Source of the DNA: Bacillota bacterium | GTDB taxonomy: Bacteria; Bacillota; UBA4882; UBA8346 | Length of the DNA: 64,000 nucleotides | Direction of reading: 5' to 3' | Assembly (NCBI GenBank): GCA_029776205.1 | Contig: JAKOTQ010000015.1 | Span: 62,001-126,000 of the forward strand | Shown here: positions 1 through 64,000 of the stretch, piece after piece | Position numbering within the stretch: the stretch's first letter is position 1 | Layout of the letters: the number at the start of each line of letters is the position of its first letter | Notes under the pieces: model-generated | The model's input: the letters and a program-made list of their open reading frames with translations, nothing else | Databases searched by the model: none | Told to the model about the DNA's origin: nothing | Position numbers and translations under genes: made by a program

Positions 1-872
1 CTTTGCTTGACTTGAATCTCCCGTCCCGGATGTCCGGGAAGCCCGGGATAATAGACCTGTTTCACATGAGGGTTTTTCACCAACCATTCGGCTATCGCAG
101 CGGCATTTTGCTGCTGTTTTTCCATACGCAGGGATAGGGTTTTAATTCCACGCAACATCAACCAGCTGTCCTGTGGCCCCAGAACGTTACCGGTTGAATT
201 TTGGATAAATCCGATCTTTTCGCTTAACTCCGGCCTGGCAGTGACCACCACACCGGATAAAACATCATTATGCCCGCCTAAATATTTGGTGCCGCTATGC
301 ACCACCACATCAGCACCCAACTCGATAGGACGTTGCAAATAGGGCGTCATAAAAGTATTATCCACTATCGTCAAAAGCCCTTTGGAGCGCGCCAAGGCAC
401 TGACTTTCGCCAGATCGGTGATTTTCATCAATGGATTGGTCGGCGTTTCAATCAATATTGCTTTGGTATGGCCAGGGATAATCGCTGCCTCAACGCTCTC
501 AAGTTGGGTCATATCCACATAGTCGACAGTTATCCCCAATTGGCGGAAATTTCGCTCAAGAACACGATAAGTTCCTCCGTAAAGATCATCAGATACCAAC
601 AAATGATCGCCGTTGGAAAACATCATAAGTACCGTCGTAATAGCTCCCATCCCCGACGCAAAAGCAAATCCCCGGTCCCCCCCTTCCAAATCAGCCATGA
701 CGTTCTCCAACACCTGTCGGGTTGGATTCACCGTCCGGGAGTAATCGTAGCCGGTAGAAACACCAACGGCCGGGTGGCGAAACGTAGCCGTCTGATAGAT
801 GGGAGTGCTGATGGCTCCTGTAACAGAATCGGTACATAAACCGGCATGTGTAATCCTGGTTTCAATATTCAT
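1..872 (-). CDS. Trans-sulfuration PLP enzyme (cystathionine gamma-synthase/lyase family), 3' end outside window
   Basis: Reading leftward from an ATG at 872, preceded by an AGGAGGTAT ribosome site, an open frame runs to the window edge, so the C-terminus is missing. The translated part has the Cys/Met metabolism PLP-enzyme layout: THAGL near the N-terminus, the YDYSRTVNPTRQ segment, a FASGMGAI phosphate-binding region, the VDNTFMTPYLQRP aspartate region, and the PLP lysine in HSGTKYLGGH. Family members are cystathionine gamma-synthase, cystathionine beta- or gamma-lyase, homocysteine synthase or methionine gamma-lyase; the fragment does not decide between them. An S-box riboswitch and terminator in the leader show repression when SAM is plentiful, which favours a role in making methionine or its precursors. 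Confidence 0.93.
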   Translation of the reverse strand, partial: MNIETRITHAGLCTDSVTGAISTPIYQTATFRHPAVGVSTGYDYSRTVNPTRQVLENVMADLEGGDRGFAFASGMGAITTVLMMFSNGDHLLVSDDLYGGTYRVLERNFRQLGITVDYVDMTQLESVEAAIIPGHTKAILIETPTNPLMKITDLAKVSALARSKGLLTIVDNTFMTPYLQRPIELGADVVVHSGTKYLGGHNDVLSGVVVTARPELSEKIGFIQNSTGNVLGPQDSWLMLRGIKTLSLRMEKQQQNAAAIAEWLVKNPHVKQVYYPGLPGHPGREIQVKQ

Positions 873-892
873 GATATACCTCCTATCCCCCT

Positions 893-933
893 GTATAATA
901 AAAACCTCTTCCCGAAGAAGGAGGAAGAGGTTT
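893..933 (-). terminator. Riboswitch-controlled intrinsic terminator
   Basis: On the minus strand an 11-bp stem (AAACCTCTTCC with GGAAGAGGTTT) with a pyrimidine-rich loop is followed by TTTTATTA. It lies just downstream of the S-box aptamer and ends about 20 bases before the ATG at 872. It is therefore the expression platform: SAM binding should let this terminator form. Confidence 0.92.
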
Positions 934-950
934 CATTTCATACGATACCC

Positions 951-1047
951 CTCTCATCTTTCAGGTTTCCCTGCCGGAATTGGCACCTGCGACTCCCAGG
1001 TTGCCGAAGGTTCATCGGGCCGTTCCCTCCCCTTCTCTTGATAAGAG
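951..1047 (-). promoter_or_regulatory. SAM-I (S-box) riboswitch aptamer
   Basis: The minus strand carries the S-box signature in order: CTCTTATCAAGAG at the 5' end, GGGGAGGGA, GCCCGATGA, CTTCGGCAACC, GCAGGTGCCAATTCC, GCAGGGAAACC and the closing GAAAGATGAGAG that pairs with the first strand (P1). Spacing and order match the family consensus. It sits in the leader of the trans-sulfuration enzyme gene and is followed by a terminator, so it acts by SAM-dependent transcription termination. Confidence 0.97.
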
Positions 1048-1115
1048 TATACCCACGTAAAATATTCAATTTTGCAATTCCTATTAATCTCATGGAATTA
1101 ATAATATTAGTGATG

Positions 1116-1144
1116 ATTTTAACATATCCTGGTATGAACGTCAA
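1116..1144 (-). promoter_or_regulatory. Probable sigma-A promoter for the S-box transcript
   Basis: TTGACG (1139-1144) and TAAAAT (1116-1121) on the minus strand are separated by exactly 17 bases. Transcription would start near 1109, about 60 bases before the aptamer. No better-spaced pair is seen closer to the riboswitch. Confidence 0.55.
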
Positions 1145-1251
1145 GAAGGGAATAATTCGAGAAATTTTGAAACTCCCCATGGGATTTATGGTAAAATAGC
1201 AGAAGACAGCCGTCTATTGCGGCATTTTTGAAGCATTAAAGGAGATCGGCT

Positions 1252-2409
1252 ATGGAAATCTATCTCGATAACAGCGCCACGACTCAACCTCTGGCTGAAG
1301 TCATCGCTTCGGTCAATCACATGATGGCAGAAAATTACGGCAATCCTTCCGCACTTCACCGTCGCGGTCTGGAAGCGGAACACGCCGTTAAAAAAGCCCG
1401 TTCCCAAGTTTCAGCTTTATTCAACACGGGCAACCACGATCTGATCTTTACATCCGGCGGGACCGAATCCAATAACTTAGCAATCTTCGGAAGCCTGGCC
1501 ACAGCCAGGGATACATCAAGGCCTCTCGTGACCTCCAGTATCGAGCATCCTTCGGTGTTGAATATATTTAAACATTTAGAGAAAATCGGCCGGAAAGTCA
1601 TTTATATTCGAACTGATCCTCAAGGATTCGTCGATCTTGAGGATCTAAAAAAAGCTCTCGATGAACATCCGGCCCTCGTCAGCATCATGACCGTTAACAA
1701 TGAGATCGGCAGCATTCAACCGATCGCCGAAATTGCCCGGTTGATCGAAACCAGCGACAATAAACCGGTTTTCCATACCGATGCCGTTCAAGCTTTTGGA
1801 AAAATCCCGCTTCAGTCAACCGCCGTCGATCTGATGTCGGTCAGCGCCCATAAATTTCACGGACCGAAAGGGATCGGAGGTCTATTCGTTAAAAAAGGAT
1901 TCCGTTTGGCTCCTATAATGTTCGGAGGAGGTCAGGAAACCAACCTCCGTCCGGGAACCGAAAACACCCCGGCCATCGTCGGAATGGGCACCGCTGCCGC
2001 TTGGGCAGAATCCCATCTCTCCGAAAATATGGACAAACTCAATCAATTAAAAGCTTACCTAATCAACGGCGTCACCAACGAAATACCCGGCGTCCGGATT
2101 AACAGCCCGGTATCACCTCGGTTCGCGCCGCATATCTTAAGCATTTCCTTTAAAGGCATTCGGGGCGAAGTATTACTTCATTCCCTGGAACAAGACGGCA
2201 TTTACGTTGCAACCCGGTCCGCGTGTTCCTCCAAAAAGAAAAGCCGAAATCATGTCCTGGATGCCTTGCAATTAACTCCCGACGAAGCGGAAGGCACCAT
2301 CCGCATCAGTTTCAGCAGTTTTAATCGCCAGGAGGAACTGGATTACGTTATTGAAAAGATGAAACACCATGTAGCTTCAATTCGCCGGATCACCGGATGG
2401 AGGGGATAA
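1252..2409 (+). CDS. Cysteine desulfurase (NifS/IscS family), probable ThiI sulfur donor
   Basis: A 385-residue class-V aminotransferase-fold enzyme that removes sulfur from L-cysteine as a persulfide. Visible are the N-terminal YLDNSATTQP, TSGGTESNN for cofactor binding, HTDAVQAFGK, the PLP lysine in SAHKFHGPKG (about residue 200) and the persulfide cysteine in TRSACSSKK (about residue 324). An AAAGGAG site precedes the ATG. thiI begins 2 bases after the stop, so the pair is co-translated. In Bacillus subtilis a dedicated desulfurase (NifZ) adjacent to thiI feeds tRNA 4-thiouridine synthesis; the same role is inferred here. A general iron-sulfur role cannot be excluded. Confidence 0.95.
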   Translation: MEIYLDNSATTQPLAEVIASVNHMMAENYGNPSALHRRGLEAEHAVKKARSQVSALFNTGNHDLIFTSGGTESNNLAIFGSLATARDTSRPLVTSSIEHPSVLNIFKHLEKIGRKVIYIRTDPQGFVDLEDLKKALDEHPALVSIMTVNNEIGSIQPIAEIARLIETSDNKPVFHTDAVQAFGKIPLQSTAVDLMSVSAHKFHGPKGIGGLFVKKGFRLAPIMFGGGQETNLRPGTENTPAIVGMGTAAAWAESHLSENMDKLNQLKAYLINGVTNEIPGVRINSPVSPRFAPHILSISFKGIRGEVLLHSLEQDGIYVATRSACSSKKKSRNHVLDALQLTPDEAEGTIRISFSSFNRQEELDYVIEKMKHHVASIRRITGWRG

Positions 2410-2411
2410 GT

Positions 2412-3584
2412 ATGGATCAAGTCATTATTGTCCGTTATGGAGAAATCAGCCTGAAAGGACGAAACCGGGGATTCTTTGAAGATAAACTCGTTGACAATCT
2501 AAGACTTCGCTTACAGGAGTACCCCAATCTCTCTTTTTATAAACGTGACAGCCGGATTTATATTGAACTCAACGGTACTCCGGCTGAACCGGTCCTTACC
2601 AAAGCCGCTGTCGTGTTCGGAGTGGTTTCGCTCAGTTTAGCCACCCGTTGCAGTACCCGGTTCGAAGAAATTACTGCTGTCGCTGTGGCAGAAACCGAAA
2701 ACGCCCTGAAACGGGAAAAAATCAAAACCTTTAAAGCCCAAGCCAAACGAGGCGATAAAAAATATCCCCTGGACTCCCAGGAGATCGGCAGAGAAATCGG
2801 CGCCTGTATCTTACGGCATTTTGACGGTCAATTGACAGTAGACGTCCACCATCCGGATCTCACCGTTTATGTCGAAGTCCGGGATTATGCCTATGTCTAT
2901 TCTCAAAAAGTCCCGGGATACGGCGGGCTTCCCTACGGCACCAGCGGCAAAGGGTTACTCTTACTTTCCGGAGGAATTGACAGTCCCGTCGCCGGCTGGA
3001 TGATGGCCAAACGAGGCTTAATGTTAGAAGCCATCCATTTTCACAGCTACCCCTTTACCAGCGAACGGGCCAAAGAAAAAGTGGAAGAACTAGCCCGGAT
3101 ATTAAGCCTTTATTGCCGGCGTATCAAGTTGTACCATATTAACTTGTTGGAAATTCAAACAGCCATCCGGGAGAAGTGCCCTGAAGAATTATTCACCATC
3201 CTCTCCCGCCGTTTTATGATGTTTATCGCCGCCCGGGTTGCAGCCCACAACCATTGTGAGGCTCTGATCACCGGTGAAAACATCTCTCAAGTAGCCAGTC
3301 AAACTCTGCAAAGCCTCCATGTAACCAATGCCGCTGTGGATATCCCGGTCTTCCGGCCATTGATCGCTATGGACAAAATGGACATCATCAATATAGCCGA
3401 AAAAATCGGAACTTACGAAACATCGATACTCCCATACGAGGACTGTTGCACCGTCTTCCTGCCTAAAAACCCGGCGACTAAACCCCGCTTGGATAAGGTG
3501 CTCACCTACGAATCAGCTTTAGATAAAGAAGCCTTGATCAAAAATGCCTTAGACGGATTAGAATGTAAAACCATTACACCCTAA
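2412..3584 (+). CDS. thiI: tRNA 4-thiouridine synthase ThiI
   Basis: A 390-residue protein that activates uridine 8 of tRNA by adenylation and transfers sulfur to it. The N-terminus VRYGEISLKGRNR begins the ferredoxin-like and THUMP region (to about residue 165), followed by the PP-loop SGGIDSPVAG (about 185) and a C-terminal adenylation domain. There is no C-terminal rhodanese extension, as in Bacillus ThiI, so sulfur must arrive directly from a desulfurase such as the one encoded just upstream. The ATG at 2412 is preferred over the in-frame ATG at 2397, because GGAGGGG at 2399-2405 is well spaced only for the later one. A strong terminator follows. Confidence 0.96.
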   Translation: MDQVIIVRYGEISLKGRNRGFFEDKLVDNLRLRLQEYPNLSFYKRDSRIYIELNGTPAEPVLTKAAVVFGVVSLSLATRCSTRFEEITAVAVAETENALKREKIKTFKAQAKRGDKKYPLDSQEIGREIGACILRHFDGQLTVDVHHPDLTVYVEVRDYAYVYSQKVPGYGGLPYGTSGKGLLLLSGGIDSPVAGWMMAKRGLMLEAIHFHSYPFTSERAKEKVEELARILSLYCRRIKLYHINLLEIQTAIREKCPEELFTILSRRFMMFIAARVAAHNHCEALITGENISQVASQTLQSLHVTNAAVDIPVFRPLIAMDKMDIINIAEKIGTYETSILPYEDCCTVFLPKNPATKPRLDKVLTYESALDKEALIKNALDGLECKTITP

Positions 3585-3610
3585 CAAAAGCTTATTTTCA
3601 CATCATCCCG

Positions 3611-3643
3611 ACGGTTTTAGCCATTGGCTGAAACCGTTTTTTT
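3611..3643 (+). terminator. Intrinsic terminator after thiI
   Basis: ACGGTTTTAGCCA and its near-perfect complement GGCTGAAACCGT form a GC-containing hairpin followed by TTTTTTT. It ends the desulfurase-thiI transcript ahead of the liv operon promoter. Confidence 0.9.
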
Positions 3644-3654
3644 CATATTTTAAC

Positions 3655-3683
3655 TTGACAGAAAATCCCCAACATGGTAAAGT
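3655..3683 (+). promoter_or_regulatory. Probable sigma-A promoter of the liv operon
   Basis: TTGACA (3655-3660) and TAAAGT (3678-3683) are separated by 17 bases, about 55 bases upstream of the livJ start. The position between a terminator and the first gene fits an operon promoter. Confidence 0.7.
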
Positions 3684-3740
3684 CTACTCAATTACAATTA
3701 TTCCTGTATGTTTACTAGGATTAAAAGGAGGAACGAAACT

Positions 3741-4868
3741 ATGTCCAAAAAACGATTGATTTTAGCATTAACCATCATATTTTCCATCGCCGGTTCAGTG
3801 TTGGCGGCCCCTGCAGGGACGGTAAAGATCGGCCTCTCCGCACCGATCACCGGCAATCTCGCCGAATATGGCGAGAATTTCAAATACTCCGTTCTCATGG
3901 CTGCCGACAAGATCAATGCCAACGGCGGCATCAGAGGACGGAAATTAGTCGTTGACATTCAAGACAGTAAAGGCGATCCCAAAGAGGCAGCCTTAATTGC
4001 CCAAAAATTCGTCCAAGATCAAGAGATTCTCGCCACCATCGGTGAATTTTCCAGCACCAGCAGCTTAGCTGCAGCTCCTATTTATGAACGGTACGGCTTA
4101 GTCCAATTGTCTCCAACCGCTTCCCATCCGGACTTTGCCAAAGCTGGCCAGTATATGTTCGGAATTATCGGTACGCAAGATGCGGAAGGCCCATTTAATG
4201 CCAAATATATCGCCAAAAAGTACTTAAAGCTCAAATCGGTTGCTGCCATCTATGTGAATAATGACTGGGGGTTAGTCACCAAAGACCGCTTCATCGAGGC
4301 CGCCCGGGGCGAAGGCATAAAAGTCACCAGCCAACAACCATTTTTTGAAACCGAAAAAGATTTTAACGCCGTACTGACCAAGATCCGGGCCACCAATCCG
4401 GAGGGCATCTTTATCGCAGCCATGTACAACGAAGCAGCACTCATCTGCCGGCAGATCAAAAAATTAGGCTGGAACGTTAAATTGATGGCTCCCAGTTCCG
4501 TATTTTCAGAAAAATTGCTGGAAATCGGCGGCGAAGCCGTTGAAGGATTGGCAACCAACACCTTTTTCGCTCTCACCGACCCAGACCCTAAGGTCCAGGT
4601 CTATATCAACGAATTTCGAAAACGGGCTGGCCGGAATCCCAATCTTCATGCTGCCAGTGCTTACGATTCAGCCCTTCTTCTGGCCGAAGCTATTCGTAAA
4701 GCAGGGTTTAACCGCAAAGCTATCCGCGACCAACTGGCTCAGACGAAGAATTTCCCCGGAATTACCGGAAAGATCACCTTCACTCCGGTCGGCGACGTAG
4801 TCCGCAAATATAAAATTTTAGTCGTTGAAAACGGCCAATGGGTCGTCAAGAAAGACTATACCCAATAA
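3741..4868 (+). CDS. livJ: Branched-chain amino acid-type ABC transporter substrate-binding protein
   Basis: A 375-residue exported binding protein. It starts with a signal peptide (MSKKR, a hydrophobic stretch, then SVLAAPAG), with no lipobox cysteine. The mature part opens with TVKIGLSAPITGNLAEYG and continues through NANGGIRGRKLVVDIQDSKG, the periplasmic-binding type I fold of the LivJ/HAAT group. The ATG at 3741 follows AAAGGAGGAACG; an in-frame start at 3708 would add an unneeded tail. It is the first gene of a complete liv cassette. The ligand cannot be read from sequence: the family also takes amides, urea and aromatic acids. Confidence 0.93.
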   Translation: MSKKRLILALTIIFSIAGSVLAAPAGTVKIGLSAPITGNLAEYGENFKYSVLMAADKINANGGIRGRKLVVDIQDSKGDPKEAALIAQKFVQDQEILATIGEFSSTSSLAAAPIYERYGLVQLSPTASHPDFAKAGQYMFGIIGTQDAEGPFNAKYIAKKYLKLKSVAAIYVNNDWGLVTKDRFIEAARGEGIKVTSQQPFFETEKDFNAVLTKIRATNPEGIFIAAMYNEAALICRQIKKLGWNVKLMAPSSVFSEKLLEIGGEAVEGLATNTFFALTDPDPKVQVYINEFRKRAGRNPNLHAASAYDSALLLAEAIRKAGFNRKAIRDQLAQTKNFPGITGKITFTPVGDVVRKYKILVVENGQWVVKKDYTQ

Positions 4869-4936
4869 CCATATCACTGACTATGACCTTTCAGCCATGA
4901 AAACCCTACTCACCAACTGCAAAAGAGGGAAAACAC

Positions 4937-5809
4937 ATGTTTTGGTTACAACAAATATTCAACGGTATCACTCAAGGTTCGATTTATGCTTTGATGGCCA
5001 TTGGCTATTCGATTATCCTGGGAATTATCGGACTCGTTACCTTCGTCCATGGCGAAGTCATCATGATTGGCGCTTTTGCCGGTTTCTTTATGGTCACATT
5101 CCTAAAGGCCAACTTCTTTCTGGCGGTACTGGCAGGTTTCGCAGCCTCTTGGCTATTAGGAATCATTATCGAAAGGGTCTGCTACCGCCCTTTTCGAAGC
5201 GGGCCGCGGGAGATCGCCCTAATTGCGACCATCGGCCTATCCATCTTGCTGCGCAGCTTAAGTCAGGTGACTTTCGGCACTGAACAGAAACTGATGCCCG
5301 ATTTATTGAATAGCCATTTTATACCCCTGGGCCAAATTCGGATAACCAATATCCAGCTATTGATCATCTTTACCGTTTTTATCCTTGCCCTTTTACTCCA
5401 TCAGTTTTTTTACAAGACGAAAACCGGGATTGCTTTACGTGCGGTATCCATGAATAAACAGGCTGCAGCTTTATTGGGAGTCCACGTCAACCGGACCATT
5501 CTGTTGGGAAATGCTCTGGGGTGCGCCCTGGGGGGAGTTTCCGGCGTACTACTGGGGATCTACTACAACTCTGTTCATCCTGTCATGGGAGCCAGCGTTG
5601 CCATGAAAGCCTTTACAGCCACTGTATTCGGAGGCATCGGCAGCATCCCTGGCGCCGCTTTAGGCGGGATCTTATTAGGAATTTTCGAAAACCTGGGAGT
5701 AGCCATCTTTTCATCCGGTTATCGGGATATTATTTCCTTCAGCATTTTGATCCTCATTCTCTTAATCAGGCCGCAGGGAATTTTGGGACGAAAGGAGTTG
5801 GAACGCTGA
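4937..5809 (+). CDS. livH: Branched-chain amino acid-type ABC permease LivH
   Basis: A 290-residue polytopic membrane protein beginning with FWLQQIFNGITQGSIYALMA, typical of LivH, and containing the permease signature GCALGGVSGVLLG and the FGGIGSIPGAALGG loop. About eight hydrophobic segments are visible. It pairs with the next gene: the stop TGA overlaps the ATG of livM by one base. It should form one half of the inner-membrane channel. Confidence 0.95.
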   Translation: MFWLQQIFNGITQGSIYALMAIGYSIILGIIGLVTFVHGEVIMIGAFAGFFMVTFLKANFFLAVLAGFAASWLLGIIIERVCYRPFRSGPREIALIATIGLSILLRSLSQVTFGTEQKLMPDLLNSHFIPLGQIRITNIQLLIIFTVFILALLLHQFFYKTKTGIALRAVSMNKQAAALLGVHVNRTILLGNALGCALGGVSGVLLGIYYNSVHPVMGASVAMKAFTATVFGGIGSIPGAALGGILLGIFENLGVAIFSSGYRDIISFSILILILLIRPQGILGRKELER

Positions 5810-6804
5810 TGGCCTCTTTCAAACAGAAACTAGTTTATTTCCTATCAGCTATCGCTCTCCTCATGTTTCCATGGTTTATTCAAAATGACTATTGGCTCCG
5901 AGTCGCAATTATGATTGGGCTTTACATCATCTTAGCCAGCAGCTTGAACCTGATCAACGGCTATACCGGCCAATTCAATATTGGCCATGCCGGATTTTAC
6001 TGCATCGGAGCCTATACCGCTGCCATCCTGGCAACCCGCTATCATTTCAGTTTTTGGCTATTACTCCCGTTATCCGGGATCGTAGCGGCATTATTCAGCA
6101 TTTTGATCGGTTTAGCCACATTAAGGCTGAAGGGGATTTATTTTTCGATGACTACCTTAGGCTTCTCGGAGATCATCCGGTTAACCGTACTTAACTGGGC
6201 CTCCTTAACCCGGGGACCCATGGGAATTCCCGGAATTCCCCTTCCGGAACTCTTCGGTTTTCATCTTGCCTCCAATCGCCATTTTTACTATATCGTGTTA
6301 GCTTTAACAGGGATCATGCTTTTCTTATCCAAACGGGTCATCAGCTCCCGTATTGGCCGGGCCTGGATCGCTATCCGGGAAGATGAAGACGCCGCCAGGG
6401 CTATGGGAGTTGAAACCTTTCGATACAAACTTTACAATCTCATCTTCGGCACCTTTTGGGCAGGAGTCGCCGGATGTTTTTACGCCTTTTTCACCAGTTT
6501 TATCAGTGCAGACAGTTTCACATTGGATGAGGGCTTTTCGATTTTGGCCATGGTTCTCGTCGGCGGCCAGGGAAATCTGATCGGTCCGGTCATCGGCGCC
6601 GCTTCATTGACTATTCTTCCAGAGATCTTTCGAAACATGGCCCAATTACGGTTAGTGATCTTCGGAGCAGCGATTCTAATCATGATTTACCTCCGTCCGC
6701 AGGGTTTAGCCGGAAGTAGCATCCTTTCTCAAAAATATCACTACCCGAAAATCCAACGGCATTCACCGCCCAAACACCAAGGCCAGCAGGAGGTATCCCC
6801 ATGA
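5809..6804 (+). CDS. livM: Branched-chain amino acid-type ABC permease LivM
   Basis: A 331-residue membrane protein, partner of LivH. Recognisable LivM motifs are LINGYTGQFNIGHAGFYCIG, RLKGIYFSMTTLGFSEI, AIREDEDAARAMGV and VGGQGNLIGPVIGA. The start is the ATG overlapping the livH stop (TGATG); GGAGTTGG lies about 10 bases upstream. A longer frame from 5521 is an overprint of livH and is not used. The C-terminal tail after LRPQGLAG is polar and variable. The last four bases overlap the livG start. Confidence 0.95.
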   Translation: MASFKQKLVYFLSAIALLMFPWFIQNDYWLRVAIMIGLYIILASSLNLINGYTGQFNIGHAGFYCIGAYTAAILATRYHFSFWLLLPLSGIVAALFSILIGLATLRLKGIYFSMTTLGFSEIIRLTVLNWASLTRGPMGIPGIPLPELFGFHLASNRHFYYIVLALTGIMLFLSKRVISSRIGRAWIAIREDEDAARAMGVETFRYKLYNLIFGTFWAGVAGCFYAFFTSFISADSFTLDEGFSILAMVLVGGQGNLIGPVIGAASLTILPEIFRNMAQLRLVIFGAAILIMIYLRPQGLAGSSILSQKYHYPKIQRHSPPKHQGQQEVSP

Positions 6805-7583
6805 CCGCCATATTACAAACCGCCAATCTCAGTAAATCCTTCGGGGGATTACACGCCGTTGAAGCCGTTAACCTCGAAGTTGAACGCGGCCATATCCATG
6901 GAATTATCGGCCCTAACGGCGCCGGAAAGACCACTCTTTTTAACCTTTTGACCGGTACCTACACACCGAGCCGCGGGGAGATTTATTTTAATGGTTTATC
7001 CATTACCCGCCTGTCTCCGGAAAGAATAGCCCGTTTGGGCATTGCCCGCACTTTCCAAAATATTAAATTATTTAAATACATGTCGGTTTTGGATAATGTA
7101 AAGATCGGTTTCCATACCCAAACCGAAACATCATTTTGGGATGCTTTTTTTCATACCTCTCGCTTTCACCGGGACGAAAGAATCGCTGCCCAAAAGGGAT
7201 TTGAAATTTTAACCCGGGTAGGCCTCGCCAAGCATGCCGATGATCTGGCTTCCAATCTACCCTATGGGACTCAACGCAAATTGGAAATTGCCCGAGCCCT
7301 TGCGACCCAGCCCCAATTGCTTTTGCTGGACGAACCAGCCGCTGGCATGAATCCTGCCGAAACGGCCGAACTGATCGACTTTATCCGCAAGCTCAATCAG
7401 GAAGGCTTGACAATAATCATCATTGAGCACGATATGAAATTAATCATGAACCTTTGCCACCGGATCACCGTCATTCACCACGGCGAAAAGATCTTTGAAG
7501 GAACTCCGGTAGAAGTTCAAAACCATCCCGGCGTTATTGAAGCATATTTAGGCAAAGGCCGTCTTAATCCATCGGCCGTATAG
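6801..7583 (+). CDS. livG: Branched-chain amino acid-type ABC ATP-binding protein LivG
   Basis: A 260-residue ATPase with Walker A GPNGAGKTTL, the Q-loop ARTFQNIKLF typical of LivG, a degenerate signature NLPYGTQRKLEIARAL, Walker B LLLLDEPAAGMNP and the switch histidine in IIEHDMKLIM. It overlaps livM by four bases (ATGA) with AGGAGG just before, and energises the LivHM channel together with LivF. Confidence 0.96.
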   Translation: MTAILQTANLSKSFGGLHAVEAVNLEVERGHIHGIIGPNGAGKTTLFNLLTGTYTPSRGEIYFNGLSITRLSPERIARLGIARTFQNIKLFKYMSVLDNVKIGFHTQTETSFWDAFFHTSRFHRDERIAAQKGFEILTRVGLAKHADDLASNLPYGTQRKLEIARALATQPQLLLLDEPAAGMNPAETAELIDFIRKLNQEGLTIIIIEHDMKLIMNLCHRITVIHHGEKIFEGTPVEVQNHPGVIEAYLGKGRLNPSAV

Positions 7584-7596
7584 GAGGCGAATCTCA

Positions 7597-8307
7597 ATGC
7601 TATTTGTCGATAATCTCCATGTTCATTATGGATTGCAACATGCCTTGAAAGGTATATCCTTTACAGTTCAACCCAAAGAAATCGTGACGCTGATCGGCGC
7701 CAACGGCGCAGGGAAAACCAGCATTGTGATGGCTATTTCCAACCTCATCCGAAAATCAGCTGGATCCATTAAGTTCTTGGGGCAAGATATCACCCAATCC
7801 GAACCCAGCGATATCGTTAAACAAGGGATTTGCCATATCCCAGAGGGACGGCTGATTTTTCCCTATTTAACCGTCGAAGAAAACCTGATCTTAGGCGATT
7901 TCGGCAACACTAGCGCCAATCCGAATCGGTTAAATGAAAATTTAGATCAGGTTTATCAATTGTTTCCCCGGCTGAAGGAACGGCGCAAGCAAAACGGCGG
8001 TACCCTTTCCGGTGGCGAACAACAGATGTTAGCTATCGGCCGTGGCCTTATGCTGGACCCGAAATTAATTATGCTGGACGAACCTTCTTTAGGCTTGGCC
8101 CCGATCATCGTCGAACAAATCTTCGAACTTATCCTGAAAATCCGCGATTGGGGAAAGACCATTTTACTCATCGAGCAAAATGCAAAAATGGCATTGGAAA
8201 TCGCCGATCGTGGATTAGTCATCGAAAACGGCATAGTATCATTAAGCGGCAACGCTGCAACCTTAGCCAATGATCCCGGCGTTATCGCCGCTTATCTTGG
8301 AATATAA
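7597..8307 (+). CDS. livF: Branched-chain amino acid-type ABC ATP-binding protein LivF
   Basis: A 236-residue ATPase with Walker A GANGAGKTS, the LivF-type segment ICHIPEGRLIFPYLTVEENL, signature LSGGEQQMLAIGRGL, Walker B LIMLDEPSLGLAP and LLIEQNAKMALEIADRG. It starts 13 bases after livG behind TAGGAGG and completes the five-gene transporter. One more gene follows in the same operon. Confidence 0.96.
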   Translation: MLFVDNLHVHYGLQHALKGISFTVQPKEIVTLIGANGAGKTSIVMAISNLIRKSAGSIKFLGQDITQSEPSDIVKQGICHIPEGRLIFPYLTVEENLILGDFGNTSANPNRLNENLDQVYQLFPRLKERRKQNGGTLSGGEQQMLAIGRGLMLDPKLIMLDEPSLGLAPIIVEQIFELILKIRDWGKTILLIEQNAKMALEIADRGLVIENGIVSLSGNAATLANDPGVIAAYLGI

Positions 8308-8325
8308 AATTATGGAGGAATCATT

Positions 8326-8814
8326 ATGCCCATTAAAAATGTAAACACCATTAATGAACCCCAAGTTGACGAAGTCCGGTCCGCCATCGAACACCGCGCC
8401 ACCTGGTTCTATTTATTGCTGGATGAAGCGAGAAAACGGGGACTTGATTGGGAAGATTTTGCCCGTCAAGCCATCTTCCGCTGCGGTTGCTTTCATGGAA
8501 AAGTTAAATATAGTGATGCCGCCAACTTAGCCCAATTTTCTGAAAAATTTGCCAATCCTCTCTACGCTAAAATCTTTGAAATGAATATTAAGGAATTGAC
8601 CGATCACCGATTCGTGGTCGAATTCAACTATTGCCCTCTGGTCAATGCTTGGCAGAAACTCACCGACAACGAAGCTGAAATCGATCAACTATGCGATATT
8701 GCGATGGAGGGTGATCGCGGCATCATCAACAGCCTTCCCGGCTATAGTATGGAACTGGCAGATACTATCGCCAAAGGCGGCCCCTGCTGCCGCATCATTA
8801 TTACCAAAGAATAG
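8326..8814 (+). CDS. L-2-amino-thiazoline-4-carboxylate (ATC) hydrolase-like protein
   Basis: A 162-residue soluble protein with no signal peptide. The C-terminal half (FNYCPLVNAWQKL, LCDIAMEGDRGII and a final GGPCCRIIITK) matches the pattern of the ATC-hydrolase family, in which a conserved CP, a LCD...D block and a terminal Cys are typical. In Pseudomonas, ATC hydrolase opens the thiazoline ring on the way to L-cysteine; most family members have no known substrate. It sits 18 bases after livF behind TGGAGGA and before the operon terminator, so it should act on something the Liv system imports. Family assignment is from memory of motifs. Confidence 0.75.
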   Translation: MPIKNVNTINEPQVDEVRSAIEHRATWFYLLLDEARKRGLDWEDFARQAIFRCGCFHGKVKYSDAANLAQFSEKFANPLYAKIFEMNIKELTDHRFVVEFNYCPLVNAWQKLTDNEAEIDQLCDIAMEGDRGIINSLPGYSMELADTIAKGGPCCRIIITKE

Positions 8815-8816
8815 AA

Positions 8817-8844
8817 AAGCCCCGGTTTGGAAACCGGGGCTTCA
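8817..8844. terminator. Bidirectional terminator between the liv operon and larE
   Basis: AAGCCCCGGTTT and its perfect complement AAACCGGGGCTT form a 12-bp stem with a two-base loop. The plus side is followed by CATTATA and the minus side by TTCTATTC, so it can serve both converging transcripts. Confidence 0.85.
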
Positions 8845-8857
8845 TTATAAATGAGCA

Positions 8858-9661
8858 TTACTTATTTAATACTGCATTCATGCTACCCGACCGAAATCCA
8901 TCCAGGTCCAACGTGACATAGACAAATCCCAACCGGTGCAGCTCCTCGGAGATCAAGCGGCGCTCAGCCCATGCTTTATCCAGTTGGGACTGGCCGATTT
9001 CCACCCGGGCGATGGGAAAATGATCTCTCACTCTGAACTCGGTAAAACCTAACTGGATCAAAAAGCGCTCCGCTTCATCAATCCGTTGTAAAGCTTCAGG
9101 CGTAATGCTTTGTCCGTAAGGAATCCGCGATGCCAGACAAGCATAAGCCGGTTTATCCCAGACCGGCAGTTCCAATTGCCGGGCCAATGCCCGGATCTCC
9201 GCTTTCGTCAACCCTGCTTCCTGCAATGGACTGCGTACTCCCATTTCACAAGCTGCCCGATGTCCCGGCCGGTGATCTCCCAAATCATCTACATTGGCAC
9301 CGTCAAGCACAGCCTCAAAACCGTTTTCCGCCTTTATCCGTAGCAATTCCTTAAACAATGCGGACTTACAATAATAACACCGGTCCGGAGTATTGGCCAC
9401 AAATTGGGCATCTTCAAATTCGTCAGTCTCGATGATCTGATGTTTCATCCCCAGCTGGCGGGCTAAGGTCACCGCTTCATCCAATTGCTGCCGGGGATAA
9501 GTCGGCGAAACCGCAGTCACTGCCAAGGCCCGTTCTCCCAGTACCTGATGGGTAACGAAGGCCAGGAGACTACTGTCCACACCCCCCGAATAAGCGACAA
9601 CCGCTCCGTCTAATCCGCCAAGGATCTCTTTTAACTTGCTCAGTTTAATATCCAATGCCAT
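8858..9661 (-). CDS. larE: LarE-type ATP-dependent sulfur transferase (PP-loop family)
   Basis: A 267-residue protein. The PP-loop SGGVDSS is at residues 25-31, and DGANVDDLGDHRPG and SPLQEAGLTK are typical LarE blocks. LarE adenylates and then thiolates the pyridine-dicarboxylate precursor of the nickel-pincer cofactor of lactate racemase. Cys175 in YACLASRIPYG aligns with the sacrificial Cys176 of Lactobacillus plantarum LarE. A CYYC pair at 95-98 gives three cysteines in all, the pattern reported for homologues that hold an iron-sulfur cluster and deliver sulfur repeatedly. larB and larC are not in the window, so the product could be another thiolated compound. Confidence 0.88.
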   Translation of the reverse strand: MALDIKLSKLKEILGGLDGAVVAYSGGVDSSLLAFVTHQVLGERALAVTAVSPTYPRQQLDEAVTLARQLGMKHQIIETDEFEDAQFVANTPDRCYYCKSALFKELLRIKAENGFEAVLDGANVDDLGDHRPGHRAACEMGVRSPLQEAGLTKAEIRALARQLELPVWDKPAYACLASRIPYGQSITPEALQRIDEAERFLIQLGFTEFRVRDHFPIARVEIGQSQLDKAWAERRLISEELHRLGFVYVTLDLDGFRSGSMNAVLNK

Positions 9662-9745
9662 GATACCCAGTTCTCCTTCGATCTAAGGTTTCAAACTCCT
9701 ATCATAATATCTTCTAAATTATACCACATCAACTATTTTAGGCAA

Positions 9746-10210
9746 TTACCGTTTCCACCGTACAAAGTACTTTGCATTCTGCTCAAGAAAAGCCTTGGAA
9801 ATAGTAATCACTTTCCCGTCATCCGTCTTATCCTCTTCCCCAATCGGAATCGGGTTACAGCCAAATCGCACCTTTTCAAGCTGATCAATTTTGAACCGGT
9901 TACCACAGTTATTACAGACGAGCTCATTCCCTTGCTGTGTATAAAAACCTCGACCAGAATCAAAGCAAACCTGGCAAGTATTGAGCGCCGTTCGAATAGT
10001 ACCGTCCGACGCTTTCACCGCAATGACCTCCATATTGATCTTCCCTGCCTTATAGGGATAGAACTTTGCTTTTGAAGTAACCTGGCTCTTGATTATTTTA
10101 ATGCCCCATGTTTCCTTGGCCCGAATCTCATCATTGCTCCAAAAGCTCCCTAAACCAATTAACACTGCTAAAGCCATCACCACCAACCCGGTTTTCTGAA
10201 ATCCTCTCAT
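9746..10210 (-). CDS. DUF2318-like membrane-anchored cysteine-rich protein
   Basis: A 154-residue protein. One N-terminal hydrophobic helix (GLVVMALAVLIGLGSFW) acts as signal or anchor. The extracellular domain then has CQVC (about 95), CNNCGNRF (about 115) and CNPIPI (about 132). This CxxC-CxxC-CNP arrangement is that of DUF2318, thought to bind an iron-sulfur cluster or metal and often linked to iron or metal transporters. ATG 10210 follows GGAGGGATAGT, so it is preferred over the upstream start at 10252. No transporter gene lies next to it. Confidence 0.72.
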   Translation of the reverse strand: MRGFQKTGLVVMALAVLIGLGSFWSNDEIRAKETWGIKIIKSQVTSKAKFYPYKAGKINMEVIAVKASDGTIRTALNTCQVCFDSGRGFYTQQGNELVCNNCGNRFKIDQLEKVRFGCNPIPIGEEDKTDDGKVITISKAFLEQNAKYFVRWKR

Positions 10211-10508
10211 ACTATCCCTCCTACTCGGATACATGAACCTAATTACTACCAATTTACCGTGAAATTATGAAGATTATATGAAATTCTTTAGCTTAATTTT
10301 GAGAAAACGTAGTGCCTTTTGAATTTGGACAAATTTCATAGGTTCATTAAAAACTCGTTATGCTTCTCTTTATTGATCTCACTCATGCAGCCATGATCTT
10401 CAGCATAATTGACCTGGAAACCGGAGCCACCGCTTTTTAGGCAAGATGAATTCTCCACGAGTTAAACCCCGGATTAAGGAAAGACTAATCCCGGAGGTGA
10501 CAATAACG
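10211..10508. other. Intergenic stretch with nothing recognised
   Basis: About 300 AT-rich bases separate the DUF2318 gene (leftward) and the small gene at 10509 (rightward). It must hold both promoters, but I found no convincing -35/-10 pair, hairpin or repeat. Confidence 0.5.
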
Positions 10509-10700
10509 ATGGGAACCAAAGAGAACAGTTCCAGGGATAACTCAAAGAAGACCTCTTCCATAATGGCTGAGTTCCAGGCCAAACTTTATGAAAGCACCAT
10601 CGAGGCAACCCGGGACTTCAGTGTTATTTACCGCGAAGATCAAAAAAAAGAGGCCTCTGGCCAAAACCCGGAGACCGAAAACTATCAAGAAACCCGCTAA
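10509..10700 (+). CDS. Hypothetical small hydrophilic protein, 63 residues
   Basis: ATG 10509 lies 9 bases after a clean GGAGGTG (10493-10499), and the frame ends next to a terminator, both arguing for a real gene. The product is highly charged and polar (KENSSRDNSKK start, EDQKKEASGQNPE near the end) with a short central amphipathic segment (MAEFQAKLYESTIEATRDF). It has no cysteine, signal peptide or membrane segment. It converges on the spoVA cluster. I do not recognise a family; it lacks the SASP germination motif. The in-frame ATG at 10446 has no ribosome site. Confidence 0.6.
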   Translation: MGTKENSSRDNSKKTSSIMAEFQAKLYESTIEATRDFSVIYREDQKKEASGQNPETENYQETR

Positions 10701-10723
10701 AAAAGGACCCTTCGGTCCTTTTT
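10699..10723. terminator. Bidirectional terminator between the small gene and the spoVA cluster
   Basis: AAAAAGGACC, loop CTTC, GGTCCTTTTT: a symmetrical hairpin with A-run and T-run that works on either strand. The stop codons of both converging genes touch its flanks. Confidence 0.92.
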
Positions 10724-10949
10724 AATTCGATTGATTGCTTTGATTTTGATGATTCGAGAGAAAATCCAAACGCATCTGCAGCTGTTCTACATGGCGCTGC
10801 ATATCCTCAGCCATACTTTGAAACATTTGTTGGACAGCCTGATCCTGCCCATGGGTGGCAAACATCTGATAATCTCCCAATAAATCTTGGGCTTTAGCCG
10901 AAGCCTGTTTTAATGCTGCTTGTACATTTTCTTCTGCCATCCTCATCAT
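10722..10949 (-). CDS. Small helical protein of the spoVA cluster (possibly DUF1657-like)
   Basis: A 75-residue, all-helical looking, glutamine-rich protein with THGQDQAVQQMFQSMAEDM in the middle and a QNQSNQSN tail. Its length and the QDQ-x4-MF pattern recall DUF1657 proteins, which accompany spoVAC-spoVAD-spoVAE in mobile spoVA operons of Bacillus and Clostridia. Its start overlaps the spoVAE stop (TAATG), so it belongs to the same operon. Family assignment is tentative. An alternative start at 10940 would remove three residues. Confidence 0.7.
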   Translation of the reverse strand: MMRMAEENVQAALKQASAKAQDLLGDYQMFATHGQDQAVQQMFQSMAEDMQRHVEQLQMRLDFLSNHQNQSNQSN

Positions 10950-11299
10950 TACCCTTTCGGATTAAAAATGATCGCAACTAAAAACGCAAAAACAATCGCT
11001 GCTGTAATACCGGTACTGGTTAACTCGAACATCCCGGTTAAAACCCCCAGAACCCCTTTGGAAGCCGCCTCGCTGATCGCCCCTTTTGCTAAAGCATTCC
11101 CAAAACTTAAAATCGGCATACTTGCTCCGGCCCCGGCAAATTTGATTAACCGTTCATAAAGACCGAAACCTCCCAAAATACCGCCTATAACCACCATGCC
11201 CGTAAGAATATGCCCCATCGTAAATTTGGTAGTGTCATAAATGATTTGGCCAATCAGGCAAATCAATCCGCCGACCAAAAACGCTTTCAGATACATCAT
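10949..11299 (-). CDS. spoVAE: Stage V sporulation protein AE (SpoVAEb type)
   Basis: A 116-residue membrane protein with about four hydrophobic segments (FLVGGLICLIGQIIYD, HILTGMVVIGGILGGFG, MPILSFGNALAKGA, ITAAIVFAFLVAIIF). It matches SpoVAEb, a subunit of the inner spore membrane channel that moves dipicolinic acid. ATG 11299 lies six bases after GAGGTG; the GTG at 11308 overlapping the spoVAD stop is less well placed. It resembles SpoVAC in its FAGAGASMPILSFGN segment, as expected for these paralogues. Confidence 0.92.
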   Translation of the reverse strand: MMYLKAFLVGGLICLIGQIIYDTTKFTMGHILTGMVVIGGILGGFGLYERLIKFAGAGASMPILSFGNALAKGAISEAASKGVLGVLTGMFELTSTGITAAIVFAFLVAIIFNPKG

Positions 11300-11304
11300 C
11301 GGTT

Positions 11305-12324
11305 TCACCTCATTTCCAGACTGACGGCATGAGCAATACAGGGAATATTCTCCCCCTGCATACTCGAAGTCGGGCTAAGAAGAGCACCAGTGGCTACGAA
11401 TAATACCCGGCGAAGTTCCCGGCGGCACAAACGTTTATAAATGTTGCTATAGGCAATCACTGCCGAACAGGCACAGCCGCTGCCGCCGGCTTGAATTTGC
11501 TCCGGCCGGGGTATCCCGTCATAAATTAATACGCCGCAATCCTGGTAATTCGAAGAAATGTCAAAACCGCCGGTTTCAGTGACCCATTTTACCGTTAACT
11601 CATAACCGACCGCCCCCAAATCACCAGTGAGAATCAAATCATAGTCTTTCGGAGTCCGTCCGGTATCGGCAAAATGTTGAATAATAGTCGAGGCTGCTGC
11701 TGGCGCCATCGCCGCTCCCATATTGAGCGGATCTTTGCAACCCATATCAACCACTTCACCGACTGTAGCATGAGTAATCACCGGACCTTCTCCACTGACC
11801 GAGATGATCGCTGCCCCGGCTCCGGTCACAGTCCGCTGGGCAAAAGGTTTCCGCTTGATACCGTATTCCGTCGGATAACGATATTGGCGCTCCGCTGAAT
11901 CAAAATGACTGGATGCAGCCGTCATCACCAGATTGCAAAACCCGCCGTCGATCAACACCGAACCCATGATCAACCCTTCTACTGCCGTCGAACAGGCACC
12001 ATAAATTCCAAAAAAGGGTATCCCCAAGTCTAATGCCGAAAATTCGGCCGTGATCATCTGATTGAGCAAATCCCCTGCCAAAAAATATTCAATATGCTCC
12101 GGAGGAGTTTGGATCTTCTGCATCGCCTGATAGCAGGCTGCCAACATCATTTTACGCTCTGCCTTTTCAAAACTGCTTTCCCCGGCTAACGCTTCATCAA
12201 AAATGTGATCAAAATCATCTTTAAACCGGCTGTCCCGTTCAAAAGGCCCCACCACGGTTCCGGTACTGATAATTACCGGAGGATTGGCAAAATAAAATGA
12301 ATGTTTTCCTAGCTTCTTGGTCAA
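11305..12324 (-). CDS. spoVAD: Stage V sporulation protein AD
   Basis: A 339-residue thiolase-fold protein that binds dipicolinic acid for uptake into the forespore. Typical blocks are FLAGDLLNQMITAEF, YGACSTAVEGL, AERQYRYPTEYG, GAAMAPAAASTI, LILTGDLGAVG, AGGSGCACSA and ATGALLSPTS. I place the start at TTG 12324 (TKKLGKHSFYF), 4 bases after AGAGGGAGA; this gives the usual family length. The upstream in-frame ATG at 12357 has no ribosome site and lies in repeat-like sequence (TACTGTGAACTATGTA). Confidence 0.94.
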   Translation of the reverse strand: MTKKLGKHSFYFANPPVIISTGTVVGPFERDSRFKDDFDHIFDEALAGESSFEKAERKMMLAACYQAMQKIQTPPEHIEYFLAGDLLNQMITAEFSALDLGIPFFGIYGACSTAVEGLIMGSVLIDGGFCNLVMTAASSHFDSAERQYRYPTEYGIKRKPFAQRTVTGAGAAIISVSGEGPVITHATVGEVVDMGCKDPLNMGAAMAPAAASTIIQHFADTGRTPKDYDLILTGDLGAVGYELTVKWVTETGGFDISSNYQDCGVLIYDGIPRPEQIQAGGSGCACSAVIAYSNIYKRLCRRELRRVLFVATGALLSPTSSMQGENIPCIAHAVSLEMR

Positions 12325-12351
12325 CAGATCTCCCTCTTTTAACAGTTCATA

Positions 12352-12535
12352 ATACATAGTTCACAGTATTCAGGAATTAGGAAACAGGAGGCAGGAGATA
12401 GTTGATGGACAGCTATCCAGTTTCAAGTTCCCAGCCCCGGATTTGCCAATTACGTGGACACTACATCTAAATCTACAGTTTTCGGTGCGTAGTTCCCGCA
12501 ACTGACTACTGACTGCTGACTACTGAAAGATCGCA
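12352..12535. repeat. Degenerate low-complexity repeat between spoVAC and spoVAD
   Basis: Plus-strand GGAAACAGGAGGCAGGAGATAG (12380-12401) and the tandem ACTGACTACTGACTGCTGACTACTG (about 12500-12525) flank less ordered sequence; on the minus strand TACTGTGAACTATGTA ends it. The same words recur at about 16370-16535, 31998-32056 and 44100-44360. The tandem part supplies the TAG stop codon of spoVAC. Confidence 0.7.
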
Positions 12536-12978
12536 TGAATCAGTCCCACAAAAAAGGCAGTGACAACACCATAGGTGATGACCGAACCGGCAAGCATAAA
12601 CATTTTGCTCCCAATCCCCTGAACTAATCCTTCCTTCTTGAATTCCAAAGCTGCCGAAACCATGGAATTGGCAAACCCGGTTACAGGTACAGCCAGTCCG
12701 GCGCCGGCATAAACGGCCAGTTTGTCAAAGTATCCAAGCCCGGTCAGTAAGGCCCCAATAAAGATCACGGTGGCAACTGCCGGATTACCGGCTTCTTCCG
12801 GAGATAGGTGCATCACAACCGTGTAAAAATCGATTAAGGCTTGGCCAACGATGCAGACGATACCTCCGCTCAAGAAAGCTTGCCATGCATTTTTAGCTAC
12901 ATTCGGTTTGGGATTGGTTTTTTGGACCAGCTTCTGATACTTTTGTTGAGTGCTGTTCAGTTTTGATTGTTTCCCCAT
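12520..12978 (-). CDS. spoVAC: Stage V sporulation protein AC
   Basis: A 152-residue membrane protein with a polar N-terminal 35 residues, then AFLSGGIVCIVGQALIDFY, VIFIGALLTGLGYFDK, AGAGLAVPVTGFANSM and a final hydrophobic helix. These are SpoVAC hallmarks; SpoVAC acts as a mechanosensitive-type channel component for dipicolinate. ATG 12978 sits 7 bases after AAGGGGA. It is the first gene of the leftward spoVA operon. The last codons run into a tandem repeat, with the stop TAG inside CAGTAGTCAG. Confidence 0.93.
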   Translation of the reverse strand: MGKQSKLNSTQQKYQKLVQKTNPKPNVAKNAWQAFLSGGIVCIVGQALIDFYTVVMHLSPEEAGNPAVATVIFIGALLTGLGYFDKLAVYAGAGLAVPVTGFANSMVSAALEFKKEGLVQGIGSKMFMLAGSVITYGVVTAFFVGLIHAIFQ

Positions 12979-13010
12979 CACACAATCCCCTTGTTAAAAA
13001 GTTAATTGCC

Positions 13011-13189
13011 TGTGGATAACTATGTGGAAACTCTGGATAACTCCCGTATTTTAAAGGGTTCTTGTGTAAAACTCAAGCTAAATGCTAAATTCCACAAACA
13101 CTCGTCTTGCCGCCAATTTCGATGATTAAGACTTTTTACATTTTCAATTTTCCCCAAGCAATTTATGTTCACTTAACAGATTATCCCCA
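13011..13189. other. Cluster of DnaA-box-like nonamers upstream of spoVAC
   Basis: The 330-base gap 12982-13313 holds TGTGGATAA (13011-13019, an exact DnaA box on the minus strand), near matches TGTGGAAAC (13023-13031) and TCTGGATAA (13032-13040), and TTATCCCCA (13181-13189), in AT-rich surroundings. No dnaA, dnaN or rpmH lies nearby, so this is not the usual oriC context. Chance or a DnaA-titration site are both possible. Confidence 0.4.
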
Positions 13190-13249
13190 AAATTCCAACA
13201 ATCCATTACTGTTTTCTGTGAAAAACTAGCCGAGATATGAGTTTAACTC

Positions 13250-13290
13250 TAAAAAAATGAGCCGTCTCGCACAAAAAAGCAAAACGACTC
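13250..13290 (-). terminator. Intrinsic terminator of the CNNM/CorC-type gene
   Basis: On the minus strand GAGTCGTTTTGC pairs with GCGAGACGGCTC over 12 positions (some G-U pairs) around a TTTTTTGT loop and is followed by ATTTTTTTAG. It lies about 25 bases after the stop codon of the gene at 13314. Confidence 0.87.
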
Positions 13291-13313
13291 TCACTTCTTC
13301 AATTGACCATTCT

Positions 13314-14627
13314 TTATGCTTTACACGCCTTAACCTTCTTGATCCGGCGCTCTTCAACTTCCTCGACCTTGAAAACAACCTTCGGTAACTCAATCACCGG
13401 CTGTTCCCCTTCCTCGGGTATCCGGCCCAATTCCCCGATAAGGAATCCACCTAAAGTGTCAAAATCTTCCGTTGGCAGATCGAGATTGAGTATTTTATTG
13501 ACTTCGTCTAAGCTGATGCATCCTTCCATCAGGAACGTGTTTTCATCCAACTTTTCATATTCGGCCACTTCTTCATCATGTTCATCGAAGATATTGCCGA
13601 CGATCTCTTCCAACAAATCTTCAATGGTAACGATTCCCGCAGTCCCGCCATACTCGTCCACAATGATAGCCATATGCGTCTTCTGGCGCTGCAACTCCCG
13701 GAGGAGCTCATTATTCTTTTTAGAAGCCGGGACAAAATAGGGTTTACGCATAATATCGGCCAATTTAATTTCATTGATCTTCCCGCCTTTAAGATACGGA
13801 AGCAAATCCTGAATATGCAAAATCCCCACAATATTGTCAATGGTCTCTTCATAAACCGGAAGTCTGGAAAATCGCTCCGAAATCGCCGTTTCCACGATCT
13901 CTTCCGGGGTCGCATCAATCGGAAGGGAAACCAGGTCTGTACGATGAGTCATGATCTCCGAAACCATAGTGTCATCCAGCTCAAAAATATTGTCGATCAT
14001 CTCTTTCTCAGTGGTTAAGATGACCCCTTTTTCCTGTCCCACATCGACCATCAACCGGATCTCTTCTTCCGTAATCTTCTCATCTTCGGTATTGGGATTA
14101 ATCCCAAAGCACCGGATAATCACGTTGGTCGACAAACTTAACAGTCTCACAAAGGGACTGGCGATTTTATTAATAAGGCTCAATAAACTAATAGCCGATC
14201 GGGAAATCGGTTCCGGATACTGCATAGCAATGCGTTTGGGAACCAATTCTCCCAAGACTAATGAAAAATAGGACAACAAGATCGTGATGATAATGACCGA
14301 AATCACATTGAGCACCGCCGGCTTGAGCGGAACTCCGAGCTCAACTAGCATCCTGGTCATCTCATCGGCAAAACTTTGAGAAGCCACGGCACTAGCCATC
14401 AATCCCGACAATGTAACTCCGACCTGAATCGTAGCCAAAAATCGGCTGGGTTCGCTGATCAGGTTGTACAACAACCGGGCTTTCTTATCGCCTTCCTCCG
14501 CCTTACGGCGTACCTTTTGGTCATTCAATGAAATAATGGCAATCTCAGACGCTGCGAAGAACGCATTCACTAGAATTAAGAAGAATAAGAAAAAGGCCTG
14601 AACTAACATACTACCGTCCGAATCCAT
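13314..14627 (-). CDS. CNNM/CorC-HlyC family membrane transporter (DUF21-CBS-CorC)
   Basis: A 437-residue protein. Residues 1-200 form the DUF21 membrane domain (FFAASEIAIISLND, LVLGELVPKRIAMQYPE); the CBS pair follows (IMTHRTDLVSLP to KNNELLRELQRQKTHMAIIVDEYGGTAGIVT), then the C-terminal CorC_HlyC domain (ENTFLMEGCISLDEVN). Relatives export or balance magnesium or cobalt. ATG 14627 gives better spacing from AAAGGA than GTG 14633. The gene has a strong promoter 145 bases upstream and a full terminator hairpin right before its ribosome site, so it is probably controlled by attenuation. Confidence 0.92.
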   Translation of the reverse strand: MDSDGSMLVQAFFLFFLILVNAFFAASEIAIISLNDQKVRRKAEEGDKKARLLYNLISEPSRFLATIQVGVTLSGLMASAVASQSFADEMTRMLVELGVPLKPAVLNVISVIIITILLSYFSLVLGELVPKRIAMQYPEPISRSAISLLSLINKIASPFVRLLSLSTNVIIRCFGINPNTEDEKITEEEIRLMVDVGQEKGVILTTEKEMIDNIFELDDTMVSEIMTHRTDLVSLPIDATPEEIVETAISERFSRLPVYEETIDNIVGILHIQDLLPYLKGGKINEIKLADIMRKPYFVPASKKNNELLRELQRQKTHMAIIVDEYGGTAGIVTIEDLLEEIVGNIFDEHDEEVAEYEKLDENTFLMEGCISLDEVNKILNLDLPTEDFDTLGGFLIGELGRIPEEGEQPVIELPKVVFKVEEVEERRIKKVKACKA

Positions 14628-14643
14628 CGTCACCCGTTCCTTT

Positions 14644-14766
14644 CAAAAAAATAAAAGACTTTAAACAGTCCACAAAGGACTGTTAAAGTCTTCCGTTTCA
14701 GATTGCTTTATATGAGTTAAACTCGGTAGGTCATCCATTTCCATTCACCAGATAAACTAATACTGA
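14644..14766 (-). promoter_or_regulatory. Candidate regulatory leader with intrinsic terminator before the CorC-type gene
   Basis: The leader is about 135 bases from the predicted start near 14766. Its last part is a 16-bp hairpin (plus positions 14655-14692, one bulged A) followed by TTTTATTTTTTTG, and the AAAGGA ribosome site comes directly after the T-run. No gene lies between promoter and terminator, so transcription must be able to pass it conditionally. The upstream part has a small hairpin (GAGTTTAACTC) and a GGTGAATGG-ATGACC segment. I do not recognise a known riboswitch; it does not match the M-box as I know it. Confidence 0.6.
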
Positions 14767-14771
14767 AATCA

Positions 14772-14800
14772 ATAATATCCGATCTAGCATCTTTTGTCAA
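14772..14800 (-). promoter_or_regulatory. Strong sigma-A promoter for the CorC-type gene
   Basis: On the minus strand, consensus TTGACA (14795-14800) and TATTAT (14772-14777) are exactly 17 bases apart. It lies about 145 bases upstream of the start codon with no gene between. Confidence 0.8.
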
Positions 14801-14898
14801 GAAGCCCTGCATACGCTCCCATCCCGAACCATCATTTCCCAAAAGTATGATATTTCATAGACTATCCACGATAACAGAGTTCTATACCCTTGCAATAA

Positions 14899-15801
14899 TT
14901 AATGCCTTCGGTTGACCAAATAGACTGCAGCCATAGCGAGTACGCCTCCCAACAGGGTTGACACCTTGGGAACTTCATGAAGCAGCTGCCAACTGACAAA
15001 AACCGCAAAGACCGGAACCAGGTACATAAAAACGCTGGTTGGCCCCGCTCCCAACTTTCTGGAGCCCAGGAAAAAAATAGAGTTAGCAAAGGTCGTAGAA
15101 AAAACTGCGAGATAAAAGATATTCCACCAAAATACCGGCGGGTATTGAAAGACCTCTATAACCGGATAACGTAAGGCCAACCCCAAATCCAGTACGGACG
15201 CAAAACCATATAGGTAAAAACTGTACACAAAAGTGGAGACCTCTTTTCCCTGCGCCTTCTGGCTGGTTACCGTCAAAGCCGCCCAAACCAGAGCGCCCAG
15301 CAAGAAAAGAAGATTCCCGCTTTTAACCAAGTCACCGGCATCCAAATGTCCAAGGTCCAGAATAATGGCTCCTCCGGCCAAACCTAGCAACAGTCCGAGG
15401 ATTTCCTTCTTTCCAACTTTTCGACCAAACAGGAGTGCCGAGAGTAAAAAGGTGAACATGGGGCTTAAGGTCGTTACTAACAGGCTTCCTACTCCGGCAG
15501 CTCCATAACGAAGGCCTGCAAAAAACACTTCGTTATAGCCGACTAGAAAAACTGCCGAAAGAAAGATCAGGCCCAACGCCTTCAAACTCACGCGTAAACT
15601 CTCTTTGGTCCACAGAATAATCGGAATAAACGAAATAAACGTCACAAAAAACCGCCAAAAGACCAACACCTCTGCAGCAGCCATTCCGGCAATAATCTTC
15701 GCCGATGTCCAACTGGCTCCCCAGGCTGCCATCGCCACGCTCATCATCACAGCAAATCCAATATGTGCCCCGCTATCCGCCTGCTTCGTCTTAATAATCA
15801 T
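14899..15801 (-). CDS. DMT-superfamily transporter (EamA domains)
   Basis: A 300-residue protein with ten hydrophobic segments arranged as two EamA repeats; ASWTSAKIIAGM and RFFVTFISFIPIIL in the first half, GALVWAALTVTSQKAQG starting the second, and the late FLGSRKLGAGPTSVFMYLVPVFAV motif typical of this group. Such proteins export amino acids, nucleobases or other metabolites; substrate unknown. GGAGGTAG precedes the ATG. No operon partner is visible. Confidence 0.9.
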   Translation of the reverse strand: MIIKTKQADSGAHIGFAVMMSVAMAAWGASWTSAKIIAGMAAAEVLVFWRFFVTFISFIPIILWTKESLRVSLKALGLIFLSAVFLVGYNEVFFAGLRYGAAGVGSLLVTTLSPMFTFLLSALLFGRKVGKKEILGLLLGLAGGAIILDLGHLDAGDLVKSGNLLFLLGALVWAALTVTSQKAQGKEVSTFVYSFYLYGFASVLDLGLALRYPVIEVFQYPPVFWWNIFYLAVFSTTFANSIFFLGSRKLGAGPTSVFMYLVPVFAVFVSWQLLHEVPKVSTLLGGVLAMAAVYLVNRRH

Positions 15802-15975
15802 CCACTACCTCCGCCCCAGGACCTGTCTTGTGTTTTTAAGATACAGTATAAATCATTATAGCAATAAATGGAATATCGACAATAATGAAACTCCGATCCG
15901 CTCATCATGACAAGTATTTGTAGTAATTTGGTTGTAAATTGGTCGCAAACAGTTGAAAAATACTTAATTTAAGCA

Positions 15976-16010
15976 GCAAAAAAGGCCTCGCGAAGGTCTC
16001 GCAAAGCCTT
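15976..16010 (-). terminator. Terminator of the tRNA operon
   Basis: On the minus strand AAGGCTTTGCG pairs with CGCGAGGCCTT over 11 positions (G-U pairs included), with a seven-base loop and a TTTTTTG tail. It lies 12 bases after the 3' end of tRNA-Lys. Confidence 0.88.
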
Positions 16011-16021
16011 GTCATTTCAAA

Positions 16022-16097
<76 letters not shown>

Positions 16098-16176
16098 ATA
16101 TGATCACGTTACTTAACTATTGGGAAATTTATAAAGTACTCACCTATTTTTTAATAGGAAAATAAATAAAAAACAC

Positions 16177-16253
16177 TGGTGGCGGTGACTGGGATCGAAC
16201 CAGTGACACTGCGGGTATGAACCGCATGCTCGTACCAACTGAGCTACACCGCC
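16177..16253 (-). tRNA. tRNA-Met (anticodon CAT, elongator type)
   Basis: A 77-base cloverleaf on the minus strand: acceptor GGCGGTG paired with CACCGCC, anticodon arm TGCGG-TTCATAC-CCGCA, T-arm GGTTCGATCC and encoded CCA. The paired G1-C72 and the lack of three GC pairs in the anticodon stem exclude an initiator tRNA. A CAT anticodon could also be tRNA-Ile2 with lysidine, but the body resembles clostridial elongator tRNA-Met. Confidence 0.94.
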
Positions 16254-16271
16254 ATCAATAACGCATTAGTA

Positions 16272-16300
16272 ATTATAATATAAACCTCGATTCAAATCAA
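16272..16300 (-). promoter_or_regulatory. tRNA operon promoter
   Basis: TTGATT (16295-16300) and consensus TATAAT (16272-16277) on the minus strand are 17 bases apart, ending about 19 bases before tRNA-Met. Together with the terminator at 15976 this defines a two-tRNA transcription unit. Confidence 0.78.
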
Positions 16301-16369
16301 TAGGTAATTTTCATTCTTCGAAAGAAAAGTCGTGGTAAAGATGGAAAAGGTATTGGTTCGAGGTTCTGG

Positions 16370-16535
16370 GCCATTATAGGAAACAGGCGTCAGGAGTTGA
16401 TAGTTAGAAAACGGAAGTCAGAAGAAAACTAAAATCCACTCACGCCTCACGCCGCATGCCTAAACCATGTACTGTGAACTATGTACCGTGTACCAGAAAA
16501 AGAACTGTCGACTGTCAACTGACAACTGTCAGCTG
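16370..16535. repeat. Degenerate low-complexity repeat between the tRNAs and aroA
   Basis: The stretch contains AGGAAACAGGCGTCAGGAG, the doublet TCACGCCTCACGCC, GTACTGTGAACTATGTACCG, and the tandem ACTGTCAACTGACAACTGTC. The last word sits between AAAAAGAAC and GTTCTTTT, as if placed in the loop of the aroA terminator, and the aroA stop TGA lies inside AGCTGACAG. The same words occur in other gaps of the window. Confidence 0.7.
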
Positions 16536-17878
16536 TTCTTTTCTTTAACCACCCGATCAAATATTTCAAAATACTCCGCAAAGGTTTTGGCGGTACATTC
16601 GGGATTAGCGATGGTGATACCATCCGCCCGCAGGCCGATTAAGGCAAAGGCCATGGCCATCCGATGATCGTCATAGGTCTCAACCACCGTGGGCTGCGGC
16701 ATTCCGGGATAAATGATCAAGCCGTTACCGGTTTCCTCAACCCGAATTCCCATTTTAGTCAGCTCGGTCACAATGGCTTGCAACCGGTTGGATTCATGGT
16801 GTTTGATGATGGCCACGTTCCGAATAACCGTCGGCCCTTCGGCAAAGGGCGCCATCGCGGCTACCGTCATGGTCTGATCCGGCATATCCCCCAGATCCAG
16901 ATCAATCCCAGGGAATTTTCGGTTTTCAGGGCCGATCACCTTGACCCCCTCTTCGGTTTCAGCGACAGTTGCTCCCAATTGCTTTAAAACCTCTAAAAAC
17001 CGGATATCTCCTTGCAATGATTGAAGCGAGCTTCCCCGGACCGTCACAGAGCCGCCGGTCAACACGGCCATTGCCCAGAAATAACAGGCATTGGAAAGAT
17101 CCGGCTCAATCCAGTAATCTATCCCCCGATAATGTTGGCCTTGAGGGATCTCAAACCGCCGGTATCCGTCATTTACGACCCGGACCCCAAAATCCTGCAT
17201 CATCCGGATGGTCATATCCACATAAGGTTTAGCTGCCACTTCCCCATTGATTTCAATATGTAACGTTTCCGGGCCGTTGCATCCGCTTAATAACAGGGCA
17301 CTCAAAAACTGACTACTGATATTGGCCTCTAGCGTAACCCGTTCTCCCCGAAACCCGGTTCCCCGAATCCGGTATGGTAAAGAAAAAGGAGACTCCAAAT
17401 ATTCAAATTTAGCGCCGAGTGCCGTCAAACTATCGATCAAAGGTTTCATCGGCCTGGCTTTCATCTGAGGCGAAGCGTCGACTATAAATTCGCCTTCACT
17501 GAGAGCGAGCATTGCCGTTAAAAAACGGGCTGCAGTCCCGGCGCTGCCTACGTGAATCACCGCTTTTCGATTAGGGACTTTTCCTCCCAAACCGTATACT
17601 TTCACCTGACGCAGCTCAGGATCGGCCTCTGTTCGAAAACCCAATTTTCTTAAACATTCAATAAAATGCCGGCCGTCATCGCTCAATGATACATTAGACA
17701 ATAACACCGGACGATCGGATAAAGCCGCCAGCAACAAAGCCCGGTTGGTCATACTTTTAGACCCGGGAATCTCGACGGTCGTATGAATCGATGTCGTCCT
17801 TTTAGGAACGGTGTAACTTGAACCCACAGGTTTCAATCCGCCTCTCCTAAACAATCCCCCGTAAAGAGGGCTTGTCAT
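16529..17878 (-). CDS. aroA: 3-phosphoshikimate 1-carboxyvinyltransferase (EPSP synthase)
   Basis: A 449-residue enzyme joining phosphoenolpyruvate to shikimate-3-phosphate, the sixth shikimate step. Motifs: EIPGSKSMTNRALLLAAL, GSAGTAARFLTA, DASPQMKARPM, DLSNACYFWAMA, and TYDDHRMAMAFAL near the end. The N-terminal 28 residues precede the usual start region; ATG 17878 follows AGGAAATA, while a TTG 15 codons downstream behind AGGAGAGG would give a more standard length. No other aro genes are adjacent. The final residues run into repeat sequence. Confidence 0.95.
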   Translation of the reverse strand: MTSPLYGGLFRRGGLKPVGSSYTVPKRTTSIHTTVEIPGSKSMTNRALLLAALSDRPVLLSNVSLSDDGRHFIECLRKLGFRTEADPELRQVKVYGLGGKVPNRKAVIHVGSAGTAARFLTAMLALSEGEFIVDASPQMKARPMKPLIDSLTALGAKFEYLESPFSLPYRIRGTGFRGERVTLEANISSQFLSALLLSGCNGPETLHIEINGEVAAKPYVDMTIRMMQDFGVRVVNDGYRRFEIPQGQHYRGIDYWIEPDLSNACYFWAMAVLTGGSVTVRGSSLQSLQGDIRFLEVLKQLGATVAETEEGVKVIGPENRKFPGIDLDLGDMPDQTMTVAAMAPFAEGPTVIRNVAIIKHHESNRLQAIVTELTKMGIRVEETGNGLIIYPGMPQPTVVETYDDHRMAMAFALIGLRADGITIANPECTAKTFAEYFEIFDRVVKEKNS

Positions 17879-17892
17879 TATTTCCTACAATT

Positions 17893-17922
17893 ATTGTAAG
17901 ATATATCGACCCTCTTTGACAA
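17893..17922 (-). promoter_or_regulatory. Possible aroA promoter
   Basis: TTGTCA (17917-17922) and TACAAT (17893-17898) on the minus strand are 18 bases apart, and the -10 ends 14 bases before the ATG. The closeness leaves a very short leader but includes AGGAAATA. Confidence 0.45.
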
Positions 17923-17969
17923 TGCGTTTTCCCTAAATATCAGGTTAACACTCTCCCAGCAAAACCGGC

Positions 17970-18197
17970 CTAGGATACTCTTCGCCGGAAGGCCCGCCGA
18001 GTCGACCATCCCATCAGTCCATACATCAAGCAATATCCTAAAAGCCCTTCCCAGATCCATACTCCGCCAAGAAATACTAATCCGTCACCGACAAGCCCTT
18101 CGATCCGAAAAAAATATCGGATGGCCAAAAGAAGCATCCCTAAAATAATCCGAGTTGCCCGATCCAACGGCCCTATATTTTGCCCAATATCCCTCAT
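17970..18197 (-). CDS. DUF2892 (YgaP-like) small membrane protein
   Basis: A 75-residue protein starting MRDIGQNIGPLDRATRIILG, the hallmark of DUF2892, with two hydrophobic helices (IILGMLLLAIRYFF and LVFLGGVWIWEGLLGYCLMYGL) and a basic C-terminus. Family members are inner-membrane proteins, some fused to rhodaneses; function unknown. ATG 18197 is six bases after GGGGG; ATG 18203 would be too close. Confidence 0.85.
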   Translation of the reverse strand: MRDIGQNIGPLDRATRIILGMLLLAIRYFFRIEGLVGDGLVFLGGVWIWEGLLGYCLMYGLMGWSTRRAFRRRVS

Positions 18198-18221
18198 CGA
18201 CATCCCCCGAAGGTAGTATAT

Positions 18222-18257
18222 TCAAAAAAGAAAAACGGATGATTGCTCATCCGTTTT
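18222..18257 (-). terminator. Intrinsic terminator of the nfn operon
   Basis: AAAACGGATGA, loop GCAA, TCATCCGTTTT, then TCTTTTTTG on the minus strand: an 11-bp perfect stem. It lies 30 bases after the nfnB stop codon. Confidence 0.93.
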
Positions 18258-18287
18258 ATCGTGATTCTCTTGATGCCTTTTTATTAC

Positions 18288-19670
18288 TTATTCATCTTTA
18301 TTTTTACAGTATTCCACCATCTGTTTTGCCGCTTTCTTCCCGGCACCCATGGCTGCAATAACCGTCGCCGCACCGGTCACAATATCTCCGCCAGCAAAAA
18401 CTCCTGGAATGCTGGTAGCCAACGTCTCCGGATCAACATCAATATAACCCCGGCTATTCAATGCCAAGTCTCCGGTGTTCTTCAATAGTATCGGATTGGG
18501 CCCTTGCCCAATGGCCACGATCACATTATCCACCGGAAATTGAAACTCAGAACCCGGTTTCACTACCGGACGGCGGCGGCCGCTGGCATCCGGTTCTCCC
18601 AACTCCATCTGGACACATTCCATGGCCATCACTTCACCGGCTTCGTTTCCGATGATCCGGACAGGATTGGTTAACAGTTTAAAGATAACACCCTCTTCTT
18701 CAGCGTTTTCGATCTCTTCATGACGAGCCGGCATCTCCTCTGCCGAACGCCGGTAAACGATATAAACTTCCTTCGCACCCAGCCGCAGAGAGGTCCGTGC
18801 CGCATCCATCGCCACATTTCCGGCACCGACAACCGCCACCCGTTCACCGATCCGGACCGGTGTATCATATTCCGGAAAACGGTATGCTTTCATCAAGTTC
18901 ACCCGGGTTAAAAACTCATTGGCGGAATAAACACCGTTGAGATTTTCACCGGGAATATTTAAGAAATAGGGCAAACCGGCACCGGTTCCAATGAATATCG
19001 TATCATACCCCTGTTCAAACAATTCCTGAATGGTAATCGTCTGACCCACCAATACACTGGTTTCAATTTTGACGCCCAGTTTCTTGATGTATTCCACTTC
19101 ACGGGCAACGATATCCTTCGGCAGACGGAATTGAGGAATTCCATATTGCAATACGCCGCCGGCAGCATGCAACGATTCAAATATCGTGACATCAAATCCT
19201 TGCAATGCCAGATCTGCCGCAGCCGTTAATCCGGCCGGACCGGCCCCGATCACTGCCGCTTTATATGGAAGTTTTTCAATGGAAGGAATTTCGCCAATAC
19301 CCGCTAAAGCTTGCTGGTCCGCAACAAACCGTTCCAGAGCACCGATGGCAACCGGTTCCCCTTTCTTCCCAAGAATACACTGACTTTCGCATTGGGTTTC
19401 CTGAGGGCAAACCCGGCCGCAAATGGCCGGAAGGCTGTTTTTCTCTTTAATTTTATTTGCAGCCCCTGAAAAATCCTCCGCTTTAATCTTCATAATAAAT
19501 TCGGGAATATTGACTTCTACCGGACAGCCTTTGACGCATAACGGTTTTTTACAGTTCAAACAACGGGACGCCTCTTTCAAAGCTTGTTCCGGAGTATATC
19601 CTAACGCAACTTCTTCAAAGTTATGCCGTCTTACTTCCGGGTCTTGTTTCGGCATCATTTGGCGTGACAT
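18288..19670 (-). CDS. nfnB: NfnB / GltA-type flavoprotein (NADPH side of the ferredoxin:NADP transhydrogenase)
   Basis: A 460-residue protein. The N-terminal iron-sulfur domain has CLNCKKPLCVKGCP and CGRVCPQETQCESQC for two [4Fe-4S] clusters. FAD and NAD(P) folds follow: AAVIGAGPAGLTAAADLA, VAVVGAGNVAMDAAR and GGDIVTGAATVIAAMGAGKKAA. Formerly called glutamate synthase small chain; beside an FNR-like subunit it is NfnB, which with NfnA bifurcates electrons between NADPH, NAD and ferredoxin. ATG 19670 has GGGAGGG six bases upstream and overlaps nfnA by 16 bases. Confidence 0.93.
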   Translation of the reverse strand: MSRQMMPKQDPEVRRHNFEEVALGYTPEQALKEASRCLNCKKPLCVKGCPVEVNIPEFIMKIKAEDFSGAANKIKEKNSLPAICGRVCPQETQCESQCILGKKGEPVAIGALERFVADQQALAGIGEIPSIEKLPYKAAVIGAGPAGLTAAADLALQGFDVTIFESLHAAGGVLQYGIPQFRLPKDIVAREVEYIKKLGVKIETSVLVGQTITIQELFEQGYDTIFIGTGAGLPYFLNIPGENLNGVYSANEFLTRVNLMKAYRFPEYDTPVRIGERVAVVGAGNVAMDAARTSLRLGAKEVYIVYRRSAEEMPARHEEIENAEEEGVIFKLLTNPVRIIGNEAGEVMAMECVQMELGEPDASGRRRPVVKPGSEFQFPVDNVIVAIGQGPNPILLKNTGDLALNSRGYIDVDPETLATSIPGVFAGGDIVTGAATVIAAMGAGKKAAKQMVEYCKNKDE

Positions 19671-20500
19671 CGGCATCCCTCCCGTCCATGTTGATGATGT
19701 TCATACGCTTGCTTTTCCTGTTCACTATAATAACGTTGTCGTTGCCGCAATTCCTTAAAATCCACAGCCAATCCGTCAAAAGCCGGGCCGTCAACGCAGC
19801 AGAATTTGCTTTCGCCGCCGACAGTGACGCGACACCCGCCACACATTCCGGTACCATCCACCATCACCGCATTTAAACTCACAACTGTCTTAATATTTCG
19901 TTCCCGGGTTACATTGACACAGGCCTCCATCATTGGAACCGGGCCGATGGCGATCACTTCATCGACTTTCTCTTCCTCAACCACCTGGCGAAGCACATCG
20001 GTCACCAGCCCTTTGTGGCCGAAACTTCCGTCATCCGTCGTCACCAAAAGCTTATGGGAGACTGCAGCCAACTCTTCTCTTAAGATCAGCAGCTCTTCCC
20101 GCTGGGCGCCGAGAATGATGATGACCCGGTTTCCTGCCTCGTATAAGGCTTTCACTTTGGGATACAACGGCGCCGCTCCCAAACCACCGGCTACGCCAAC
20201 CACAGTCCCCACTTTTTCGATGGGGTACGGCGTACCAAGGGGTCCCAAAATATCCTGAAATGAGTCCCCAACCTTCAGTGAATTGATCACCGCCGAACTC
20301 TTCCCGACCTCTTGAACGATCAACGTAATCGTTCCCTGCTCACGGTCATAATCAGCAATGGTTAACGGGATCCGTTCCGCCGTTTCACTCACTCGGACCA
20401 CCACAAAATGTCCGGGTTGGGCTTTTGCGGCAATCGCCGGAGCTTTAATCACAAATCGTACGATTTTCGGCGCTAAATTGTCCCTCGCTATAATCTCCAA
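19655..20500 (-). CDS. nfnA: NfnA / sulfide dehydrogenase beta-type FAD/NAD subunit
   Basis: A 281-residue ferredoxin-NADP reductase-like protein: FAD part RIPLTIADYD, NAD part VVGVAGGLGAAPLYPKVKAL, and a C-terminal [2Fe-2S] site GTGMCGGCRVTV with FCCVDGP. A histidine- and cysteine-containing tail (EHHQHGREGCRCH) follows. Gene order nfnA-nfnB with overlapping frames is the classic arrangement. The leader holds a long inverted repeat. Confidence 0.93.
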   Translation of the reverse strand: MEIIARDNLAPKIVRFVIKAPAIAAKAQPGHFVVVRVSETAERIPLTIADYDREQGTITLIVQEVGKSSAVINSLKVGDSFQDILGPLGTPYPIEKVGTVVGVAGGLGAAPLYPKVKALYEAGNRVIIILGAQREELLILREELAAVSHKLLVTTDDGSFGHKGLVTDVLRQVVEEEKVDEVIAIGPVPMMEACVNVTRERNIKTVVSLNAVMVDGTGMCGGCRVTVGGESKFCCVDGPAFDGLAVDFKELRQRQRYYSEQEKQAYEHHQHGREGCRCHAK

Positions 20501-20534
20501 TATTTTCCCTCCCAGAACAAGTCCTGCATAAATG

Positions 20535-20580
20535 AGAGAATTTCATGTTACACGACATTGTAAAAGCTACGAAATTCTCT
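20535..20580. repeat. Inverted repeat in the nfnA leader
   Basis: AGAGAATTTC (20535-20544) and its exact complement GAAATTCTCT (20571-20580) flank 26 bases, 35 bases upstream of the nfnA start. It could be an operator pair or an mRNA stem. It has no T-run, and it does not resemble a Rex operator. Confidence 0.6.
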
Positions 20581-20631
20581 TAAATACTTATACGAACCCT
20601 TGGTATGATGTATTATCGTCTCAGTATAACA

Positions 20632-20659
20632 TAAAAAAAATAAGGAGGGCAACCCTCCT
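20632..20659 (-). terminator. Terminator after the ferredoxin gene
   Basis: AGGAGGG, loop TTG, CCCTCCT then TATTTTTTTTAT on the minus strand. It separates the ferredoxin gene (start 21016) from the nfn operon. Confidence 0.9.
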
Positions 20660-20719
20660 GTATTTAAATGTCAGTTTTATAGTCCCATTTCTCCGATAAT
20701 TTACTTTATTTTAATATTA

Positions 20720-21016
20720 TTACCGCGGGATGGAAAATGTTTCGTGATCACCGTCCGGATAAATGCATTCCCAGACTATTTCATCCTCTTTCACCTTGGG
20801 AATTAATCGAGCCCCAAAGGCAGCCAGGCTATAAGCCAACCTGGTCTCTAATGCTCCGGTTGGGCATTCTTTGACACAAGCCATGCAATCCCAGCAATCC
20901 GCCTGATTTCGAATACAACATTGCCCATTACTGTCCAGATAAAGCAGATCTCCGGGGCATATATCCACACATTTCCCGCACCCGGTACATTTTTCACGTT
21001 CGAACTGAATTCCCAT
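20720..21016 (-). CDS. 2x[4Fe-4S] ferredoxin with C-terminal extension
   Basis: A 98-residue protein with CTGCGKCVDICP (residues 10-21) and CWDCMACVKECP (about 41-52) as two cluster motifs, between them a short DSNGQCCI linker. The remaining 40 residues (ending YPDGDHETFSIPR) resemble the tail of AprB-like ferredoxins. It has its own terminator and a ribosome site (AGGAGG) and lies upstream of nfnAB, for which it could be an electron carrier; this link is inference. Confidence 0.9.
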   Translation of the reverse strand: MGIQFEREKCTGCGKCVDICPGDLLYLDSNGQCCIRNQADCWDCMACVKECPTGALETRLAYSLAAFGARLIPKVKEDEIVWECIYPDGDHETFSIPR

Positions 21017-21041
21017 GAAAACCTCCTAACCGCTGTTCCCT

Positions 21042-21422
21042 TCAATGTTTCAAATCAAAGATGGCTGCTTCAATTTTAGTTGATATCACTTGATAAATTG
21101 AACCGAAGGATCCCTGAATAACCCGGATGAAATCATTATCCAGCCGGCTCAATATCAGATCGACGGCTTTATCTTTAATCTGCTTCGCTTCATCAACAGT
21201 CAGCTTACCGTCAGCCCGGGCCGCTTTTAAATCCTCCACCACACTTTGATTCAGTTCTTTCACCACATCCATCACCAATTGGTTAAGAACAAGCAGTGTC
21301 TGAATCAATTTGTTATTCCGATACTTATTACTCAAGTAAATGCCCGCAGCCGTCAAAGCATAGACCAATACGGCCGTAACCAACGGCAATGTAAAAATTA
21401 GAAAATCTCCGATAAGTGTCAC
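21042..21422 (-). CDS. Holin LLH-family-like protein with one membrane helix
   Basis: A 126-residue protein: an N-terminal membrane helix (FTLPLVTAVLVYALTAAGIYL), a basic turn (SNKYRNNK), then a long helical region with the ADGKLTVDEAKQIKDKAVDLIL pattern seen in phage holins of the LLH superfamily. No endolysin, tail or other phage gene is nearby, so it is either a domesticated holin or a cellular protein of similar build. It ends 25 bases before the ferredoxin start and is probably co-transcribed with it. Confidence 0.65.
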   Translation of the reverse strand: MTLIGDFLIFTLPLVTAVLVYALTAAGIYLSNKYRNNKLIQTLLVLNQLVMDVVKELNQSVVEDLKAARADGKLTVDEAKQIKDKAVDLILSRLDNDFIRVIQGSFGSIYQVISTKIEAAIFDLKH

Positions 21423-21566
21423 TCATGTACCCCCTTCGCTTAGCCATTGTGCTTTTTTCCTATTCATCATATGAGCCTGCGGTCTGAATCGTTCAAAAGT
21501 CACTATGCCGCAAAAAGACCCTCAAACTTTGCTTATTCAGCGAAATATAATGTCGATATAAAGCCA

Positions 21567-21603
21567 TAAAAAAAGAAACTACCGGTACAAAACCGGTAGT
21601 TTC
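21567..21603 (-). terminator. Terminator of the TRAP operon
   Basis: GAAACTACCGGT, loop TTTGT, ACCGGTAGTTTC then TTTTTTTATGG on the minus strand: a perfect 12-bp stem 18 bases after the TRAP permease stop codon. Confidence 0.95.
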
Positions 21604-21620
21604 AAAAAGTTTATCGTATA

Positions 21621-23597
21621 TCAGGCAGCCAAAGATTCTTCCCGGACCCGTTTGGCCGTACGGAGCTGATAAAACCATACTCCGCCGATGATCGCCAATC
21701 CAATAATATCAGTTATCAAGCTGGGATCGACCAGCATCAAACCGCTGACGAACAATAAGATCCGTTCCCACAGATTGGTCTTGGTCACCAGATAATTCTC
21801 CATGGCTGCACCGATACCAATCATCCCTATCAACGAGGTAACAATGATTTGAACCACTTGCCACGGTGTAGTATCCACTAAGAGTAAGGCCGGATTGTAA
21901 CAGAAGATATACGGGATGATAAAGCCAGCAATGGCCAGTTTGGTTGCAGTAATCCCCGTTTTAAACGGATTACTCTTGGCAATTGCCGCTCCCGCATAAG
22001 CCGCCAACGCCACCGGAGGCGTAATATCAGCCACAATACCGAAGTAAAACACGAACATATGGGCTGCCAAAACCGGAACACCCAACTGAACAATGGCCGG
22101 AGCCGTAATGGTGGCCGTAATCAGGTAAGTAGCCGTGGTCGGCAATCCCATCCCCATGATCAGGGAGGCAATCATCGTGAAAAACAAGGTCAAAATCTTA
22201 ATTCCGCCGGACAAACTGATCAAACCGGAAGCCATTTTCAGGCCCAACCCAGTCAGAGTGGTTACCCCGATAATGATTCCCACGGCTGCACAGGCCACAG
22301 CTACCGCAATAATATTTCGTCCGCCCATCTCCAAGGCATCCATAAAATCTCTAAAGGTCATCCGGGTATTCTTCCGAAGCATACTAGCAATGATGGAAAA
22401 TCCGATACCGTATAACGCAGCATGCATCGGGGTGGTCCCTTCAGCCAGGAAATAAATAATTGCGACCAACGGAAGAAACAAATGTCCCTGTTCCTTAAGA
22501 ACCTTCCACAAAGACGGCAACTGGTCCCGGCTCATCCCTTTCAGCCCGAGTTTTTTGGCCTCGAGATGCACCATGATCCATACTCCGACAAAATAAAGCA
22601 AAGCAGGAATAACTGCCGCTTTCGCCAGTTCGATATAAGGCATTCCTAACGATTCCGCCATTAAAAACGCAGCCGCACCCATAATTGGCGGCATAATCTG
22701 GCCACCGGTAGAGGCTGCTGCCTCAACAGCGGCAGAAAACTCCGGTTTATACCCTAAACTTTTCATCATCGGAATCGTAAAGCTTCCCGAACCCACTGTA
22801 TTTGAAATGGAGCTTCCTGAAACCGTTCCCTCCAAAGCGCTGATCAAAACAGCCACTTTAGCGGGCCCGCCTGCTGCAAATCCGGCGACGGCATTGGCCA
22901 GATCGATAAAGAATTTGCCGATCCCCGTCTTTTCCAAAAAGGCGCCAAACAAGATGAACAAGAAGATAAAGGTGGCACAAACTCCCAGCGGAATTCCTAA
23001 AATTCCTTCAGTGGTGTAAAAAATATGGGTCACGATACGTTCGATGGAATAACCCCGATGGTTTAAAAATCCCGGCATATAAGGGCCAAAATAGGCATAC
23101 AGCAGGAAGACGCCGATGAGAACTAAAAACGGAACACCAACGACCCGCCGGCAGGCCTCCAGCACCAAAATAATTCCGCAGATTCCTACAATCACATCAA
23201 GAGACGTATAATCGCCAGCCCGAAGAATCAACGCCTGATAATTGACGACGATATATCCCACCACCGCGGCGGAAAGTGCACCTAAAACCACATCGCTCCA
23301 ATGCATCTTCTTTCTGGACATGGACCGGGTTGCCGGATATAACAAAAAAGCCAATACGAGCACAAATACTAGATGAATGGCCCGCAACAACTGAGCCGGC
23401 ATGGTACTGAACCACGAGGATCCAATCTGAAAAATCGAAAACACAATGGCAATCCCGGCGATCAGATAATGAAAGAATCCGGTCAGTTTCCGATAACCGT
23501 ATTCTTTATCGTATTGAGACATAATTTGATCAATCTCATGATGATCCAAGGTTTCGATCACCGGTTCCTGGGATACAATTTTCTCACTCACGTACAT
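21621..23597 (-). CDS. Fused TRAP transporter permease (DctQ-DctM type, TAXI associated)
   Basis: A 658-residue membrane protein. An N-terminal 4-helix small-permease part is fused to the DctM large permease, with VLISALEGTVSGSSISNTVGSGSFTIPMMKSLGY, AAASTGGQIMPPIMGAAAFLMAE and MGLPTTATYLI as hallmarks. Such fusions work with TAXI binding proteins and import organic acids or amino acids using ion gradients. Its start overlaps the DUF1850 gene by 14 bases. Confidence 0.95.
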   Translation of the reverse strand: MYVSEKIVSQEPVIETLDHHEIDQIMSQYDKEYGYRKLTGFFHYLIAGIAIVFSIFQIGSSWFSTMPAQLLRAIHLVFVLVLAFLLYPATRSMSRKKMHWSDVVLGALSAAVVGYIVVNYQALILRAGDYTSLDVIVGICGIILVLEACRRVVGVPFLVLIGVFLLYAYFGPYMPGFLNHRGYSIERIVTHIFYTTEGILGIPLGVCATFIFLFILFGAFLEKTGIGKFFIDLANAVAGFAAGGPAKVAVLISALEGTVSGSSISNTVGSGSFTIPMMKSLGYKPEFSAAVEAAASTGGQIMPPIMGAAAFLMAESLGMPYIELAKAAVIPALLYFVGVWIMVHLEAKKLGLKGMSRDQLPSLWKVLKEQGHLFLPLVAIIYFLAEGTTPMHAALYGIGFSIIASMLRKNTRMTFRDFMDALEMGGRNIIAVAVACAAVGIIIGVTTLTGLGLKMASGLISLSGGIKILTLFFTMIASLIMGMGLPTTATYLITATITAPAIVQLGVPVLAAHMFVFYFGIVADITPPVALAAYAGAAIAKSNPFKTGITATKLAIAGFIIPYIFCYNPALLLVDTTPWQVVQIIVTSLIGMIGIGAAMENYLVTKTNLWERILLFVSGLMLVDPSLITDIIGLAIIGGVWFYQLRTAKRVREESLAA

Positions 23598-24147
23598 CTC
23601 TCCTTAATAAATCGTAAGCTGATACCCTTCGTATATAAATACGAACCGTCTGCTGAGGCCTGGCGAAATCCGTCATCTTCACCCGACGGCCTCCGACGGT
23701 GATCTGATGGTTGGCGACTGTTCCCACAGCCAGTACAATTTGGGGAATGACCCGGTTAATATTGACGATCTCCATTCGATCCGGAAACTTGCGAAGCTCT
23801 TCACCGGCTACTAATTCGTTGGGGATCCCCACGCCAAAAGAACGAAAAGCGGTCTTTGTCAAGACCATCGTATAATCTTCCCGAATCCGGAAGTATTCAT
23901 CAACCGGGGTCTTATTCACCGAATGGGTATAAGTAATTACAAACTCGGATCCGGGATGGATATCCCAACATTGAAGTATACGGTGGTTTCCAGCTTCAAC
24001 CACCAGATTCCTCCGGAACGGAATGAATAATGCCGCCCAAACAGCGCCAATGATCAAAATGAGCCAAATAACACCATGCCGGAGGAAACATCTCCCCGGC
24101 ACGGTAAACTCTGACTTTATGTTTTGATATAAAGCCACCATATTCAT
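23584..24147 (-). CDS. DUF1850 protein of the TRAP operon
   Basis: A 187-residue protein with one N-terminal membrane helix (GVIWLILIIGAVWAALFIPF) and an outer domain with FVITYTHSVNKTPVDEYFRI, the DUF1850 motif, and FPDRMEIVNINR. DUF1850 genes usually lie between TAXI-TRAP binding protein and permease genes, exactly as here, but the function is unknown. It starts 3 bases after the binding-protein stop codon. Confidence 0.88.
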   Translation of the reverse strand: MNMVALYQNIKSEFTVPGRCFLRHGVIWLILIIGAVWAALFIPFRRNLVVEAGNHRILQCWDIHPGSEFVITYTHSVNKTPVDEYFRIREDYTMVLTKTAFRSFGVGIPNELVAGEELRKFPDRMEIVNINRVIPQIVLAVGTVANHQITVGGRRVKMTDFARPQQTVRIYIRRVSAYDLLRRDVRE

Positions 24148-24150
24148 TTT

Positions 24151-25107
24151 TTACTTCTTCAGAACGCCTTTTTCCTTAAAGTATTTTTCGGCACCCGGAT
24201 GAAGCGGAACTGACAACCCTTCAACAGCACTCTTCAGATCCAGTTCGTTTCCTTTTGCATGCATTTTCGCCAATTGTGCCTTATTTTCAAATAAAGCTTT
24301 GGTTAAGTTATATACCATTTGGTTATCCATATCTTTCTTTACGATCAGGGTGGCTTTTACTGCAACAGTAACCGCATCGCTGTCCATTCCTTTATAAGTG
24401 CTTTTTGGAATGGTAAATGAAGTGTAGAACGGATATTTGGTGCTCAATTTCTTCAGAGCTGCATTATCAATGGAAATAACATTAATATCATGGGTAGCAC
24501 ACAAGCCCTGAATTGCAGCATTGGGAATACCGGCGGTTACAAAGAAACCGTCCAATTGTTTGTTTTTATAGGCATTTTCAGATTCACTGAAGGAAAGATA
24601 ACTAACCTTGATATCCTTATAAGTTAAGCCGTAAGCCTCCAAAATTTGGCGGGCATTGGCCTCAACTCCGCTTCCGGCAGCTCCCACCGAAATCCGTTTC
24701 CCCTTCATATCTGCGACGGATTTGATTTTGCTTTCAGGGGATACTACAATTTGAACCACTTCCGGGTAAAGGGTCGTCATAGCCCGGAACCCTTGGGTTT
24801 TGCGGCCCTTGAAATTTTCGGTTCCATGATAGGCATAGTCCATCACATCATTCTGGACAATCGCAATTTCCGCTTCGCCTTTATTGACTAACCGGATATT
24901 CTCTACGGATGCACCGGTAGCCTGGGCCGTCATATTCATGTCTTTCACTTTCGTATTGAAAAGCTGGGCAATTGCCCCTCCATACGGATAATAAGTACCG
25001 GCAGTTCCGCCCGTAGCCAAAATATAATTATATTTGGCGCCATAAGCTGTAAATCCTAACATCAAAACCAGCATCAGTCAGAGCAAAACAAAACCAAACT
25101 TTTTCAT
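24151..25107 (-). CDS. TAXI-family TRAP substrate-binding protein, with in-frame TGA in the signal peptide
   Basis: The natural start is ATG 25107, seven bases after GGAGGA. MKKFGFVLL is followed by TGA (25078-25080) and then the same frame continues LMLVLMLGFTAYGAKYN and through a full TAXI protein (ATGGTAGTYYPYGGAIAQ, GAAGSGVEANARQIL, DGFFVTAGIPNAAI). TGA stands where a tryptophan or leucine in the hydrophobic core would fit. The next in-frame ATG (25074) lacks the basic n-region and a ribosome site. So the gene is either inactivated, misread in the assembly, or translated by readthrough or re-initiation. The rest of the frame is intact, about 318 codons. Confidence 0.85.
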
Positions 25108-25163
25108 TTCCAATCCTCCCTCCCAAAATAAACATAGCAAATTAAATTTTTCTATGCCATCTA

Positions 25164-25192
25164 ATTATATCCAAGATTCTTTTTGAACACAA
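25164..25192 (-). promoter_or_regulatory. TRAP operon promoter
   Basis: TTGTGT (25187-25192) and consensus TATAAT (25164-25169) on the minus strand are 17 bases apart, about 57 bases upstream of ATG 25107. This also supports the upstream ATG as the original start. Confidence 0.7.
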
Positions 25193-25218
25193 GAAAAGAT
25201 GTCTGGCAGAGGAATACG

Positions 25219-26880
25219 ATGAAACCTTCAGTTATATATCACTATAAACATATCAAGCGTTACCGGGAGATTCTCCATGTATTAACCAAACATGGTTTCG
25301 GTTATCTCCTTGAAACTCTTCATGTCAATATCAACTCCATCCCCTTTTGGCGCAAAGCGGAAATCACCGAGCCTGCCGCTGCCACCGCCGAACGCTTACG
25401 TATGGTTTTAGAAGAATTAGGCCCGACCTTTATCAAATTGGGGCAACTCTTGAGCACCCGTCCGGAACTCCTTCCTCCGGCCTATATCCATCAACTTGAG
25501 CAACTACAAGATAAGGTAACACCTGAGCCTTTCCAGGCCATTCAGGCAACCATTGAACAAGAATTGGGAAAACCCCTCGCCATCATCTTCAAAGAGTTTG
25601 ATCCGGTCCCAATAGCCACCGCATCCATCGGTCAAGTTCACCATGGCATCCTCACCGATGGAAAAGCGGTCGCCGTAAAAGTTCAGCGCGCTCATATCGC
25701 TGAAAAAATTCAGGCAGATCTGGACATTCTCATCGACGTCGCCCATTTTCTGGAATCCCGATTCTCCTGGGCCCGACAATATCGCCTCATCGGACTGGCC
25801 GAAGAGTTTGCCGATACCATCCGTGATGAACTGGACTACACTGCCGAAGCTGCCAATGCTGCCCGACTCAAGGAAAATTTGGGAGATTTCCATCACATTT
25901 TAATCCCGGAAATCTATAAACAGTATAGCACCAGAAAAGTTCTGGTCATGGAATACCTCTCCGGCCAGAAGCTCGGCACAGAAAGCGTTTGGGAAAATAT
26001 CTCCCCCAAAGCAATCGCCCGGGAATTAATGGCTGCCTTTTTAAAACAAATCATGGAAGACGGCTTTTTCCATGCAGACCTACATCCGGGCAATATCCAA
26101 ATTACTTCCGATGGCCATATCGTATTGATGGACTTTGGCATGATGGGACGGATCGATGAGGTATTCCGGGAACAGTTACTGCTCCTCTTTATCAAAGGGT
26201 ATTCCAAAGACAGTGACGGCGTAGCTAATCTTATTATCCGGTTAGGAACTTCCGATACTCCGGTAGACAAAGCCGCTTTGCGCCGAGACGTTTACACCCT
26301 TCTGGACAAATATTACTCCCGTACCCTGGATCAGATCCGTATTGGCCCAGTATTTCAGGAAATAATTAAAATCGCCGTAAAACACCATATTCACATCCCC
26401 CGGGAAATGGTCATGGTGTCCCGGAGTTCACTGCTGCTGGAAAGCTTAGTGGAACGCCTGGACCCTACGTTGGACTGGGTCACCGCTCTCCAGCCGTTAA
26501 TTCGTAAACTCATACAACATCGATTCGATCCCAGCCGCCTCATGAAAAAAGCCAAGGATTATACGGTCAATACTGCCACATCCCTGGCTGAAATTCCCGA
26601 CATGCTGCAACAGGTTTTGCGCCGTATCGAAGAGGGAAAAGTGCAATTAACCATCGAGCATCTGTATTTTGAAGAATTTATGCAAAAAACAGGCCGGCTT
26701 GGCAACCGGCTGTCCTTCAGCCTCATCATCGCTTCCATTATTATCGGGACCTCCCTCATCGCCCAAAAATCTGCGGACTCCTTCTTATGGCGGCTGCCTA
26801 TCTCCGAACTGGGCTTTATCATCGCCGTCATGATGGGTCTATGGCTGATCATCTCGATTATTCGATCCGGGAAATTATAG
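25219..26880 (+). CDS. ABC1/AarF/UbiB family atypical kinase
   Basis: A 553-residue protein with the ABC1 signature: KLGQLLSTRPELLPPAYI (KxGQ motif), the lysine in KAVAVKVQRAHI, ADLHPGNIQI and DFGMMGRID. Two C-terminal hydrophobic helices (SLIIASIIIGTSLIA and LGFIIAVMMGLWLIISIIR) anchor it in the membrane. UbiB/COQ8 relatives support quinone or isoprenoid lipid synthesis; the role in anaerobic Bacillota is unclear. ATG 25219 follows AGAGGA; the in-frame ATG at 25183 has no ribosome site. Confidence 0.93.
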   Translation: MKPSVIYHYKHIKRYREILHVLTKHGFGYLLETLHVNINSIPFWRKAEITEPAAATAERLRMVLEELGPTFIKLGQLLSTRPELLPPAYIHQLEQLQDKVTPEPFQAIQATIEQELGKPLAIIFKEFDPVPIATASIGQVHHGILTDGKAVAVKVQRAHIAEKIQADLDILIDVAHFLESRFSWARQYRLIGLAEEFADTIRDELDYTAEAANAARLKENLGDFHHILIPEIYKQYSTRKVLVMEYLSGQKLGTESVWENISPKAIARELMAAFLKQIMEDGFFHADLHPGNIQITSDGHIVLMDFGMMGRIDEVFREQLLLLFIKGYSKDSDGVANLIIRLGTSDTPVDKAALRRDVYTLLDKYYSRTLDQIRIGPVFQEIIKIAVKHHIHIPREMVMVSRSSLLLESLVERLDPTLDWVTALQPLIRKLIQHRFDPSRLMKKAKDYTVNTATSLAEIPDMLQQVLRRIEEGKVQLTIEHLYFEEFMQKTGRLGNRLSFSLIIASIIIGTSLIAQKSADSFLWRLPISELGFIIAVMMGLWLIISIIRSGKL

Positions 26881-26940
26881 CTTGAAGAAACACCCTTTGC
26901 AGTATTTTTTGAGAGAACCCCCTGAAACATCCCAGGAATG

Positions 26941-29088
26941 TCAACTGCCCTGTTTTTGATGGCGGGCAATCACGGCCTGAATATCAAAATAACTGATCTC
27001 TTCCGGAAGAGCCTCCTTCAACGGTTTCAACTTAATCGTCGCCAACTCGGCGATCTTCCCCAACACCAAAATTTCAACCTCCGGATCAATGATCCTATCC
27101 CAATCGACCGCCAGGCCTTCCTGATGGCACCGGAGCAGGTGGTTTTGGATGGTCTGCTCCGTCAAATTTCGCTCCCGGGCAATTTCCTCAACGGACAGCC
27201 CGTCGCTAAACCGTTGCCAGGTTTGATGATGACTGGGTATTTTGGCCTTGACCGGTTCCTCAGTTTCTTCAATTTCCTCAATATCCCAAGATAAAGATGG
27301 ATCGGACGTTCCTGGGTCTCCCGCCCGGTACGTTTTTAAAACCTCTAAAAATTCCAGCCCATACTTTTGCAGCTTGGTTTCACCAACCCCCTTGATCTGA
27401 GCCAGTTCAGCCATAGTTCCCGGGATATTCCGGCACATCTCCCTGAGCGTACTGTCGGCAAATACAATATACGGAGGAACCCCTTCCCGATCCGCAATCC
27501 GTTTACGCAATCTTCTTAATGCGTCAAAGAGTTCTTCGTTATTCTCTGTCTTTACCGGAAGAGCAATCTTCCGTTGATATACCTGTTCTTTCCCCTTCAG
27601 CACCTGATAAGCTTTAGGCCGCAATTTAACCACAGGATACTTGCCCTCGGTCAATTGCAAATAATTTTCAGCGATCAACCAATTAATCATATCCCGGATT
27701 TCCGCCGTCGTATACTGCTTCATCAGGCCATATGTCGACAGACGGTCAAAACGTTGTTGAAGTACTTTTTTGGTCCGGGATCCCTTCAACACTTCGGCAA
27801 TGACGGTTGTCCCGTATTGCTCCTCCATCCGGACGATACACGAGATGATCTTCTGAGCATCAACGGTCATATCCACCAATTCGGAAGCATCAAGACAATT
27901 GCTGCAATTTCTGCAACGGTTGGCAACCCCTTCTTCGCCGAAATACTCCAGGATAAATTTCCGGAGACACTGAGACGTATGGGCATAATCAGCCATAATT
28001 TGCAACTTTTGATACTCATGTTTCTGGCGGACAGGCGAATAGACCGACTGTTCAATAAGGAATTTTTGAATGATAATATCCTGGGGCGAATATAGCAAAA
28101 TACATTCACTAGGCTCCCCATCCCGGCCGGCCCGACCAGCCTCTTGATAATAGGACTCCATATTTTTGGGCAGATTATAATGAATAACGAACCGGACATT
28201 GGATTTATCGATACCCATACCAAACGCGTTGGTCGCCACCATCAACCCGACGTTATCAAAGACGAAGGCTTCCTGAGCTAGTTCCCGCTCCTTATCGGTC
28301 ATTCCCGCATGATATTTTCCTACCGGAAAACCTTTCTCTTGCAGCTTGGCATAAACCTTGTCCACCTCTTTACGGGTCGCCGCATAAATAATCCCTGAAT
28401 CTCCTCGATGGGCCGCCAAGTATTCCAGAAGAAACCGCTCTTTATTTTGGTTGCGCAATACCCTGAAATGGAGATTGGGCCGATCAAAACCAGTCACATA
28501 AATATGGGGATCCGCCAGATCGAGCAGTTTAATAATGTCCGCTTTGACTTCTTCAGTAGCGGTTGCTGTAAATGCAGCCATCACCGGACGTTCCGGCAGT
28601 CTTTTGATGAATTTGGGAATCAACCGGTAACTGCGGCGAAAATCGTGACCCCATTGGGACACACAATGGGCCTCGTCGATCGCCACCAACCCGATGGTCA
28701 TTTGAGTGGCCATTGCCAAAAAATCCTCGGAGTCCAACCGCTCCGGAGCCACATATAAGATCCGGTATTGGCCAGCTTGTGCCTCCTCCAATCGTAAATT
28801 AAGCTCGCGCTGGGTAAGGGAACTATTGATAAACGAAGCAGCGATTCCTACATCCTTTAATGCATCCACCTGATCTTTCATCAAGGATATTAACGGTGAC
28901 ACTACCAGCGTTGTCCCAGGAAAAAGGAGGGCTGGAATCTGATAACAAAGGGATTTCCCGGCGCCGGTCGGCATGATGGCAAAGGTATCGTTTCTCTCAA
29001 GAATACTGGTGATAATCTTGGCTTGTCCCTCCCGAAAACTCGGGTACCCAAAATATTTTTGCAATACCTGTACCGCTTCCTCCAGCAT
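26941..29088 (-). CDS. recQ: ATP-dependent DNA helicase RecQ
   Basis: A 715-residue 3'-5' helicase. Motif I GAGKSLCYQIPALL, the DEAH box in AIDEAHCVSQWGHDFR, TATATEEV, and motif VI QEAGRAGRDGEPS are clear. A zinc-binding segment (about residue 375-395, CLRKFILEYFG to CRNCSNC) is followed by the RQC winged helix, HRDC (VFADSTLREMCRN to YGLEFLEVLKTY), and a C-terminal helix-turn-helix (GLSVEEIARERNLTEQTIQNHL) found in many Bacillota RecQ proteins. It works in recombination repair. It converges on the ABC1 gene with only 60 bases between. Confidence 0.96.
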   Translation of the reverse strand: MLEEAVQVLQKYFGYPSFREGQAKIITSILERNDTFAIMPTGAGKSLCYQIPALLFPGTTLVVSPLISLMKDQVDALKDVGIAASFINSSLTQRELNLRLEEAQAGQYRILYVAPERLDSEDFLAMATQMTIGLVAIDEAHCVSQWGHDFRRSYRLIPKFIKRLPERPVMAAFTATATEEVKADIIKLLDLADPHIYVTGFDRPNLHFRVLRNQNKERFLLEYLAAHRGDSGIIYAATRKEVDKVYAKLQEKGFPVGKYHAGMTDKERELAQEAFVFDNVGLMVATNAFGMGIDKSNVRFVIHYNLPKNMESYYQEAGRAGRDGEPSECILLYSPQDIIIQKFLIEQSVYSPVRQKHEYQKLQIMADYAHTSQCLRKFILEYFGEEGVANRCRNCSNCLDASELVDMTVDAQKIISCIVRMEEQYGTTVIAEVLKGSRTKKVLQQRFDRLSTYGLMKQYTTAEIRDMINWLIAENYLQLTEGKYPVVKLRPKAYQVLKGKEQVYQRKIALPVKTENNEELFDALRRLRKRIADREGVPPYIVFADSTLREMCRNIPGTMAELAQIKGVGETKLQKYGLEFLEVLKTYRAGDPGTSDPSLSWDIEEIEETEEPVKAKIPSHHQTWQRFSDGLSVEEIARERNLTEQTIQNHLLRCHQEGLAVDWDRIIDPEVEILVLGKIAELATIKLKPLKEALPEEISYFDIQAVIARHQKQGS

Positions 29089-29260
29089 AGCCTCACCCTC
29101 TGTCGAATATATCTACTCACCTATTGTAACATAGAAACGGCCCGACGGGAGATCGGGCCAAAGCTTGACGCTTCCGGCTTTTTTTGTTAACGTTAAGAGT
29201 ACATCCGGTGATTAACGTTCTAATTTTAACACCATACTAATACCAAATTGGAGTGATATC

Positions 29261-29920
29261 ATGAATCCGAATTTTTGGACGAATAAAACTTTCCGGATCT
29301 CATTATATGGTATTCTTGCCCTCGTAATCGTCGGCTCTGTCATCGTCATTTTAAGTAGCACCTCAAAAGAGATAAAGGAGGACATTTCAATGGAGGAAAC
29401 CCAGGAAACAACTTCACCGGCACCCCAAGTAGTTTTAGAAACATCCTTCGGCAACATCACGCTTGAACTCTATCATGATAAGGCACCGATAACCGTCAGC
29501 AATTTCCTAAACTATGTCGAATCCGGATTTTATAATGGTACCATTTTTCATCGGGTTATTCCCGGATTTATGATCCAAGGCGGCGGCTTCACCGCTGATA
29601 TGGAACAAAAGCCTACCCAAGCCCCGATTAAAAACGAAGCTGACAACGGCTTAAAAAACACCAAAGGGACCATCGCCATGGCCCGCACCCAAATCGTTGA
29701 CAGCGCTACCTCTCAGTTTTTCATCAATACTGTCGATAATCCTTTTTTGGACCATCGGACCAAATCCCCCGACGGCTACGGATATTGCGTTTTCGGCCAT
29801 GTCATCGAGGGAATGGACGTCGTCTCCCGGATCGAAAATGTAAAAACCCACAGTTTGGGTTATTTCAATGATGTCCCTGTCGAGCCGGTAACCATTATTT
29901 CAGCGAAGAGAATTCAGTAA
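29261..29920 (+). CDS. Cyclophilin-type peptidyl-prolyl isomerase, membrane-anchored form with an internal start
   Basis: A 219-residue frame. A membrane helix ([19 protein letters not shown]) and a short linker precede a complete cyclophilin domain (about residues 57-219) with [26 protein letters not shown] and [21 protein letters not shown] lies 5 bases before ATG 29261. Inside the frame, AAAGGAGG (29374-29381) lies 8 bases before an in-frame ATG at 29390, just after the helix; this is a stronger site and would give a soluble 176-residue enzyme. Confidence 0.94.
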
Positions 29921-29934
29921 AACAACATTTTGCC

Positions 29935-29970
29935 AGTATTTTAGTACACAGTTTACAGTCAATGGCTTGA
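29935..29970. repeat. Short remnant of the degenerate repeat family
   Basis: TTAGTACACAGTTTACAGTC resembles the GTACACAGTTCACAG words seen at 31998-32056 and 44100-44360. It lies between two converging genes. Confidence 0.4.
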
Positions 29971-30037
29971 ATACCGTTAAATTATTGGTATAGATGCGGA
30001 AGAGAAAACGTTATGGGTTCCTTATATTCGAGCCCGG

Positions 30038-31213
30038 TCATTTCTCTCCTTTTGAAGAAGGCTGGGGTAGGGTCCGCTCTTTGGCCCATCCGGTTAAATG
30101 ATCTTCAATTTCTTGCCAGACTTCTTCTATTCGTTTTTTAGCCGCATTGTTTAAACGGGGGTCCGGATCATCACATACCGGGCCCTTTACCATTTTAATT
30201 CGGTATTCATATCGGCCCTGGGAGAGATACCGATGGACCCATACCGGCTGATGATTGTCCAGACGAACTGTCACACCTGGACGTAACGAACTTTTTTCCA
30301 GTTCCAATGTAAGCATTAAGCCACAATCACTATAACGCCATTGTTGATTAGACAAAAAATTACCCAGGGAATACGCAACAAAACATCCCCTGGAAGAACC
30401 ATCTTTATCAACAACCGTCTGATATTCATAGGGCTGAATCACATGCACATGACTGCCCAAAACAACATCCACTCCTGCCTCCAGCAGCTTCCTAGCTACG
30501 GTTTGCTGTTCCCGGGAAGGCAATCGTTGATACTCCACCCCATCATGCAGGGCAGCGATGATCACATCCACTTCCAACTCTTTTAATTTGGCAATGGTTT
30601 TCGGTAATATGTTAAAGTCCAAGACATTCACCACATGCGGCGCATTGGCCGGCAGCGGAATCCCATTGGTTGAAGTTGTATAAGACAAAAACCCCATTCT
30701 GATACCATTTTTATCGATCACTGCATATTCCGGATCTTCAGGGCGTAAACGGCTTCCGGTTTGAGCCAACCCAATCCGGTTAAGATGGGCTAACGTATGC
30801 TGAACTCCGGCAATCCCTTGATCCAGAGAATGATTATGAGCTGTAAATACCAGATCAATACCTGCCCATTGCAATGCATCTGCAATGGCCGGAGGGGCCT
30901 TAAACGTGGGATACCCGGTAAACTGTCGATCCTTTCCGTCTGCCAAAGGACTTTCCAAGACAGCCACAGCAACATCGGCTCCGGATAAATAATCCCTGAC
31001 TTCTTCAAAGCATGAGCGAAAGTCATAACTGTCCGCCTCCGGCCGGTAACCCGACCGGACAATGGGCAAATGCATGATTACGTCTCCGGCAGCTGCCAGT
31101 CTTACAATGGATATCTCTTCAACTACTTTCTTCGAAAACGTCGGAGAGATTACCGCCCTGCCGGCCAAAAGAACAAACCCAAGAATTATCCAGAGCCAAA
31201 TCGTTTTTTTCAT
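30038..31213 (-). CDS. CapA-family (poly-gamma-glutamate synthesis type) metallophosphatase-like protein
   Basis: A 391-residue protein with an N-terminal anchor (IWLWIILGFVLLAGRAV) and an extracellular CapA domain: AAGDVIMHLPIV, LESPLADG, FTAHNHSLDQGIAG, ALHDGVEYQ, VVLGSHVHVIQPYE and YSLGNFLSNQQ. CapA proteins have a metallophosphatase fold and are tied to poly-gamma-glutamate capsules, but many occur alone, as here; no capBC genes are present. Confidence 0.92.
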   Translation of the reverse strand: MKKTIWLWIILGFVLLAGRAVISPTFSKKVVEEISIVRLAAAGDVIMHLPIVRSGYRPEADSYDFRSCFEEVRDYLSGADVAVAVLESPLADGKDRQFTGYPTFKAPPAIADALQWAGIDLVFTAHNHSLDQGIAGVQHTLAHLNRIGLAQTGSRLRPEDPEYAVIDKNGIRMGFLSYTTSTNGIPLPANAPHVVNVLDFNILPKTIAKLKELEVDVIIAALHDGVEYQRLPSREQQTVARKLLEAGVDVVLGSHVHVIQPYEYQTVVDKDGSSRGCFVAYSLGNFLSNQQWRYSDCGLMLTLELEKSSLRPGVTVRLDNHQPVWVHRYLSQGRYEYRIKMVKGPVCDDPDPRLNNAAKKRIEEVWQEIEDHLTGWAKERTLPQPSSKGEK

Positions 31214-31304
31214 CCGGCCACCCCGCTAAACCCATTCATTACCATGTTGGCTATTCTATTTTACACTGTAAGTTCACGGAATGAAATGATTGCTTTGGAA
31301 ATAT

Positions 31305-31889
31305 TTATGACAATAATACCGGTTGAATTTGTTTCCCTTTCAAAGCTTCTTCGATTGTCGGAATCGTCAATTCAAAACGGGCTACCAGAGAATTGGGTTT
31401 ACCGGTTGGATTGTCTTGACCAAAGGGAATAAAATATACATTTTTAGTCGCCAATAATAAACCGATATTTTTGGCACTCAATCCCAACCCGTCGTTGGTG
31501 GCTATTCCCAAAACCACCGGCTTATTATTGCGGAATTGTTCTTTGGCGATCATCAGCACCGGCGTATCCGAATCCCCATCCGCCAATTTCGATAAAGTGG
31601 CTGCAGTACACGGACTGATCACCAGGATATCCAGAGGATTTTTCCCTTTATTTAAAACCTCAGCATCACCAATGGTTTTTATCACCTTATGTCCAGTGAT
31701 CAGCTCCATCCTAATTAAAAATTCCGCCGCTTTTCCATAACGGGAATCCGTCTCTGCCACGTGATAAGAAACGATGGGATATACATCGGCTCCTTCTCCA
31801 ACCACCTTTTCCAACTGAGGAAAAACCTGATCAAAAACACAATATGCTCCCGTAAGGGCAAAACCTATAGTTACTCCTTTAAAAATCAT
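31305..31889 (-). CDS. dpaB: Dipicolinate synthase subunit B
   Basis: A 194-residue flavoprotein-fold protein: GVTIGFALTGAYCVFDQVFP at the N-terminus, then ISPCTAATLSKLADG and ATNDGLGLSAKNIGLL, all typical of SpoVFB/DpaB. With DpaA it makes dipicolinic acid, the major spore small molecule, in the mother cell. AGGAGGTGGAGG precedes the ATG. dpaA is not upstream, unlike the usual dpaAB pair. It thematically matches the spoVA cluster elsewhere in the window. Confidence 0.93.
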   Translation of the reverse strand: MIFKGVTIGFALTGAYCVFDQVFPQLEKVVGEGADVYPIVSYHVAETDSRYGKAAEFLIRMELITGHKVIKTIGDAEVLNKGKNPLDILVISPCTAATLSKLADGDSDTPVLMIAKEQFRNNKPVVLGIATNDGLGLSAKNIGLLLATKNVYFIPFGQDNPTGKPNSLVARFELTIPTIEEALKGKQIQPVLLS

Positions 31890-31956
31890 CCTCCACCTCC
31901 TGGCTCATTTGCTAAATTATATGGCAATAGCCCTAAAACATGTGTCTCAATTCCAA

Positions 31957-31988
31957 CAAAAAGGGACTATGCTTTAACGCAATAGTCC
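31957..31988 (-). terminator. Terminator of the ymaF-like gene
   Basis: On the minus strand GGACTATTGC and GCATAGTCC pair around GTTAAA with one bulge, followed by CTTTTTG. About 85 bases of 3' leader, including repeat sequence, lie between the stop codon and this hairpin. Confidence 0.8.
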
Positions 31989-31997
31989 GCTTAACAA

Positions 31998-32060
31998 CTA
32001 GAGTAGGGTACAAAGTACAGAGTACACAGTTCACAGCGCATGTACCTAGTCACTCAACCC
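31998..32060. repeat. Degenerate low-complexity repeat
   Basis: GTACAAAGTACAGAGTACACAGTTCACAG and CATGTACCTAGTC are of the same word family as the stretches at 16460 and 44100. It lies in the 3' untranslated region of the ymaF-like gene. Confidence 0.65.
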
Positions 32061-32074
32061 TTTCTCACTTACCA

Positions 32075-32410
32075 TTAGTATAATTCGTGACCTCTTCGTG
32101 ATCTCCAGACGCTTGTCGTTCCCCGATAGTCATGATCATGCCCGTCATTTCTGGATGTTTCTCCGTTATATCGGTGAAAATGACCGTACGCGGATTGGAT
32201 CGGCTCCCCGGTCCGTCCCCGATATCGATGATCATGGCCACGGTTAACTGTGGTCCGACCCTCGTAACGGTGCCGATGTTTTTTGGTATCCGGTTCAACT
32301 GACGTCACATTGAACATTGCATGGAGATGGCCGTCATCAATCGTTGTTAAATTCTGGAAAAGATGCAAATGATACCCCTCATCTCTCTGCTCTCTATGCT
32401 TCCTTGACAA
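32075..32410 (-). CDS. ymaF: YmaF-family histidine-rich repeat protein
   Basis: A 111-residue soluble protein made of short repeats of the DGHxHxxxG type: DDGHLHAMFN, KHRHRYEGRT, RGHDHRYRGRT, AYGHFHRYNGET and NDGHDHDYRGTT. This is the pattern of Bacillus YmaF, of unknown function, where His clusters suggest metal binding. The start is a TTG at 32410, six bases after AGGAGGG; no ATG fits better. It follows fabI in the same direction, with a hairpin between. Confidence 0.8.
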   Translation of the reverse strand: MSRKHREQRDEGYHLHLFQNLTTIDDGHLHAMFNVTSVEPDTKKHRHRYEGRTTVNRGHDHRYRGRTGEPIQSAYGHFHRYNGETSRNDGHDHDYRGTTSVWRSRRGHELY

Positions 32411-32441
32411 AAAAATCCCTCCTTTGGCCGTTGGTCAGGCG

Positions 32442-32468
32442 CCGGATGTCACAAACATATACATCCGG
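32442..32468 (-). other. Hairpin between fabI and ymaF
   Basis: CCGGATGT and ACATCCGG form a perfect 8-bp stem with an 11-base loop. It lacks a T-run, so it is more likely an mRNA stability or partial-termination element than a full terminator. Confidence 0.5.
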
Positions 32469-32531
32469 TAACCCATCATATTCTCCGGCTGCAAGGAGGG
32501 TATCAGGTTAAAATGAATGATTTATCAGGGA

Positions 32532-33296
32532 TTAAATTGCCATAATATTGAAACCGCTATCAACATAGATTACTTCACCGGTAATTCCGCCAGACAGTTC
32601 ACTGAGGAGAAAGGCTCCGGTATTTCCAATATCGGCTGCAGTAACGCCCCGCCGAAGCGGCGCCTTTTCACCGATCATATTCAAAAAACTGCTGAAATTT
32701 TGAATTCCCCGGGCTGCCGCTGTTTTTATCGGTCCAGCTGAGATTGCATTCACCCGAATGCCTTTAGGCCCCATGTCATTGGCTAAATAGCGGACACTGG
32801 CCTCTAAAGCCGCCTTGGCAACTCCCATCACATTATACCCTGGAACCACCCGTTCCGACCCCAGATAAGACAAGGTCAGTATGCTGGCCCCCTCGTTCAT
32901 CAACGGCAAAGCAGCGCGGCAAAGCGCAACCAAGGAGTAAACGCTGATATCCATCGCCGAAGCAAAACCTTCCCGGGAAGTATATAGGAAATCCGCATGT
33001 AGGTCGCCAGCCTTGGCACCGGCAATGGCATGCACCATTCCATCAAGTCGAATCGAGCGTTGTTGCAAGGTATCAAATAACTTTTCGATAGCCTCATCCG
33101 ATGAAACATCCAATTCATATACGTCATAATTTCCAAGAGCTGAAACCAGACGCCGAGTTTCTTCGCATTCTCTTGCAGTCTGACTGGTAAAGATCAAATT
33201 GGCGCCAAACTTGGCTGCAGCTTCAGCAATGCCCCAGGCAATACTCCATTTGTTACGAACTCCGGTTATTAAGATGGTTTTCCCTTGTAAGAGCAT
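32532..33296 (-). CDS. fabI: Enoyl-[acyl-carrier-protein] reductase (NADH), FabI
   Basis: A 254-residue short-chain dehydrogenase-fold enzyme that reduces enoyl-ACP in each fatty-acid elongation cycle. ILITGVRNKWSIAWGIA is the FabI form of the cofactor loop, VHAIAG follows, and the catalytic Tyr and Lys appear in GYNVMGVAKAALEASVRYLA, with six residues between them. ISAGPIKTAAARGI and ITGEVIYVDSGFNI complete the fold. The other fab genes are not adjacent. Confidence 0.95.
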   Translation of the reverse strand: MLLQGKTILITGVRNKWSIAWGIAEAAAKFGANLIFTSQTARECEETRRLVSALGNYDVYELDVSSDEAIEKLFDTLQQRSIRLDGMVHAIAGAKAGDLHADFLYTSREGFASAMDISVYSLVALCRAALPLMNEGASILTLSYLGSERVVPGYNVMGVAKAALEASVRYLANDMGPKGIRVNAISAGPIKTAAARGIQNFSSFLNMIGEKAPLRRGVTAADIGNTGAFLLSELSGGITGEVIYVDSGFNIMAI

Positions 33297-33422
33297 ATAC
33301 CTAACGCCCTCCTTCCTTTTATTCCATTTAATACCTCTTAATTCTCTTTGTTACCATGTTTTCCTCTATATTATTCCGTAATTTCTGTCAGTTATCGATC
33401 TAAATCGTCGGGAATCCGGCGA

Positions 33423-34463
33423 TCAATCAAGGGTTTCTATAGCCAATTTTCTCACAAAAGCGACCCGGGACAACCGGGCTTCCTCTTCCGGCAAAAACCA
33501 TTGACCTATTGCTATAGAACCGTCTTCCCCTTCTCCCCGGTCCGCCTGATAAATCTCGAGATTCCAACGTAAATGGGAATAGACATGGGTCATCTTCTTC
33601 AGAAACTTAAACGTCAACCGTTCTCCCAAATTCCGCTCCGCCCACTCTTCAGCCAAACGCTTTCCGTCATCCCCAACGGCCGCTTCAAAGTGGGGATACT
33701 CCCAAAAGTTAGCCATTAACCCGGTTTTCGGCCGCTGTACCAATAACCGCCTTCCTTTCCAAGTGATCAATAGAACGATCCTTCGTTCTTCCGGGACATC
33801 AGCCTTCTTCCGCTTCATCGGATACCGCTCGGGGTCTTCCCTGGCAGCCCGGCAAAAGGGCTGTACCGGACAGTCGGAACAACGCGGCCGTTTCGGAGTA
33901 CAAACAAGCGCACCCAGCTCCATCAAGGCCTGGGTATAATCAGCAGCATTCCCTTCTGGAAACCGTTCCTGAACCCATGCCGTTATCTGGCGACGAACCG
34001 TTGCCCTGGACGGATCCTCATCGATCGCCAGGATCCGGCTGACCACTCGAATCACATTACCATCCACAGCTGCAACCGGCCGATTGAAAGCAATACTGGC
34101 AATGGACCCCACCATATAAGGACCTACACCCGGCAAAGACATCAACAATTCCGGTTCACTTGGAATGACTCCGCCATACTTGGACTGCACTTCCCGAACC
34201 CCCTGATGTAACAAGCGGACACGCCGATAGTATCCTAAGCCCTCCCAGTATTTTAGCACCTCGGCCTCATCGGCAGCAGCTAATATCTGAAGCGTCGGAA
34301 ACCGTTCCATAAATCGTTTGTAATAAGGGATCACCGTCTCAACCTGCGTCTGCTGGAGCATTACTTCAGATACCCAGATCTTATAAGGATCCTTCGTCTC
34401 CCGCCACGGCAGTTTTCTGGCCTCACGATGATACCAATCCAATAATGTTGTTGTAAAATCCAT
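33423..34463 (-). CDS. mutY: A/G-specific adenine DNA glycosylase MutY
   Basis: A 346-residue glycosylase removing adenine opposite 8-oxoguanine. The catalytic glutamate is in SEVMLQQTQVETV, the helix-hairpin-helix in MSLPGVGPYMVGSIASIAF, the aspartate in AVDGNVIRVVSR, and the [4Fe-4S] loop CTPKRPRCSDCPVQPFC follows. The C-terminal NUDIX-like domain (RLLVQRPKTGLMANFWEYP) recognises 8-oxoG. ATG 34463 follows AAAGGA; the longer frame from 34526 has no ribosome site. Confidence 0.95.
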   Translation of the reverse strand: MDFTTTLLDWYHREARKLPWRETKDPYKIWVSEVMLQQTQVETVIPYYKRFMERFPTLQILAAADEAEVLKYWEGLGYYRRVRLLHQGVREVQSKYGGVIPSEPELLMSLPGVGPYMVGSIASIAFNRPVAAVDGNVIRVVSRILAIDEDPSRATVRRQITAWVQERFPEGNAADYTQALMELGALVCTPKRPRCSDCPVQPFCRAAREDPERYPMKRKKADVPEERRIVLLITWKGRRLLVQRPKTGLMANFWEYPHFEAAVGDDGKRLAEEWAERNLGERLTFKFLKKMTHVYSHLRWNLEIYQADRGEGEDGSIAIGQWFLPEEEARLSRVAFVRKLAIETLD

Positions 34464-34597
34464 CGTTTTTTCCTTTAATATCAATATCTGTAATCTTAAA
34501 AGCTCTCCTTCAAGACTAAAACTCATGAAGCTTAAAGGATTCCCGTTCCAAGAAATAATTTACCAAAATGGAAATTCTATAGAAAGCTGGTGTAGGG

Positions 34598-35122
34598 ATG
34601 AACCGTCAACAAACCCTTCCCATCGTCAAACCCATTATCCTCTCCTTGATTGGCTTGGCTTTCTGACCGGTTTGTATATGCTTCTCTTTCGTCCACCTAA
34701 GCCATACTCCGAAGACGTCATTTATCATGAACCGGTCCATTTTGTAAATCTTTCGCCAACCCGGACAAAGCTTTTAATTACCGACGAATCACGACGCCTT
34801 ACCATGCTCCCCTTAGATAACCTTCAGCCCATCACCCTTAACCCGATGCTAACCAGCGGATATTGGAATCCTGATGATACCCTGATCCTGAAACAGGAAA
34901 CCCCTCAGGCCCAATACGTTCAAACATCGGACTTTAAAACTATAACTCTGATCGACAACACCATCAACCAACTTACGAATATCATCCGTTCCTTCTCGCC
35001 TAATCTTAAAAAGGCCTTGGCCGTTCCCGGCTGGACCGGTTACAGATCCGATACGCTGACGGTTCAAGTTGGGAACCCCAGGGAAAATGGTCATTCACTT
35101 CTCACGAAAGTTTGGGCCATAA
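34598..35122 (+). pseudogene. Frame-disrupted gene for a small membrane-anchored protein
   Basis: ATG 34598 opens a basic start and a hydrophobic helix (IVKPIILSLIGLAF) but meets TGA at 34664. Shifting frame there continues the helix smoothly (LTGLYMLLFRPPKPYSED) and then a roughly 140-residue polar domain (PVHFVNLSPTRTKLLIT and later QTSDFKTITLIDNTINQL). Near 35060 a shift back to the first frame gives a plausible end (GTPGKMVIHFSRKFGP) and a stop at 35122. Two compensating frameshifts are needed, so it is a decayed gene or carries sequencing errors. The family is not recognised. Confidence 0.4.
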
Positions 35123-35768
35123 CGTTGTCTTCAAGGGCCTCGCCATGGGCCATATCATACGCTCTCTTAATATCATCTAAGAAATCTTCCATACTTTTCT
35201 TCAGTTTGCTGACAGCCTCAACATATGCAGATGTGCCTGGTTGCAAACCTTGCCTGATATGGCCTTCCTGATGCAGAAAGTACGACGGGTGATAAGTAGG
35301 CACCACCGGTATTCCGAGATAACGATGGATCGTCCCTCTCCCCCGGGTGATCCGGAAACCTTCGTTAATAAGGCACCGGCACGAGGCTGAACCCAACGCC
35401 AGGATAACTCTGGGCTTAATGATCTGGATCTGCATATCCAGCCTTGGCCTGCAGTTATTCCATTCTTTAGGCACCGGTGTTCGATTATACACATCAGTCC
35501 GGCATAGAACAATATTAGTTAAATACAATTCCGAGCGTTCAATGCCAAGCTTGCCAAGGGCTTTATCCAACTTTTGCCCGGCCGGACCTACCAGCGGAAG
35601 TCCTTGGATATCTTCCTGTTCGCCCGGGCCTTCACCGATGATCATCATTTTCGTATCGGGATTGCCTGAGCCAAAGACAACATTTCTGCAGGTGTTTCGC
35701 ATTTGGCACTTAAAACATTTCTCAATAACCTTAAACCTAAGATTCTCAAGAAGAGTCGTTTTATCCAT
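35091..35768 (-). CDS. Family 4 (type 4) uracil-DNA glycosylase
   Basis: A 225-residue glycosylase with the family-4 motifs GEGPGEQEDIQGLPLVGPAGQKLD and PTYHPSYFL, plus four cysteines for a [4Fe-4S] cluster (CFKC near residue 18, one in NIVLCRTDVYNR, one in WNNCRPRLD). It removes uracil from DNA. The C-terminal 35 residues after VSKLKKSMEDFLDDI are specific to this protein. It lies 627 bases upstream of mutY on the same strand, another base-excision enzyme. Confidence 0.94.
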   Translation of the reverse strand: MDKTTLLENLRFKVIEKCFKCQMRNTCRNVVFGSGNPDTKMMIIGEGPGEQEDIQGLPLVGPAGQKLDKALGKLGIERSELYLTNIVLCRTDVYNRTPVPKEWNNCRPRLDMQIQIIKPRVILALGSASCRCLINEGFRITRGRGTIHRYLGIPVVPTYHPSYFLHQEGHIRQGLQPGTSAYVEAVSKLKKSMEDFLDDIKRAYDMAHGEALEDNVMAQTFVRSE

Positions 35769-35860
35769 GGTATCACCCTAATGCCCATTCGCCGCTTCTC
35801 TTTGATATGTATGACTAATCTTATTATCTCCGGATTAACCGTCAAACTCAATCCCTTCAT

Positions 35861-35886
35861 CAAAAAAGGAGGCTTACGCCTCCTCT
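35861..35886 (-). terminator. Terminator of the small gene at 35906
   Basis: AGGAGGC, loop GTAA, GCCTCCT followed by TTTTTTG on the minus strand. It lies about 20 bases after the stop codon. Confidence 0.9.
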
Positions 35887-35905
35887 TTAATTATACACCG
35901 GTTTA

Positions 35906-36256
35906 TTATACACCTGCCGATAAGTTAACCATTTCACCATGGCGGACAGAATTAGCTGCACTAAAGGTGTTCGTATCCGCATTTACAGCAAAGACCGCTA
36001 CCAGTACTTCCGGATTGGTAACGGTAAATTCCACTTCGAACTGATCCAAATTAGGGATGTCGACAAACAGAACGGCCGAGGCAAAAGGATCCAGTGTAAA
36101 ATTGTCACTGTAGAATACCTCTTTGGTTCCGTTCAAATCGTATACCGTTACAAAAACCTCTGCTGTCGCCGTAGAATTATTCAACGCTTTTAAACGCAGT
36201 TCATTAACACCGCTCTCTTGTTCAATGGGTCCGGTAGAATAGACGATATCCGGCAT
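35906..36256 (-). CDS. Hypothetical beta-rich protein, 116 residues
   Basis: ATG 36256 is preceded by a GGGGGG run eight bases away, and a terminator follows, so the gene is probably real. The product looks like a single beta-sandwich: alternating polar and hydrophobic strands (ATAEVFVTVYDLNGTKEVFY, SAVLFVDIPNLDQFEVEFTV, EVLVAVFAVNADTNTF) with no Cys, signal peptide or membrane helix. Its start MPDIVYSTGPIEQESGV and end NSVRHGEMVNLSAGV are not known to me. A spore-coat or surface role is conceivable but unsupported. Confidence 0.72.
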   Translation of the reverse strand: MPDIVYSTGPIEQESGVNELRLKALNNSTATAEVFVTVYDLNGTKEVFYSDNFTLDPFASAVLFVDIPNLDQFEVEFTVTNPEVLVAVFAVNADTNTFSAANSVRHGEMVNLSAGV

Positions 36257-36328
36257 CAAGAATACCCCCCCTTTGCTCTATCTAGCAATAGAGTATTCCA
36301 TATCGTCACAAAATTGAATCATCATAAA

Positions 36329-39300
36329 TCACTTCTTTATATTCTGGTGGTATTCCTGAAGAGACTTGAGCTTCACCGCACCCAGTTTGGACTCACGATA
36401 CGCCGCAATCCCTTTGACGCTGGCCAACGCAGCTGCCAAAGTGGTGATATAAGGGATCTTATATTTGAGCGCCGTTTTCCGGATATAGGAATCATCCGTC
36501 TGGCTTCGTTTTCCGATGGGTGTGTTAATCACCAGTTGAATCCGTTGGTTCATCATTTCATCCGTAATATTTGGACGTCCTTCATTTAGCTTATGAACCA
36601 TTTCCGAAGGAATTCCGGCTTCAGCCAGATATTGATGGGTCCCTTTAGTCGCTTTCAGCGTAAAGCCTAAGGCCACCAGTTCCCTGGCAATCTCCAATAC
36701 AGCCGGCCCTTTCTCAGCTACGCTGATCAGAACAGTCCCGTGTTCCGGCAAGGAAACCTGGGTTGCCTCTTCCGCTTTAAAGAAAGCCAACCCAAAGGAA
36801 TCGGCCAGTCCAAGGACCTCTCCGGTAGACCGCATCTCCGGCCCTAAAACCGGGTCGACTTCCGGAAGCATATTAAAGGGGAACACAGCTTCCTTTACTC
36901 CATAATAGGGAATCGTTCGCCGCCCCATAGCCAAGTCTTTCACCGTTTGACTCCCCATCATCAATTGAGTTGCGATCCGTGCCATGGAAATATTAGCGAT
37001 CTTCGATACCAAAGGCACAGTCCGTGAAGCCCGCGGATTCGCTTCCAGCACATATACTCGATCATTGGCAATGGCATATTGGATATTCATCAAACCGACC
37101 ACATGGAGTTCCTGAGCAATTTTTCGGGTATATTCGCAAATGGTTTCGATATGCCGCTCCGGAATACTCACCGGCGGGATCACACAGGCCGAATCCCCGG
37201 AATGAATACCGGCTAATTCAATATGTTCCATCACGGCCGGAACAAAAGCACCGGTCGCATCGGCAATAGCATCTGCTTCAGCTTCAATCGCATTATCCAG
37301 GAATTTATCGATGAGTATCGGGCGCTCCGGTGTAACATCTACTGCAGCCGCCATATACAGCTTTAACTGTTCATCATCATAAACCACTTCCATGCCCCGC
37401 CCGCCCAACACATAGGAAGGCCGTACCATAACCGGGTAGCCGATCTGATTGGCAACGGCCAAAGCCGCTTCAACCGTGCTGGCCATACCTGATTCCGGCA
37501 TTGGAATATTCAATTTCTCCATCATCTCCCGGAACCGATCCCGATCCTCAGCCAAATCAATCGTATCCGAAGAAGTTCCCAATATCCGGGCGCCAGCCCC
37601 GGCCAGTTCTCCAGCCAAATTTAATGGAGTTTGCCCGCCGAACTGAACAATAACCCCCTCCGGTTGTTCTTTCTCATAAATACTGAGAACCTCTTCCAAT
37701 GTCAACGGTTCAAAATACAGCTTATCGGAAGTATCGTAATCCGTCGAAACCGTCTCCGGGTTGCAATTGACCATAATAGTTTCAAAACCCAGATCCCGTA
37801 AAGCAAAGGCTACATGGACACAGCAATAGTCAAATTCGATTCCCTGACCGATCCGGTTGGGCCCGCCGCCGAGAATCATCACTTTCCGTCGGCCGCTCGC
37901 AATACTCTGATCCGGCTTGTCCCCGTTATAGGTCGAATAGTAATAATAAGAAGGACGATCAACTCCGCTCACGGGGATCACATCCCACGTTTCCCGGATT
38001 CCCAGAGCCATCCGTTGCTCACGGATTTCCGTTTCCGAAAGATGTAATATTTTCGCTAAGTAACGGTCAGCAAATCCGTCCAATTTAGCTTGCCGCAGCA
38101 AATCATCAGGCAGTCGGCTGCCTTTATATTTCAGCAGAGTCTCCTCAAGTTGGACCAATTCTTCGATTTGCTTGATAAACCAGGGATGCACATGGGTCAA
38201 TTCGTATAATTGCTCGACCGTTGCGCCTTTACGCAAGGCCTCATACATGATAAAGTAACGTTCGCTGGACGGTTCTCTCAGCATATCCAGCAATTCTGCC
38301 AAAGAACGCCGGTTAAAATCCTTGGCAAAGCCCAATCCGTAACGGCCAATCTCCAGAGACCGAATGGCTTTTTGAAGAGCCTCTTTAAAATTCTTACCGA
38401 TACTCATGACTTCGCCCACGGCCCGCATCTGAGTGCCCAGTCTATCAACGGATCCCTTGAATTTTTCAAAAGCCCAACGGGCAAACTTAACGACCACATA
38501 ATCGCCGGAAGGCGTATACTTATTCAGCGAACCGTCCCGCCAATAGGGAATTTCGTCCAGGGTTAACCCGGCCGCAAGTAACGCTGAAACCATGGCAATC
38601 GGGAAACCGGTAGCTTTGGAGGCCAATGCCGACGAGCGGGAAGTCCGCGGATTGATCTCAATCACTACGATCCGGTCAGTTTTGGGATCATAGGCAAACT
38701 GGACATTGGTTCCGCCAATCACTTGGATCGCTTCAACGATGGCATAGGCATATTTCTGTAAGCGCTGTTGCACAGAAGGATTGACGGTCAACATCGGTGC
38801 AACACAGAAGGAATCCCCGGTATGAACCCCCATCGGATCCACATTTTCGATAAAACAAACCGTAATCATCTGATTTTTGGCATCCCGGACTACTTCGAGC
38901 TCCAGCTCTTCCCAACCGAGCACCGACTCTTCCACCAGGATCTGCCCTACCATACTGGCAGCTATTCCCCGGCTGGCCACTACCCGTAGTTCTTCCACAT
39001 TATAGACCAAACCGCCACCGGTACCCCCCATGGTATATGCCGGGCGGATCACCACCGGATATCCCAGTTCAGCCGCAATTTTTTCCGCCTCTTCCACCGA
39101 ATATGCCGGCTCACTTTTGGGAATCGGCACACCTAACCGGTTCATCGTCTCTTTAAAGGCAATCCGGTCTTCGCCCCGTTCAATAGCATCCAGTTGCACG
39201 CCGATGACTTTCACGCCATAGGCTTCCAGGACCCCGGCTTTGGCAAGTTCCAAACAGAGATTGAGGGCCGACTGTCCGCCAAGATTGGGCAGCAAAGCGT

Positions 39301-39550
39301 CAGGCCGCTCTTTGGCGATAATCTCGGTTAACCGTTTCACATTTAGCGGCTCGATATATGTCACATCCGCCATACCCGGATCCGTCATGATGGTTGCCGG
39401 ATTGGAGTTAACCAGCACGACTTCATATCCCAATTGCCTTAGGGCTTTACAGGCCTGAGTTCCGGAATAGTCAAATTCACAAGCTTGTCCAATGATGATC
39501 GGTCCGGATCCGATGATCATTACTTTATGAATATCGGTACGTTTTGGCAT
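36329..39550 (-). CDS. carB: Carbamoyl-phosphate synthase large subunit
   Basis: A 1073-residue enzyme with two ATP-grasp halves: IIGSGPIIIGQACEFDYSG and VIRPAYTMGGTGGG in the first, ILGGGPNRIGQGIEFDYC and VMRPSYVLGGRGMEVV in the second, and a C-terminal MGS-like allosteric domain (LISVAEKGPAVLEIAREL to KYKIPYITTLAAALA). It makes carbamoyl phosphate for pyrimidines and arginine using ammonia from CarA. carA and pyr or arg genes are not adjacent here. Confidence 0.97.
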   Translation of the reverse strand: MPKRTDIHKVMIIGSGPIIIGQACEFDYSGTQACKALRQLGYEVVLVNSNPATIMTDPGMADVTYIEPLNVKRLTEIIAKERPDALLPNLGGQSALNLCLELAKAGVLEAYGVKVIGVQLDAIERGEDRIAFKETMNRLGVPIPKSEPAYSVEEAEKIAAELGYPVVIRPAYTMGGTGGGLVYNVEELRVVASRGIAASMVGQILVEESVLGWEELELEVVRDAKNQMITVCFIENVDPMGVHTGDSFCVAPMLTVNPSVQQRLQKYAYAIVEAIQVIGGTNVQFAYDPKTDRIVVIEINPRTSRSSALASKATGFPIAMVSALLAAGLTLDEIPYWRDGSLNKYTPSGDYVVVKFARWAFEKFKGSVDRLGTQMRAVGEVMSIGKNFKEALQKAIRSLEIGRYGLGFAKDFNRRSLAELLDMLREPSSERYFIMYEALRKGATVEQLYELTHVHPWFIKQIEELVQLEETLLKYKGSRLPDDLLRQAKLDGFADRYLAKILHLSETEIREQRMALGIRETWDVIPVSGVDRPSYYYYSTYNGDKPDQSIASGRRKVMILGGGPNRIGQGIEFDYCCVHVAFALRDLGFETIMVNCNPETVSTDYDTSDKLYFEPLTLEEVLSIYEKEQPEGVIVQFGGQTPLNLAGELAGAGARILGTSSDTIDLAEDRDRFREMMEKLNIPMPESGMASTVEAALAVANQIGYPVMVRPSYVLGGRGMEVVYDDEQLKLYMAAAVDVTPERPILIDKFLDNAIEAEADAIADATGAFVPAVMEHIELAGIHSGDSACVIPPVSIPERHIETICEYTRKIAQELHVVGLMNIQYAIANDRVYVLEANPRASRTVPLVSKIANISMARIATQLMMGSQTVKDLAMGRRTIPYYGVKEAVFPFNMLPEVDPVLGPEMRSTGEVLGLADSFGLAFFKAEEATQVSLPEHGTVLISVAEKGPAVLEIARELVALGFTLKATKGTHQYLAEAGIPSEMVHKLNEGRPNITDEMMNQRIQLVINTPIGKRSQTDDSYIRKTALKYKIPYITTLAAALASVKGIAAYRESKLGAVKLKSLQEYHQNIKK

Positions 39551-39682
39551 TTGAAATTCCTTTCCACATTATAAAATTCGAAGGAATATTCTCTCTTTTT
39601 CCATAAATTCCTCCCGTTTGTCTCCAGTTAACAAAGGAGTTATGAAAAACGAGAGCTTCATTTCAGCGGCTTTATAATAACT

Positions 39683-40687
39683 CTATTTATTAATAATTTT
39701 TCCAACGTTTTTAATAACGATCGAAATCGTCCCATCCACATTATTAACGAACTCCAGTTTATCCCGATCGTTGAAATAATCTGCAGGAAATTCGATTTCA
39801 ATCCCAGTATCCGTTTGAATTTTATAATTACGGAATTTTTTATTGGTGATCTTCTCGGTGAGCTTCACTTCCGGCTGGTCCAAACCCGCACTACGTATCT
39901 CCTCAAGATACTCCCGTTTTGCCGAAGGGTCATCATAAAAAACCGCTTGAGCCACCCTTTCCAAATTAACAGTTCCTTCCCCGTCCATCTCTTCAGTCAC
40001 TGCCTTTTTTAACCGGGCCAGCGGCGCCACCGGGTCCCCGCAATATTTTTTAACCACTTTTTGAGCAGCCTTATCAATTAACCGGGCCTTCTCCCGAGCC
40101 GACAGATCAAAATGACAGTTTAAAAAGAGTTTCGATAAATAGAACTGTTTTTCGCCGTCAATTTCATACTCTTTTTCAATCAACTTTATACTGAAATCAT
40201 CTAAATTAACGGCGAAAGCTTCCTCCACCCGTTGGGATTCGGAGGGCAACACAGTTCGCTGCCGAATCAGCGTGACCGCATTCAATTCCTCTTCGACCTG
40301 TACATAGTGAATAAAATTGGATTTATAATTAAATTTTAAAACCCCGTAATACTTAGTTTCATCCGCTTCAAACAAACAGCAAAGTAAATCCGCCGGCGGA
40401 ATCTCCACATGGTTTTGCATGATCTGATAAAATTCTGCAGCCAAATTTGTACTGATAGTTAAAAAGTCTTCCCCGGCAACGATCCTTTCGCAATATTCGC
40501 GAACCCGGTTCTCACCTTCATGAAAATAAGCAGTCCGAGTGCTGTCGTCTTCCAACACTTTCGCCAGATGTTTCTCTAAAAACGTTTCAATTTCCAGATT
40601 AAGCTCTAACTCTTTTTCAGACAGTACCGGCATCCCCACCGATGTATCAAGAATATGTAACACCGCTTTTCGAATCCGAATCTCCAT
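39683..40687 (-). CDS. 37-kDa nucleoid-associated protein (NdpA family)
   Basis: A 334-residue acidic protein fitting the NA37/NdpA family: N-terminal IRIRKAVLHILD, the central CCLFEADETKYYGVLKFNYK and FAVNLDDFSIKLIEK, and a C-terminal DGTISIVIKNVGKI. Family members co-isolate with the nucleoid in enterobacteria; their task in Bacillota is unknown. It has its own ribosome site (AGGAGTGAT). Confidence 0.87.
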   Translation of the reverse strand: MEIRIRKAVLHILDTSVGMPVLSEKELELNLEIETFLEKHLAKVLEDDSTRTAYFHEGENRVREYCERIVAGEDFLTISTNLAAEFYQIMQNHVEIPPADLLCCLFEADETKYYGVLKFNYKSNFIHYVQVEEELNAVTLIRQRTVLPSESQRVEEAFAVNLDDFSIKLIEKEYEIDGEKQFYLSKLFLNCHFDLSAREKARLIDKAAQKVVKKYCGDPVAPLARLKKAVTEEMDGEGTVNLERVAQAVFYDDPSAKREYLEEIRSAGLDQPEVKLTEKITNKKFRNYKIQTDTGIEIEFPADYFNDRDKLEFVNNVDGTISIVIKNVGKIINK

Positions 40688-40712
40688 GTTATCACTCCTT
40701 CACAAATGCAGA

Positions 40713-40738
40713 CCATGGGCTATCTTAATAACCCATGG
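40713..40738 (-). other. Strong hairpin upstream of the NdpA-family gene
   Basis: CCATGGGTTAT and ATAGCCCATGG pair over 11 positions (one G-U) around TAAG, 26 bases before the start codon. There is no T-run. It could end or slow readthrough from the efflux operon, or act in the leader. The remaining gap to 40989 holds only repeat-like sequence. Confidence 0.55.
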
Positions 40739-40840
40739 CCATATCTTAGAATCTACAATTCATCGTTATATTGAAACTCTAAACCACGCCAAACCTCACA
40801 ACTATAAACTAATCTATTTACAATTTCCTGATTCCTTAAC

Positions 40841-40890
40841 CCGGATACCCGGGACCCATCACCTGGAATCCAGTACCTAGTACCTATCTT
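40841..40890. repeat. Degenerate repeat stretch
   Basis: ACCCGGGACCCATCACCTGG and CCAGTACCTAGTACCTATC are low-complexity words (GTACCTA, ACCCGG) of the type found in other gaps here. Confidence 0.5.
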
Positions 40891-40989
40891 AGTGTTTCTA
40901 GTCCGGTTTAGCAATAACCATTTACGAAATTTACAATAGCTATTTCTCTATTCTATCCTGCAGCCCATCCCAAAAAGATTGCCTAACCA

Positions 40990-42162
40990 TCATTCATTGC
41001 GTAAGGCTTCAATAGGATTGAGATTGCTCGCCTTATATGCCGGATAAACCCCGAAGAACAACCCGACAGCCAAGGAAAAGAAGAAGGCAATCAATACCGC
41101 ACCCGTCGATACCTGAACGTTCCAACCGATAAGTTTCCCGACAACTACTGCCAAACCGCCGCCGGAAAGGATCCCCACCAAACCTCCGAGAAGACTTAAG
41201 GTGATCGCTTCGATAAGGAATAGTAGTAAAATCTCCCGGGATTGGGCTCCAATCGCCTTCCGAATGCCAATCTCCCTAATCCGTTCGGTCACTGAAACCA
41301 ACATAATATTCATAATTCCAATGCCTCCAACCAGCAGCGAGATCCCGGCAATGCCCGCTAACAACAACGTCATAATCCCGGTCATATCCTCAGCAGTGGA
41401 AAGCATTTCAGCCATGTTATTCACATTAAATTTATCTTCATCTTCAAATTCAGCCATCATCTTCTCTTCCACCTGGGCAGCCACAGCGTTCACATAACTG
41501 GCATCGCTCGCCTGAATACTAATCTCGGTCAGACGGTTATTCCCGAAGATTCGCTCCTGGGCAGTGGTTAACGGGACAAATACCAGGTTGTCCCCATTAC
41601 CGAAACCGCTTTGGCCCTTCGATTCTAAGACCCCGATAACTTCCAGCCGAACGCCGCCAACCCGTATCTCTTCACCAACCGGGTTGGTCCCCGGGAACAA
41701 CTCCTCAGCCAAATACGAGCCAATAACCGCCACCTTCCGCCGGCTATTCACATCGGAATCTCTCACGAAACTCCCGTAAGCAACCTTGTAGTTACGAATG
41801 GTACCGTAATCCGGCGTAATACCAAGGACCGTCGTATCCGTACTGTTACCCTTAGCTTCAGCCGTTTTGTTTCCCCGAACCGCCGGAGCAATCCCCGACA
41901 CATAATCCAATTCATCCTCCAGCAGTTCAACAAGGTGATTATTAAACTGCCTGCCGGCATTACGCCCCGGAGAAACGGTAATCAGGTTGGAGCCGATTTC
42001 CGAGATTTTATCGGTAATTTGCCGCTTGGCTCCGTCTCCCAGGGATACCATGGCGATAACCGCTCCGACCCCGATGATAATTCCAAGCATAGTTAAGAAG
42101 GAACGTACTCTGTTACTCCTCAAGTTTTTCAAAGCCATTAAGGCATTTTCAGTCCATCTCAT
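40990..42162 (-). CDS. MacB-like ABC transporter permease
   Basis: A 390-residue MacB/FtsX-type permease: an N-terminal helix (FLTMLGIIIGVGAVIAMVS), a large outer domain (about residues 45-265) and three C-terminal helices starting with LLVGGIGIMNIMLVSVTERIREIGIRKA, the MacB hallmark. With the ATPase and adaptor genes upstream it forms a tripartite export system for peptides, lipids or antibiotics. Its start overlaps the ATPase stop by four bases. Confidence 0.93.
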   Translation of the reverse strand: MRWTENALMALKNLRSNRVRSFLTMLGIIIGVGAVIAMVSLGDGAKRQITDKISEIGSNLITVSPGRNAGRQFNNHLVELLEDELDYVSGIAPAVRGNKTAEAKGNSTDTTVLGITPDYGTIRNYKVAYGSFVRDSDVNSRRKVAVIGSYLAEELFPGTNPVGEEIRVGGVRLEVIGVLESKGQSGFGNGDNLVFVPLTTAQERIFGNNRLTEISIQASDASYVNAVAAQVEEKMMAEFEDEDKFNVNNMAEMLSTAEDMTGIMTLLLAGIAGISLLVGGIGIMNIMLVSVTERIREIGIRKAIGAQSREILLLFLIEAITLSLLGGLVGILSGGGLAVVVGKLIGWNVQVSTGAVLIAFFFSLAVGLFFGVYPAYKASNLNPIEALRNE

Positions 42163-42869
42163 GATGCTGCGACCTCCCGGCCGATTTTCTTTTGCGCCAC
42201 CGGAGTATCGGAGATGATCTTCCCATCCCGGAAAGTCACGATTCGCTTCGTATATTCGGCAATATCGGGTTCATGGGTTACCAATACCACTGTCATACCG
42301 CTGGCATGCAACTCTTGAAACAAAGCCATAATCTCGACGCTGGCATGGGAGTCCAAGTTCCCGGTGGGTTCATCCGCCAGGATCAATTTGGGCTTGTTCA
42401 CCAGCGCTCGGGCGATAGCCACTCTTTGCTGCTGGCCCCCGGAAAGTTCTTTCGGTTTATGCCCCATCCGGTGGCCCAAACCGACTTTGATCAAGGCTTC
42501 TTCCGCCATCTTTCGCCGCTGTTCCCCGGGTACTCCGGCATAAACCAGCGGCAACTCCACATTTTGCAATGCCGTCATCCGCGGCAACAGATTAAAGGAT
42601 TGAAAAACGAATCCCAACTCCCGATTTCGCAGGATAGCTTGTTCTTTCTGAGTTAACTGGGCAACTTCCTGCCCATTGAGAAGATAAGAACCGGATGTGG
42701 GCTGATCAAGACATCCCATAATATTCATAAAAGTTGATTTTCCTGAGCCGGAAGAACCCATGATAGCGACCATTTCACCTTCACGAATGAGCAGGGAAAC
42801 ATGGTCCAGCGCCCATACTTCCCTATCGCCGTCACGATAAACCTTGCATAAATCCGTTACTTCCAACAT
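42159..42869 (-). CDS. MacB/LolD-type ABC ATPase
   Basis: A 236-residue ATPase: Walker [19 protein letters not shown], signature [15 protein letters not shown], Walker [13 protein letters not shown] and [12 protein letters not shown], all typical of the LolD/MacB/FtsE group. It lies between the adaptor gene (5-base gap) and the permease gene (ATGA overlap). Confidence 0.95.
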
Positions 42870-42874
42870 TTATC

Positions 42875-43990
42875 TTACCTCCCCATGTGTCCCATACCGG
42901 GGCTCCGGTTGCTTTTTCCCTGGCCCAACACTGCCGGTTTTGCGACAGCCACTTGGTCGCCGGATTTCAACCCGGAAACAACTTCCCAAAACTTACCTTC
43001 CTGCAATCCGAGTTTTACGGTTACCGGAACCAGTTTCTCCCCGCGCAGGACATTAACAATATACTTGCCGTCCTTCTCCGTAACAGCGGAAGCAGGCACA
43101 GCTAAAACATCGGCCCGTTCCTGGGTAACGATGGTAATATCCACCGACATCCCCGGTTGGAGTCCCTGGGATGAACTATCCACTTTCAAACGTACCGGAA
43201 AATTGACCACTTCATCATCGGATTCCCCCTGAACGCCAATCTCTGTAACCTGTCCGCCATTTTCCGTTTGTTCAGAGTCCTTCCCGATGATTATCGCTTT
43301 CTGGCCTACGGCCAGCATCCCAATGTCATTCTGATCGATCTCCGCTTCGACGCCGAGGGCATCGGGTTTAATCACCGTTGCCAACAGGTTTTCAGAGGTA
43401 ATTTTGTCGCCGGCCTTCACATTGATCCAGGCAACCTGTCCGTCAAAGGGAGCACGGATAACCAACGAATCGCCTTGGACCAGTCCGTCATTTTTTTCGG
43501 TCAAAGCTTTGACTTTCAGCTCAGCTTCTTTCACCTGTTCCTTGTAAAGACCGATTTGATGGGTATAGCTTTCCAGTTCCAAGGCATTATCTATTGAAAC
43601 ACGGTTGATGGCAAGCTCCGTTCCCATCTGTACCTTAGCTTTATCCAGATTCAACTGTGCCTGTTTCAGTTCAGTTTTGGCTTGATCCAACTGTTCCTGC
43701 AAAGTCGACGACTGAATGGTCAAAAGCACATCGCCGGCTTTCACTGTGTCTCCCGCTTTTACTTGAACCTTTTCGATAACCCCTTCATAGTCCGAATAAA
43801 TATCTTTCTTTTCCAAGGGATAAACCTGGCCGGTAGCCTCTACGGTTTGACTGAGATCCATCCTCTGGACTGACACCAGATTGTATTTGGCTTGAATGTC
43901 ATCCATCGGATTGGTCTTCGGCCAAAAAGCATAACCAACGGCTCCCAAAGAAAAAACTGCGATGATAATCACCATTATTTTACGTTTCAT
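42875..43990 (-). CDS. HlyD/MacA-like membrane fusion (adaptor) protein
   Basis: A 371-residue protein with an N-terminal anchor (IMVIIIAVFSLGAVGYAF), a lipoyl-like half motif (EKVQVKAGDTVKAGDVLL), a coiled-coil rich in Gln and Glu (QEQLDQAKTELKQAQLNLDKAKVQ), and beta-barrel segments (IRAPFDGQVAWINVKAGD). The C-terminal tail (GQGKSNRSPGMGHMGR) is glycine-rich. In Gram-positives these adaptors aid MacB-type exporters. ATG 43990 is preferred over the longer frame from 44065. Confidence 0.92.
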   Translation of the reverse strand: MKRKIMVIIIAVFSLGAVGYAFWPKTNPMDDIQAKYNLVSVQRMDLSQTVEATGQVYPLEKKDIYSDYEGVIEKVQVKAGDTVKAGDVLLTIQSSTLQEQLDQAKTELKQAQLNLDKAKVQMGTELAINRVSIDNALELESYTHQIGLYKEQVKEAELKVKALTEKNDGLVQGDSLVIRAPFDGQVAWINVKAGDKITSENLLATVIKPDALGVEAEIDQNDIGMLAVGQKAIIIGKDSEQTENGGQVTEIGVQGESDDEVVNFPVRLKVDSSSQGLQPGMSVDITIVTQERADVLAVPASAVTEKDGKYIVNVLRGEKLVPVTVKLGLQEGKFWEVVSGLKSGDQVAVAKPAVLGQGKSNRSPGMGHMGR

Positions 43991-44099
43991 ACCGATTGAC
44001 CTCACTTCTATTTTTTCGTAACAATGATGTATATCGATGTTAAACCCTAAAAAGTTTCTCCCCAAGAGATGCTTTCTACCGGAAAACAGGGGAAATTAT

Positions 44100-44360
44100 G
44101 TTAATCTACAGTGCCCAGTACACAGTTGACAGGGTACAGTTAACCGTAAATGTTCAAGCTAATGTATTAGGAGACAGGAGATAGGAGATAGGAGATTAGG
44201 AGATGGAAGATGGGAGATGGAAGGAGAAAAGAAAAGGGTACATGGTACTAAGTGCAATGTACCTGATATAAATAAAGGAACGCAAAATGCGTTCCCTTCA
44301 CACGCCAAAATCTCCCATCCCAGGCTCTAACGATGTACTGTGCACTGTGTACTATGAACC
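44100..44360. repeat. Largest stretch of the degenerate repeat family
   Basis: The 313-base gap contains CAGTACACAGTTGACAGGGTACAG, a run of AGGAGATAGGAGATAGGAG units (about 44168-44222), GGTACATGGTACTAAGTGC, and GTACTGTGCACTGTGTACTATG. A terminator hairpin for the thioesterase gene is embedded at 44275-44298, so part of the repeat lies inside its 3' untranslated region. Confidence 0.75.
44270..44298 (-). terminator. Terminator of the thioesterase gene
   Basis: AAGGGAACGCA, loop TTT, TGCGTTCCTT then TATTTATAT on the minus strand. It is about 80 bases after the stop codon, with repeat sequence between. Confidence 0.8.
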
Positions 44361-44378
44361 CTTTACCGTCTGTACATT

Positions 44379-44759
44379 TTATTTCCGATATACAGTTGCC
44401 TGCATCAAAGCTAACAGCTCGTCGGATTCATTGGTAATCCGGATCAGATAAGTTCCCAATCGGGTGGTACGGGACTCTTCAATAGCCGTTGCATAAAGGG
44501 TACCTGAAGATACCGCTTTAAAATAGGAAATATTAGCTTGAATCGAAACCGCAGGACTGCCAAAATTAGACGCAGCAGCCAGTGCAAAATCAGCTAGAGT
44601 AAAGATGGCTCCTCCCTGAACTATTCCCAAACCGTTCAGATGCTTTTCCTCCAATCTCAATTTAGCCCGGGCTTTCCCGGGCTCGGCCTCAATCAGTTCA
44701 ATCCCGACAGTTTTTATAGCAAACTGATCTTTGGTTAAGCTCTCCGGCATTGCCTTCAT
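44379..44759 (-). CDS. PaaI-type hotdog thioesterase
   Basis: A 126-residue hotdog-fold protein: LEEKHLNGLGIVQGGAIFTLADFALAAASN carries the HN...GGxxFTLAD motif with the catalytic aspartate. ISYFKAVSSGTLYATA follows. Such enzymes hydrolyse acyl- or aryl-CoA; substrate unknown. AGGAGGGTTACCGG precedes the ATG. Confidence 0.9.
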   Translation of the reverse strand: MKAMPESLTKDQFAIKTVGIELIEAEPGKARAKLRLEEKHLNGLGIVQGGAIFTLADFALAAASNFGSPAVSIQANISYFKAVSSGTLYATAIEESRTTRLGTYLIRITNESDELLALMQATVYRK

Positions 44760-44910
44760 CCGGTAACCCTCCTTCAGTCAAATTACTTGACCTGTTTTAT
44801 TACTCACTCATTTTAAAACTCCTCTCCAAACTTGCCTTTGTCGGCCTATAGGGCTATAATTATAGTTATTATTGGACAAACTAGGAAAACTATTTGGGAA
44901 TAAGATTATC

Positions 44911-45471
44911 ATGCAAAACAATACGAAACTGGATAAACTTTGGAAAATGTTCTGGATCTTCTTCCGGATCGGCGCCTTTACCATCGGCGGAGGACTGGCC
45001 ATGCTCCCCCTCATTGAAAAGGAGATGGTCGACCGCCAGCAATGGGTCAGCCATGAAGAGATCGTCGATATTTTTGCCGTCTGTCAGTCTATCCCCGGCG
45101 TCATCGCCATCAACTCATCCATGTTTATCGGATACAAAATAGCCGGGCTTACCGGTGCCTGCGTCGCCGCCCTGGGAGTTATCATGCCGTCATTTTTAAT
45201 TATTTTGGCTATCGCCTCCATCTTGGTGGGTTTACGGGAAAATATTTATATCGCCAAAGCCTTCACCGGAGTCCGGGCCGGTATCGTTGCCATGATGGGG
45301 CTATCTGCGTATAAACTTGGCAAATCCGTCATAAAAAACCGGATCAGCTGGTGGATCGCTTTCGTCTGTTTTTGTACCATTGCTTTCTTCGAAGTTCATG
45401 CCATGTGGGCCATTATTACCGGCGCCATCGTCGGTTTGGCCACTTCTGCTTCCCGGAGGAAATCATCATGA
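44911..45471 (+). CDS. chrA: Chromate transporter ChrA, N-terminal-type half
   Basis: A 186-residue membrane protein of the short-chain CHR type: FFRIGAFTIGGGLAMLPLIEKEM and FAVCQSIPGVIAINSSMFIGYK carry the GGG...P and PG motifs. It is encoded directly before a second half-size ChrA with a four-base overlap. Paired short CHR proteins function together as a chromate or sulfate-like anion exporter. I choose ATG 44911; a TTG at 44872 would add 13 polar residues and has no ribosome site. Confidence 0.92.
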   Translation: MQNNTKLDKLWKMFWIFFRIGAFTIGGGLAMLPLIEKEMVDRQQWVSHEEIVDIFAVCQSIPGVIAINSSMFIGYKIAGLTGACVAALGVIMPSFLIILAIASILVGLRENIYIAKAFTGVRAGIVAMMGLSAYKLGKSVIKNRISWWIAFVCFCTIAFFEVHAMWAIITGAIVGLATSASRRKSS

Positions 45472-46055
45472 TTTATCTTCAATTGTTCTGGATCTTCTTC
45501 AAAATCGGCCTCTTCAGTTTCGGCGGCGGCTATGTGATGATCCCCCTAATGCAAAAAGAAATTGAGACCCATGGTTGGATCCCAATTAATGAATTTGCCG
45601 ATATTGTTGCTGTCTCCCAAATGACCCCCGGACCTCTTGCTGTCAATGCAGCCACTTATATCGGCCAACGGGCTGCCGGAATTATGGGGTCTTTCTCTGC
45701 AACTCTCGGCGTTTCGTTGCCTTCGCTTATTCTGGTCATTCTTATTGCCCGCGCATTCCTGCGTTTCAAGGAAAACCCCATCGTCGAACGGGCTCTCCGG
45801 GGCATCCGTCCGGCAACTGCCGGAATGATCGCCGCCGCTATGATCTTTTTTGCGGAAATGTCCATCTTCACCAAAGAACTCCCACGGGATATTGCGGCAT
45901 TATTTTCCGGTGATTTCAGCGCCTTTAAAGGATTTGGCATCAATCCGGGGGCACTATTCATCTGTATCATCATATACATCGGATCTGTCCGTTTCAAATT
46001 GCACCCCATCACCGCCGTGGTCATCTCCGCCATTCTCGGCATATTTTTAACCTAA
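45468..46055 (+). CDS. chrA: Chromate transporter ChrA, C-terminal-type half
   Basis: A 195-residue short CHR protein: FFKIGLFSFGGGYVMIPLMQKE, VAVSQMTPGPLAVNAATYIGQRAAG and GIRPATAGMIAAAM. CGGAGG precedes the ATG, which overlaps the previous stop (ATGA). A segment between two helices (IFTKELPRDIAALFSGDF) is an insertion compared with its partner. Confidence 0.93.
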   Translation: MIYLQLFWIFFKIGLFSFGGGYVMIPLMQKEIETHGWIPINEFADIVAVSQMTPGPLAVNAATYIGQRAAGIMGSFSATLGVSLPSLILVILIARAFLRFKENPIVERALRGIRPATAGMIAAAMIFFAEMSIFTKELPRDIAALFSGDFSAFKGFGINPGALFICIIIYIGSVRFKLHPITAVVISAILGIFLT

Positions 46056-46082
46056 TTCCATCCATACTGCTTCCTCTTCCAC

Positions 46083-47174
46083 TCACTCCTTCACCGGAAG
46101 GCGTGCTGTACTCTCGCGTATAATCAGTTCCGGCCTCATCATTACCTTTTGAGGGCTACCCTCGTTGATCAGGGCTAACATTCGCCGGGCCGCTTCCATC
46201 CCCAACTGTTCTTTGGGATGGACAACGGTAGTCAACTTAACTTCTGACGAGACCGCCAGCTGAGAATCGTCAAAACCAACCACGGACAAATCCTCCGGAA
46301 CTCTCAATCCCTGCTCCCGAAGAACATCCAGTAATTGTAAAGCTTGTAGGTCATTATAACACACCACTGCAGTACATTCAGACAACATCCCCCGAAACCG
46401 CCCTGACCGGAAAAGGTCTTCCGATTCATCCGCTTCCGCTGTATCGAACCAGACAACTTGAGCGTCTTTCACCTTCAGCCCGGCTTCCCGGTGGGCTTTT
46501 TGAAAACCAGCCCACCGGTAATGTCCTTGAATGTCATCGACCTTAAAAAGCCCTCCAATCTTCCGATGCCCCAAGGCCAACAAGTGCTGAGTCGCCAGAT
46601 ATCCAGCTTCCAGATCATCTTCAACAACATACGAACAGTCCAAATCCTGATAGCGGCCATGAATGAACAACAACTGGACTCCCTGATTCTCCAACTCGCG
46701 GTAGAGATCCAAATTAGGATTAGGCAATGCACTCTTAGTTGATTCCACGATCAATCCGTCAATATGTTGGCCTAACATGTTTTCCAGACAAATCAATTCT
46801 TTTTCATGCTGATTATATGTGCAGGATAATATGATATTATAACCGTTTGCCGCCAAGACCTGGTCAATACCTCGGATGATCGCAGGAAAAATATAATCGT
46901 TCAAATAAGTTATAATCACTCCGATTTTTTTTGAAGGGACTTTCCGACGACGGCGTTCCCGGACAAAGGTTCCTTTGCCATGAACCCGGTAAAGCCACCC
47001 GGCATTGACCATCTCTCCCAGAGCTTGCCGCACCGTATGCCGGCTAATCTGAAACCTGGCAGCTAATTCGTTTTCGGAATAAATCTGCTCACCAGGCTGA
47101 ACTATTCCTGCCTCAATCTGCCCAATCAGATAATCGATGAGTTGGCGGTATTTCGGTTTTTTGTTGTCTGTCAT
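46083..47174 (-). CDS. araR: AraR-type transcriptional repressor (GntR DNA-binding, LacI-type sensor)
   Basis: A 363-residue regulator. Residues 1-75 are a GntR winged helix (YSENELAARFQISRHTVRQALGEM and GWLYRVHGKGTFV); the rest is a LacI-like sugar-binding domain (KIGVIITYLNDYIFPAIIRGI to LSVVGFDDSQLAVSSEVKLTTV). This fusion is typical of AraR, the arabinose-responsive repressor. It is 13 bases after the isomerase gene in one operon, and a perfect AraR-like palindrome overlaps that operon's promoter, so it should repress itself. Confidence 0.92.
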   Translation of the reverse strand: MTDNKKPKYRQLIDYLIGQIEAGIVQPGEQIYSENELAARFQISRHTVRQALGEMVNAGWLYRVHGKGTFVRERRRRKVPSKKIGVIITYLNDYIFPAIIRGIDQVLAANGYNIILSCTYNQHEKELICLENMLGQHIDGLIVESTKSALPNPNLDLYRELENQGVQLLFIHGRYQDLDCSYVVEDDLEAGYLATQHLLALGHRKIGGLFKVDDIQGHYRWAGFQKAHREAGLKVKDAQVVWFDTAEADESEDLFRSGRFRGMLSECTAVVCYNDLQALQLLDVLREQGLRVPEDLSVVGFDDSQLAVSSEVKLTTVVHPKEQLGMEAARRMLALINEGSPQKVMMRPELIIRESTARLPVKE

Positions 47175-47187
47175 CCAGGTTTACCCT

Positions 47188-48669
47188 CTACTTAAACGGG
47201 TTTTCATCCGGATAAGGAACAACTGCCGGTTGATTGTAGGAAACATCCTGCACCCCTAACATTTTCATCGCTGCAAATAAAACTTTACCTACATGCTTAA
47301 AGGCCACACCGGCATGATGGGGGTATTGTTTTCCGATTAATACATGACGGTAAAAACGCCCCATTTCTTTCACAGCAAACACCCCGATAGACCCAAAGGA
47401 TTGAGGATCCACATCGAGGACTTCACCTTCTGCCACATAGCTCCGAAGCTGACAATCGGCCGTCCCCTGCAACCGGAATAAAGTGATATCCCCCGGCCGA
47501 ATCGTCCCTTCCAGAGTCCCCCGGGTAATATCCGGTTCCCGGTCCGGTTCCAGCAGACGGTGCATAATCAGCTGATGTTTCATGGCAGCATTTTTCATAC
47601 AGCTCTTGGGGGTATTCCCACAATGGAAACCCATAAACAGATCGGTAGGTTTATATTCGCCCAGCTTCGTAACATTAGCATCCACCATATCCCGGGGAAC
47701 CGTATTGTTAATATCCAATAACGTCGCCGGCATCTCTGTTGCACAACAGATGATATACTCGCTTAATGCCCCGTACATATCGACTTCACAGGCAACGGGG
47801 ATTCCCCGGGAAGCCAACCGGGAGTTAACGTAACAAGGCACGAATCCAAATTGGGTTTGAAATGCAGGCCAGCATTTATTGGCAAAAATTGCATATTCGG
47901 AAGCTCCGCGATATTTATCCATCCAATCCAATAAAGTCAGTTCAAATTGGGCCAATTTCGGCAGAATCCCGGGATGTCCGTTTCCTTCTCCCAATTCACT
48001 GGCCATATCCCGGACTACATCATCAATTCGGGGGTCGCCCGCATGTTTATTGAAGGACTCAAATAAATCCAATTCTGAATTTTCCATAACTTCAACCCCG
48101 AGGTCATACAAGGGTTTAATCGGGGCGTTACAGGCCACAAAATCCTGAGGCCGGGGTCCGAAAGCAAAAATCTTCAATTTTGACAATCCAATAATAATAC
48201 GGGCTATATGGGCAAAATCTCCGATCCACTCGGCTACCTCTTCGGCAGTTCCCACCGGATATTCCGGGATATAGGGACGCAACTTCCGCAAAGCCAGATT
48301 ATAGGAAGCATTAAGCATACCGCAGAAAGCATCGCCTCGGCCTTGCACCAGGCCGTTGGATTTCTCTTCGGCAGCTGCCGCAAACATGACCGGTCCGCCA
48401 AACCTTTGAGCTAATAAGGTTTCCGGGCCCTCCGGGCCAAAGTTGCCAAGGTAAACTACCAACGCATTAACACCGGCTTCTTTCAACTCATCCAAGGCCG
48501 CCAACACATGAGCCTCATTTTCAACGGTCACCTTGACTTCAACGATCTCCGTGCCAAGCGCCTGACAAGCCTGAACCACCGCTTTTCGCCGCGCTTCACT
48601 CAGCTGAACCGGAAAACAATCCCGGCTCACCGCAACAATTCCCAACTTAACAGCAGGAATATTTAACAT
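47188..48669 (-). CDS. L-fucose/L-arabinose isomerase family protein
   Basis: A 493-residue ketol-isomerase-fold protein with the FucI-family layout: LGIVAVSRDCFPVQLSEARR at the N-terminus, LGNFGPEGPETLLAQRF, then the metal region with Glu and Asp in ACEVDMYGALSEYI and a His in MGFHCGNTPKSC. It lacks canonical AraA motifs. Control by AraR suggests an aldopentose substrate such as L-arabinose. ATG 48669 has GGAGGG six bases upstream; earlier in-frame ATGs (48675, 48690) do not. Confidence 0.87.
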   Translation of the reverse strand: MLNIPAVKLGIVAVSRDCFPVQLSEARRKAVVQACQALGTEIVEVKVTVENEAHVLAALDELKEAGVNALVVYLGNFGPEGPETLLAQRFGGPVMFAAAAEEKSNGLVQGRGDAFCGMLNASYNLALRKLRPYIPEYPVGTAEEVAEWIGDFAHIARIIIGLSKLKIFAFGPRPQDFVACNAPIKPLYDLGVEVMENSELDLFESFNKHAGDPRIDDVVRDMASELGEGNGHPGILPKLAQFELTLLDWMDKYRGASEYAIFANKCWPAFQTQFGFVPCYVNSRLASRGIPVACEVDMYGALSEYIICCATEMPATLLDINNTVPRDMVDANVTKLGEYKPTDLFMGFHCGNTPKSCMKNAAMKHQLIMHRLLEPDREPDITRGTLEGTIRPGDITLFRLQGTADCQLRSYVAEGEVLDVDPQSFGSIGVFAVKEMGRFYRHVLIGKQYPHHAGVAFKHVGKVLFAAMKMLGVQDVSYNQPAVVPYPDENPFK

Positions 48670-48704
48670 TGACATCCCTCCATTTTCCATTGGAATATAG
48701 TTCC

Positions 48705-48735
48705 ATTATACCCTAAATCCGCTTGTACGTACAAG
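48705..48735 (-). promoter_or_regulatory. AraR operator overlapping the isomerase-araR promoter
   Basis: CTTGTACGTACAAG (48722-48735) is a perfect 14-base palindrome and matches the core of the Bacillus AraR box, TTGTACGTACAA. On the minus strand TTGTAC within it is the likely -35, followed after 18 bases by a consensus TATAAT (48705-48710). Repressor binding would therefore block RNA polymerase directly. Confidence 0.9.
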
Positions 48736-48751
48736 TAGTAACGTAATTGTT

Positions 48752-48787
48752 CCAAAAAGAAAGGGCCGGTTCACCGAACCCCGACCC
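48752..48787 (-). terminator. Terminator overlapping the lipoprotein stop codon
   Basis: On the minus strand GGGTC..GGTTC, loop GGT, GAACC GGCCC with TTTCTTTTTGG after it. The stop TGA of the lipoprotein gene lies inside the stem. Confidence 0.78.
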
Positions 48788-49646
48788 CTTCGATCTCGAT
48801 ATGTAGTATATAAGGCTTCCCATCTGCCGCCGGTTCCTCCAAGCGCAGGCGATAGGTATTATCTTTCGCTGCCTGCCATGAACCGGTCAGCCGAATGGTT
48901 TCATTAAAATTCAAGAATTCTTTGTTATAATCGCACCAAACCCGGTCCGCTTCTGTAAATTTCCCATCAAAGTCCCAATCTAAAACATAGAACCAGATGG
49001 TTTTCCCGCCAACGGATGTCTTCCCCGTTAAACATTGCCTGGCGCCCATCCGAAGTTCTGAAGATCCAGAAACGGAAAGCCGATCCCACTGAAACTCTCC
49101 ATGTTTCTGAACGAATTTGCCTGTTTTATCAACTTCCCGGACAGCCTTGGATTCGATCCGGTAATTACTTTCAACGATATAATCTGCTCCTGTACTGCGT
49201 TCGTTGAAGAACAATTCGATTTGGCCGGTTCGTTTAAACTCATATTTGACCGCATTAAAAGGCCCTTCAGCCAACCGAAAATGCCAAGGATCACCGGTTT
49301 CATTGCACTTTAGGATCATCGTCCTCACCGGCCGATGCCCATCCAAGTGATAAACATCAGTCTGAAACTCCCGATCAAACCGGCTGATAATCATATAATC
49401 ATCAGTGCCAATCCGGACAACAGGACGTAACTCCAATCCTCCGCGAAATTCGTCCAACCGTTGATAGGCTGATCGCGGCGTCTGATAAATTCTCTCCGTT
49501 CCGATCACCCGATAAGCCCAGCCATCATGACTTAATGACAAATCCACTACCCCGGATAAATCTACCGTTCCAAGATCATCAGTACATCCGCTAACTCCCA
49601 CGAGGAGCACAACCATTAAAATACCCAGCCAGCCAATACGTTTCAT
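48771..49646 (-). CDS. Hypothetical lipoprotein with an EF-hand-like loop
   Basis: A 291-residue exported protein. A lipoprotein signal (MKRIGWLGILMVVLLVGVSGC) puts the lipid cysteine at about 21. The mature part is mostly beta-strand-like with few known motifs; near residue 230 DWDFDGKFTEAD has the spacing of a calcium-binding EF-hand or dockerin loop. The start ATG 49646 follows GGAGGGATTGAAG. It lies upstream of the AraR promoter, on the same strand but with its own terminator. Family not recognised. Confidence 0.8.
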   Translation of the reverse strand: MKRIGWLGILMVVLLVGVSGCTDDLGTVDLSGVVDLSLSHDGWAYRVIGTERIYQTPRSAYQRLDEFRGGLELRPVVRIGTDDYMIISRFDREFQTDVYHLDGHRPVRTMILKCNETGDPWHFRLAEGPFNAVKYEFKRTGQIELFFNERSTGADYIVESNYRIESKAVREVDKTGKFVQKHGEFQWDRLSVSGSSELRMGARQCLTGKTSVGGKTIWFYVLDWDFDGKFTEADRVWCDYNKEFLNFNETIRLTGSWQAAKDNTYRLRLEEPAADGKPYILHIEIEGVGVR

Positions 49647-49834
49647 CTTCAATCCCTCCTCCAGTTTTACCCTCTTTTGACGTTCCTTACCGACATTTTG
49701 TTCCGTTGCCAATTCATCCAATTATCCTGTATTTCTATTCAGCTTGATAAGCCAATCAATAAGCGTTATAATCAAAATTAACAAAAATTTTACTTACAGA
49801 TCGAAAAATAAGCGGGAAGGAACAGGTGGTACCT

Positions 49835-51412
49835 ATGTCAACAAAAGTGCTCAACCAACGACTATTGGAAGACGCCCAATTTTGGAAAGGGAAAAATGTA
49901 CAACTCCCCAAGTATGATCGAAAAACCATTCCGGTAAAGTCCATTTGCTTTTCTGCGGGACGTATGGCCTATGGCCATACCGGAGATATCATGCAGGATT
50001 TGCTCAATCTGGACCCTTCGACCGGCCTCATGGTCGGCATCGAAACCTTCTCCCCTAAATATGTTACAGAACTGTCTGCTTCAGATTTCTTAATCACCCA
50101 ACCTATCTTTGAAAACGAAAAGGGAAAAGTAACCCCTAAGATCCAAGGAGCGATTGACTCCATTCTCTATCTGGACGCCAACACCAACAGCCTTGCCTGG
50201 GCCAAATTATTGGAATACGCCCGAGATCCGCAGGTTCAATTCGCCACCATCAATGCTCCGGAAGGCGCTTACGGCGTCACCTACAACGGCGGCGATTTTG
50301 CTGAACCCATCAGCCCGGTGTTGATTAAAGATATGGAAGAAGGAACCGTAAACTCCGATGCGGCGAAATGGACTTTATTTGCTATGGAACGCTATAAAGC
50401 CGGATTAAAATTTGCCATGGTAAGTTGCACTAACTTCTCTGGAAATGGCCATTATACAGCCGCAACCCTTAAAACAGTTGCCCAGGCATGGGAAACCAAA
50501 GGCTTTGCTCCAGCCGGTTTTCTTGATTACTTATCCGACTCCAGCCGGTTTTCCTTCCCGAACTGTATGATCGACCGTATTGCGGTATCTCCGGATGAAT
50601 CTATCCGGCAACAGATGGAGGCCATTGGCATCCGCTCCAATTTGGTGGTCACTGAAAAAGCCCGCTATTGGGCTGTGGAAGACAACTTCCCTGCTGGCCG
50701 TCCAGCTTTTGAAAAAGCTGAAGGTGTATTTATGGAATCCAGCTATGAAGAGGTTAAAAAATATGAAGATATGAAACTCCGTATCCTCAATATGAGCCAT
50801 TCAGTTATCGCCGGATTAGGCGTGCTTTTAGGTTACCGCGGCAATTACGGCATCTACAACGCCATGAAAAACGAGATGATCGCAACGCTTATCCAACGGA
50901 TTATCGATATCGTTATTCAAACCGTCGACAAGCCGAAACAGATGGATCCCAAAGCCTTTGCCGCTGATGCCATTACTCGCCTGAATAATCCCAACATTCC
51001 GGATGATCCGATGCGGATTGCTTTAAATGCCTCCACTAAAATGTTACCGCGTTTCCTGGATACGTATTATGCAGCGGAGGCTAAAGGCATTCCAAGGGAT
51101 CAATTGAATCTAATCTTGCTTCCCGTAGCCGGATTTATCCGCTACACCATGGGCGTAGATGATCAAAACATCGCTTATTCTCTGGAGGATGACCCCCGCA
51201 AAGATTTGCTCACTGCCTGCGCCTCGAAAGCCGTTATCGGCGAACCGGCTTCAGCCGTTGCTTTTAGGGAAATCATCGCCCATAAAGACATTATGGGAAA
51301 AGATCTTTACCAACACGGGGATACCGGCGCCATACTGGAAGAGATGGTCTCTAAAATGCTCGCCGGCAGCGATGCTGTCGCCCGAACCGTCGCTGAATAT
51401 CTTACCAAATAA
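49835..51412 (+). CDS. Mannitol dehydrogenase/hexuronate reductase-family NAD(P) oxidoreductase
   Basis: A 525-residue long-chain polyol dehydrogenase: the catalytic region contains KLRILNMSHSVIAGLGVLLG, with the family K-x5-N-x2-H motif, and FLDYLSDSSRFSFPNCMIDRI earlier. The N-terminal nucleotide site reads CFSAGRMAYGHTGDIMQ, a divergent form of the usual GxGxxxRG motif. Substrates in the family are mannitol, fructuronate or tagaturonate. It may belong with the sugar genes to its left, though on the other strand. ATG 49835 follows AGGTGG. Confidence 0.88.
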   Translation: MSTKVLNQRLLEDAQFWKGKNVQLPKYDRKTIPVKSICFSAGRMAYGHTGDIMQDLLNLDPSTGLMVGIETFSPKYVTELSASDFLITQPIFENEKGKVTPKIQGAIDSILYLDANTNSLAWAKLLEYARDPQVQFATINAPEGAYGVTYNGGDFAEPISPVLIKDMEEGTVNSDAAKWTLFAMERYKAGLKFAMVSCTNFSGNGHYTAATLKTVAQAWETKGFAPAGFLDYLSDSSRFSFPNCMIDRIAVSPDESIRQQMEAIGIRSNLVVTEKARYWAVEDNFPAGRPAFEKAEGVFMESSYEEVKKYEDMKLRILNMSHSVIAGLGVLLGYRGNYGIYNAMKNEMIATLIQRIIDIVIQTVDKPKQMDPKAFAADAITRLNNPNIPDDPMRIALNASTKMLPRFLDTYYAAEAKGIPRDQLNLILLPVAGFIRYTMGVDDQNIAYSLEDDPRKDLLTACASKAVIGEPASAVAFREIIAHKDIMGKDLYQHGDTGAILEEMVSKMLAGSDAVARTVAEYLTK

Positions 51413-51427
51413 ACCCAGGCAAAAAGA

Positions 51428-51463
51428 GAGACAGGCCAAAATCAGCGGCCTGTCTTTATTTTC
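51428..51463 (+). terminator. Terminator after the polyol dehydrogenase gene
   Basis: GACAGGCC, nine-base loop, GGCCTGTC, then TTTATTTTC. The stem is perfect over eight pairs and lies 17 bases after the stop codon. Confidence 0.88.
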
Positions 51464-51583
51464 AGCTGTTTTAGACTTAAGATTTCGTCTTTGTAAAGAA
51501 ATGCGTTTTGCCACTGCTTCGGAATATGATGATAAGTAACCTCTCTCCTAAAACACACAATCATCATAAACGGAGCGATTCCC

Positions 51584-52249
51584 ATGGAGTTTATTTTTTC
51601 GGTCATTTCCATTATTATTATCAACTTGGTTCTCTCCAGCGACAACGCTGCTGTCATCAGTTTAGCCATTAAAAACATTCCGGAAGAACAGCGCCAGCTG
51701 GCCGCCATGATCGGTACATGCGGCGCAGTCATCCTCCGAATCCTCATCACTTCCCTGGCCACTCTATTGGTTAACATTCCTTATCTAAATGCCATTGGTG
51801 GGCTATTACTGTTATTTATCACCTGGAACTTGTTGAAACAGACGGATTCCGAAGACCAGATCAAAACGCCCAATCATTACTGGACCGCTGTTGGAAGCAT
51901 TGTGATTGCCGATCTCTCCATGGCTTTTGATAATGTCATGGGCGTTGCCGGTGCAGCCCACGGTTCGATCGTTCTGGTCATTTTCGGTCTGGCATTCAGT
52001 ATCCCGATCCTGATATGGGGATCAAACCGGCTAGCTTCCCTCATGAACCGATACCCAATCATTATCTATATCGGTGCAGCAGTATTGACTCATACCGCCC
52101 TCAGCATGTTTTTCCATGACCATGGGTTGGATCTGCAACGCTGGGTCGGAAGAAACACACTTAATCTAGTTTCCTGGTTATTCGCTATCTCAGTTTTCGT
52201 CTATGGATATTTCAAAACAAAAACCAAACCCGTCAGCGAAGAGGATTGA
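51584..52249 (+). CDS. YjbE/TerC-family integral membrane protein
   Basis: A 221-residue membrane protein with seven hydrophobic segments. INLVLSSDNAAVISLAIKN and VIADLSMAFDNVMGVAGAA contain the acidic-Asn motifs conserved in TerC-like proteins, which are thought to move metal ions such as manganese. No yybP-ykoY riboswitch, which often controls such genes, is seen in its leader. CGGAGCG precedes the ATG. Confidence 0.88.
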   Translation: MEFIFSVISIIIINLVLSSDNAAVISLAIKNIPEEQRQLAAMIGTCGAVILRILITSLATLLVNIPYLNAIGGLLLLFITWNLLKQTDSEDQIKTPNHYWTAVGSIVIADLSMAFDNVMGVAGAAHGSIVLVIFGLAFSIPILIWGSNRLASLMNRYPIIIYIGAAVLTHTALSMFFHDHGLDLQRWVGRNTLNLVSWLFAISVFVYGYFKTKTKPVSEED

Positions 52250-52376
52250 CTCCGATTCTCCAGACTCCGCCCATGGATGGATTTCATTAATATGTATATT
52301 TCGGCTTCACTTCCGGATATTCGTGCTCATAGCATAATATCAAATATGAATGGAAAATGAAGAGGTGAAGCCCATT

Positions 52377-53201
52377 ATGGAAGAAACAACCGGATTCCGT
52401 ATGGAATGCGTCGTTCAAGCCGGTGACAATATCGAAGCCATTGCTCTTGCCTTTAATACCACTCCGGAAGATCTGCAAAAAGAAAACCCCCAGGTCGATG
52501 TATATCATCTACTACCGGAACAGGTTTTACAATTTCCTTTCCCCATGCGCTGTTCGGGACAGATATACATTGCCCGCCAGGGCGATACCTTAGCCCGTAT
52601 AACTCGCCAGTTTAGAGTCTCCGAAGAAGATATTTTGCGGGAAAATCCTTTTTTACGTATCTTAGGTATTCGTCCCGGATTCCCTATTTGTATCCCGGCA
52701 CCACAGCCCCCGGTATGCCGCAACGGTTTTCTTTATACCATCGTTTCTGGAGATACTTTATTTTCACTGGCTTTACGCTTCAACACAACAGTTGACGCCA
52801 TCCTTAGAGCCAATCCGGGGCTAAATCCCAACCAACTTTATGTAGGCCAACAGATCTGTATCCCCGGGAGACCCACACCCGCCTGCCCCGGAACCATTTA
52901 TACGGTGGTCACCGGAGACACCTTAACCAGTATCGCCGTACGTTTCAACACCAGCGTCCAGGCCATCATTCAAGCCAATCCCGGAATTAACCCCAACTTC
53001 ATCGTTCCCGGCCAGCAAATTTGCATCCCTACCACACCGACTCCTCGGTGTCCCGGATTTATTTACACCGTGGTTGCCGGAGACACCCTGTTCTCCATCG
53101 CCAACCGCTTTAACACGACCATCAATACCATCTTACAAGTAAATCCCGGATTAAACCCCAATCTGCTCTATATCGGGCAGCAAATCTGCATTCCGCAATA
53201 A
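52377..53201 (+). CDS. Protein with five LysM domains
   Basis: A 274-residue protein composed almost entirely of five LysM modules of about 50 residues: the first is divergent (VVQAGDNIEAIALAFNTT), the second begins IYIARQGDTLARI, the last three are close copies (YTIVSGDTLFSLALRFNTT, YTVVTGDTLTSIAVRFNTS, YTVVAGDTLFSIANRFNTT), each ending QQICIP. LysM binds N-acetylglucosamine glycans. There is no signal peptide, so it may be a mother-cell spore coat or cortex protein. ATG 52377 follows GAGGTG. Confidence 0.9.
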   Translation: MEETTGFRMECVVQAGDNIEAIALAFNTTPEDLQKENPQVDVYHLLPEQVLQFPFPMRCSGQIYIARQGDTLARITRQFRVSEEDILRENPFLRILGIRPGFPICIPAPQPPVCRNGFLYTIVSGDTLFSLALRFNTTVDAILRANPGLNPNQLYVGQQICIPGRPTPACPGTIYTVVTGDTLTSIAVRFNTSVQAIIQANPGINPNFIVPGQQICIPTTPTPRCPGFIYTVVAGDTLFSIANRFNTTINTILQVNPGLNPNLLYIGQQICIPQ

Positions 53202-53206
53202 ACAGA

Positions 53207-53240
53207 AAGGGCTGCTGTCATCTATTGGACAGCAGCCCTT
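53207..53240. terminator. Bidirectional terminator between the LysM gene and hisG
   Basis: AAGGGCTGCTGTC, eight-base loop, GACAGCAGCCCTT: a perfect 13-bp stem between converging genes. Confidence 0.9.
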
Positions 53241-53255
53241 ATATAACACTTACAA

Positions 53256-54104
53256 TTACAACCGACACGAACTGATCTTCGTTGCAATAATTCCGTTGGC
53301 TCCCAATTGTTTTAACCGATCCATGATTTGATTGACTTCACTGGAGAGAACCATCGCTTTAACAGCCAGCCATCCTTCCTTATTCAATGGCGCAATGGTT
53401 GGCGACTCAATCCCCGGGGTGATCCGGCAAGCCTCTGCCAACAAGGTTTGAGGTATGTCATATTCGACCATCATATACTTCCGGGCGGTGATAATTCCTT
53501 TCAACCGTTCACAGAAAGTAATCACCTCCGGTGTATGCCCATTGGTTTGATCTTTAGCCATGACAATGGCTTCCGAGATGACCACCGGTTCTCCGATGAT
53601 CTTCAGCCCATTGGCTTTAAGGGTTCGTCCCGATTGAACCACATCCGCGATGGCATCCGCAACCCCCAAACGGATCGAAATTTCAACTGCGCCGTTCAGT
53701 GTCACCACTTCAGCTTTGATCCCCCGCGGTTCCAGATAGTTACAGACCAATCTCGGGTAAGACGTAGCGATCCGTAAACCATGCAAACCTTCAACCTCTA
53801 TATCTTTATCTTCAGGAACGGCAAAGCAAAACCGGGCTTTTCCAAATTCCAAGACCATCACTTCAGAGAAGGGTTTTTCGTTCTCAAACGCCAGATCTCG
53901 GCCAGTAATCCCCAAATCCAACACACCGCTGGTCACATAGGCCGGAATATCTTTGGGCCGTATGAAAAAAAACTCGATATTATTCCGCTCATCCCGCATC
54001 ATTAGCTCGTTGGAAGCAGCCTGGCAATGGTATCCCGCTTCCTTTAACAGTAAAATAGCATCCTCCGACAGACGCCCCTTATTTGGAACAGCAACTCGTA
54101 ACAT
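53256..54104 (-). CDS. hisG: ATP phosphoribosyltransferase, long form
   Basis: A 282-residue enzyme for the first step of histidine synthesis. LRVAVPNKGRLSEDAILLLKEAG, VLDLGITGRDL, GVADAIADVVQSGRTL and a C-terminal regulatory domain (VKAMVLSSEVNQIMDRLKQLGA) show the long, self-sufficient HisG that needs no HisZ and is feedback-inhibited by histidine. ATG 54104 is eight bases after AGGAGAG. It follows hisE by 13 bases. Confidence 0.94.
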   Translation of the reverse strand: MLRVAVPNKGRLSEDAILLLKEAGYHCQAASNELMMRDERNNIEFFFIRPKDIPAYVTSGVLDLGITGRDLAFENEKPFSEVMVLEFGKARFCFAVPEDKDIEVEGLHGLRIATSYPRLVCNYLEPRGIKAEVVTLNGAVEISIRLGVADAIADVVQSGRTLKANGLKIIGEPVVISEAIVMAKDQTNGHTPEVITFCERLKGIITARKYMMVEYDIPQTLLAEACRITPGIESPTIAPLNKEGWLAVKAMVLSSEVNQIMDRLKQLGANGIIATKISSCRL

Positions 54105-54117
54105 ATCCGCTTCTCTC

Positions 54118-54381
54118 CTAAAGTTTTTTATAAACATCCTCCAAAGTTAGATCATTGGCAATCATCATCACCTGCAGGTGATAAAGTAATTGAGAGATTT
54201 CTTCGGCCAAACGCTCCCGGCCTTCATATTCCGCAGCCATCCAAACTTCCGAAGCCTCTTCAACGATCTTCTTTCCGATAAAATGTTTCCCTTTATTAAA
54301 CTCACGGACCGTCCCCGACTCAGGATCCTGAGCGGCAATTTTGGCCTGCAATTCAGCAAATAAACTTTCAAAGCTTTTCAT
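54118..54381 (-). CDS. hisE: Phosphoribosyl-ATP pyrophosphatase
   Basis: An 87-residue MazG-like enzyme for the second step of histidine synthesis: [20 protein letters not shown] with the EExxE metal site, then [21 protein letters not shown] lies six bases before ATG 54381 (another ATG at 54387 is too close). Placed first in a hisE-hisG pair; the other his genes are elsewhere. Confidence 0.93.
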
Positions 54382-54503
54382 GGACATCTCCTTCGTTTTT
54401 TTATTCTTTTCGCTATGAGGCCGTGAGTTCCTTCATAATTTCCCGAATTTAACAGAAGAACAACATTTTCAGTCACAAATAATGCAACTTTTGTAAAATT
54501 TGG

Positions 54504-54523
54504 TATAATAATTTTGCTATAAT
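54504..54523 (+). promoter_or_regulatory. Two overlapping TATAAT -10 elements before the aldo/keto reductase gene
   Basis: TATAAT occurs at 54504-54509 and 54518-54523 in very AT-rich sequence 36-55 bases upstream of the start. No matching -35 is convincing at 16-18 bases, so which is used is uncertain. Confidence 0.35.
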
Positions 54524-54558
54524 AGTTATGAACCAATTTCACTGTAAGGAGTGATCTC

Positions 54559-55716
54559 ATGCAATACCGAGCTTTTGGAAAACTGGACTGGAAAGTTTCG
54601 GCCTTGGGATTTGGTTGTATGCGGTTTCCAACCGTGGGCCACGACAAATATGGCCCGGATATCGATACGCCCGCTGCCATCCGCATGTTACGAACCGCGA
54701 TCGACCACGGCGTGAATTATATCGATACCGCCTACCCCTATCACAACGGTAACAGTGAAGTCGTAACCGGCCAGGCATTACAGGATGGATACCGTTCCCG
54801 AGTTAAACTAGCGACCAAGTCCCCAATCTGGTTCATCAAATCCCCTGCTGATTTTGATAAATATTTGAACGAACAATTGAAAAAACTCCAAACTGATCAT
54901 ATTGACTTCTATCTCCTGCATTCCCTAGACGCCGATCGTTGGCAAAACATTATATTGAAATACGATATCTTAGAACAAGCTCAACGGGCGATCCGGGACG
55001 GCCGTATTGGATATCTTGGATTTTCTTTCCACGATAAATATGACGCCTTCGTCCAGATCGTTGATGGGTTCGATCAATGGACATTCTGCCAGATTCAATA
55101 TAATTTTATGGACATCGAGAATCAAGCCGGAATGAAAGGTTTACAATATGCCGCAGCTAAAGGATTGGCCGTTGTCATCATGGAACCTCTCCTCGGCGGG
55201 AAACTGGCTAAACCTCCGAGAACAGTCCAGGAAATCTGGGACAGCCTTCCCGTCAAGCGGACCCCTGTGGACTGGGCGCTTCAATGGCTATGGAATCAGC
55301 CGGAAGTTTCCACCGTACTTAGCGGCATGAGCTCCCTCGAGCAGGTTATGCAAAACATCCAATCAGCCAATGTTTCCCAGGTGGGTAGTTTAACGCCGGA
55401 AGAATTGGAAGCCATAAACCAGGTCCGCCAAACCTATCAAAGAAGTTTTCCCATCCCCTGTACCAAATGCGAGTATTGTTTACCTTGTCCCCAAGGCGTG
55501 GCTATCCCTAGAAATTTTGAAATTTATAACAACGCCCATGCCTATGACGATTTAACCGGTTCCCAAAACACCTATAACCACTTCTTCAACGACAAGCAGA
55601 GAGCTGTTTCCTGCGTCCAATGCCGGTTATGCGAAAGCCGTTGCCCGCAAAAGATCGCCATCAGCGATTGGATGCCCAAAGTCCATGAATATCTGAAAGC
55701 TGAGATCACCAAATAG
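54559..55716 (+). CDS. Aldo/keto reductase with C-terminal ferredoxin-type [4Fe-4S] domain
   Basis: A 385-residue protein. Residues 1-295 are an aldo/keto reductase barrel with the tetrad Asp and Tyr in YIDTAYPYHNGNSE, Lys in KLATKSP and His in FYLLHSLD. The C-terminus has two cysteine clusters, CTKCEYCLPCPQGV and CVQCRLCESRCPQKI, as in ferredoxin-type aldo/keto reductases of anaerobes. The substrate is not known. TAAGGAGTGATCTC precedes the ATG. Confidence 0.93.
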   Translation: MQYRAFGKLDWKVSALGFGCMRFPTVGHDKYGPDIDTPAAIRMLRTAIDHGVNYIDTAYPYHNGNSEVVTGQALQDGYRSRVKLATKSPIWFIKSPADFDKYLNEQLKKLQTDHIDFYLLHSLDADRWQNIILKYDILEQAQRAIRDGRIGYLGFSFHDKYDAFVQIVDGFDQWTFCQIQYNFMDIENQAGMKGLQYAAAKGLAVVIMEPLLGGKLAKPPRTVQEIWDSLPVKRTPVDWALQWLWNQPEVSTVLSGMSSLEQVMQNIQSANVSQVGSLTPEELEAINQVRQTYQRSFPIPCTKCEYCLPCPQGVAIPRNFEIYNNAHAYDDLTGSQNTYNHFFNDKQRAVSCVQCRLCESRCPQKIAISDWMPKVHEYLKAEITK

Positions 55717-55751
55717 TTACCTTCAATTTACAATTATTAACCTCCCTTTCA

Positions 55752-55779
55752 TTGGATTGTATTAATTATCATCTATACT
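55752..55779 (+). promoter_or_regulatory. Promoter of the 25-codon gene
   Basis: TTGGAT (55752-55757) and TATACT (55774-55779), 16 bases apart, lie about 24 bases before the start codon. This gives a very short leader with a strong ribosome site. Confidence 0.6.
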
Positions 55780-55802
55780 ATAGGTAAAGGGAGGTGAACC
55801 TA

Positions 55803-55880
55803 ATGAACGCAAATGAAATCTTAGCACTCTTTCTGTTGAGAACTTTAGAAGACAGAAGACGCCGTGAGTTTAAAAAATAA
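55803..55880 (+). CDS. Predicted 25-residue peptide in a free-standing gene
   Basis: ATG 55803 follows AAAGGGAGGTG with good spacing. The peptide begins MNANEILALFLLRTLEDRRR and has five more residues, ending in lysines. It has an aliphatic first half and a strongly basic second half, so it could be an amphipathic helix. It has its own promoter and a terminator whose stem includes the last codons. It is too short for standard ORF callers. I recognise no family; a leader peptide, a small membrane peptide or a type-I-toxin-like peptide are possible. Confidence 0.6.
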   Translation: MNANEILALFLLRTLEDRRRREFKK

Positions 55881-55903
55881 CTTACGGCGTCTTCTTTTTT
55901 TCT
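55856..55903 (+). terminator. Terminator overlapping the end of the 25-codon gene
   Basis: AAGACGCCGT and ACGGCGTCTT pair perfectly over 10 bases, extended by GAGTT with AACTT, and CTTTTTTTC follows. The 5' arm lies inside the coding sequence and the stop codon in the loop, so a translating ribosome would affect folding. Confidence 0.9.
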
Positions 55904-56013
55904 TCATCATTTCTCACCCCTAATCTCCTGATTAACCCGCAGCTACAATTGGTAATTTCCCAATGCCTTATGTATGTTCAATGAATTGCACGCCAAATTT
56001 TCCAAATTACCCC

Positions 56014-56061
56014 TTGACATTACCGGTAATTTGTAATAATTTCAAAAATGTAATAATTACA
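56014..56061 (+). promoter_or_regulatory. Rubrerythrin promoter with PerR-like operators
   Basis: TTGACA at 56014-56019 is the likely -35. Downstream lie ATTACCGGTAAT (56019-56030, perfect palindrome), TTGTAATAATTTCAA (56031-56045, 7-1-7 with one mismatch pair) and TGTAATAATTACA (56049-56061, perfect 6-1-6 palindrome). The last two resemble the PerR box TTATAATNATTATAA. The PerR-type gene lies just downstream. Confidence 0.7.
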
Positions 56062-56088
56062 AATCAAAATACATAAGGAGGAATCATA

Positions 56089-56661
56089 ATGAGTTTAAAA
56101 GGAACCCAAACTGAAAAAAACATTCTTACCGCCTTTGCTGGCGAATCCCAAGCAAGAAACCGTTATACTTATTTCGCCAGCAAAGCCAGAGAGGAAGGCT
56201 ACGTCCAAATTGCGGAAATCTTTGAAGAAACCGCTAACCAAGAGAAAGAACACGCCAAACGCCTCTTCAAATTGCTCGAAGGCGGCGAAGTCCAAATTTC
56301 CGCTTCTTTCCCCGCTGGCGTCATCGGGACGACCATGGAAAACCTGAAAGAAGCTGCTGGCGGTGAAAATTACGAGTGGACCAACATGTATCCGGAATTT
56401 GCTAAAGTGGCCCGCAGCGAAGGATTTGAAAACATTGCCAAAATTTTCGAAGCCATTGCTGTTGCTGAAAAACAACATGAAAAACGGTATATGGCTCTCT
56501 TGGAAAATGTCAAAAACGGCAAAGTCTTCAAGAAAGACCAAAAAGTCGTCTGGCGTTGCCGTAACTGCGGATACCTCCATGAAGGCACCGAAGCTCCGAA
56601 CGCCTGCCCGGCCTGTGCCCATCCTCAAGCCTATTTTGAAGTTTTAGCTGAAAATTATTAA
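56089..56661 (+). CDS. rbr: Rubrerythrin
   Basis: A 190-residue peroxide-reducing enzyme of anaerobes. A four-helix di-iron domain has the metal ligands in [43 protein letters not shown] and [11 protein letters not shown]. The C-terminal rubredoxin-like domain has [10 protein letters not shown] and [22 protein letters not shown] precedes the ATG. A PerR-like operator set upstream and a perR-like gene downstream indicate peroxide control. Confidence 0.97.
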
Positions 56662-56680
56662 TCTATTGGTTATAATTAAA

Positions 56681-56715
56681 AGCGCAGTTTCCGGTGAGCA
56701 TCCGGAAACTGCGCT
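56681..56715. other. Perfect 14-bp hairpin between rubrerythrin and perR
   Basis: AGCGCAGTTTCCGG, loop TGAGCAT, CCGGAAACTGCGCT. On the plus strand there is no T-run after it, so it may be a partial terminator or mRNA 3'-end protector that makes rubrerythrin more abundant than PerR. Confidence 0.7.
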
Positions 56716-56755
56716 ATCCGCCCCACTATATGGATATAACAAAGCAGGTGAACAC

Positions 56756-57181
56756 ATGGAACGCTTGGAAAGCAAAATTATCCAATTACTTCAAACCAAG
56801 GATATTCGGCCAACCCAACAACGCATTGAAATCATGAAATATCTGATGGAACACCGGGTTCATCCGACGGCCGACATGATTTATACGGCTCTCAAAAAAA
56901 ACATGCCCACCTTTTCCAAGACTACCGTTTATAATACTCTCAAACTTTTGCAGGAAAAAGGCGCTTTGGCAGCATTAGCTACCGTCGAAGATCAAGTCCG
57001 GTATGATTCCAATCTTATGCCCCATGGCCATTTTAAGTGCAACCGATGCGGAACCTTATATGATCTCGAAATTTCGGAAGGATTCCCGCAGCAAACCACC
57101 ATCGACGGGCATCATATCTTCGAATACCAGATTCTGGCCAAAGGTCTGTGCCGCCATTGCCATATGCAAGAATTATCTTAA
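56756..57181 (+). CDS. perR: Fur-family peroxide-type regulator
   Basis: A 141-residue Fur-family protein: winged helix with RPTQQRIEIMKYLMEH and FSKTTVYNTLKLLQEKGAL. Metal-site residues match PerR: His in HRVHPTADMIY, Asp in VRYDSNL, His pair in PHGHFKC, Asp in LYDLE where Fur has Glu. Structural zinc cysteines are in CNRCG and CRHCH. ATG 56756 follows CAGGTG; the frame from 56666 spans the hairpin and is unlikely to be translated. Confidence 0.92.
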   Translation: MERLESKIIQLLQTKDIRPTQQRIEIMKYLMEHRVHPTADMIYTALKKNMPTFSKTTVYNTLKLLQEKGALAALATVEDQVRYDSNLMPHGHFKCNRCGTLYDLEISEGFPQQTTIDGHHIFEYQILAKGLCRHCHMQELS

Positions 57182-57496
57182 AAAATCAACCAACTGATTT
57201 TCGTTTAACCCTACTCCAGGCGTTCCATCTAAGCGGGCCACCACACGGCCTCTTTCAAACCGGAGCACGGTTGGAATGATCTCCACCTCATATTCCTCCG
57301 CAATGACTTCCGAGTTATCCTCAGCCAAAACAAACTCATTCCGTCCCTGAGCATACTTTTGAAAAACCGGAAGAAAACGCATACAATAGGGGCACCAATT
57401 GGCATAAACCAAAACCGTTGCCGATAGTTGCCGTTGTAATATTGCATCGAGTTCAGCGATGGTTGTCGCTTTTTGCAATGTTTTTGCAGCCTCCAT
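57173..57496 (-). CDS. Thioredoxin-family protein
   Basis: A 107-residue protein with a WCPYC redox site (ATVLVYANWCPYCMRFLPVF), the cis-proline segment EIIPTVLRFERG and a C-terminal helix. The CPYC motif resembles glutaredoxins but the fold is thioredoxin-like. The start is ATG 57496 behind GGAAGG. Its 3' end overlaps the perR stop by nine bases, convergently. Confidence 0.88.
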   Translation of the reverse strand: MEAAKTLQKATTIAELDAILQRQLSATVLVYANWCPYCMRFLPVFQKYAQGRNEFVLAEDNSEVIAEEYEVEIIPTVLRFERGRVVARLDGTPGVGLNENQLVDFLR

Positions 57497-57565
57497 ATCG
57501 TACCTTCCCCAAAGCTTTCTACCCCTATTATACACGGTTTTAAGTAAACCATACTCAAATGCGGT

Positions 57566-58846
57566 TTATTTCGGCATAATATTCTCAATAGAGATCGGCA
57601 ATCCAGTCGCCATGGATTTATTGGCAGCAATTCCGGTCAAAATCGACATGCCCCCGTCTACATGGGAAGCTGCCCGGTTAAACCGATCCGGAGCCGGCGT
57701 TCCAAAAATATCATTTAGCATAATGGGATCCCCGCCGCCATGGCCACCCACGCCTTCCACAATTTCCACTTCGTAGGGTTCACCAAACATCGGGAAAACG
57801 CTGATGTTTTTGGAAGCCACTGCTCCTTCGGCCGATGTTTTTCCACCGCCATTGACATAGGACTTTTCGACGACTGTGGCCTGAATCCGGCCTTTGCTTC
57901 CGTTAAAAGCCACCCGGAATCCCTCCCAAGGCATATACGCATTGAGCGAATAGGTCAAAATAGCATTGTTTTGATAACGGACTAATACTCCCATCGTATC
58001 CTCAATACTGATCCCGTCTCCAAAAACGCTTTGATCCCGGATATACCCGTCTTCATGTTCAGCATCCAGATAAAGAGCTTTTAGCCGCTCATTACCGGCC
58101 AAATCAATAGCAAAAGGATCATCTTTCGCACACTCACTGCCGTGTGCCCTGTAGTAAAATTGGGTGATTCCCCGCTTTTCAGCGTTTTCCCGGCCGTAAA
58201 ACATCAGATCGCCCATGGCGAACACCGTTTTCGGCCAAGTCCCCAGCCAAAAATTGACCAAATCAAAATGGTGTGTGGCTTTATGAACCATCAAACCGCC
58301 ACTGTTCCGTTTATCCCGATGCCATCGTCGAAAATAATCGGCGCCATGCTGGGTATTGAGTAACCACTCAAAATGAACGGAATAAACTTCACCAATGGTC
58401 CCATCCATAATCAGCTCGCGAATTTTGGTATTATGAGGCGCATACCGGTAATTGAAGGTTACCCGTAATTTTCTGCCGGTTCGCTTGATCGCGTCCCAGA
58501 TAGCTTGCGCTTTGACCTCGTCCACAGTCAACGGTTTTTCGGTAATCACATCGCAACCCAACTCCATCGCTTTAATGATATATGTATGATGGGTCCGGTC
58601 AATGGAGGTCACGATCACGACATCGGGTTTTTCCCGTTTAATCATAGTTTCAAACTCATTCATATGATACGTAGGTATCGGATCCAACCCATACTTTTCC
58701 TTTAAAATACGATTGGCATAATCCATACGCGTCTGGTTGATATCGCAAAATCCGACGAGTTTTGAGGTTTCCTTGAACTCACCGGCGATCGCTTCATAGA
58801 AAAACCGGGCCCTTCCGCCGATTCCGACTTGTGCGTAACGAATCAT
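57566..58846 (-). CDS. Gfo/Idh/MocA-family oxidoreductase
   Basis: A 426-residue NAD(P)-dependent sugar or cyclitol dehydrogenase-like protein. The Rossmann part starts YAQVGIGGRARFFYEAI, the lysine of the EKP motif lies in DVITEKPLTVDE, and the catalytic His region is MVHKATHHFDLVNFWLG. A longer C-terminal half includes GVGGHGGGDPIML. The substrate is unknown; family members act on myo-inositol, glucose-fructose or glycosides. A ribosome site GGAGGGAT precedes the ATG. Confidence 0.92.
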   Translation of the reverse strand: MIRYAQVGIGGRARFFYEAIAGEFKETSKLVGFCDINQTRMDYANRILKEKYGLDPIPTYHMNEFETMIKREKPDVVIVTSIDRTHHTYIIKAMELGCDVITEKPLTVDEVKAQAIWDAIKRTGRKLRVTFNYRYAPHNTKIRELIMDGTIGEVYSVHFEWLLNTQHGADYFRRWHRDKRNSGGLMVHKATHHFDLVNFWLGTWPKTVFAMGDLMFYGRENAEKRGITQFYYRAHGSECAKDDPFAIDLAGNERLKALYLDAEHEDGYIRDQSVFGDGISIEDTMGVLVRYQNNAILTYSLNAYMPWEGFRVAFNGSKGRIQATVVEKSYVNGGGKTSAEGAVASKNISVFPMFGEPYEVEIVEGVGGHGGGDPIMLNDIFGTPAPDRFNRAASHVDGGMSILTGIAANKSMATGLPISIENIMPK

Positions 58847-58976
58847 CGATCATCCCTCCAAAATAGATAAATTCCCTATAAGCTAACTATAGCCGAAAGC
58901 ATTTCAAAAAACAGCACATTTTATGCGCAAATTAGGCCCGGACTATGCATATTTTGCGTAGAAAACAAACACACGA

Positions 58977-59252
58977 TTATTCATCGTGTTCTGTTTCTGC
59001 CTGAGCATTTATGGCCGCTTCCAAGGCCTTGCTCAACTGATCCGGACAAGAGGTCGGTTTCCGGCCACACCGGATCCCTTTCAAACGTTCAATAACTTCA
59101 TTAACCGGCATTCCAGCTGCTAACCGGCTCAAACCTGAGAGATTCCCGTTACATCCGTTATCAAAACGCACCTGCAGCACCCGGCCTTCTTCGATCTGCA
59201 GGTGAATTCCTGTGGCGCAAACCCCCCGGGGACGATAACTAAACTCCTGCAT
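58977..59252 (-). CDS. TSCPD-domain protein
   Basis: A 91-residue protein with FSYRPRGVCATGIHLQIEEG, the central GCNGNLSGLSRLAAG and GRKPTSCPDQLSKAL, which contains the TSCPD motif that names the family. Similar domains occur at the C-terminus of some ribonucleotide reductases; small free-standing forms are of unknown function, and the cysteines could bind metal. ATG 59252 follows AAGGTGAAAGG. It is the last gene after mtnN-luxS. Confidence 0.88.
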   Translation of the reverse strand: MQEFSYRPRGVCATGIHLQIEEGRVLQVRFDNGCNGNLSGLSRLAAGMPVNEVIERLKGIRCGRKPTSCPDQLSKALEAAINAQAETEHDE

Positions 59253-59274
59253 CCTTTCACCTTCTTGCTGAGAA

Positions 59275-59751
59275 TTACTTCCGATAGACATTCACCAGTT
59301 CCTCCTCGGGTACCTGCAAAAACTTTTCTGCCCACGATTTGGCTTCATCCAAATCATGTTCGCGATAATTACCGCATTCTTTTCGGGAAGCACCCGGAAT
59401 CTCCCCGGTGAATCGACTGACGTCGATTAAGGCATTACGAACCAGCCGAGCCACCCAGGCCGGATCCTGATCATTGCAAAATACAAAATAAAACCCGGTC
59501 CGGCAACCCATCGGCGAAACATCGATCAACTGATCGGTCATTTGCCGGATAAACGTAGCAAATAAATGTTCCAGGGTATGCAAAGCCCCGTTCGACAAAA
59601 ACTCCTGATTGGGCTGGGCAAAACGCACATCAAACTTGGAGATGACACAGTCCGGATAAGCCGGATTGACCGTCATCACTTTCGCTTTCCGAATATACGG
59701 CGCCGTCACCCCATCATGATCCAGCTCAAAAGATTCTACCCGATTCGTCAT
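59275..59751 (-). CDS. luxS: S-ribosylhomocysteine lyase LuxS
   Basis: A 158-residue metalloenzyme that splits S-ribosylhomocysteine into homocysteine and the AI-2 precursor DPD. Metal ligands are in HTLEHLFATFI and the Cys of KECGNYREHD, and the catalytic Cys is in SPMGCRTGFYF. It overlaps the mtnN stop by four bases, so the two steps from S-adenosylhomocysteine to homocysteine are co-expressed. Confidence 0.97.
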   Translation of the reverse strand: MTNRVESFELDHDGVTAPYIRKAKVMTVNPAYPDCVISKFDVRFAQPNQEFLSNGALHTLEHLFATFIRQMTDQLIDVSPMGCRTGFYFVFCNDQDPAWVARLVRNALIDVSRFTGEIPGASRKECGNYREHDLDEAKSWAEKFLQVPEEELVNVYRK

Positions 59752-60458
59752 TCGTTAACCCCTCCCAATTCATCCAGCAAATTAAGGAAAAAGTGGACAC
59801 ACCGCTCGGCAGCCAGCCGCTTAAAGTTTTCATACATCATTAGCCCGTCTTCATCCGAATTATCCGAGATGGACCGGATCACCACAAAAGGGACCTGGCA
59901 GGCCGCACAGACCGCAGCCACTGCAGCGCCCTCCATCTCATTACAATAGGCCCCAAATTCCCGATATAATTCTTCTTTGACAGTCGGCGAATCATTAAAC
60001 TGATCGCCGGTGGCGATGGGCCCCATCAACACTTTATATTGGCCGGCAACACAACGTTCCATGGCAGCTTCGCATTGGGCAGCCAATTGCGGATCAGCCT
60101 TAATGAATCCGTCATCCCCTTCTTCAAAAGCCCCTTTGGCGATACCAAAGGCCGTTAAATCCACATCATATTGAATACAAGCCGTAGAAATCACCACATC
60201 CCCGATCTTCAGCTCAGGATGTAATCCCCCGGCTGATCCGATATTAATGATGTGATCCGGCTTAAATCGGTCGATCATCACTTGCGTACACCGGGCCGCA
60301 TTGACCTTGCCAATGCCGGACATGGCCGTAATACATGGCTTTCCATTTACCTTTCCCTCATAAAATTCGATTCCGTAAATGACCTGCTTTTGAATATCCG
60401 TCATCTTCTGCAAGATCGCATCTCGCTCAGAGGTAACTGCCGTAATGACTCCAACCAT
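59748..60458 (-). CDS. mtnN: 5'-methylthioadenosine/S-adenosylhomocysteine nucleosidase
   Basis: A 236-residue nucleosidase: the catalytic Glu region AVTSERDAI, AMSGIGKVNAARC, NIGSAGGLHPELKIGDVV, YCNEMEGAAVAAVC and RSISDNSDEDG. It removes adenine from SAH and methylthioadenosine, feeding LuxS. First gene of the mtnN-luxS-TSCPD operon. No S-box was found in its leader. Confidence 0.96.
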   Translation of the reverse strand: MVGVITAVTSERDAILQKMTDIQKQVIYGIEFYEGKVNGKPCITAMSGIGKVNAARCTQVMIDRFKPDHIINIGSAGGLHPELKIGDVVISTACIQYDVDLTAFGIAKGAFEEGDDGFIKADPQLAAQCEAAMERCVAGQYKVLMGPIATGDQFNDSPTVKEELYREFGAYCNEMEGAAVAAVCAACQVPFVVIRSISDNSDEDGLMMYENFKRLAAERCVHFFLNLLDELGGVNE

Positions 60459-60604
60459 CGTTTCAACTCCATCCCATATATTTTTATGTCTATTTTACTA
60501 TACTATGGAAAAACCGGCACTATATATTTCCCAACGTCCCAGAAGGTAATCGGCATTCATCCATTGAAAAGATCTCCATTCATTTCTCCAAAAGGAGCAC
60601 CATG

Positions 60605-61201
60605 ATGAGAAAGAAATTATCCGAAATGTCCCTTGAAGAACTATGGCAGTTGTTTCCCATTATTTTGAAAGATTACAATCCGGCCTATCCCCAATGGTAT
60701 CTCGAAGAAAAAGAGGCAATCATGAAAGCAGTGGGCCCGGATACCGTTTGCCGGATAAACCATATTGGAAGTACGGCCGTTCCGGGACTAGTCTCCAAGC
60801 CCACTATCGATATTTTAGTGGAAGTTGATCGCCATTGCGACCTTAAAACGCTCCGGGATCAACTTCTCCGGGCAGGATGGACCCTGATGGCTTACCAGGA
60901 TCCGCCTGACTTTAGGATGTCTTTTAATAAAGGATATACCCCTGACGGTTTCACCGAACGGGTTTTCCATCTCCACCTTCGTTTCCAGGGTGATTGGGAT
61001 GAGCTCTATTTTCGGGATTACCTCCTTGCCCATCCCGACATCGCCAAAGCTTACGGCGAATTAAAGTTACAACTACAACCCCATTACAAACACAACCGGG
61101 ATGGATATACCCAAGCCAAAACCGAATTTATCTCCCAATGGACCAAAAAAGCCCGAGTCGAATTCAAAGACCGGTACCAATTATTTAAGCCAGGCCAATA
61201 A
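60605..61201 (+). CDS. GrpB-family (UPF0157) nucleotidyltransferase-like protein
   Basis: A 198-residue protein with [42 protein letters not shown] (the GSTAVPG and D-x-D motif of the nucleotidyltransferase fold) and [11 protein letters not shown]. Its function is unknown. AAAAGGAGC suits ATG 60605 slightly better than ATG 60602. It overlaps the oadB 3' end by 21 bases, convergently. Confidence 0.9.
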
Positions 61202-62344
61202 GACACCGGCAGCAACAGCTGAACCGATAACTCCAGCCACGTTCGGCCCCATGGCATGCATCAGCAGATAGTTCCCGGGTTTTTCCTGGGCGCCCAGCTT
61301 TTGAACAACACGAGCTGCCATAGGAACTGCCGACACACCGGCAGCGCCAATCATCGGGTTAACTTTACCGCCGGTCCATTTGCACATGATCTTACCAAAG
61401 ATAACTCCACCGGCAGTACTAAAGGCAAATGCAATCAATCCAAGTAAAATAATACCTAATGTTGCAGGCTGTAAAAACAATTCAGCCTTCGCCTTGGCGC
61501 CTACAGACAAGCCCAGGAAGATGGTGATGATGTTAATCAACTCATTCTCAGCGGTTTTCGATAAGCGGCCGACCACTCCGGACTCCCGAAGCAGATTCCC
61601 AAACATCAATGAACCTAATAAGGCGGCAGCAGACGGCAGAATTAAAGACCCAATAATTGTCACAGCGATGGGGAAAATAATCTTTTCGGTTTTGGAAACC
61701 TCCCGCATTTGCTCCATCACGATCTGCCGTTCCTCTTTGGTGGTTAAAGCCTTAATGATCGGCGGCTGGATGATGGGGATTAAAGCCATATACGAATAAG
61801 CCGCAATAGCGATGGAACCCAGTAAATCCGGTTTCAGGCGGCTGGTTAAGTAAATAGCCGTGGGGCCATCAGCTCCTCCAATGATTCCAATGGAAGCCGC
61901 TGCTTTCAAGTCATATCCCAATCCGGGGAAGAAATAATTGAGTACCAGCGCCCCCAACAATGCCGCAAAGATTCCCAACTGAGCCGCTGCACCCAACAAA
62001 ATGCTGCGGGGATTGGCAAGAAGCGGCCCGAAATCGGTCATCGCGCCGATTCCCAGGAAAATTAACGGAGGGTAAATCCCTAAATTAACCCCTTGATACA
62101 AATAATAAATTAAACCTCCCGGTTGAAACTGGCCATTCACGGTGGTCCCGGGATCCATCAAACCGGCCAGAGGCAGGTTGACCAACAACATACCGAAAGA
62201 AATCGGCAATAACAATAACGGTTCATACTCTTTCACAATGGCTAAATACATTAAGACTAATGAAACAATGATCATAATCAGGGATCCGACATCCATATGT
62301 ACGAGTCCCGTGTCATTCATTAACCGCAAAAAATTTTCCCACAT
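61181..62344 (-). CDS. oadB: Sodium-translocating decarboxylase beta subunit
   Basis: A 387-residue membrane protein with at least nine helices. [27 protein letters not shown] and [21 protein letters not shown] contain the conserved Asp residues of the sodium channel, and [16 protein letters not shown] and [19 protein letters not shown] follow. This subunit exports Na+ while decarboxylating biotin-bound CO2. A gamma-like gene lies immediately upstream; the alpha and biotin subunits are not in the window. Confidence 0.95.
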
Positions 62345-62395
62345 GATATCCTCCTATAAAAACATACATTGTTATCTCTTTCACAATCTACCCGT

Positions 62396-62527
62396 TTAAT
62401 TCTTAGTCCATTTATTGACAAGAACCGACATCCATTTCATCAGATACATTAAAAAGAACAATACTACGAAGACAATACCTATACCCACCACCATAAGCTC
62501 AAGACCAACTCTTATATTCTCCATCAT
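62396..62527 (-). CDS. OadG-like small gamma subunit of a sodium pump decarboxylase
   Basis: A 43-residue peptide: a short polar start (MMENIRVGLELMV), one membrane helix (VVGIGIVFVVLFFLMYLMKWM) and a basic end (SVLVNKWTKN). This is the build of OadG/MadG-type gamma subunits. GAGGTGAG precedes the start codon, and it lies 51 bases before oadB. It is below normal ORF length cut-offs. Confidence 0.8.
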   Translation of the reverse strand: MMENIRVGLELMVVGIGIVFVVLFFLMYLMKWMSVLVNKWTKN

Positions 62528-62692
62528 CTCACCTCGCTCCCGTTTTTGATAAGAATTTATATTATATCAAAGCAGGAAACTCAATCAAGAGTTTACCTCC
62601 TTAAAACTGTGATCCCTGAACAGAAGTCTTCCAAAACTGACAATAAAATAAACTGATTTTTGCTTGACTATTTAATCAAACGATGAACACCT

Positions 62693-63292
62693 TCAGGCCG
62701 GCAACCCTCCGCCAAGCTGTTCTTCCACCCAATGCCAAATCGCATCCCGCCCCTGTTTGCTCTCAGCGGAAAACGGAATGATCGGGCTGTCAGAATCCAA
62801 AGCTAGGTTTCGGCGAATCTCCTGCAACCGCTGATTCATCTGGTTGCGGGAGATTTTATCGGACTTGGTCGCCACGATCAGAAAGGGTTTTCCCTGAAAC
62901 TTCAACCAATCCAACATCATCCGATCATCCTCGGTGGGAGCATGCCGGATATCCACCAGCATGATGATGGCTTTCAATTGCTCCCGGGTATTTAAATACG
63001 TTTCAATCATGTCACTCCATGCAGCCTTCTCCGCCTTGGAAACTTTGGCATATCCGTATCCCGGAAGATCCACTAAGAAAAAATCCTGATTAACCCGGAA
63101 AAAATTGATAACACGGGTTTTTCCGGGAGTATTTCCGACCTTGGCCAGATTCTTTCGGTTAACCAAAGTATTGATTAACGAAGATTTTCCCACATTTGAC
63201 CGTCCCACCAAGGCAATCTCCGGCCAGGAACGATCAGGATACTGTTCCGGTTTTACAGCAGTTACTTCATACCCAACATCTTTAATCTGCAT
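62693..63292 (-). CDS. ysxC: Ribosome-biogenesis GTP-binding protein YsxC/EngB
   Basis: A 199-residue GTPase required for large ribosomal subunit assembly. G1 is GRSNVGKSSLINTL, G3 DLPGYGYAKVSKAE, G4 ATKSDKI and G5 PFSAES. The usual lonA neighbour is absent. A 165-base gap downstream shows nothing recognisable. Confidence 0.96.
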   Translation of the reverse strand: MQIKDVGYEVTAVKPEQYPDRSWPEIALVGRSNVGKSSLINTLVNRKNLAKVGNTPGKTRVINFFRVNQDFFLVDLPGYGYAKVSKAEKAAWSDMIETYLNTREQLKAIIMLVDIRHAPTEDDRMMLDWLKFQGKPFLIVATKSDKISRNQMNQRLQEIRRNLALDSDSPIIPFSAESKQGRDAIWHWVEEQLGGGLPA

Positions 63293-63339
63293 CTCAGACT
63301 CCCCTACCCTGTTTCCATGGATTGCATGGGACCCGCCGA

Positions 63340-64000
63340 CTAGCTTTCCCGAACTAACACAGCCATACTCTCTCTATTTTGAAGGAGATCCGCTATTTTT
63401 TCTGCAGATAAAGGCTGACTGAATAAATACCCTTGAATACCTTCGCATTGGTATTTCCGTAACTCCTCCAATTGTTCCTTGGTTTCAACGCCTTCCGCAA
63501 CAGCCCTCAGTTTCAATGTCCTTACCATTAAAATAATAGCACTAACGATTCCATTACTCACTGGATCTGTTGTTAAATCTTTGATAAAGGATTGATCGAT
63601 TTTGACGGTATCCAGCGGAAAGTGCTTGAGACTGCTTAATGAAGAATAGCCTGTCCCAAAATCATCCAGTGCAATGGAGAATCCAGCCTCTTTTAAAGTT
63701 TGTAACGTTTCAAAAATTAAGGCATCATCCCCCATAAACGCGCTCTCTGTAATCTCCAATTCGAGCAAAGAAGGATCCAATCCTGCTTCACGAACGATAG
63801 CTGTACATACTTCCGCAAGGTTTCCGTTGCGTATTTGAGTGGCGGACACATTAACCGATACCCGCAACAAGGGTAGTCCCTCTTTTTTCCATGCAACCAT
63901 CTGTTCAACGACAGTTTTTAAAACCCATTCCCCGATGGGAATAATTAACCCGCTTTCTTCAGCGATGGGAATAAACCGCGTTGACGGGACTGCTCCCAAC
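63340..64000 (-). CDS. EAL-domain cyclic-di-GMP phosphodiesterase, N-terminus outside window
   Basis: The frame is open to the window end; the visible 219 residues are the C-terminal three quarters of an EAL domain: LELEITESAF, ALDDFGTGYSSLSSLKHFPLD, KIDQSFIKDL, AVAEGVETKEQL and IQGYLFSQPLSAE. The metal and catalytic residues in these blocks (Glu, the DDFGTG Asp pair, Lys, Glu) are all present, so it should hydrolyse c-di-GMP. The EAL motif itself and any sensory or GGDEF parts lie outside. Confidence 0.94.
   Translation of the reverse strand, partial: LGAVPSTRFIPIAEESGLIIPIGEWVLKTVVEQMVAWKKEGLPLLRVSVNVSATQIRNGNLAEVCTAIVREAGLDPSLLELEITESAFMGDDALIFETLQTLKEAGFSIALDDFGTGYSSLSSLKHFPLDTVKIDQSFIKDLTTDPVSNGIVSAIILMVRTLKLRAVAEGVETKEQLEELRKYQCEGIQGYLFSQPLSAEKIADLLQNRESMAVLVRES

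Follow-up and report, generated by a model that had tools for sequence, protein, structure and literature searches.

The leader of a CNNM/CorC-type transporter gene in the window, by which we mean the whole 64,000-nucleotide stretch of Bacillota DNA analysed here, can be read from its sequence, with considerable confidence, as a ribosome-operated attenuator that works through a leader peptide. A short open reading frame (uORF) with its own Shine-Dalgarno sequence, conserved as a peptide among relatives, lies before the gene that it would regulate, and its end overlaps a terminator hairpin. We favour, with moderate confidence, the further reading that this attenuator is tuned by Mg2+ through intrinsic ribosome destabilisation (IRD), as the nascent N-terminus is acidic and proline-rich across the family and the target belongs, by its protein family, to Mg2+ transport.

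The leader lies on the minus strand. Its sigma-70-type promoter (14772..14800) consists of TTGACA (14800-14795), a 17-bp spacer and TATTAT (14777-14772), agrees with the consensus at 11 of 12 bases and is conserved in the genus-mate L003. Promoter-like matches in the region numbered 9 against 6.8 expected, which is no clear excess. Transcription probably starts near 14765, giving a leader of 132 nt. An intrinsic terminator hairpin spans 14655..14692, with a stem of 16 pairs (14692-14655) and a folding energy of -20.1 kcal/mol, and is likewise kept in L003. It is followed by a T-run (14645..14658), the Shine-Dalgarno sequence AAAGGA of the CNNM gene (14638..14643) and the start of that gene. 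The original prediction had described this promoter, a leader of about 135 bases and a 16-bp hairpin with a T-run before the ribosome site, and in all three respects it holds. It had also stated that no gene lies between promoter and terminator, and here it was mistaken. Nearly the entire leader is occupied by a uORF of 27 codons (14661..14744, minus strand), encoding the peptide MEMDDLPSLTHIKQSETEDFNSPLWTV followed by a stop codon and preceded by the Shine-Dalgarno sequence GGTGA (14745..14749), which is kept in L003. The uORF starts 21 nt past the inferred transcription start and reads ATG GAA ATG GAT GAC CTA CCG AGT ... ACT GTT TAA (14744-14661). A second in-frame ATG at 14738, giving MDDLPSL..., has a better Shine-Dalgarno spacing than the first. 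The hairpin overlaps the last third of the uORF, and the stop codon falls within the 3' arm of the stem. The idea that the hairpin does no more than terminate transcription of the upstream EamA gene was rejected, as the promoter sits between EamA and the hairpin; nor can the hairpin simply be EamA's because only about 20 nt separate it from the CNNM start, too short a distance for another promoter.

The target gene (13314..14633, minus strand) was assigned by domain and structure matches to the CNNM/CorB type, with a DUF21/CNNM domain, a CBS pair and a CorC_HlyC domain. It encodes 439 amino acids, starting from GTG at 14633 or ATG at 14627. The protein matched the structures 7m1t and 7m1u, and its GELVPK aligns to GEIGPK of CorB 7m1t, in line with a GE(L/I)xPK motif. 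Judged by its family, the protein would transport Mg2+. Members of the CNNM/CorB family function in Mg2+ efflux; mpfA mutants of S. aureus do not grow at high Mg2+, and yhdP mutants of B. subtilis have a raised Mg2+ content (PMC8242095). The gene is the only CNNM gene in the 99% complete genome (G000), in which no M-box riboswitch (RF00380) was found by a search that does detect the M-box of B. subtilis. Directly downstream of it lies a SpoVAC-family sporulation gene (12520-12981, minus strand), with spoVAD/spoVAE-like genes, identified by eye, among the neighbours down to 10949; since spoVA-type genes adjoin the CNNM gene, the host is taken to be a spore former. Elsewhere, the window carries a SAM (S-box) riboswitch (RF00162, 87.6 bits; 951-1047, minus strand) and two tRNA genes (16025-16253, minus strand).

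The uORF is not confined to the window. Relatives and a collection of species genomes supplied CNNM orthologues, and 145 distinct upstream regions were scanned, 50 of which contain a Shine-Dalgarno-preceded uORF starting with paired acids. After removal of doubtful or overlapping uORFs 43 leaders were kept, the window's and 42 from other Bacillota. The typical peptide is MDD(N/D/E)P(G/E)(D/E)... with a length of 21-43 amino acids; examples are MDDNPGDRRSCMVLWCRLLKTSNRLKPFFYRRP (L139), MDDEPGEEGDSDPTMRLRDKAKIVWKIRYYRRI (L042), MEENAGDIRSSIISNDLLIGFGKRL (L182), MSDSDDPESSNTVINKNSLFVIDGFQA (L211) and MEMDDEPGETHS... (L119), the last of which has the MEMDD start of the window. Under one common intergenic filter, such a uORF precedes 39 of 105 CNNM genes but, among the other genes of these loci, 4 of 180, and the CNNM uORFs of this kind span at least seven families. 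In one genome, G382, both CNNM paralogues are preceded by a leader of this kind (L139 and L122). A DNA search of the window's own genome revealed no second copy of the leader; a pattern match there (L134, MDDFPGDEAL...) was rejected as a chance hit, since it is the 3' end of a longer frame that resembles a tyrosyl-tRNA synthetase. Over the phylum, the pattern ATGGAYGAYNNNCCNGRNGA occurs at 29 places, little above the background of about 16 for the reversed pattern, and therefore we counted only matches with a Shine-Dalgarno sequence and a short frame. Nine short MDDxP(G/E) frames with a Shine-Dalgarno sequence occur in the loci fetched by pattern from several hundred genomes, and every one of them precedes a CNNM gene. 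A clear uORF of this type is missing before many CNNM orthologues, including some that are 57-62% identical (L005, L010, L033), and this counts against the Mg2+ reading. The distant CNNM genes L195 and L196 (41-43% identity) are preceded by strongly acidic uORFs of about 50 amino acids, MDDSTDSDLGPSD... with a GTG start and MDDPDSESEPPDP... with a TTG start, and the acidic theme may thus reach past the close orthologues.

The acidic N-terminus was also recovered from ATG uORFs that were chosen for a Shine-Dalgarno sequence and not for acids. At least three acids at residues 2-10 were found in 37 of the 63 uORFs that precede close CNNM orthologues, compared with 4 of the 97 that precede other genes (P = 5e-15). 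Acid density is 0.31 in residues 2-10 and 0.056 in the remainder of the same peptides. By position, the counts are D36/E4 at residue 2, D35/E7 at 3, N/D/E at 4, P28 at 5, G27/E9 at 6 and D16/E14 at 7. As D and E replace each other at residues 2, 3 and 7 and Pro 5 uses all four of its codons, it is the charge or residue that is kept and not the codon. The substitution rates gave a modest signal (seven closest pairs summed, pS 0.14 and pN 0.08), and the comparison across all pairs whose amino-acid identity is at least 45% carries a bias from that very selection; the case therefore leans on N-terminal composition and on the reading frame.

The window's uORF is a divergent member of this family. 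With the acids E2, D4 and D5 and a single proline (P7), its N-terminus stands at the weak end of the family's acidic/proline range, and it has no Y-Y-x-R end; its divergence is a point against the Mg2+ reading. In L003, whose CNNM protein is 92% identical to the window's, the conserved blocks are the promoter, the Shine-Dalgarno sequence with the uORF start and the N-terminal codons, and the terminator, while the sequence between them is poorly conserved. The N-terminal codons differ by GAC/GAT and CCG/CCT, and the length by one whole codon. The middle of the uORF is not conserved between the two (pS 0.25, pN 0.22), which again counts against the Mg2+ reading.

The end of the uORF is positioned where a ribosome could disturb either a terminator or a hairpin that sequesters the ribosome-binding site. 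In 16 leaders with terminators, including L048 recalculated with its MDD uORF, the uORF stop codon ends 8-12 nt into the 5' arm of the hairpin and so belongs to the stem; it sits deeper in the hairpin in the window, L003, L009 and L019. Several Paenibacillus-type leaders have no intrinsic terminator, and there the uORF end overlaps an anti-Shine-Dalgarno sequence. Among leaders lacking a T-run, the complement of the CNNM Shine-Dalgarno sequence adjoins the uORF stop in L042 (TGA TCCTCC ... GGAGG), with the same arrangement in L012, L040, L051, L058, L203 and L224. This complementarity exceeds that of shuffled sequences (combined P = 4e-5), and when folding was computed with a ribosome set on the uORF stop, the Shine-Dalgarno sequence became more accessible in these leaders. 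Against this stand five terminator-less leaders that show no anti-Shine-Dalgarno sequence, in three of which the main Shine-Dalgarno sequence was not reliably located. Since a ribosome at the uORF end would block either platform, a finished uORF is predicted to turn the CNNM gene on and an unfinished one to leave it off.

From this geometry we infer the following course of events. Once transcription has begun near 14765, a ribosome would load onto the uORF. At low cytoplasmic Mg2+, the acidic and proline-containing nascent N-terminus (MEMDDLP in the window, MDDxPG(E/D) in most relatives) would destabilise the ribosome, which would drop off early, so that the terminator folds and the CNNM gene stays off. 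At high Mg2+, a stable ribosome would reach the stop codon in the terminator and prevent the hairpin, RNA polymerase would read through and the Mg2+ exporter would be made. In the Paenibacillus-type relatives, the ribosome at the uORF stop would mask the anti-Shine-Dalgarno sequence, giving control of the same sign at the level of translation. Mg2+ is favoured as the signal above all because the sign predicted by the geometry is the sign an exporter needs. A wider claim, to which we give about even credence, is that these peptides form a widespread and as yet undescribed Bacillota family of direct Mg2+ sensors for CNNM exporters, a mirror image of mgtL in which completion means ON, joined in evolution with two expression platforms as riboswitch aptamers are.

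The same uORF and the same geometry could also serve another signal, with pausing or stalling at the (Y/F)Y-x-R-x-stop end, ABC-F factors, EF-P or the general state of the ribosome in place of Mg2+-dependent drop-off. The peptides often finish with this motif, with varying codons and even where no terminator constrains the sequence (L042, L058, L084, L139, L204), and it possibly marks a pause at the stop codon. EttA-type ABC-F factors also target acidic stretches (PMC11282234). However, the motif is missing from the window, L003, L009, L019, L211 and L213, all of which retain the acidic start, and the target gene is of the Mg2+ efflux type. We regard a different signal as a less likely but serious alternative.

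Classical amino-acid attenuation, in which scarcity of charged Asp, Glu or Pro tRNA would stall the ribosome and set the hairpin, could draw on the acidic and proline codons close to the uORF start. Moreover, Paenibacillaceae do have a poly-Asp/Asn leader before a synthetase-like gene. In several Paenibacillus-type genomes (L147, L148, L149 and L150, at about position 1510 on the match strand) a short Shine-Dalgarno-preceded frame, MDDGDDDDDDDNNN..., precedes a gene recognised by eye as aspartyl/asparaginyl-tRNA synthetase-like, and it looks like a leader for tRNA-sensing attenuation. The CNNM uORFs, by contrast, contain only 2-5 scattered acids, and the free exchange between D and E would be incompatible with a sensor of specific codons. 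Such a mechanism would also hardly be expected to control a metal exporter, and neither the alignment of 13 leaders nor folding of the window's leader revealed an alternative antiterminator structure. This mechanism therefore seems improbable to us. We attach equally little probability to the uORF encoding a trans-acting small protein, directed for example at the transporter, with the hairpin as an ordinary partial terminator. Conservation at the peptide level would suit such a protein, and small proteins often neighbour the gene of their partner; yet only the N-terminus and, in many peptides, a few C-terminal residues are conserved while the middle is free, and the peptide end is positionally tied to the hairpin or the anti-Shine-Dalgarno sequence.

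The original prediction had seen the layout of a riboswitch or attenuator, with an ion- or nucleotide-sensing RNA as the natural control of a metal exporter. The attenuator part stands and an ion remains a plausible signal; the sensing RNA is not supported, since outside the uORF the leader is too short to hold an aptamer. No covariance model among the 4227 Rfam families matched the leader at the gathering score, and a permissive search returned weak, unrelated matches only, in agreement with the earlier view that the leader is possibly undescribed and does not look like an M-box, yybP-ykoY, S-box or T-box. The whole leader folds better than shuffled sequences (z -2.8) because of the terminator; the preceding 73 nt fold slightly worse than shuffles (z = +0.85). 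A covariance check on orthologue leaders had been proposed as support, and RNAalifold on 13 leaders with terminators recovered a single conserved structure, the terminator hairpin, whose upper stem shows several pair types. No conserved, structured aptamer was seen ahead of the expression platform, either in this alignment or in the folding of the first 73 nt; what is conserved there is the start codon and the acidic/proline N-terminus of the peptide, with synonymous codon changes. A by-eye likeness of GGTGAATGG...ATGACCTAC to the fluoride (crcB) RNA was rejected, as there was no match at the Rfam threshold, the 5' part lacks structure and conservation of structure is confined to the terminator. 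A new metal- or nucleotide-sensing riboswitch is thus very improbable, although promoter, leader and terminator do precede a transporter gene, because the 5' part folds no better than shuffles and no Rfam family matches.

Should the Mg2+-tuned leader-peptide attenuator prove correct, the ribosome itself would sense Mg2+ to control export, just as enterobacteria use it to control import, and IRD would be a regulatory principle beyond that group. It would also explain how a genome that lacks an M-box and has a single CNNM gene could link export to Mg2+. In the open-access literature we found no description of a leader peptide or uORF before CNNM genes of Bacillota, of an exporter-ON sign combined with an intrinsic terminator, or, within the literature searched, of any regulator of the Gram-positive CNNM/CorB exporters (MpfA, YhdP). 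Nor did we find there a demonstration of IRD in Bacillota leaders, which counts against the Mg2+ reading. The principle of a leader peptide acting through IRD is already known from enterobacteria.

IRD is known to be caused by acidic and proline-containing nascent N-termini; ribosomes on mgtL (EPDP) abort at low Mg2+, an effect that is lost once the acids are mutated (PMC11282234, PMC11552253). Like mgtL of mgtA in E. coli and Salmonella (PMC11282234), the uORF described here is short, acidic and proline-containing and precedes a Mg2+ transport gene, and ribosome stability would be the sensor. The target here is an exporter, the platform is an intrinsic terminator or an anti-Shine-Dalgarno sequence instead of a Rho site, and the completed uORF is predicted to mean ON, the opposite sign. 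The likeness thus concerns the proposed working, and we claim no sequence homology.

The mgtQ uORF before mgtB in Salmonella operates via Asp2 and Glu5 (PMC8092293). It resembles the present family in having acids at positions 2 and 5 and a proline at 4, with translation abortion acting on the downstream Mg2+ transporter (PMC8092293), but it has 8 codons, lies between genes and frees the ribosome-binding site by abortion, whereas completion is the predicted ON state here. In Salmonella, high Mg2+ induces both corC and mgpA, and for corC an IRD sequence at the N-terminus has been suggested as a cause (PMC12421838). CorC/YbeX with its N-terminal IRD and YoaL before mgpA in enterobacteria are similar in tying IRD or a leader peptide to a CorC-domain protein induced by high Mg2+ (PMC12421838). 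The IRD sequence of CorC lies within the gene itself; in the CNNM leaders it would be carried by a separate uORF with a terminator. The M-box (ykoK, RF00380) also places a terminator leader before Mg2+ transport genes, but it does so with an aptamer, in the place of which the CNNM leader carries a uORF.
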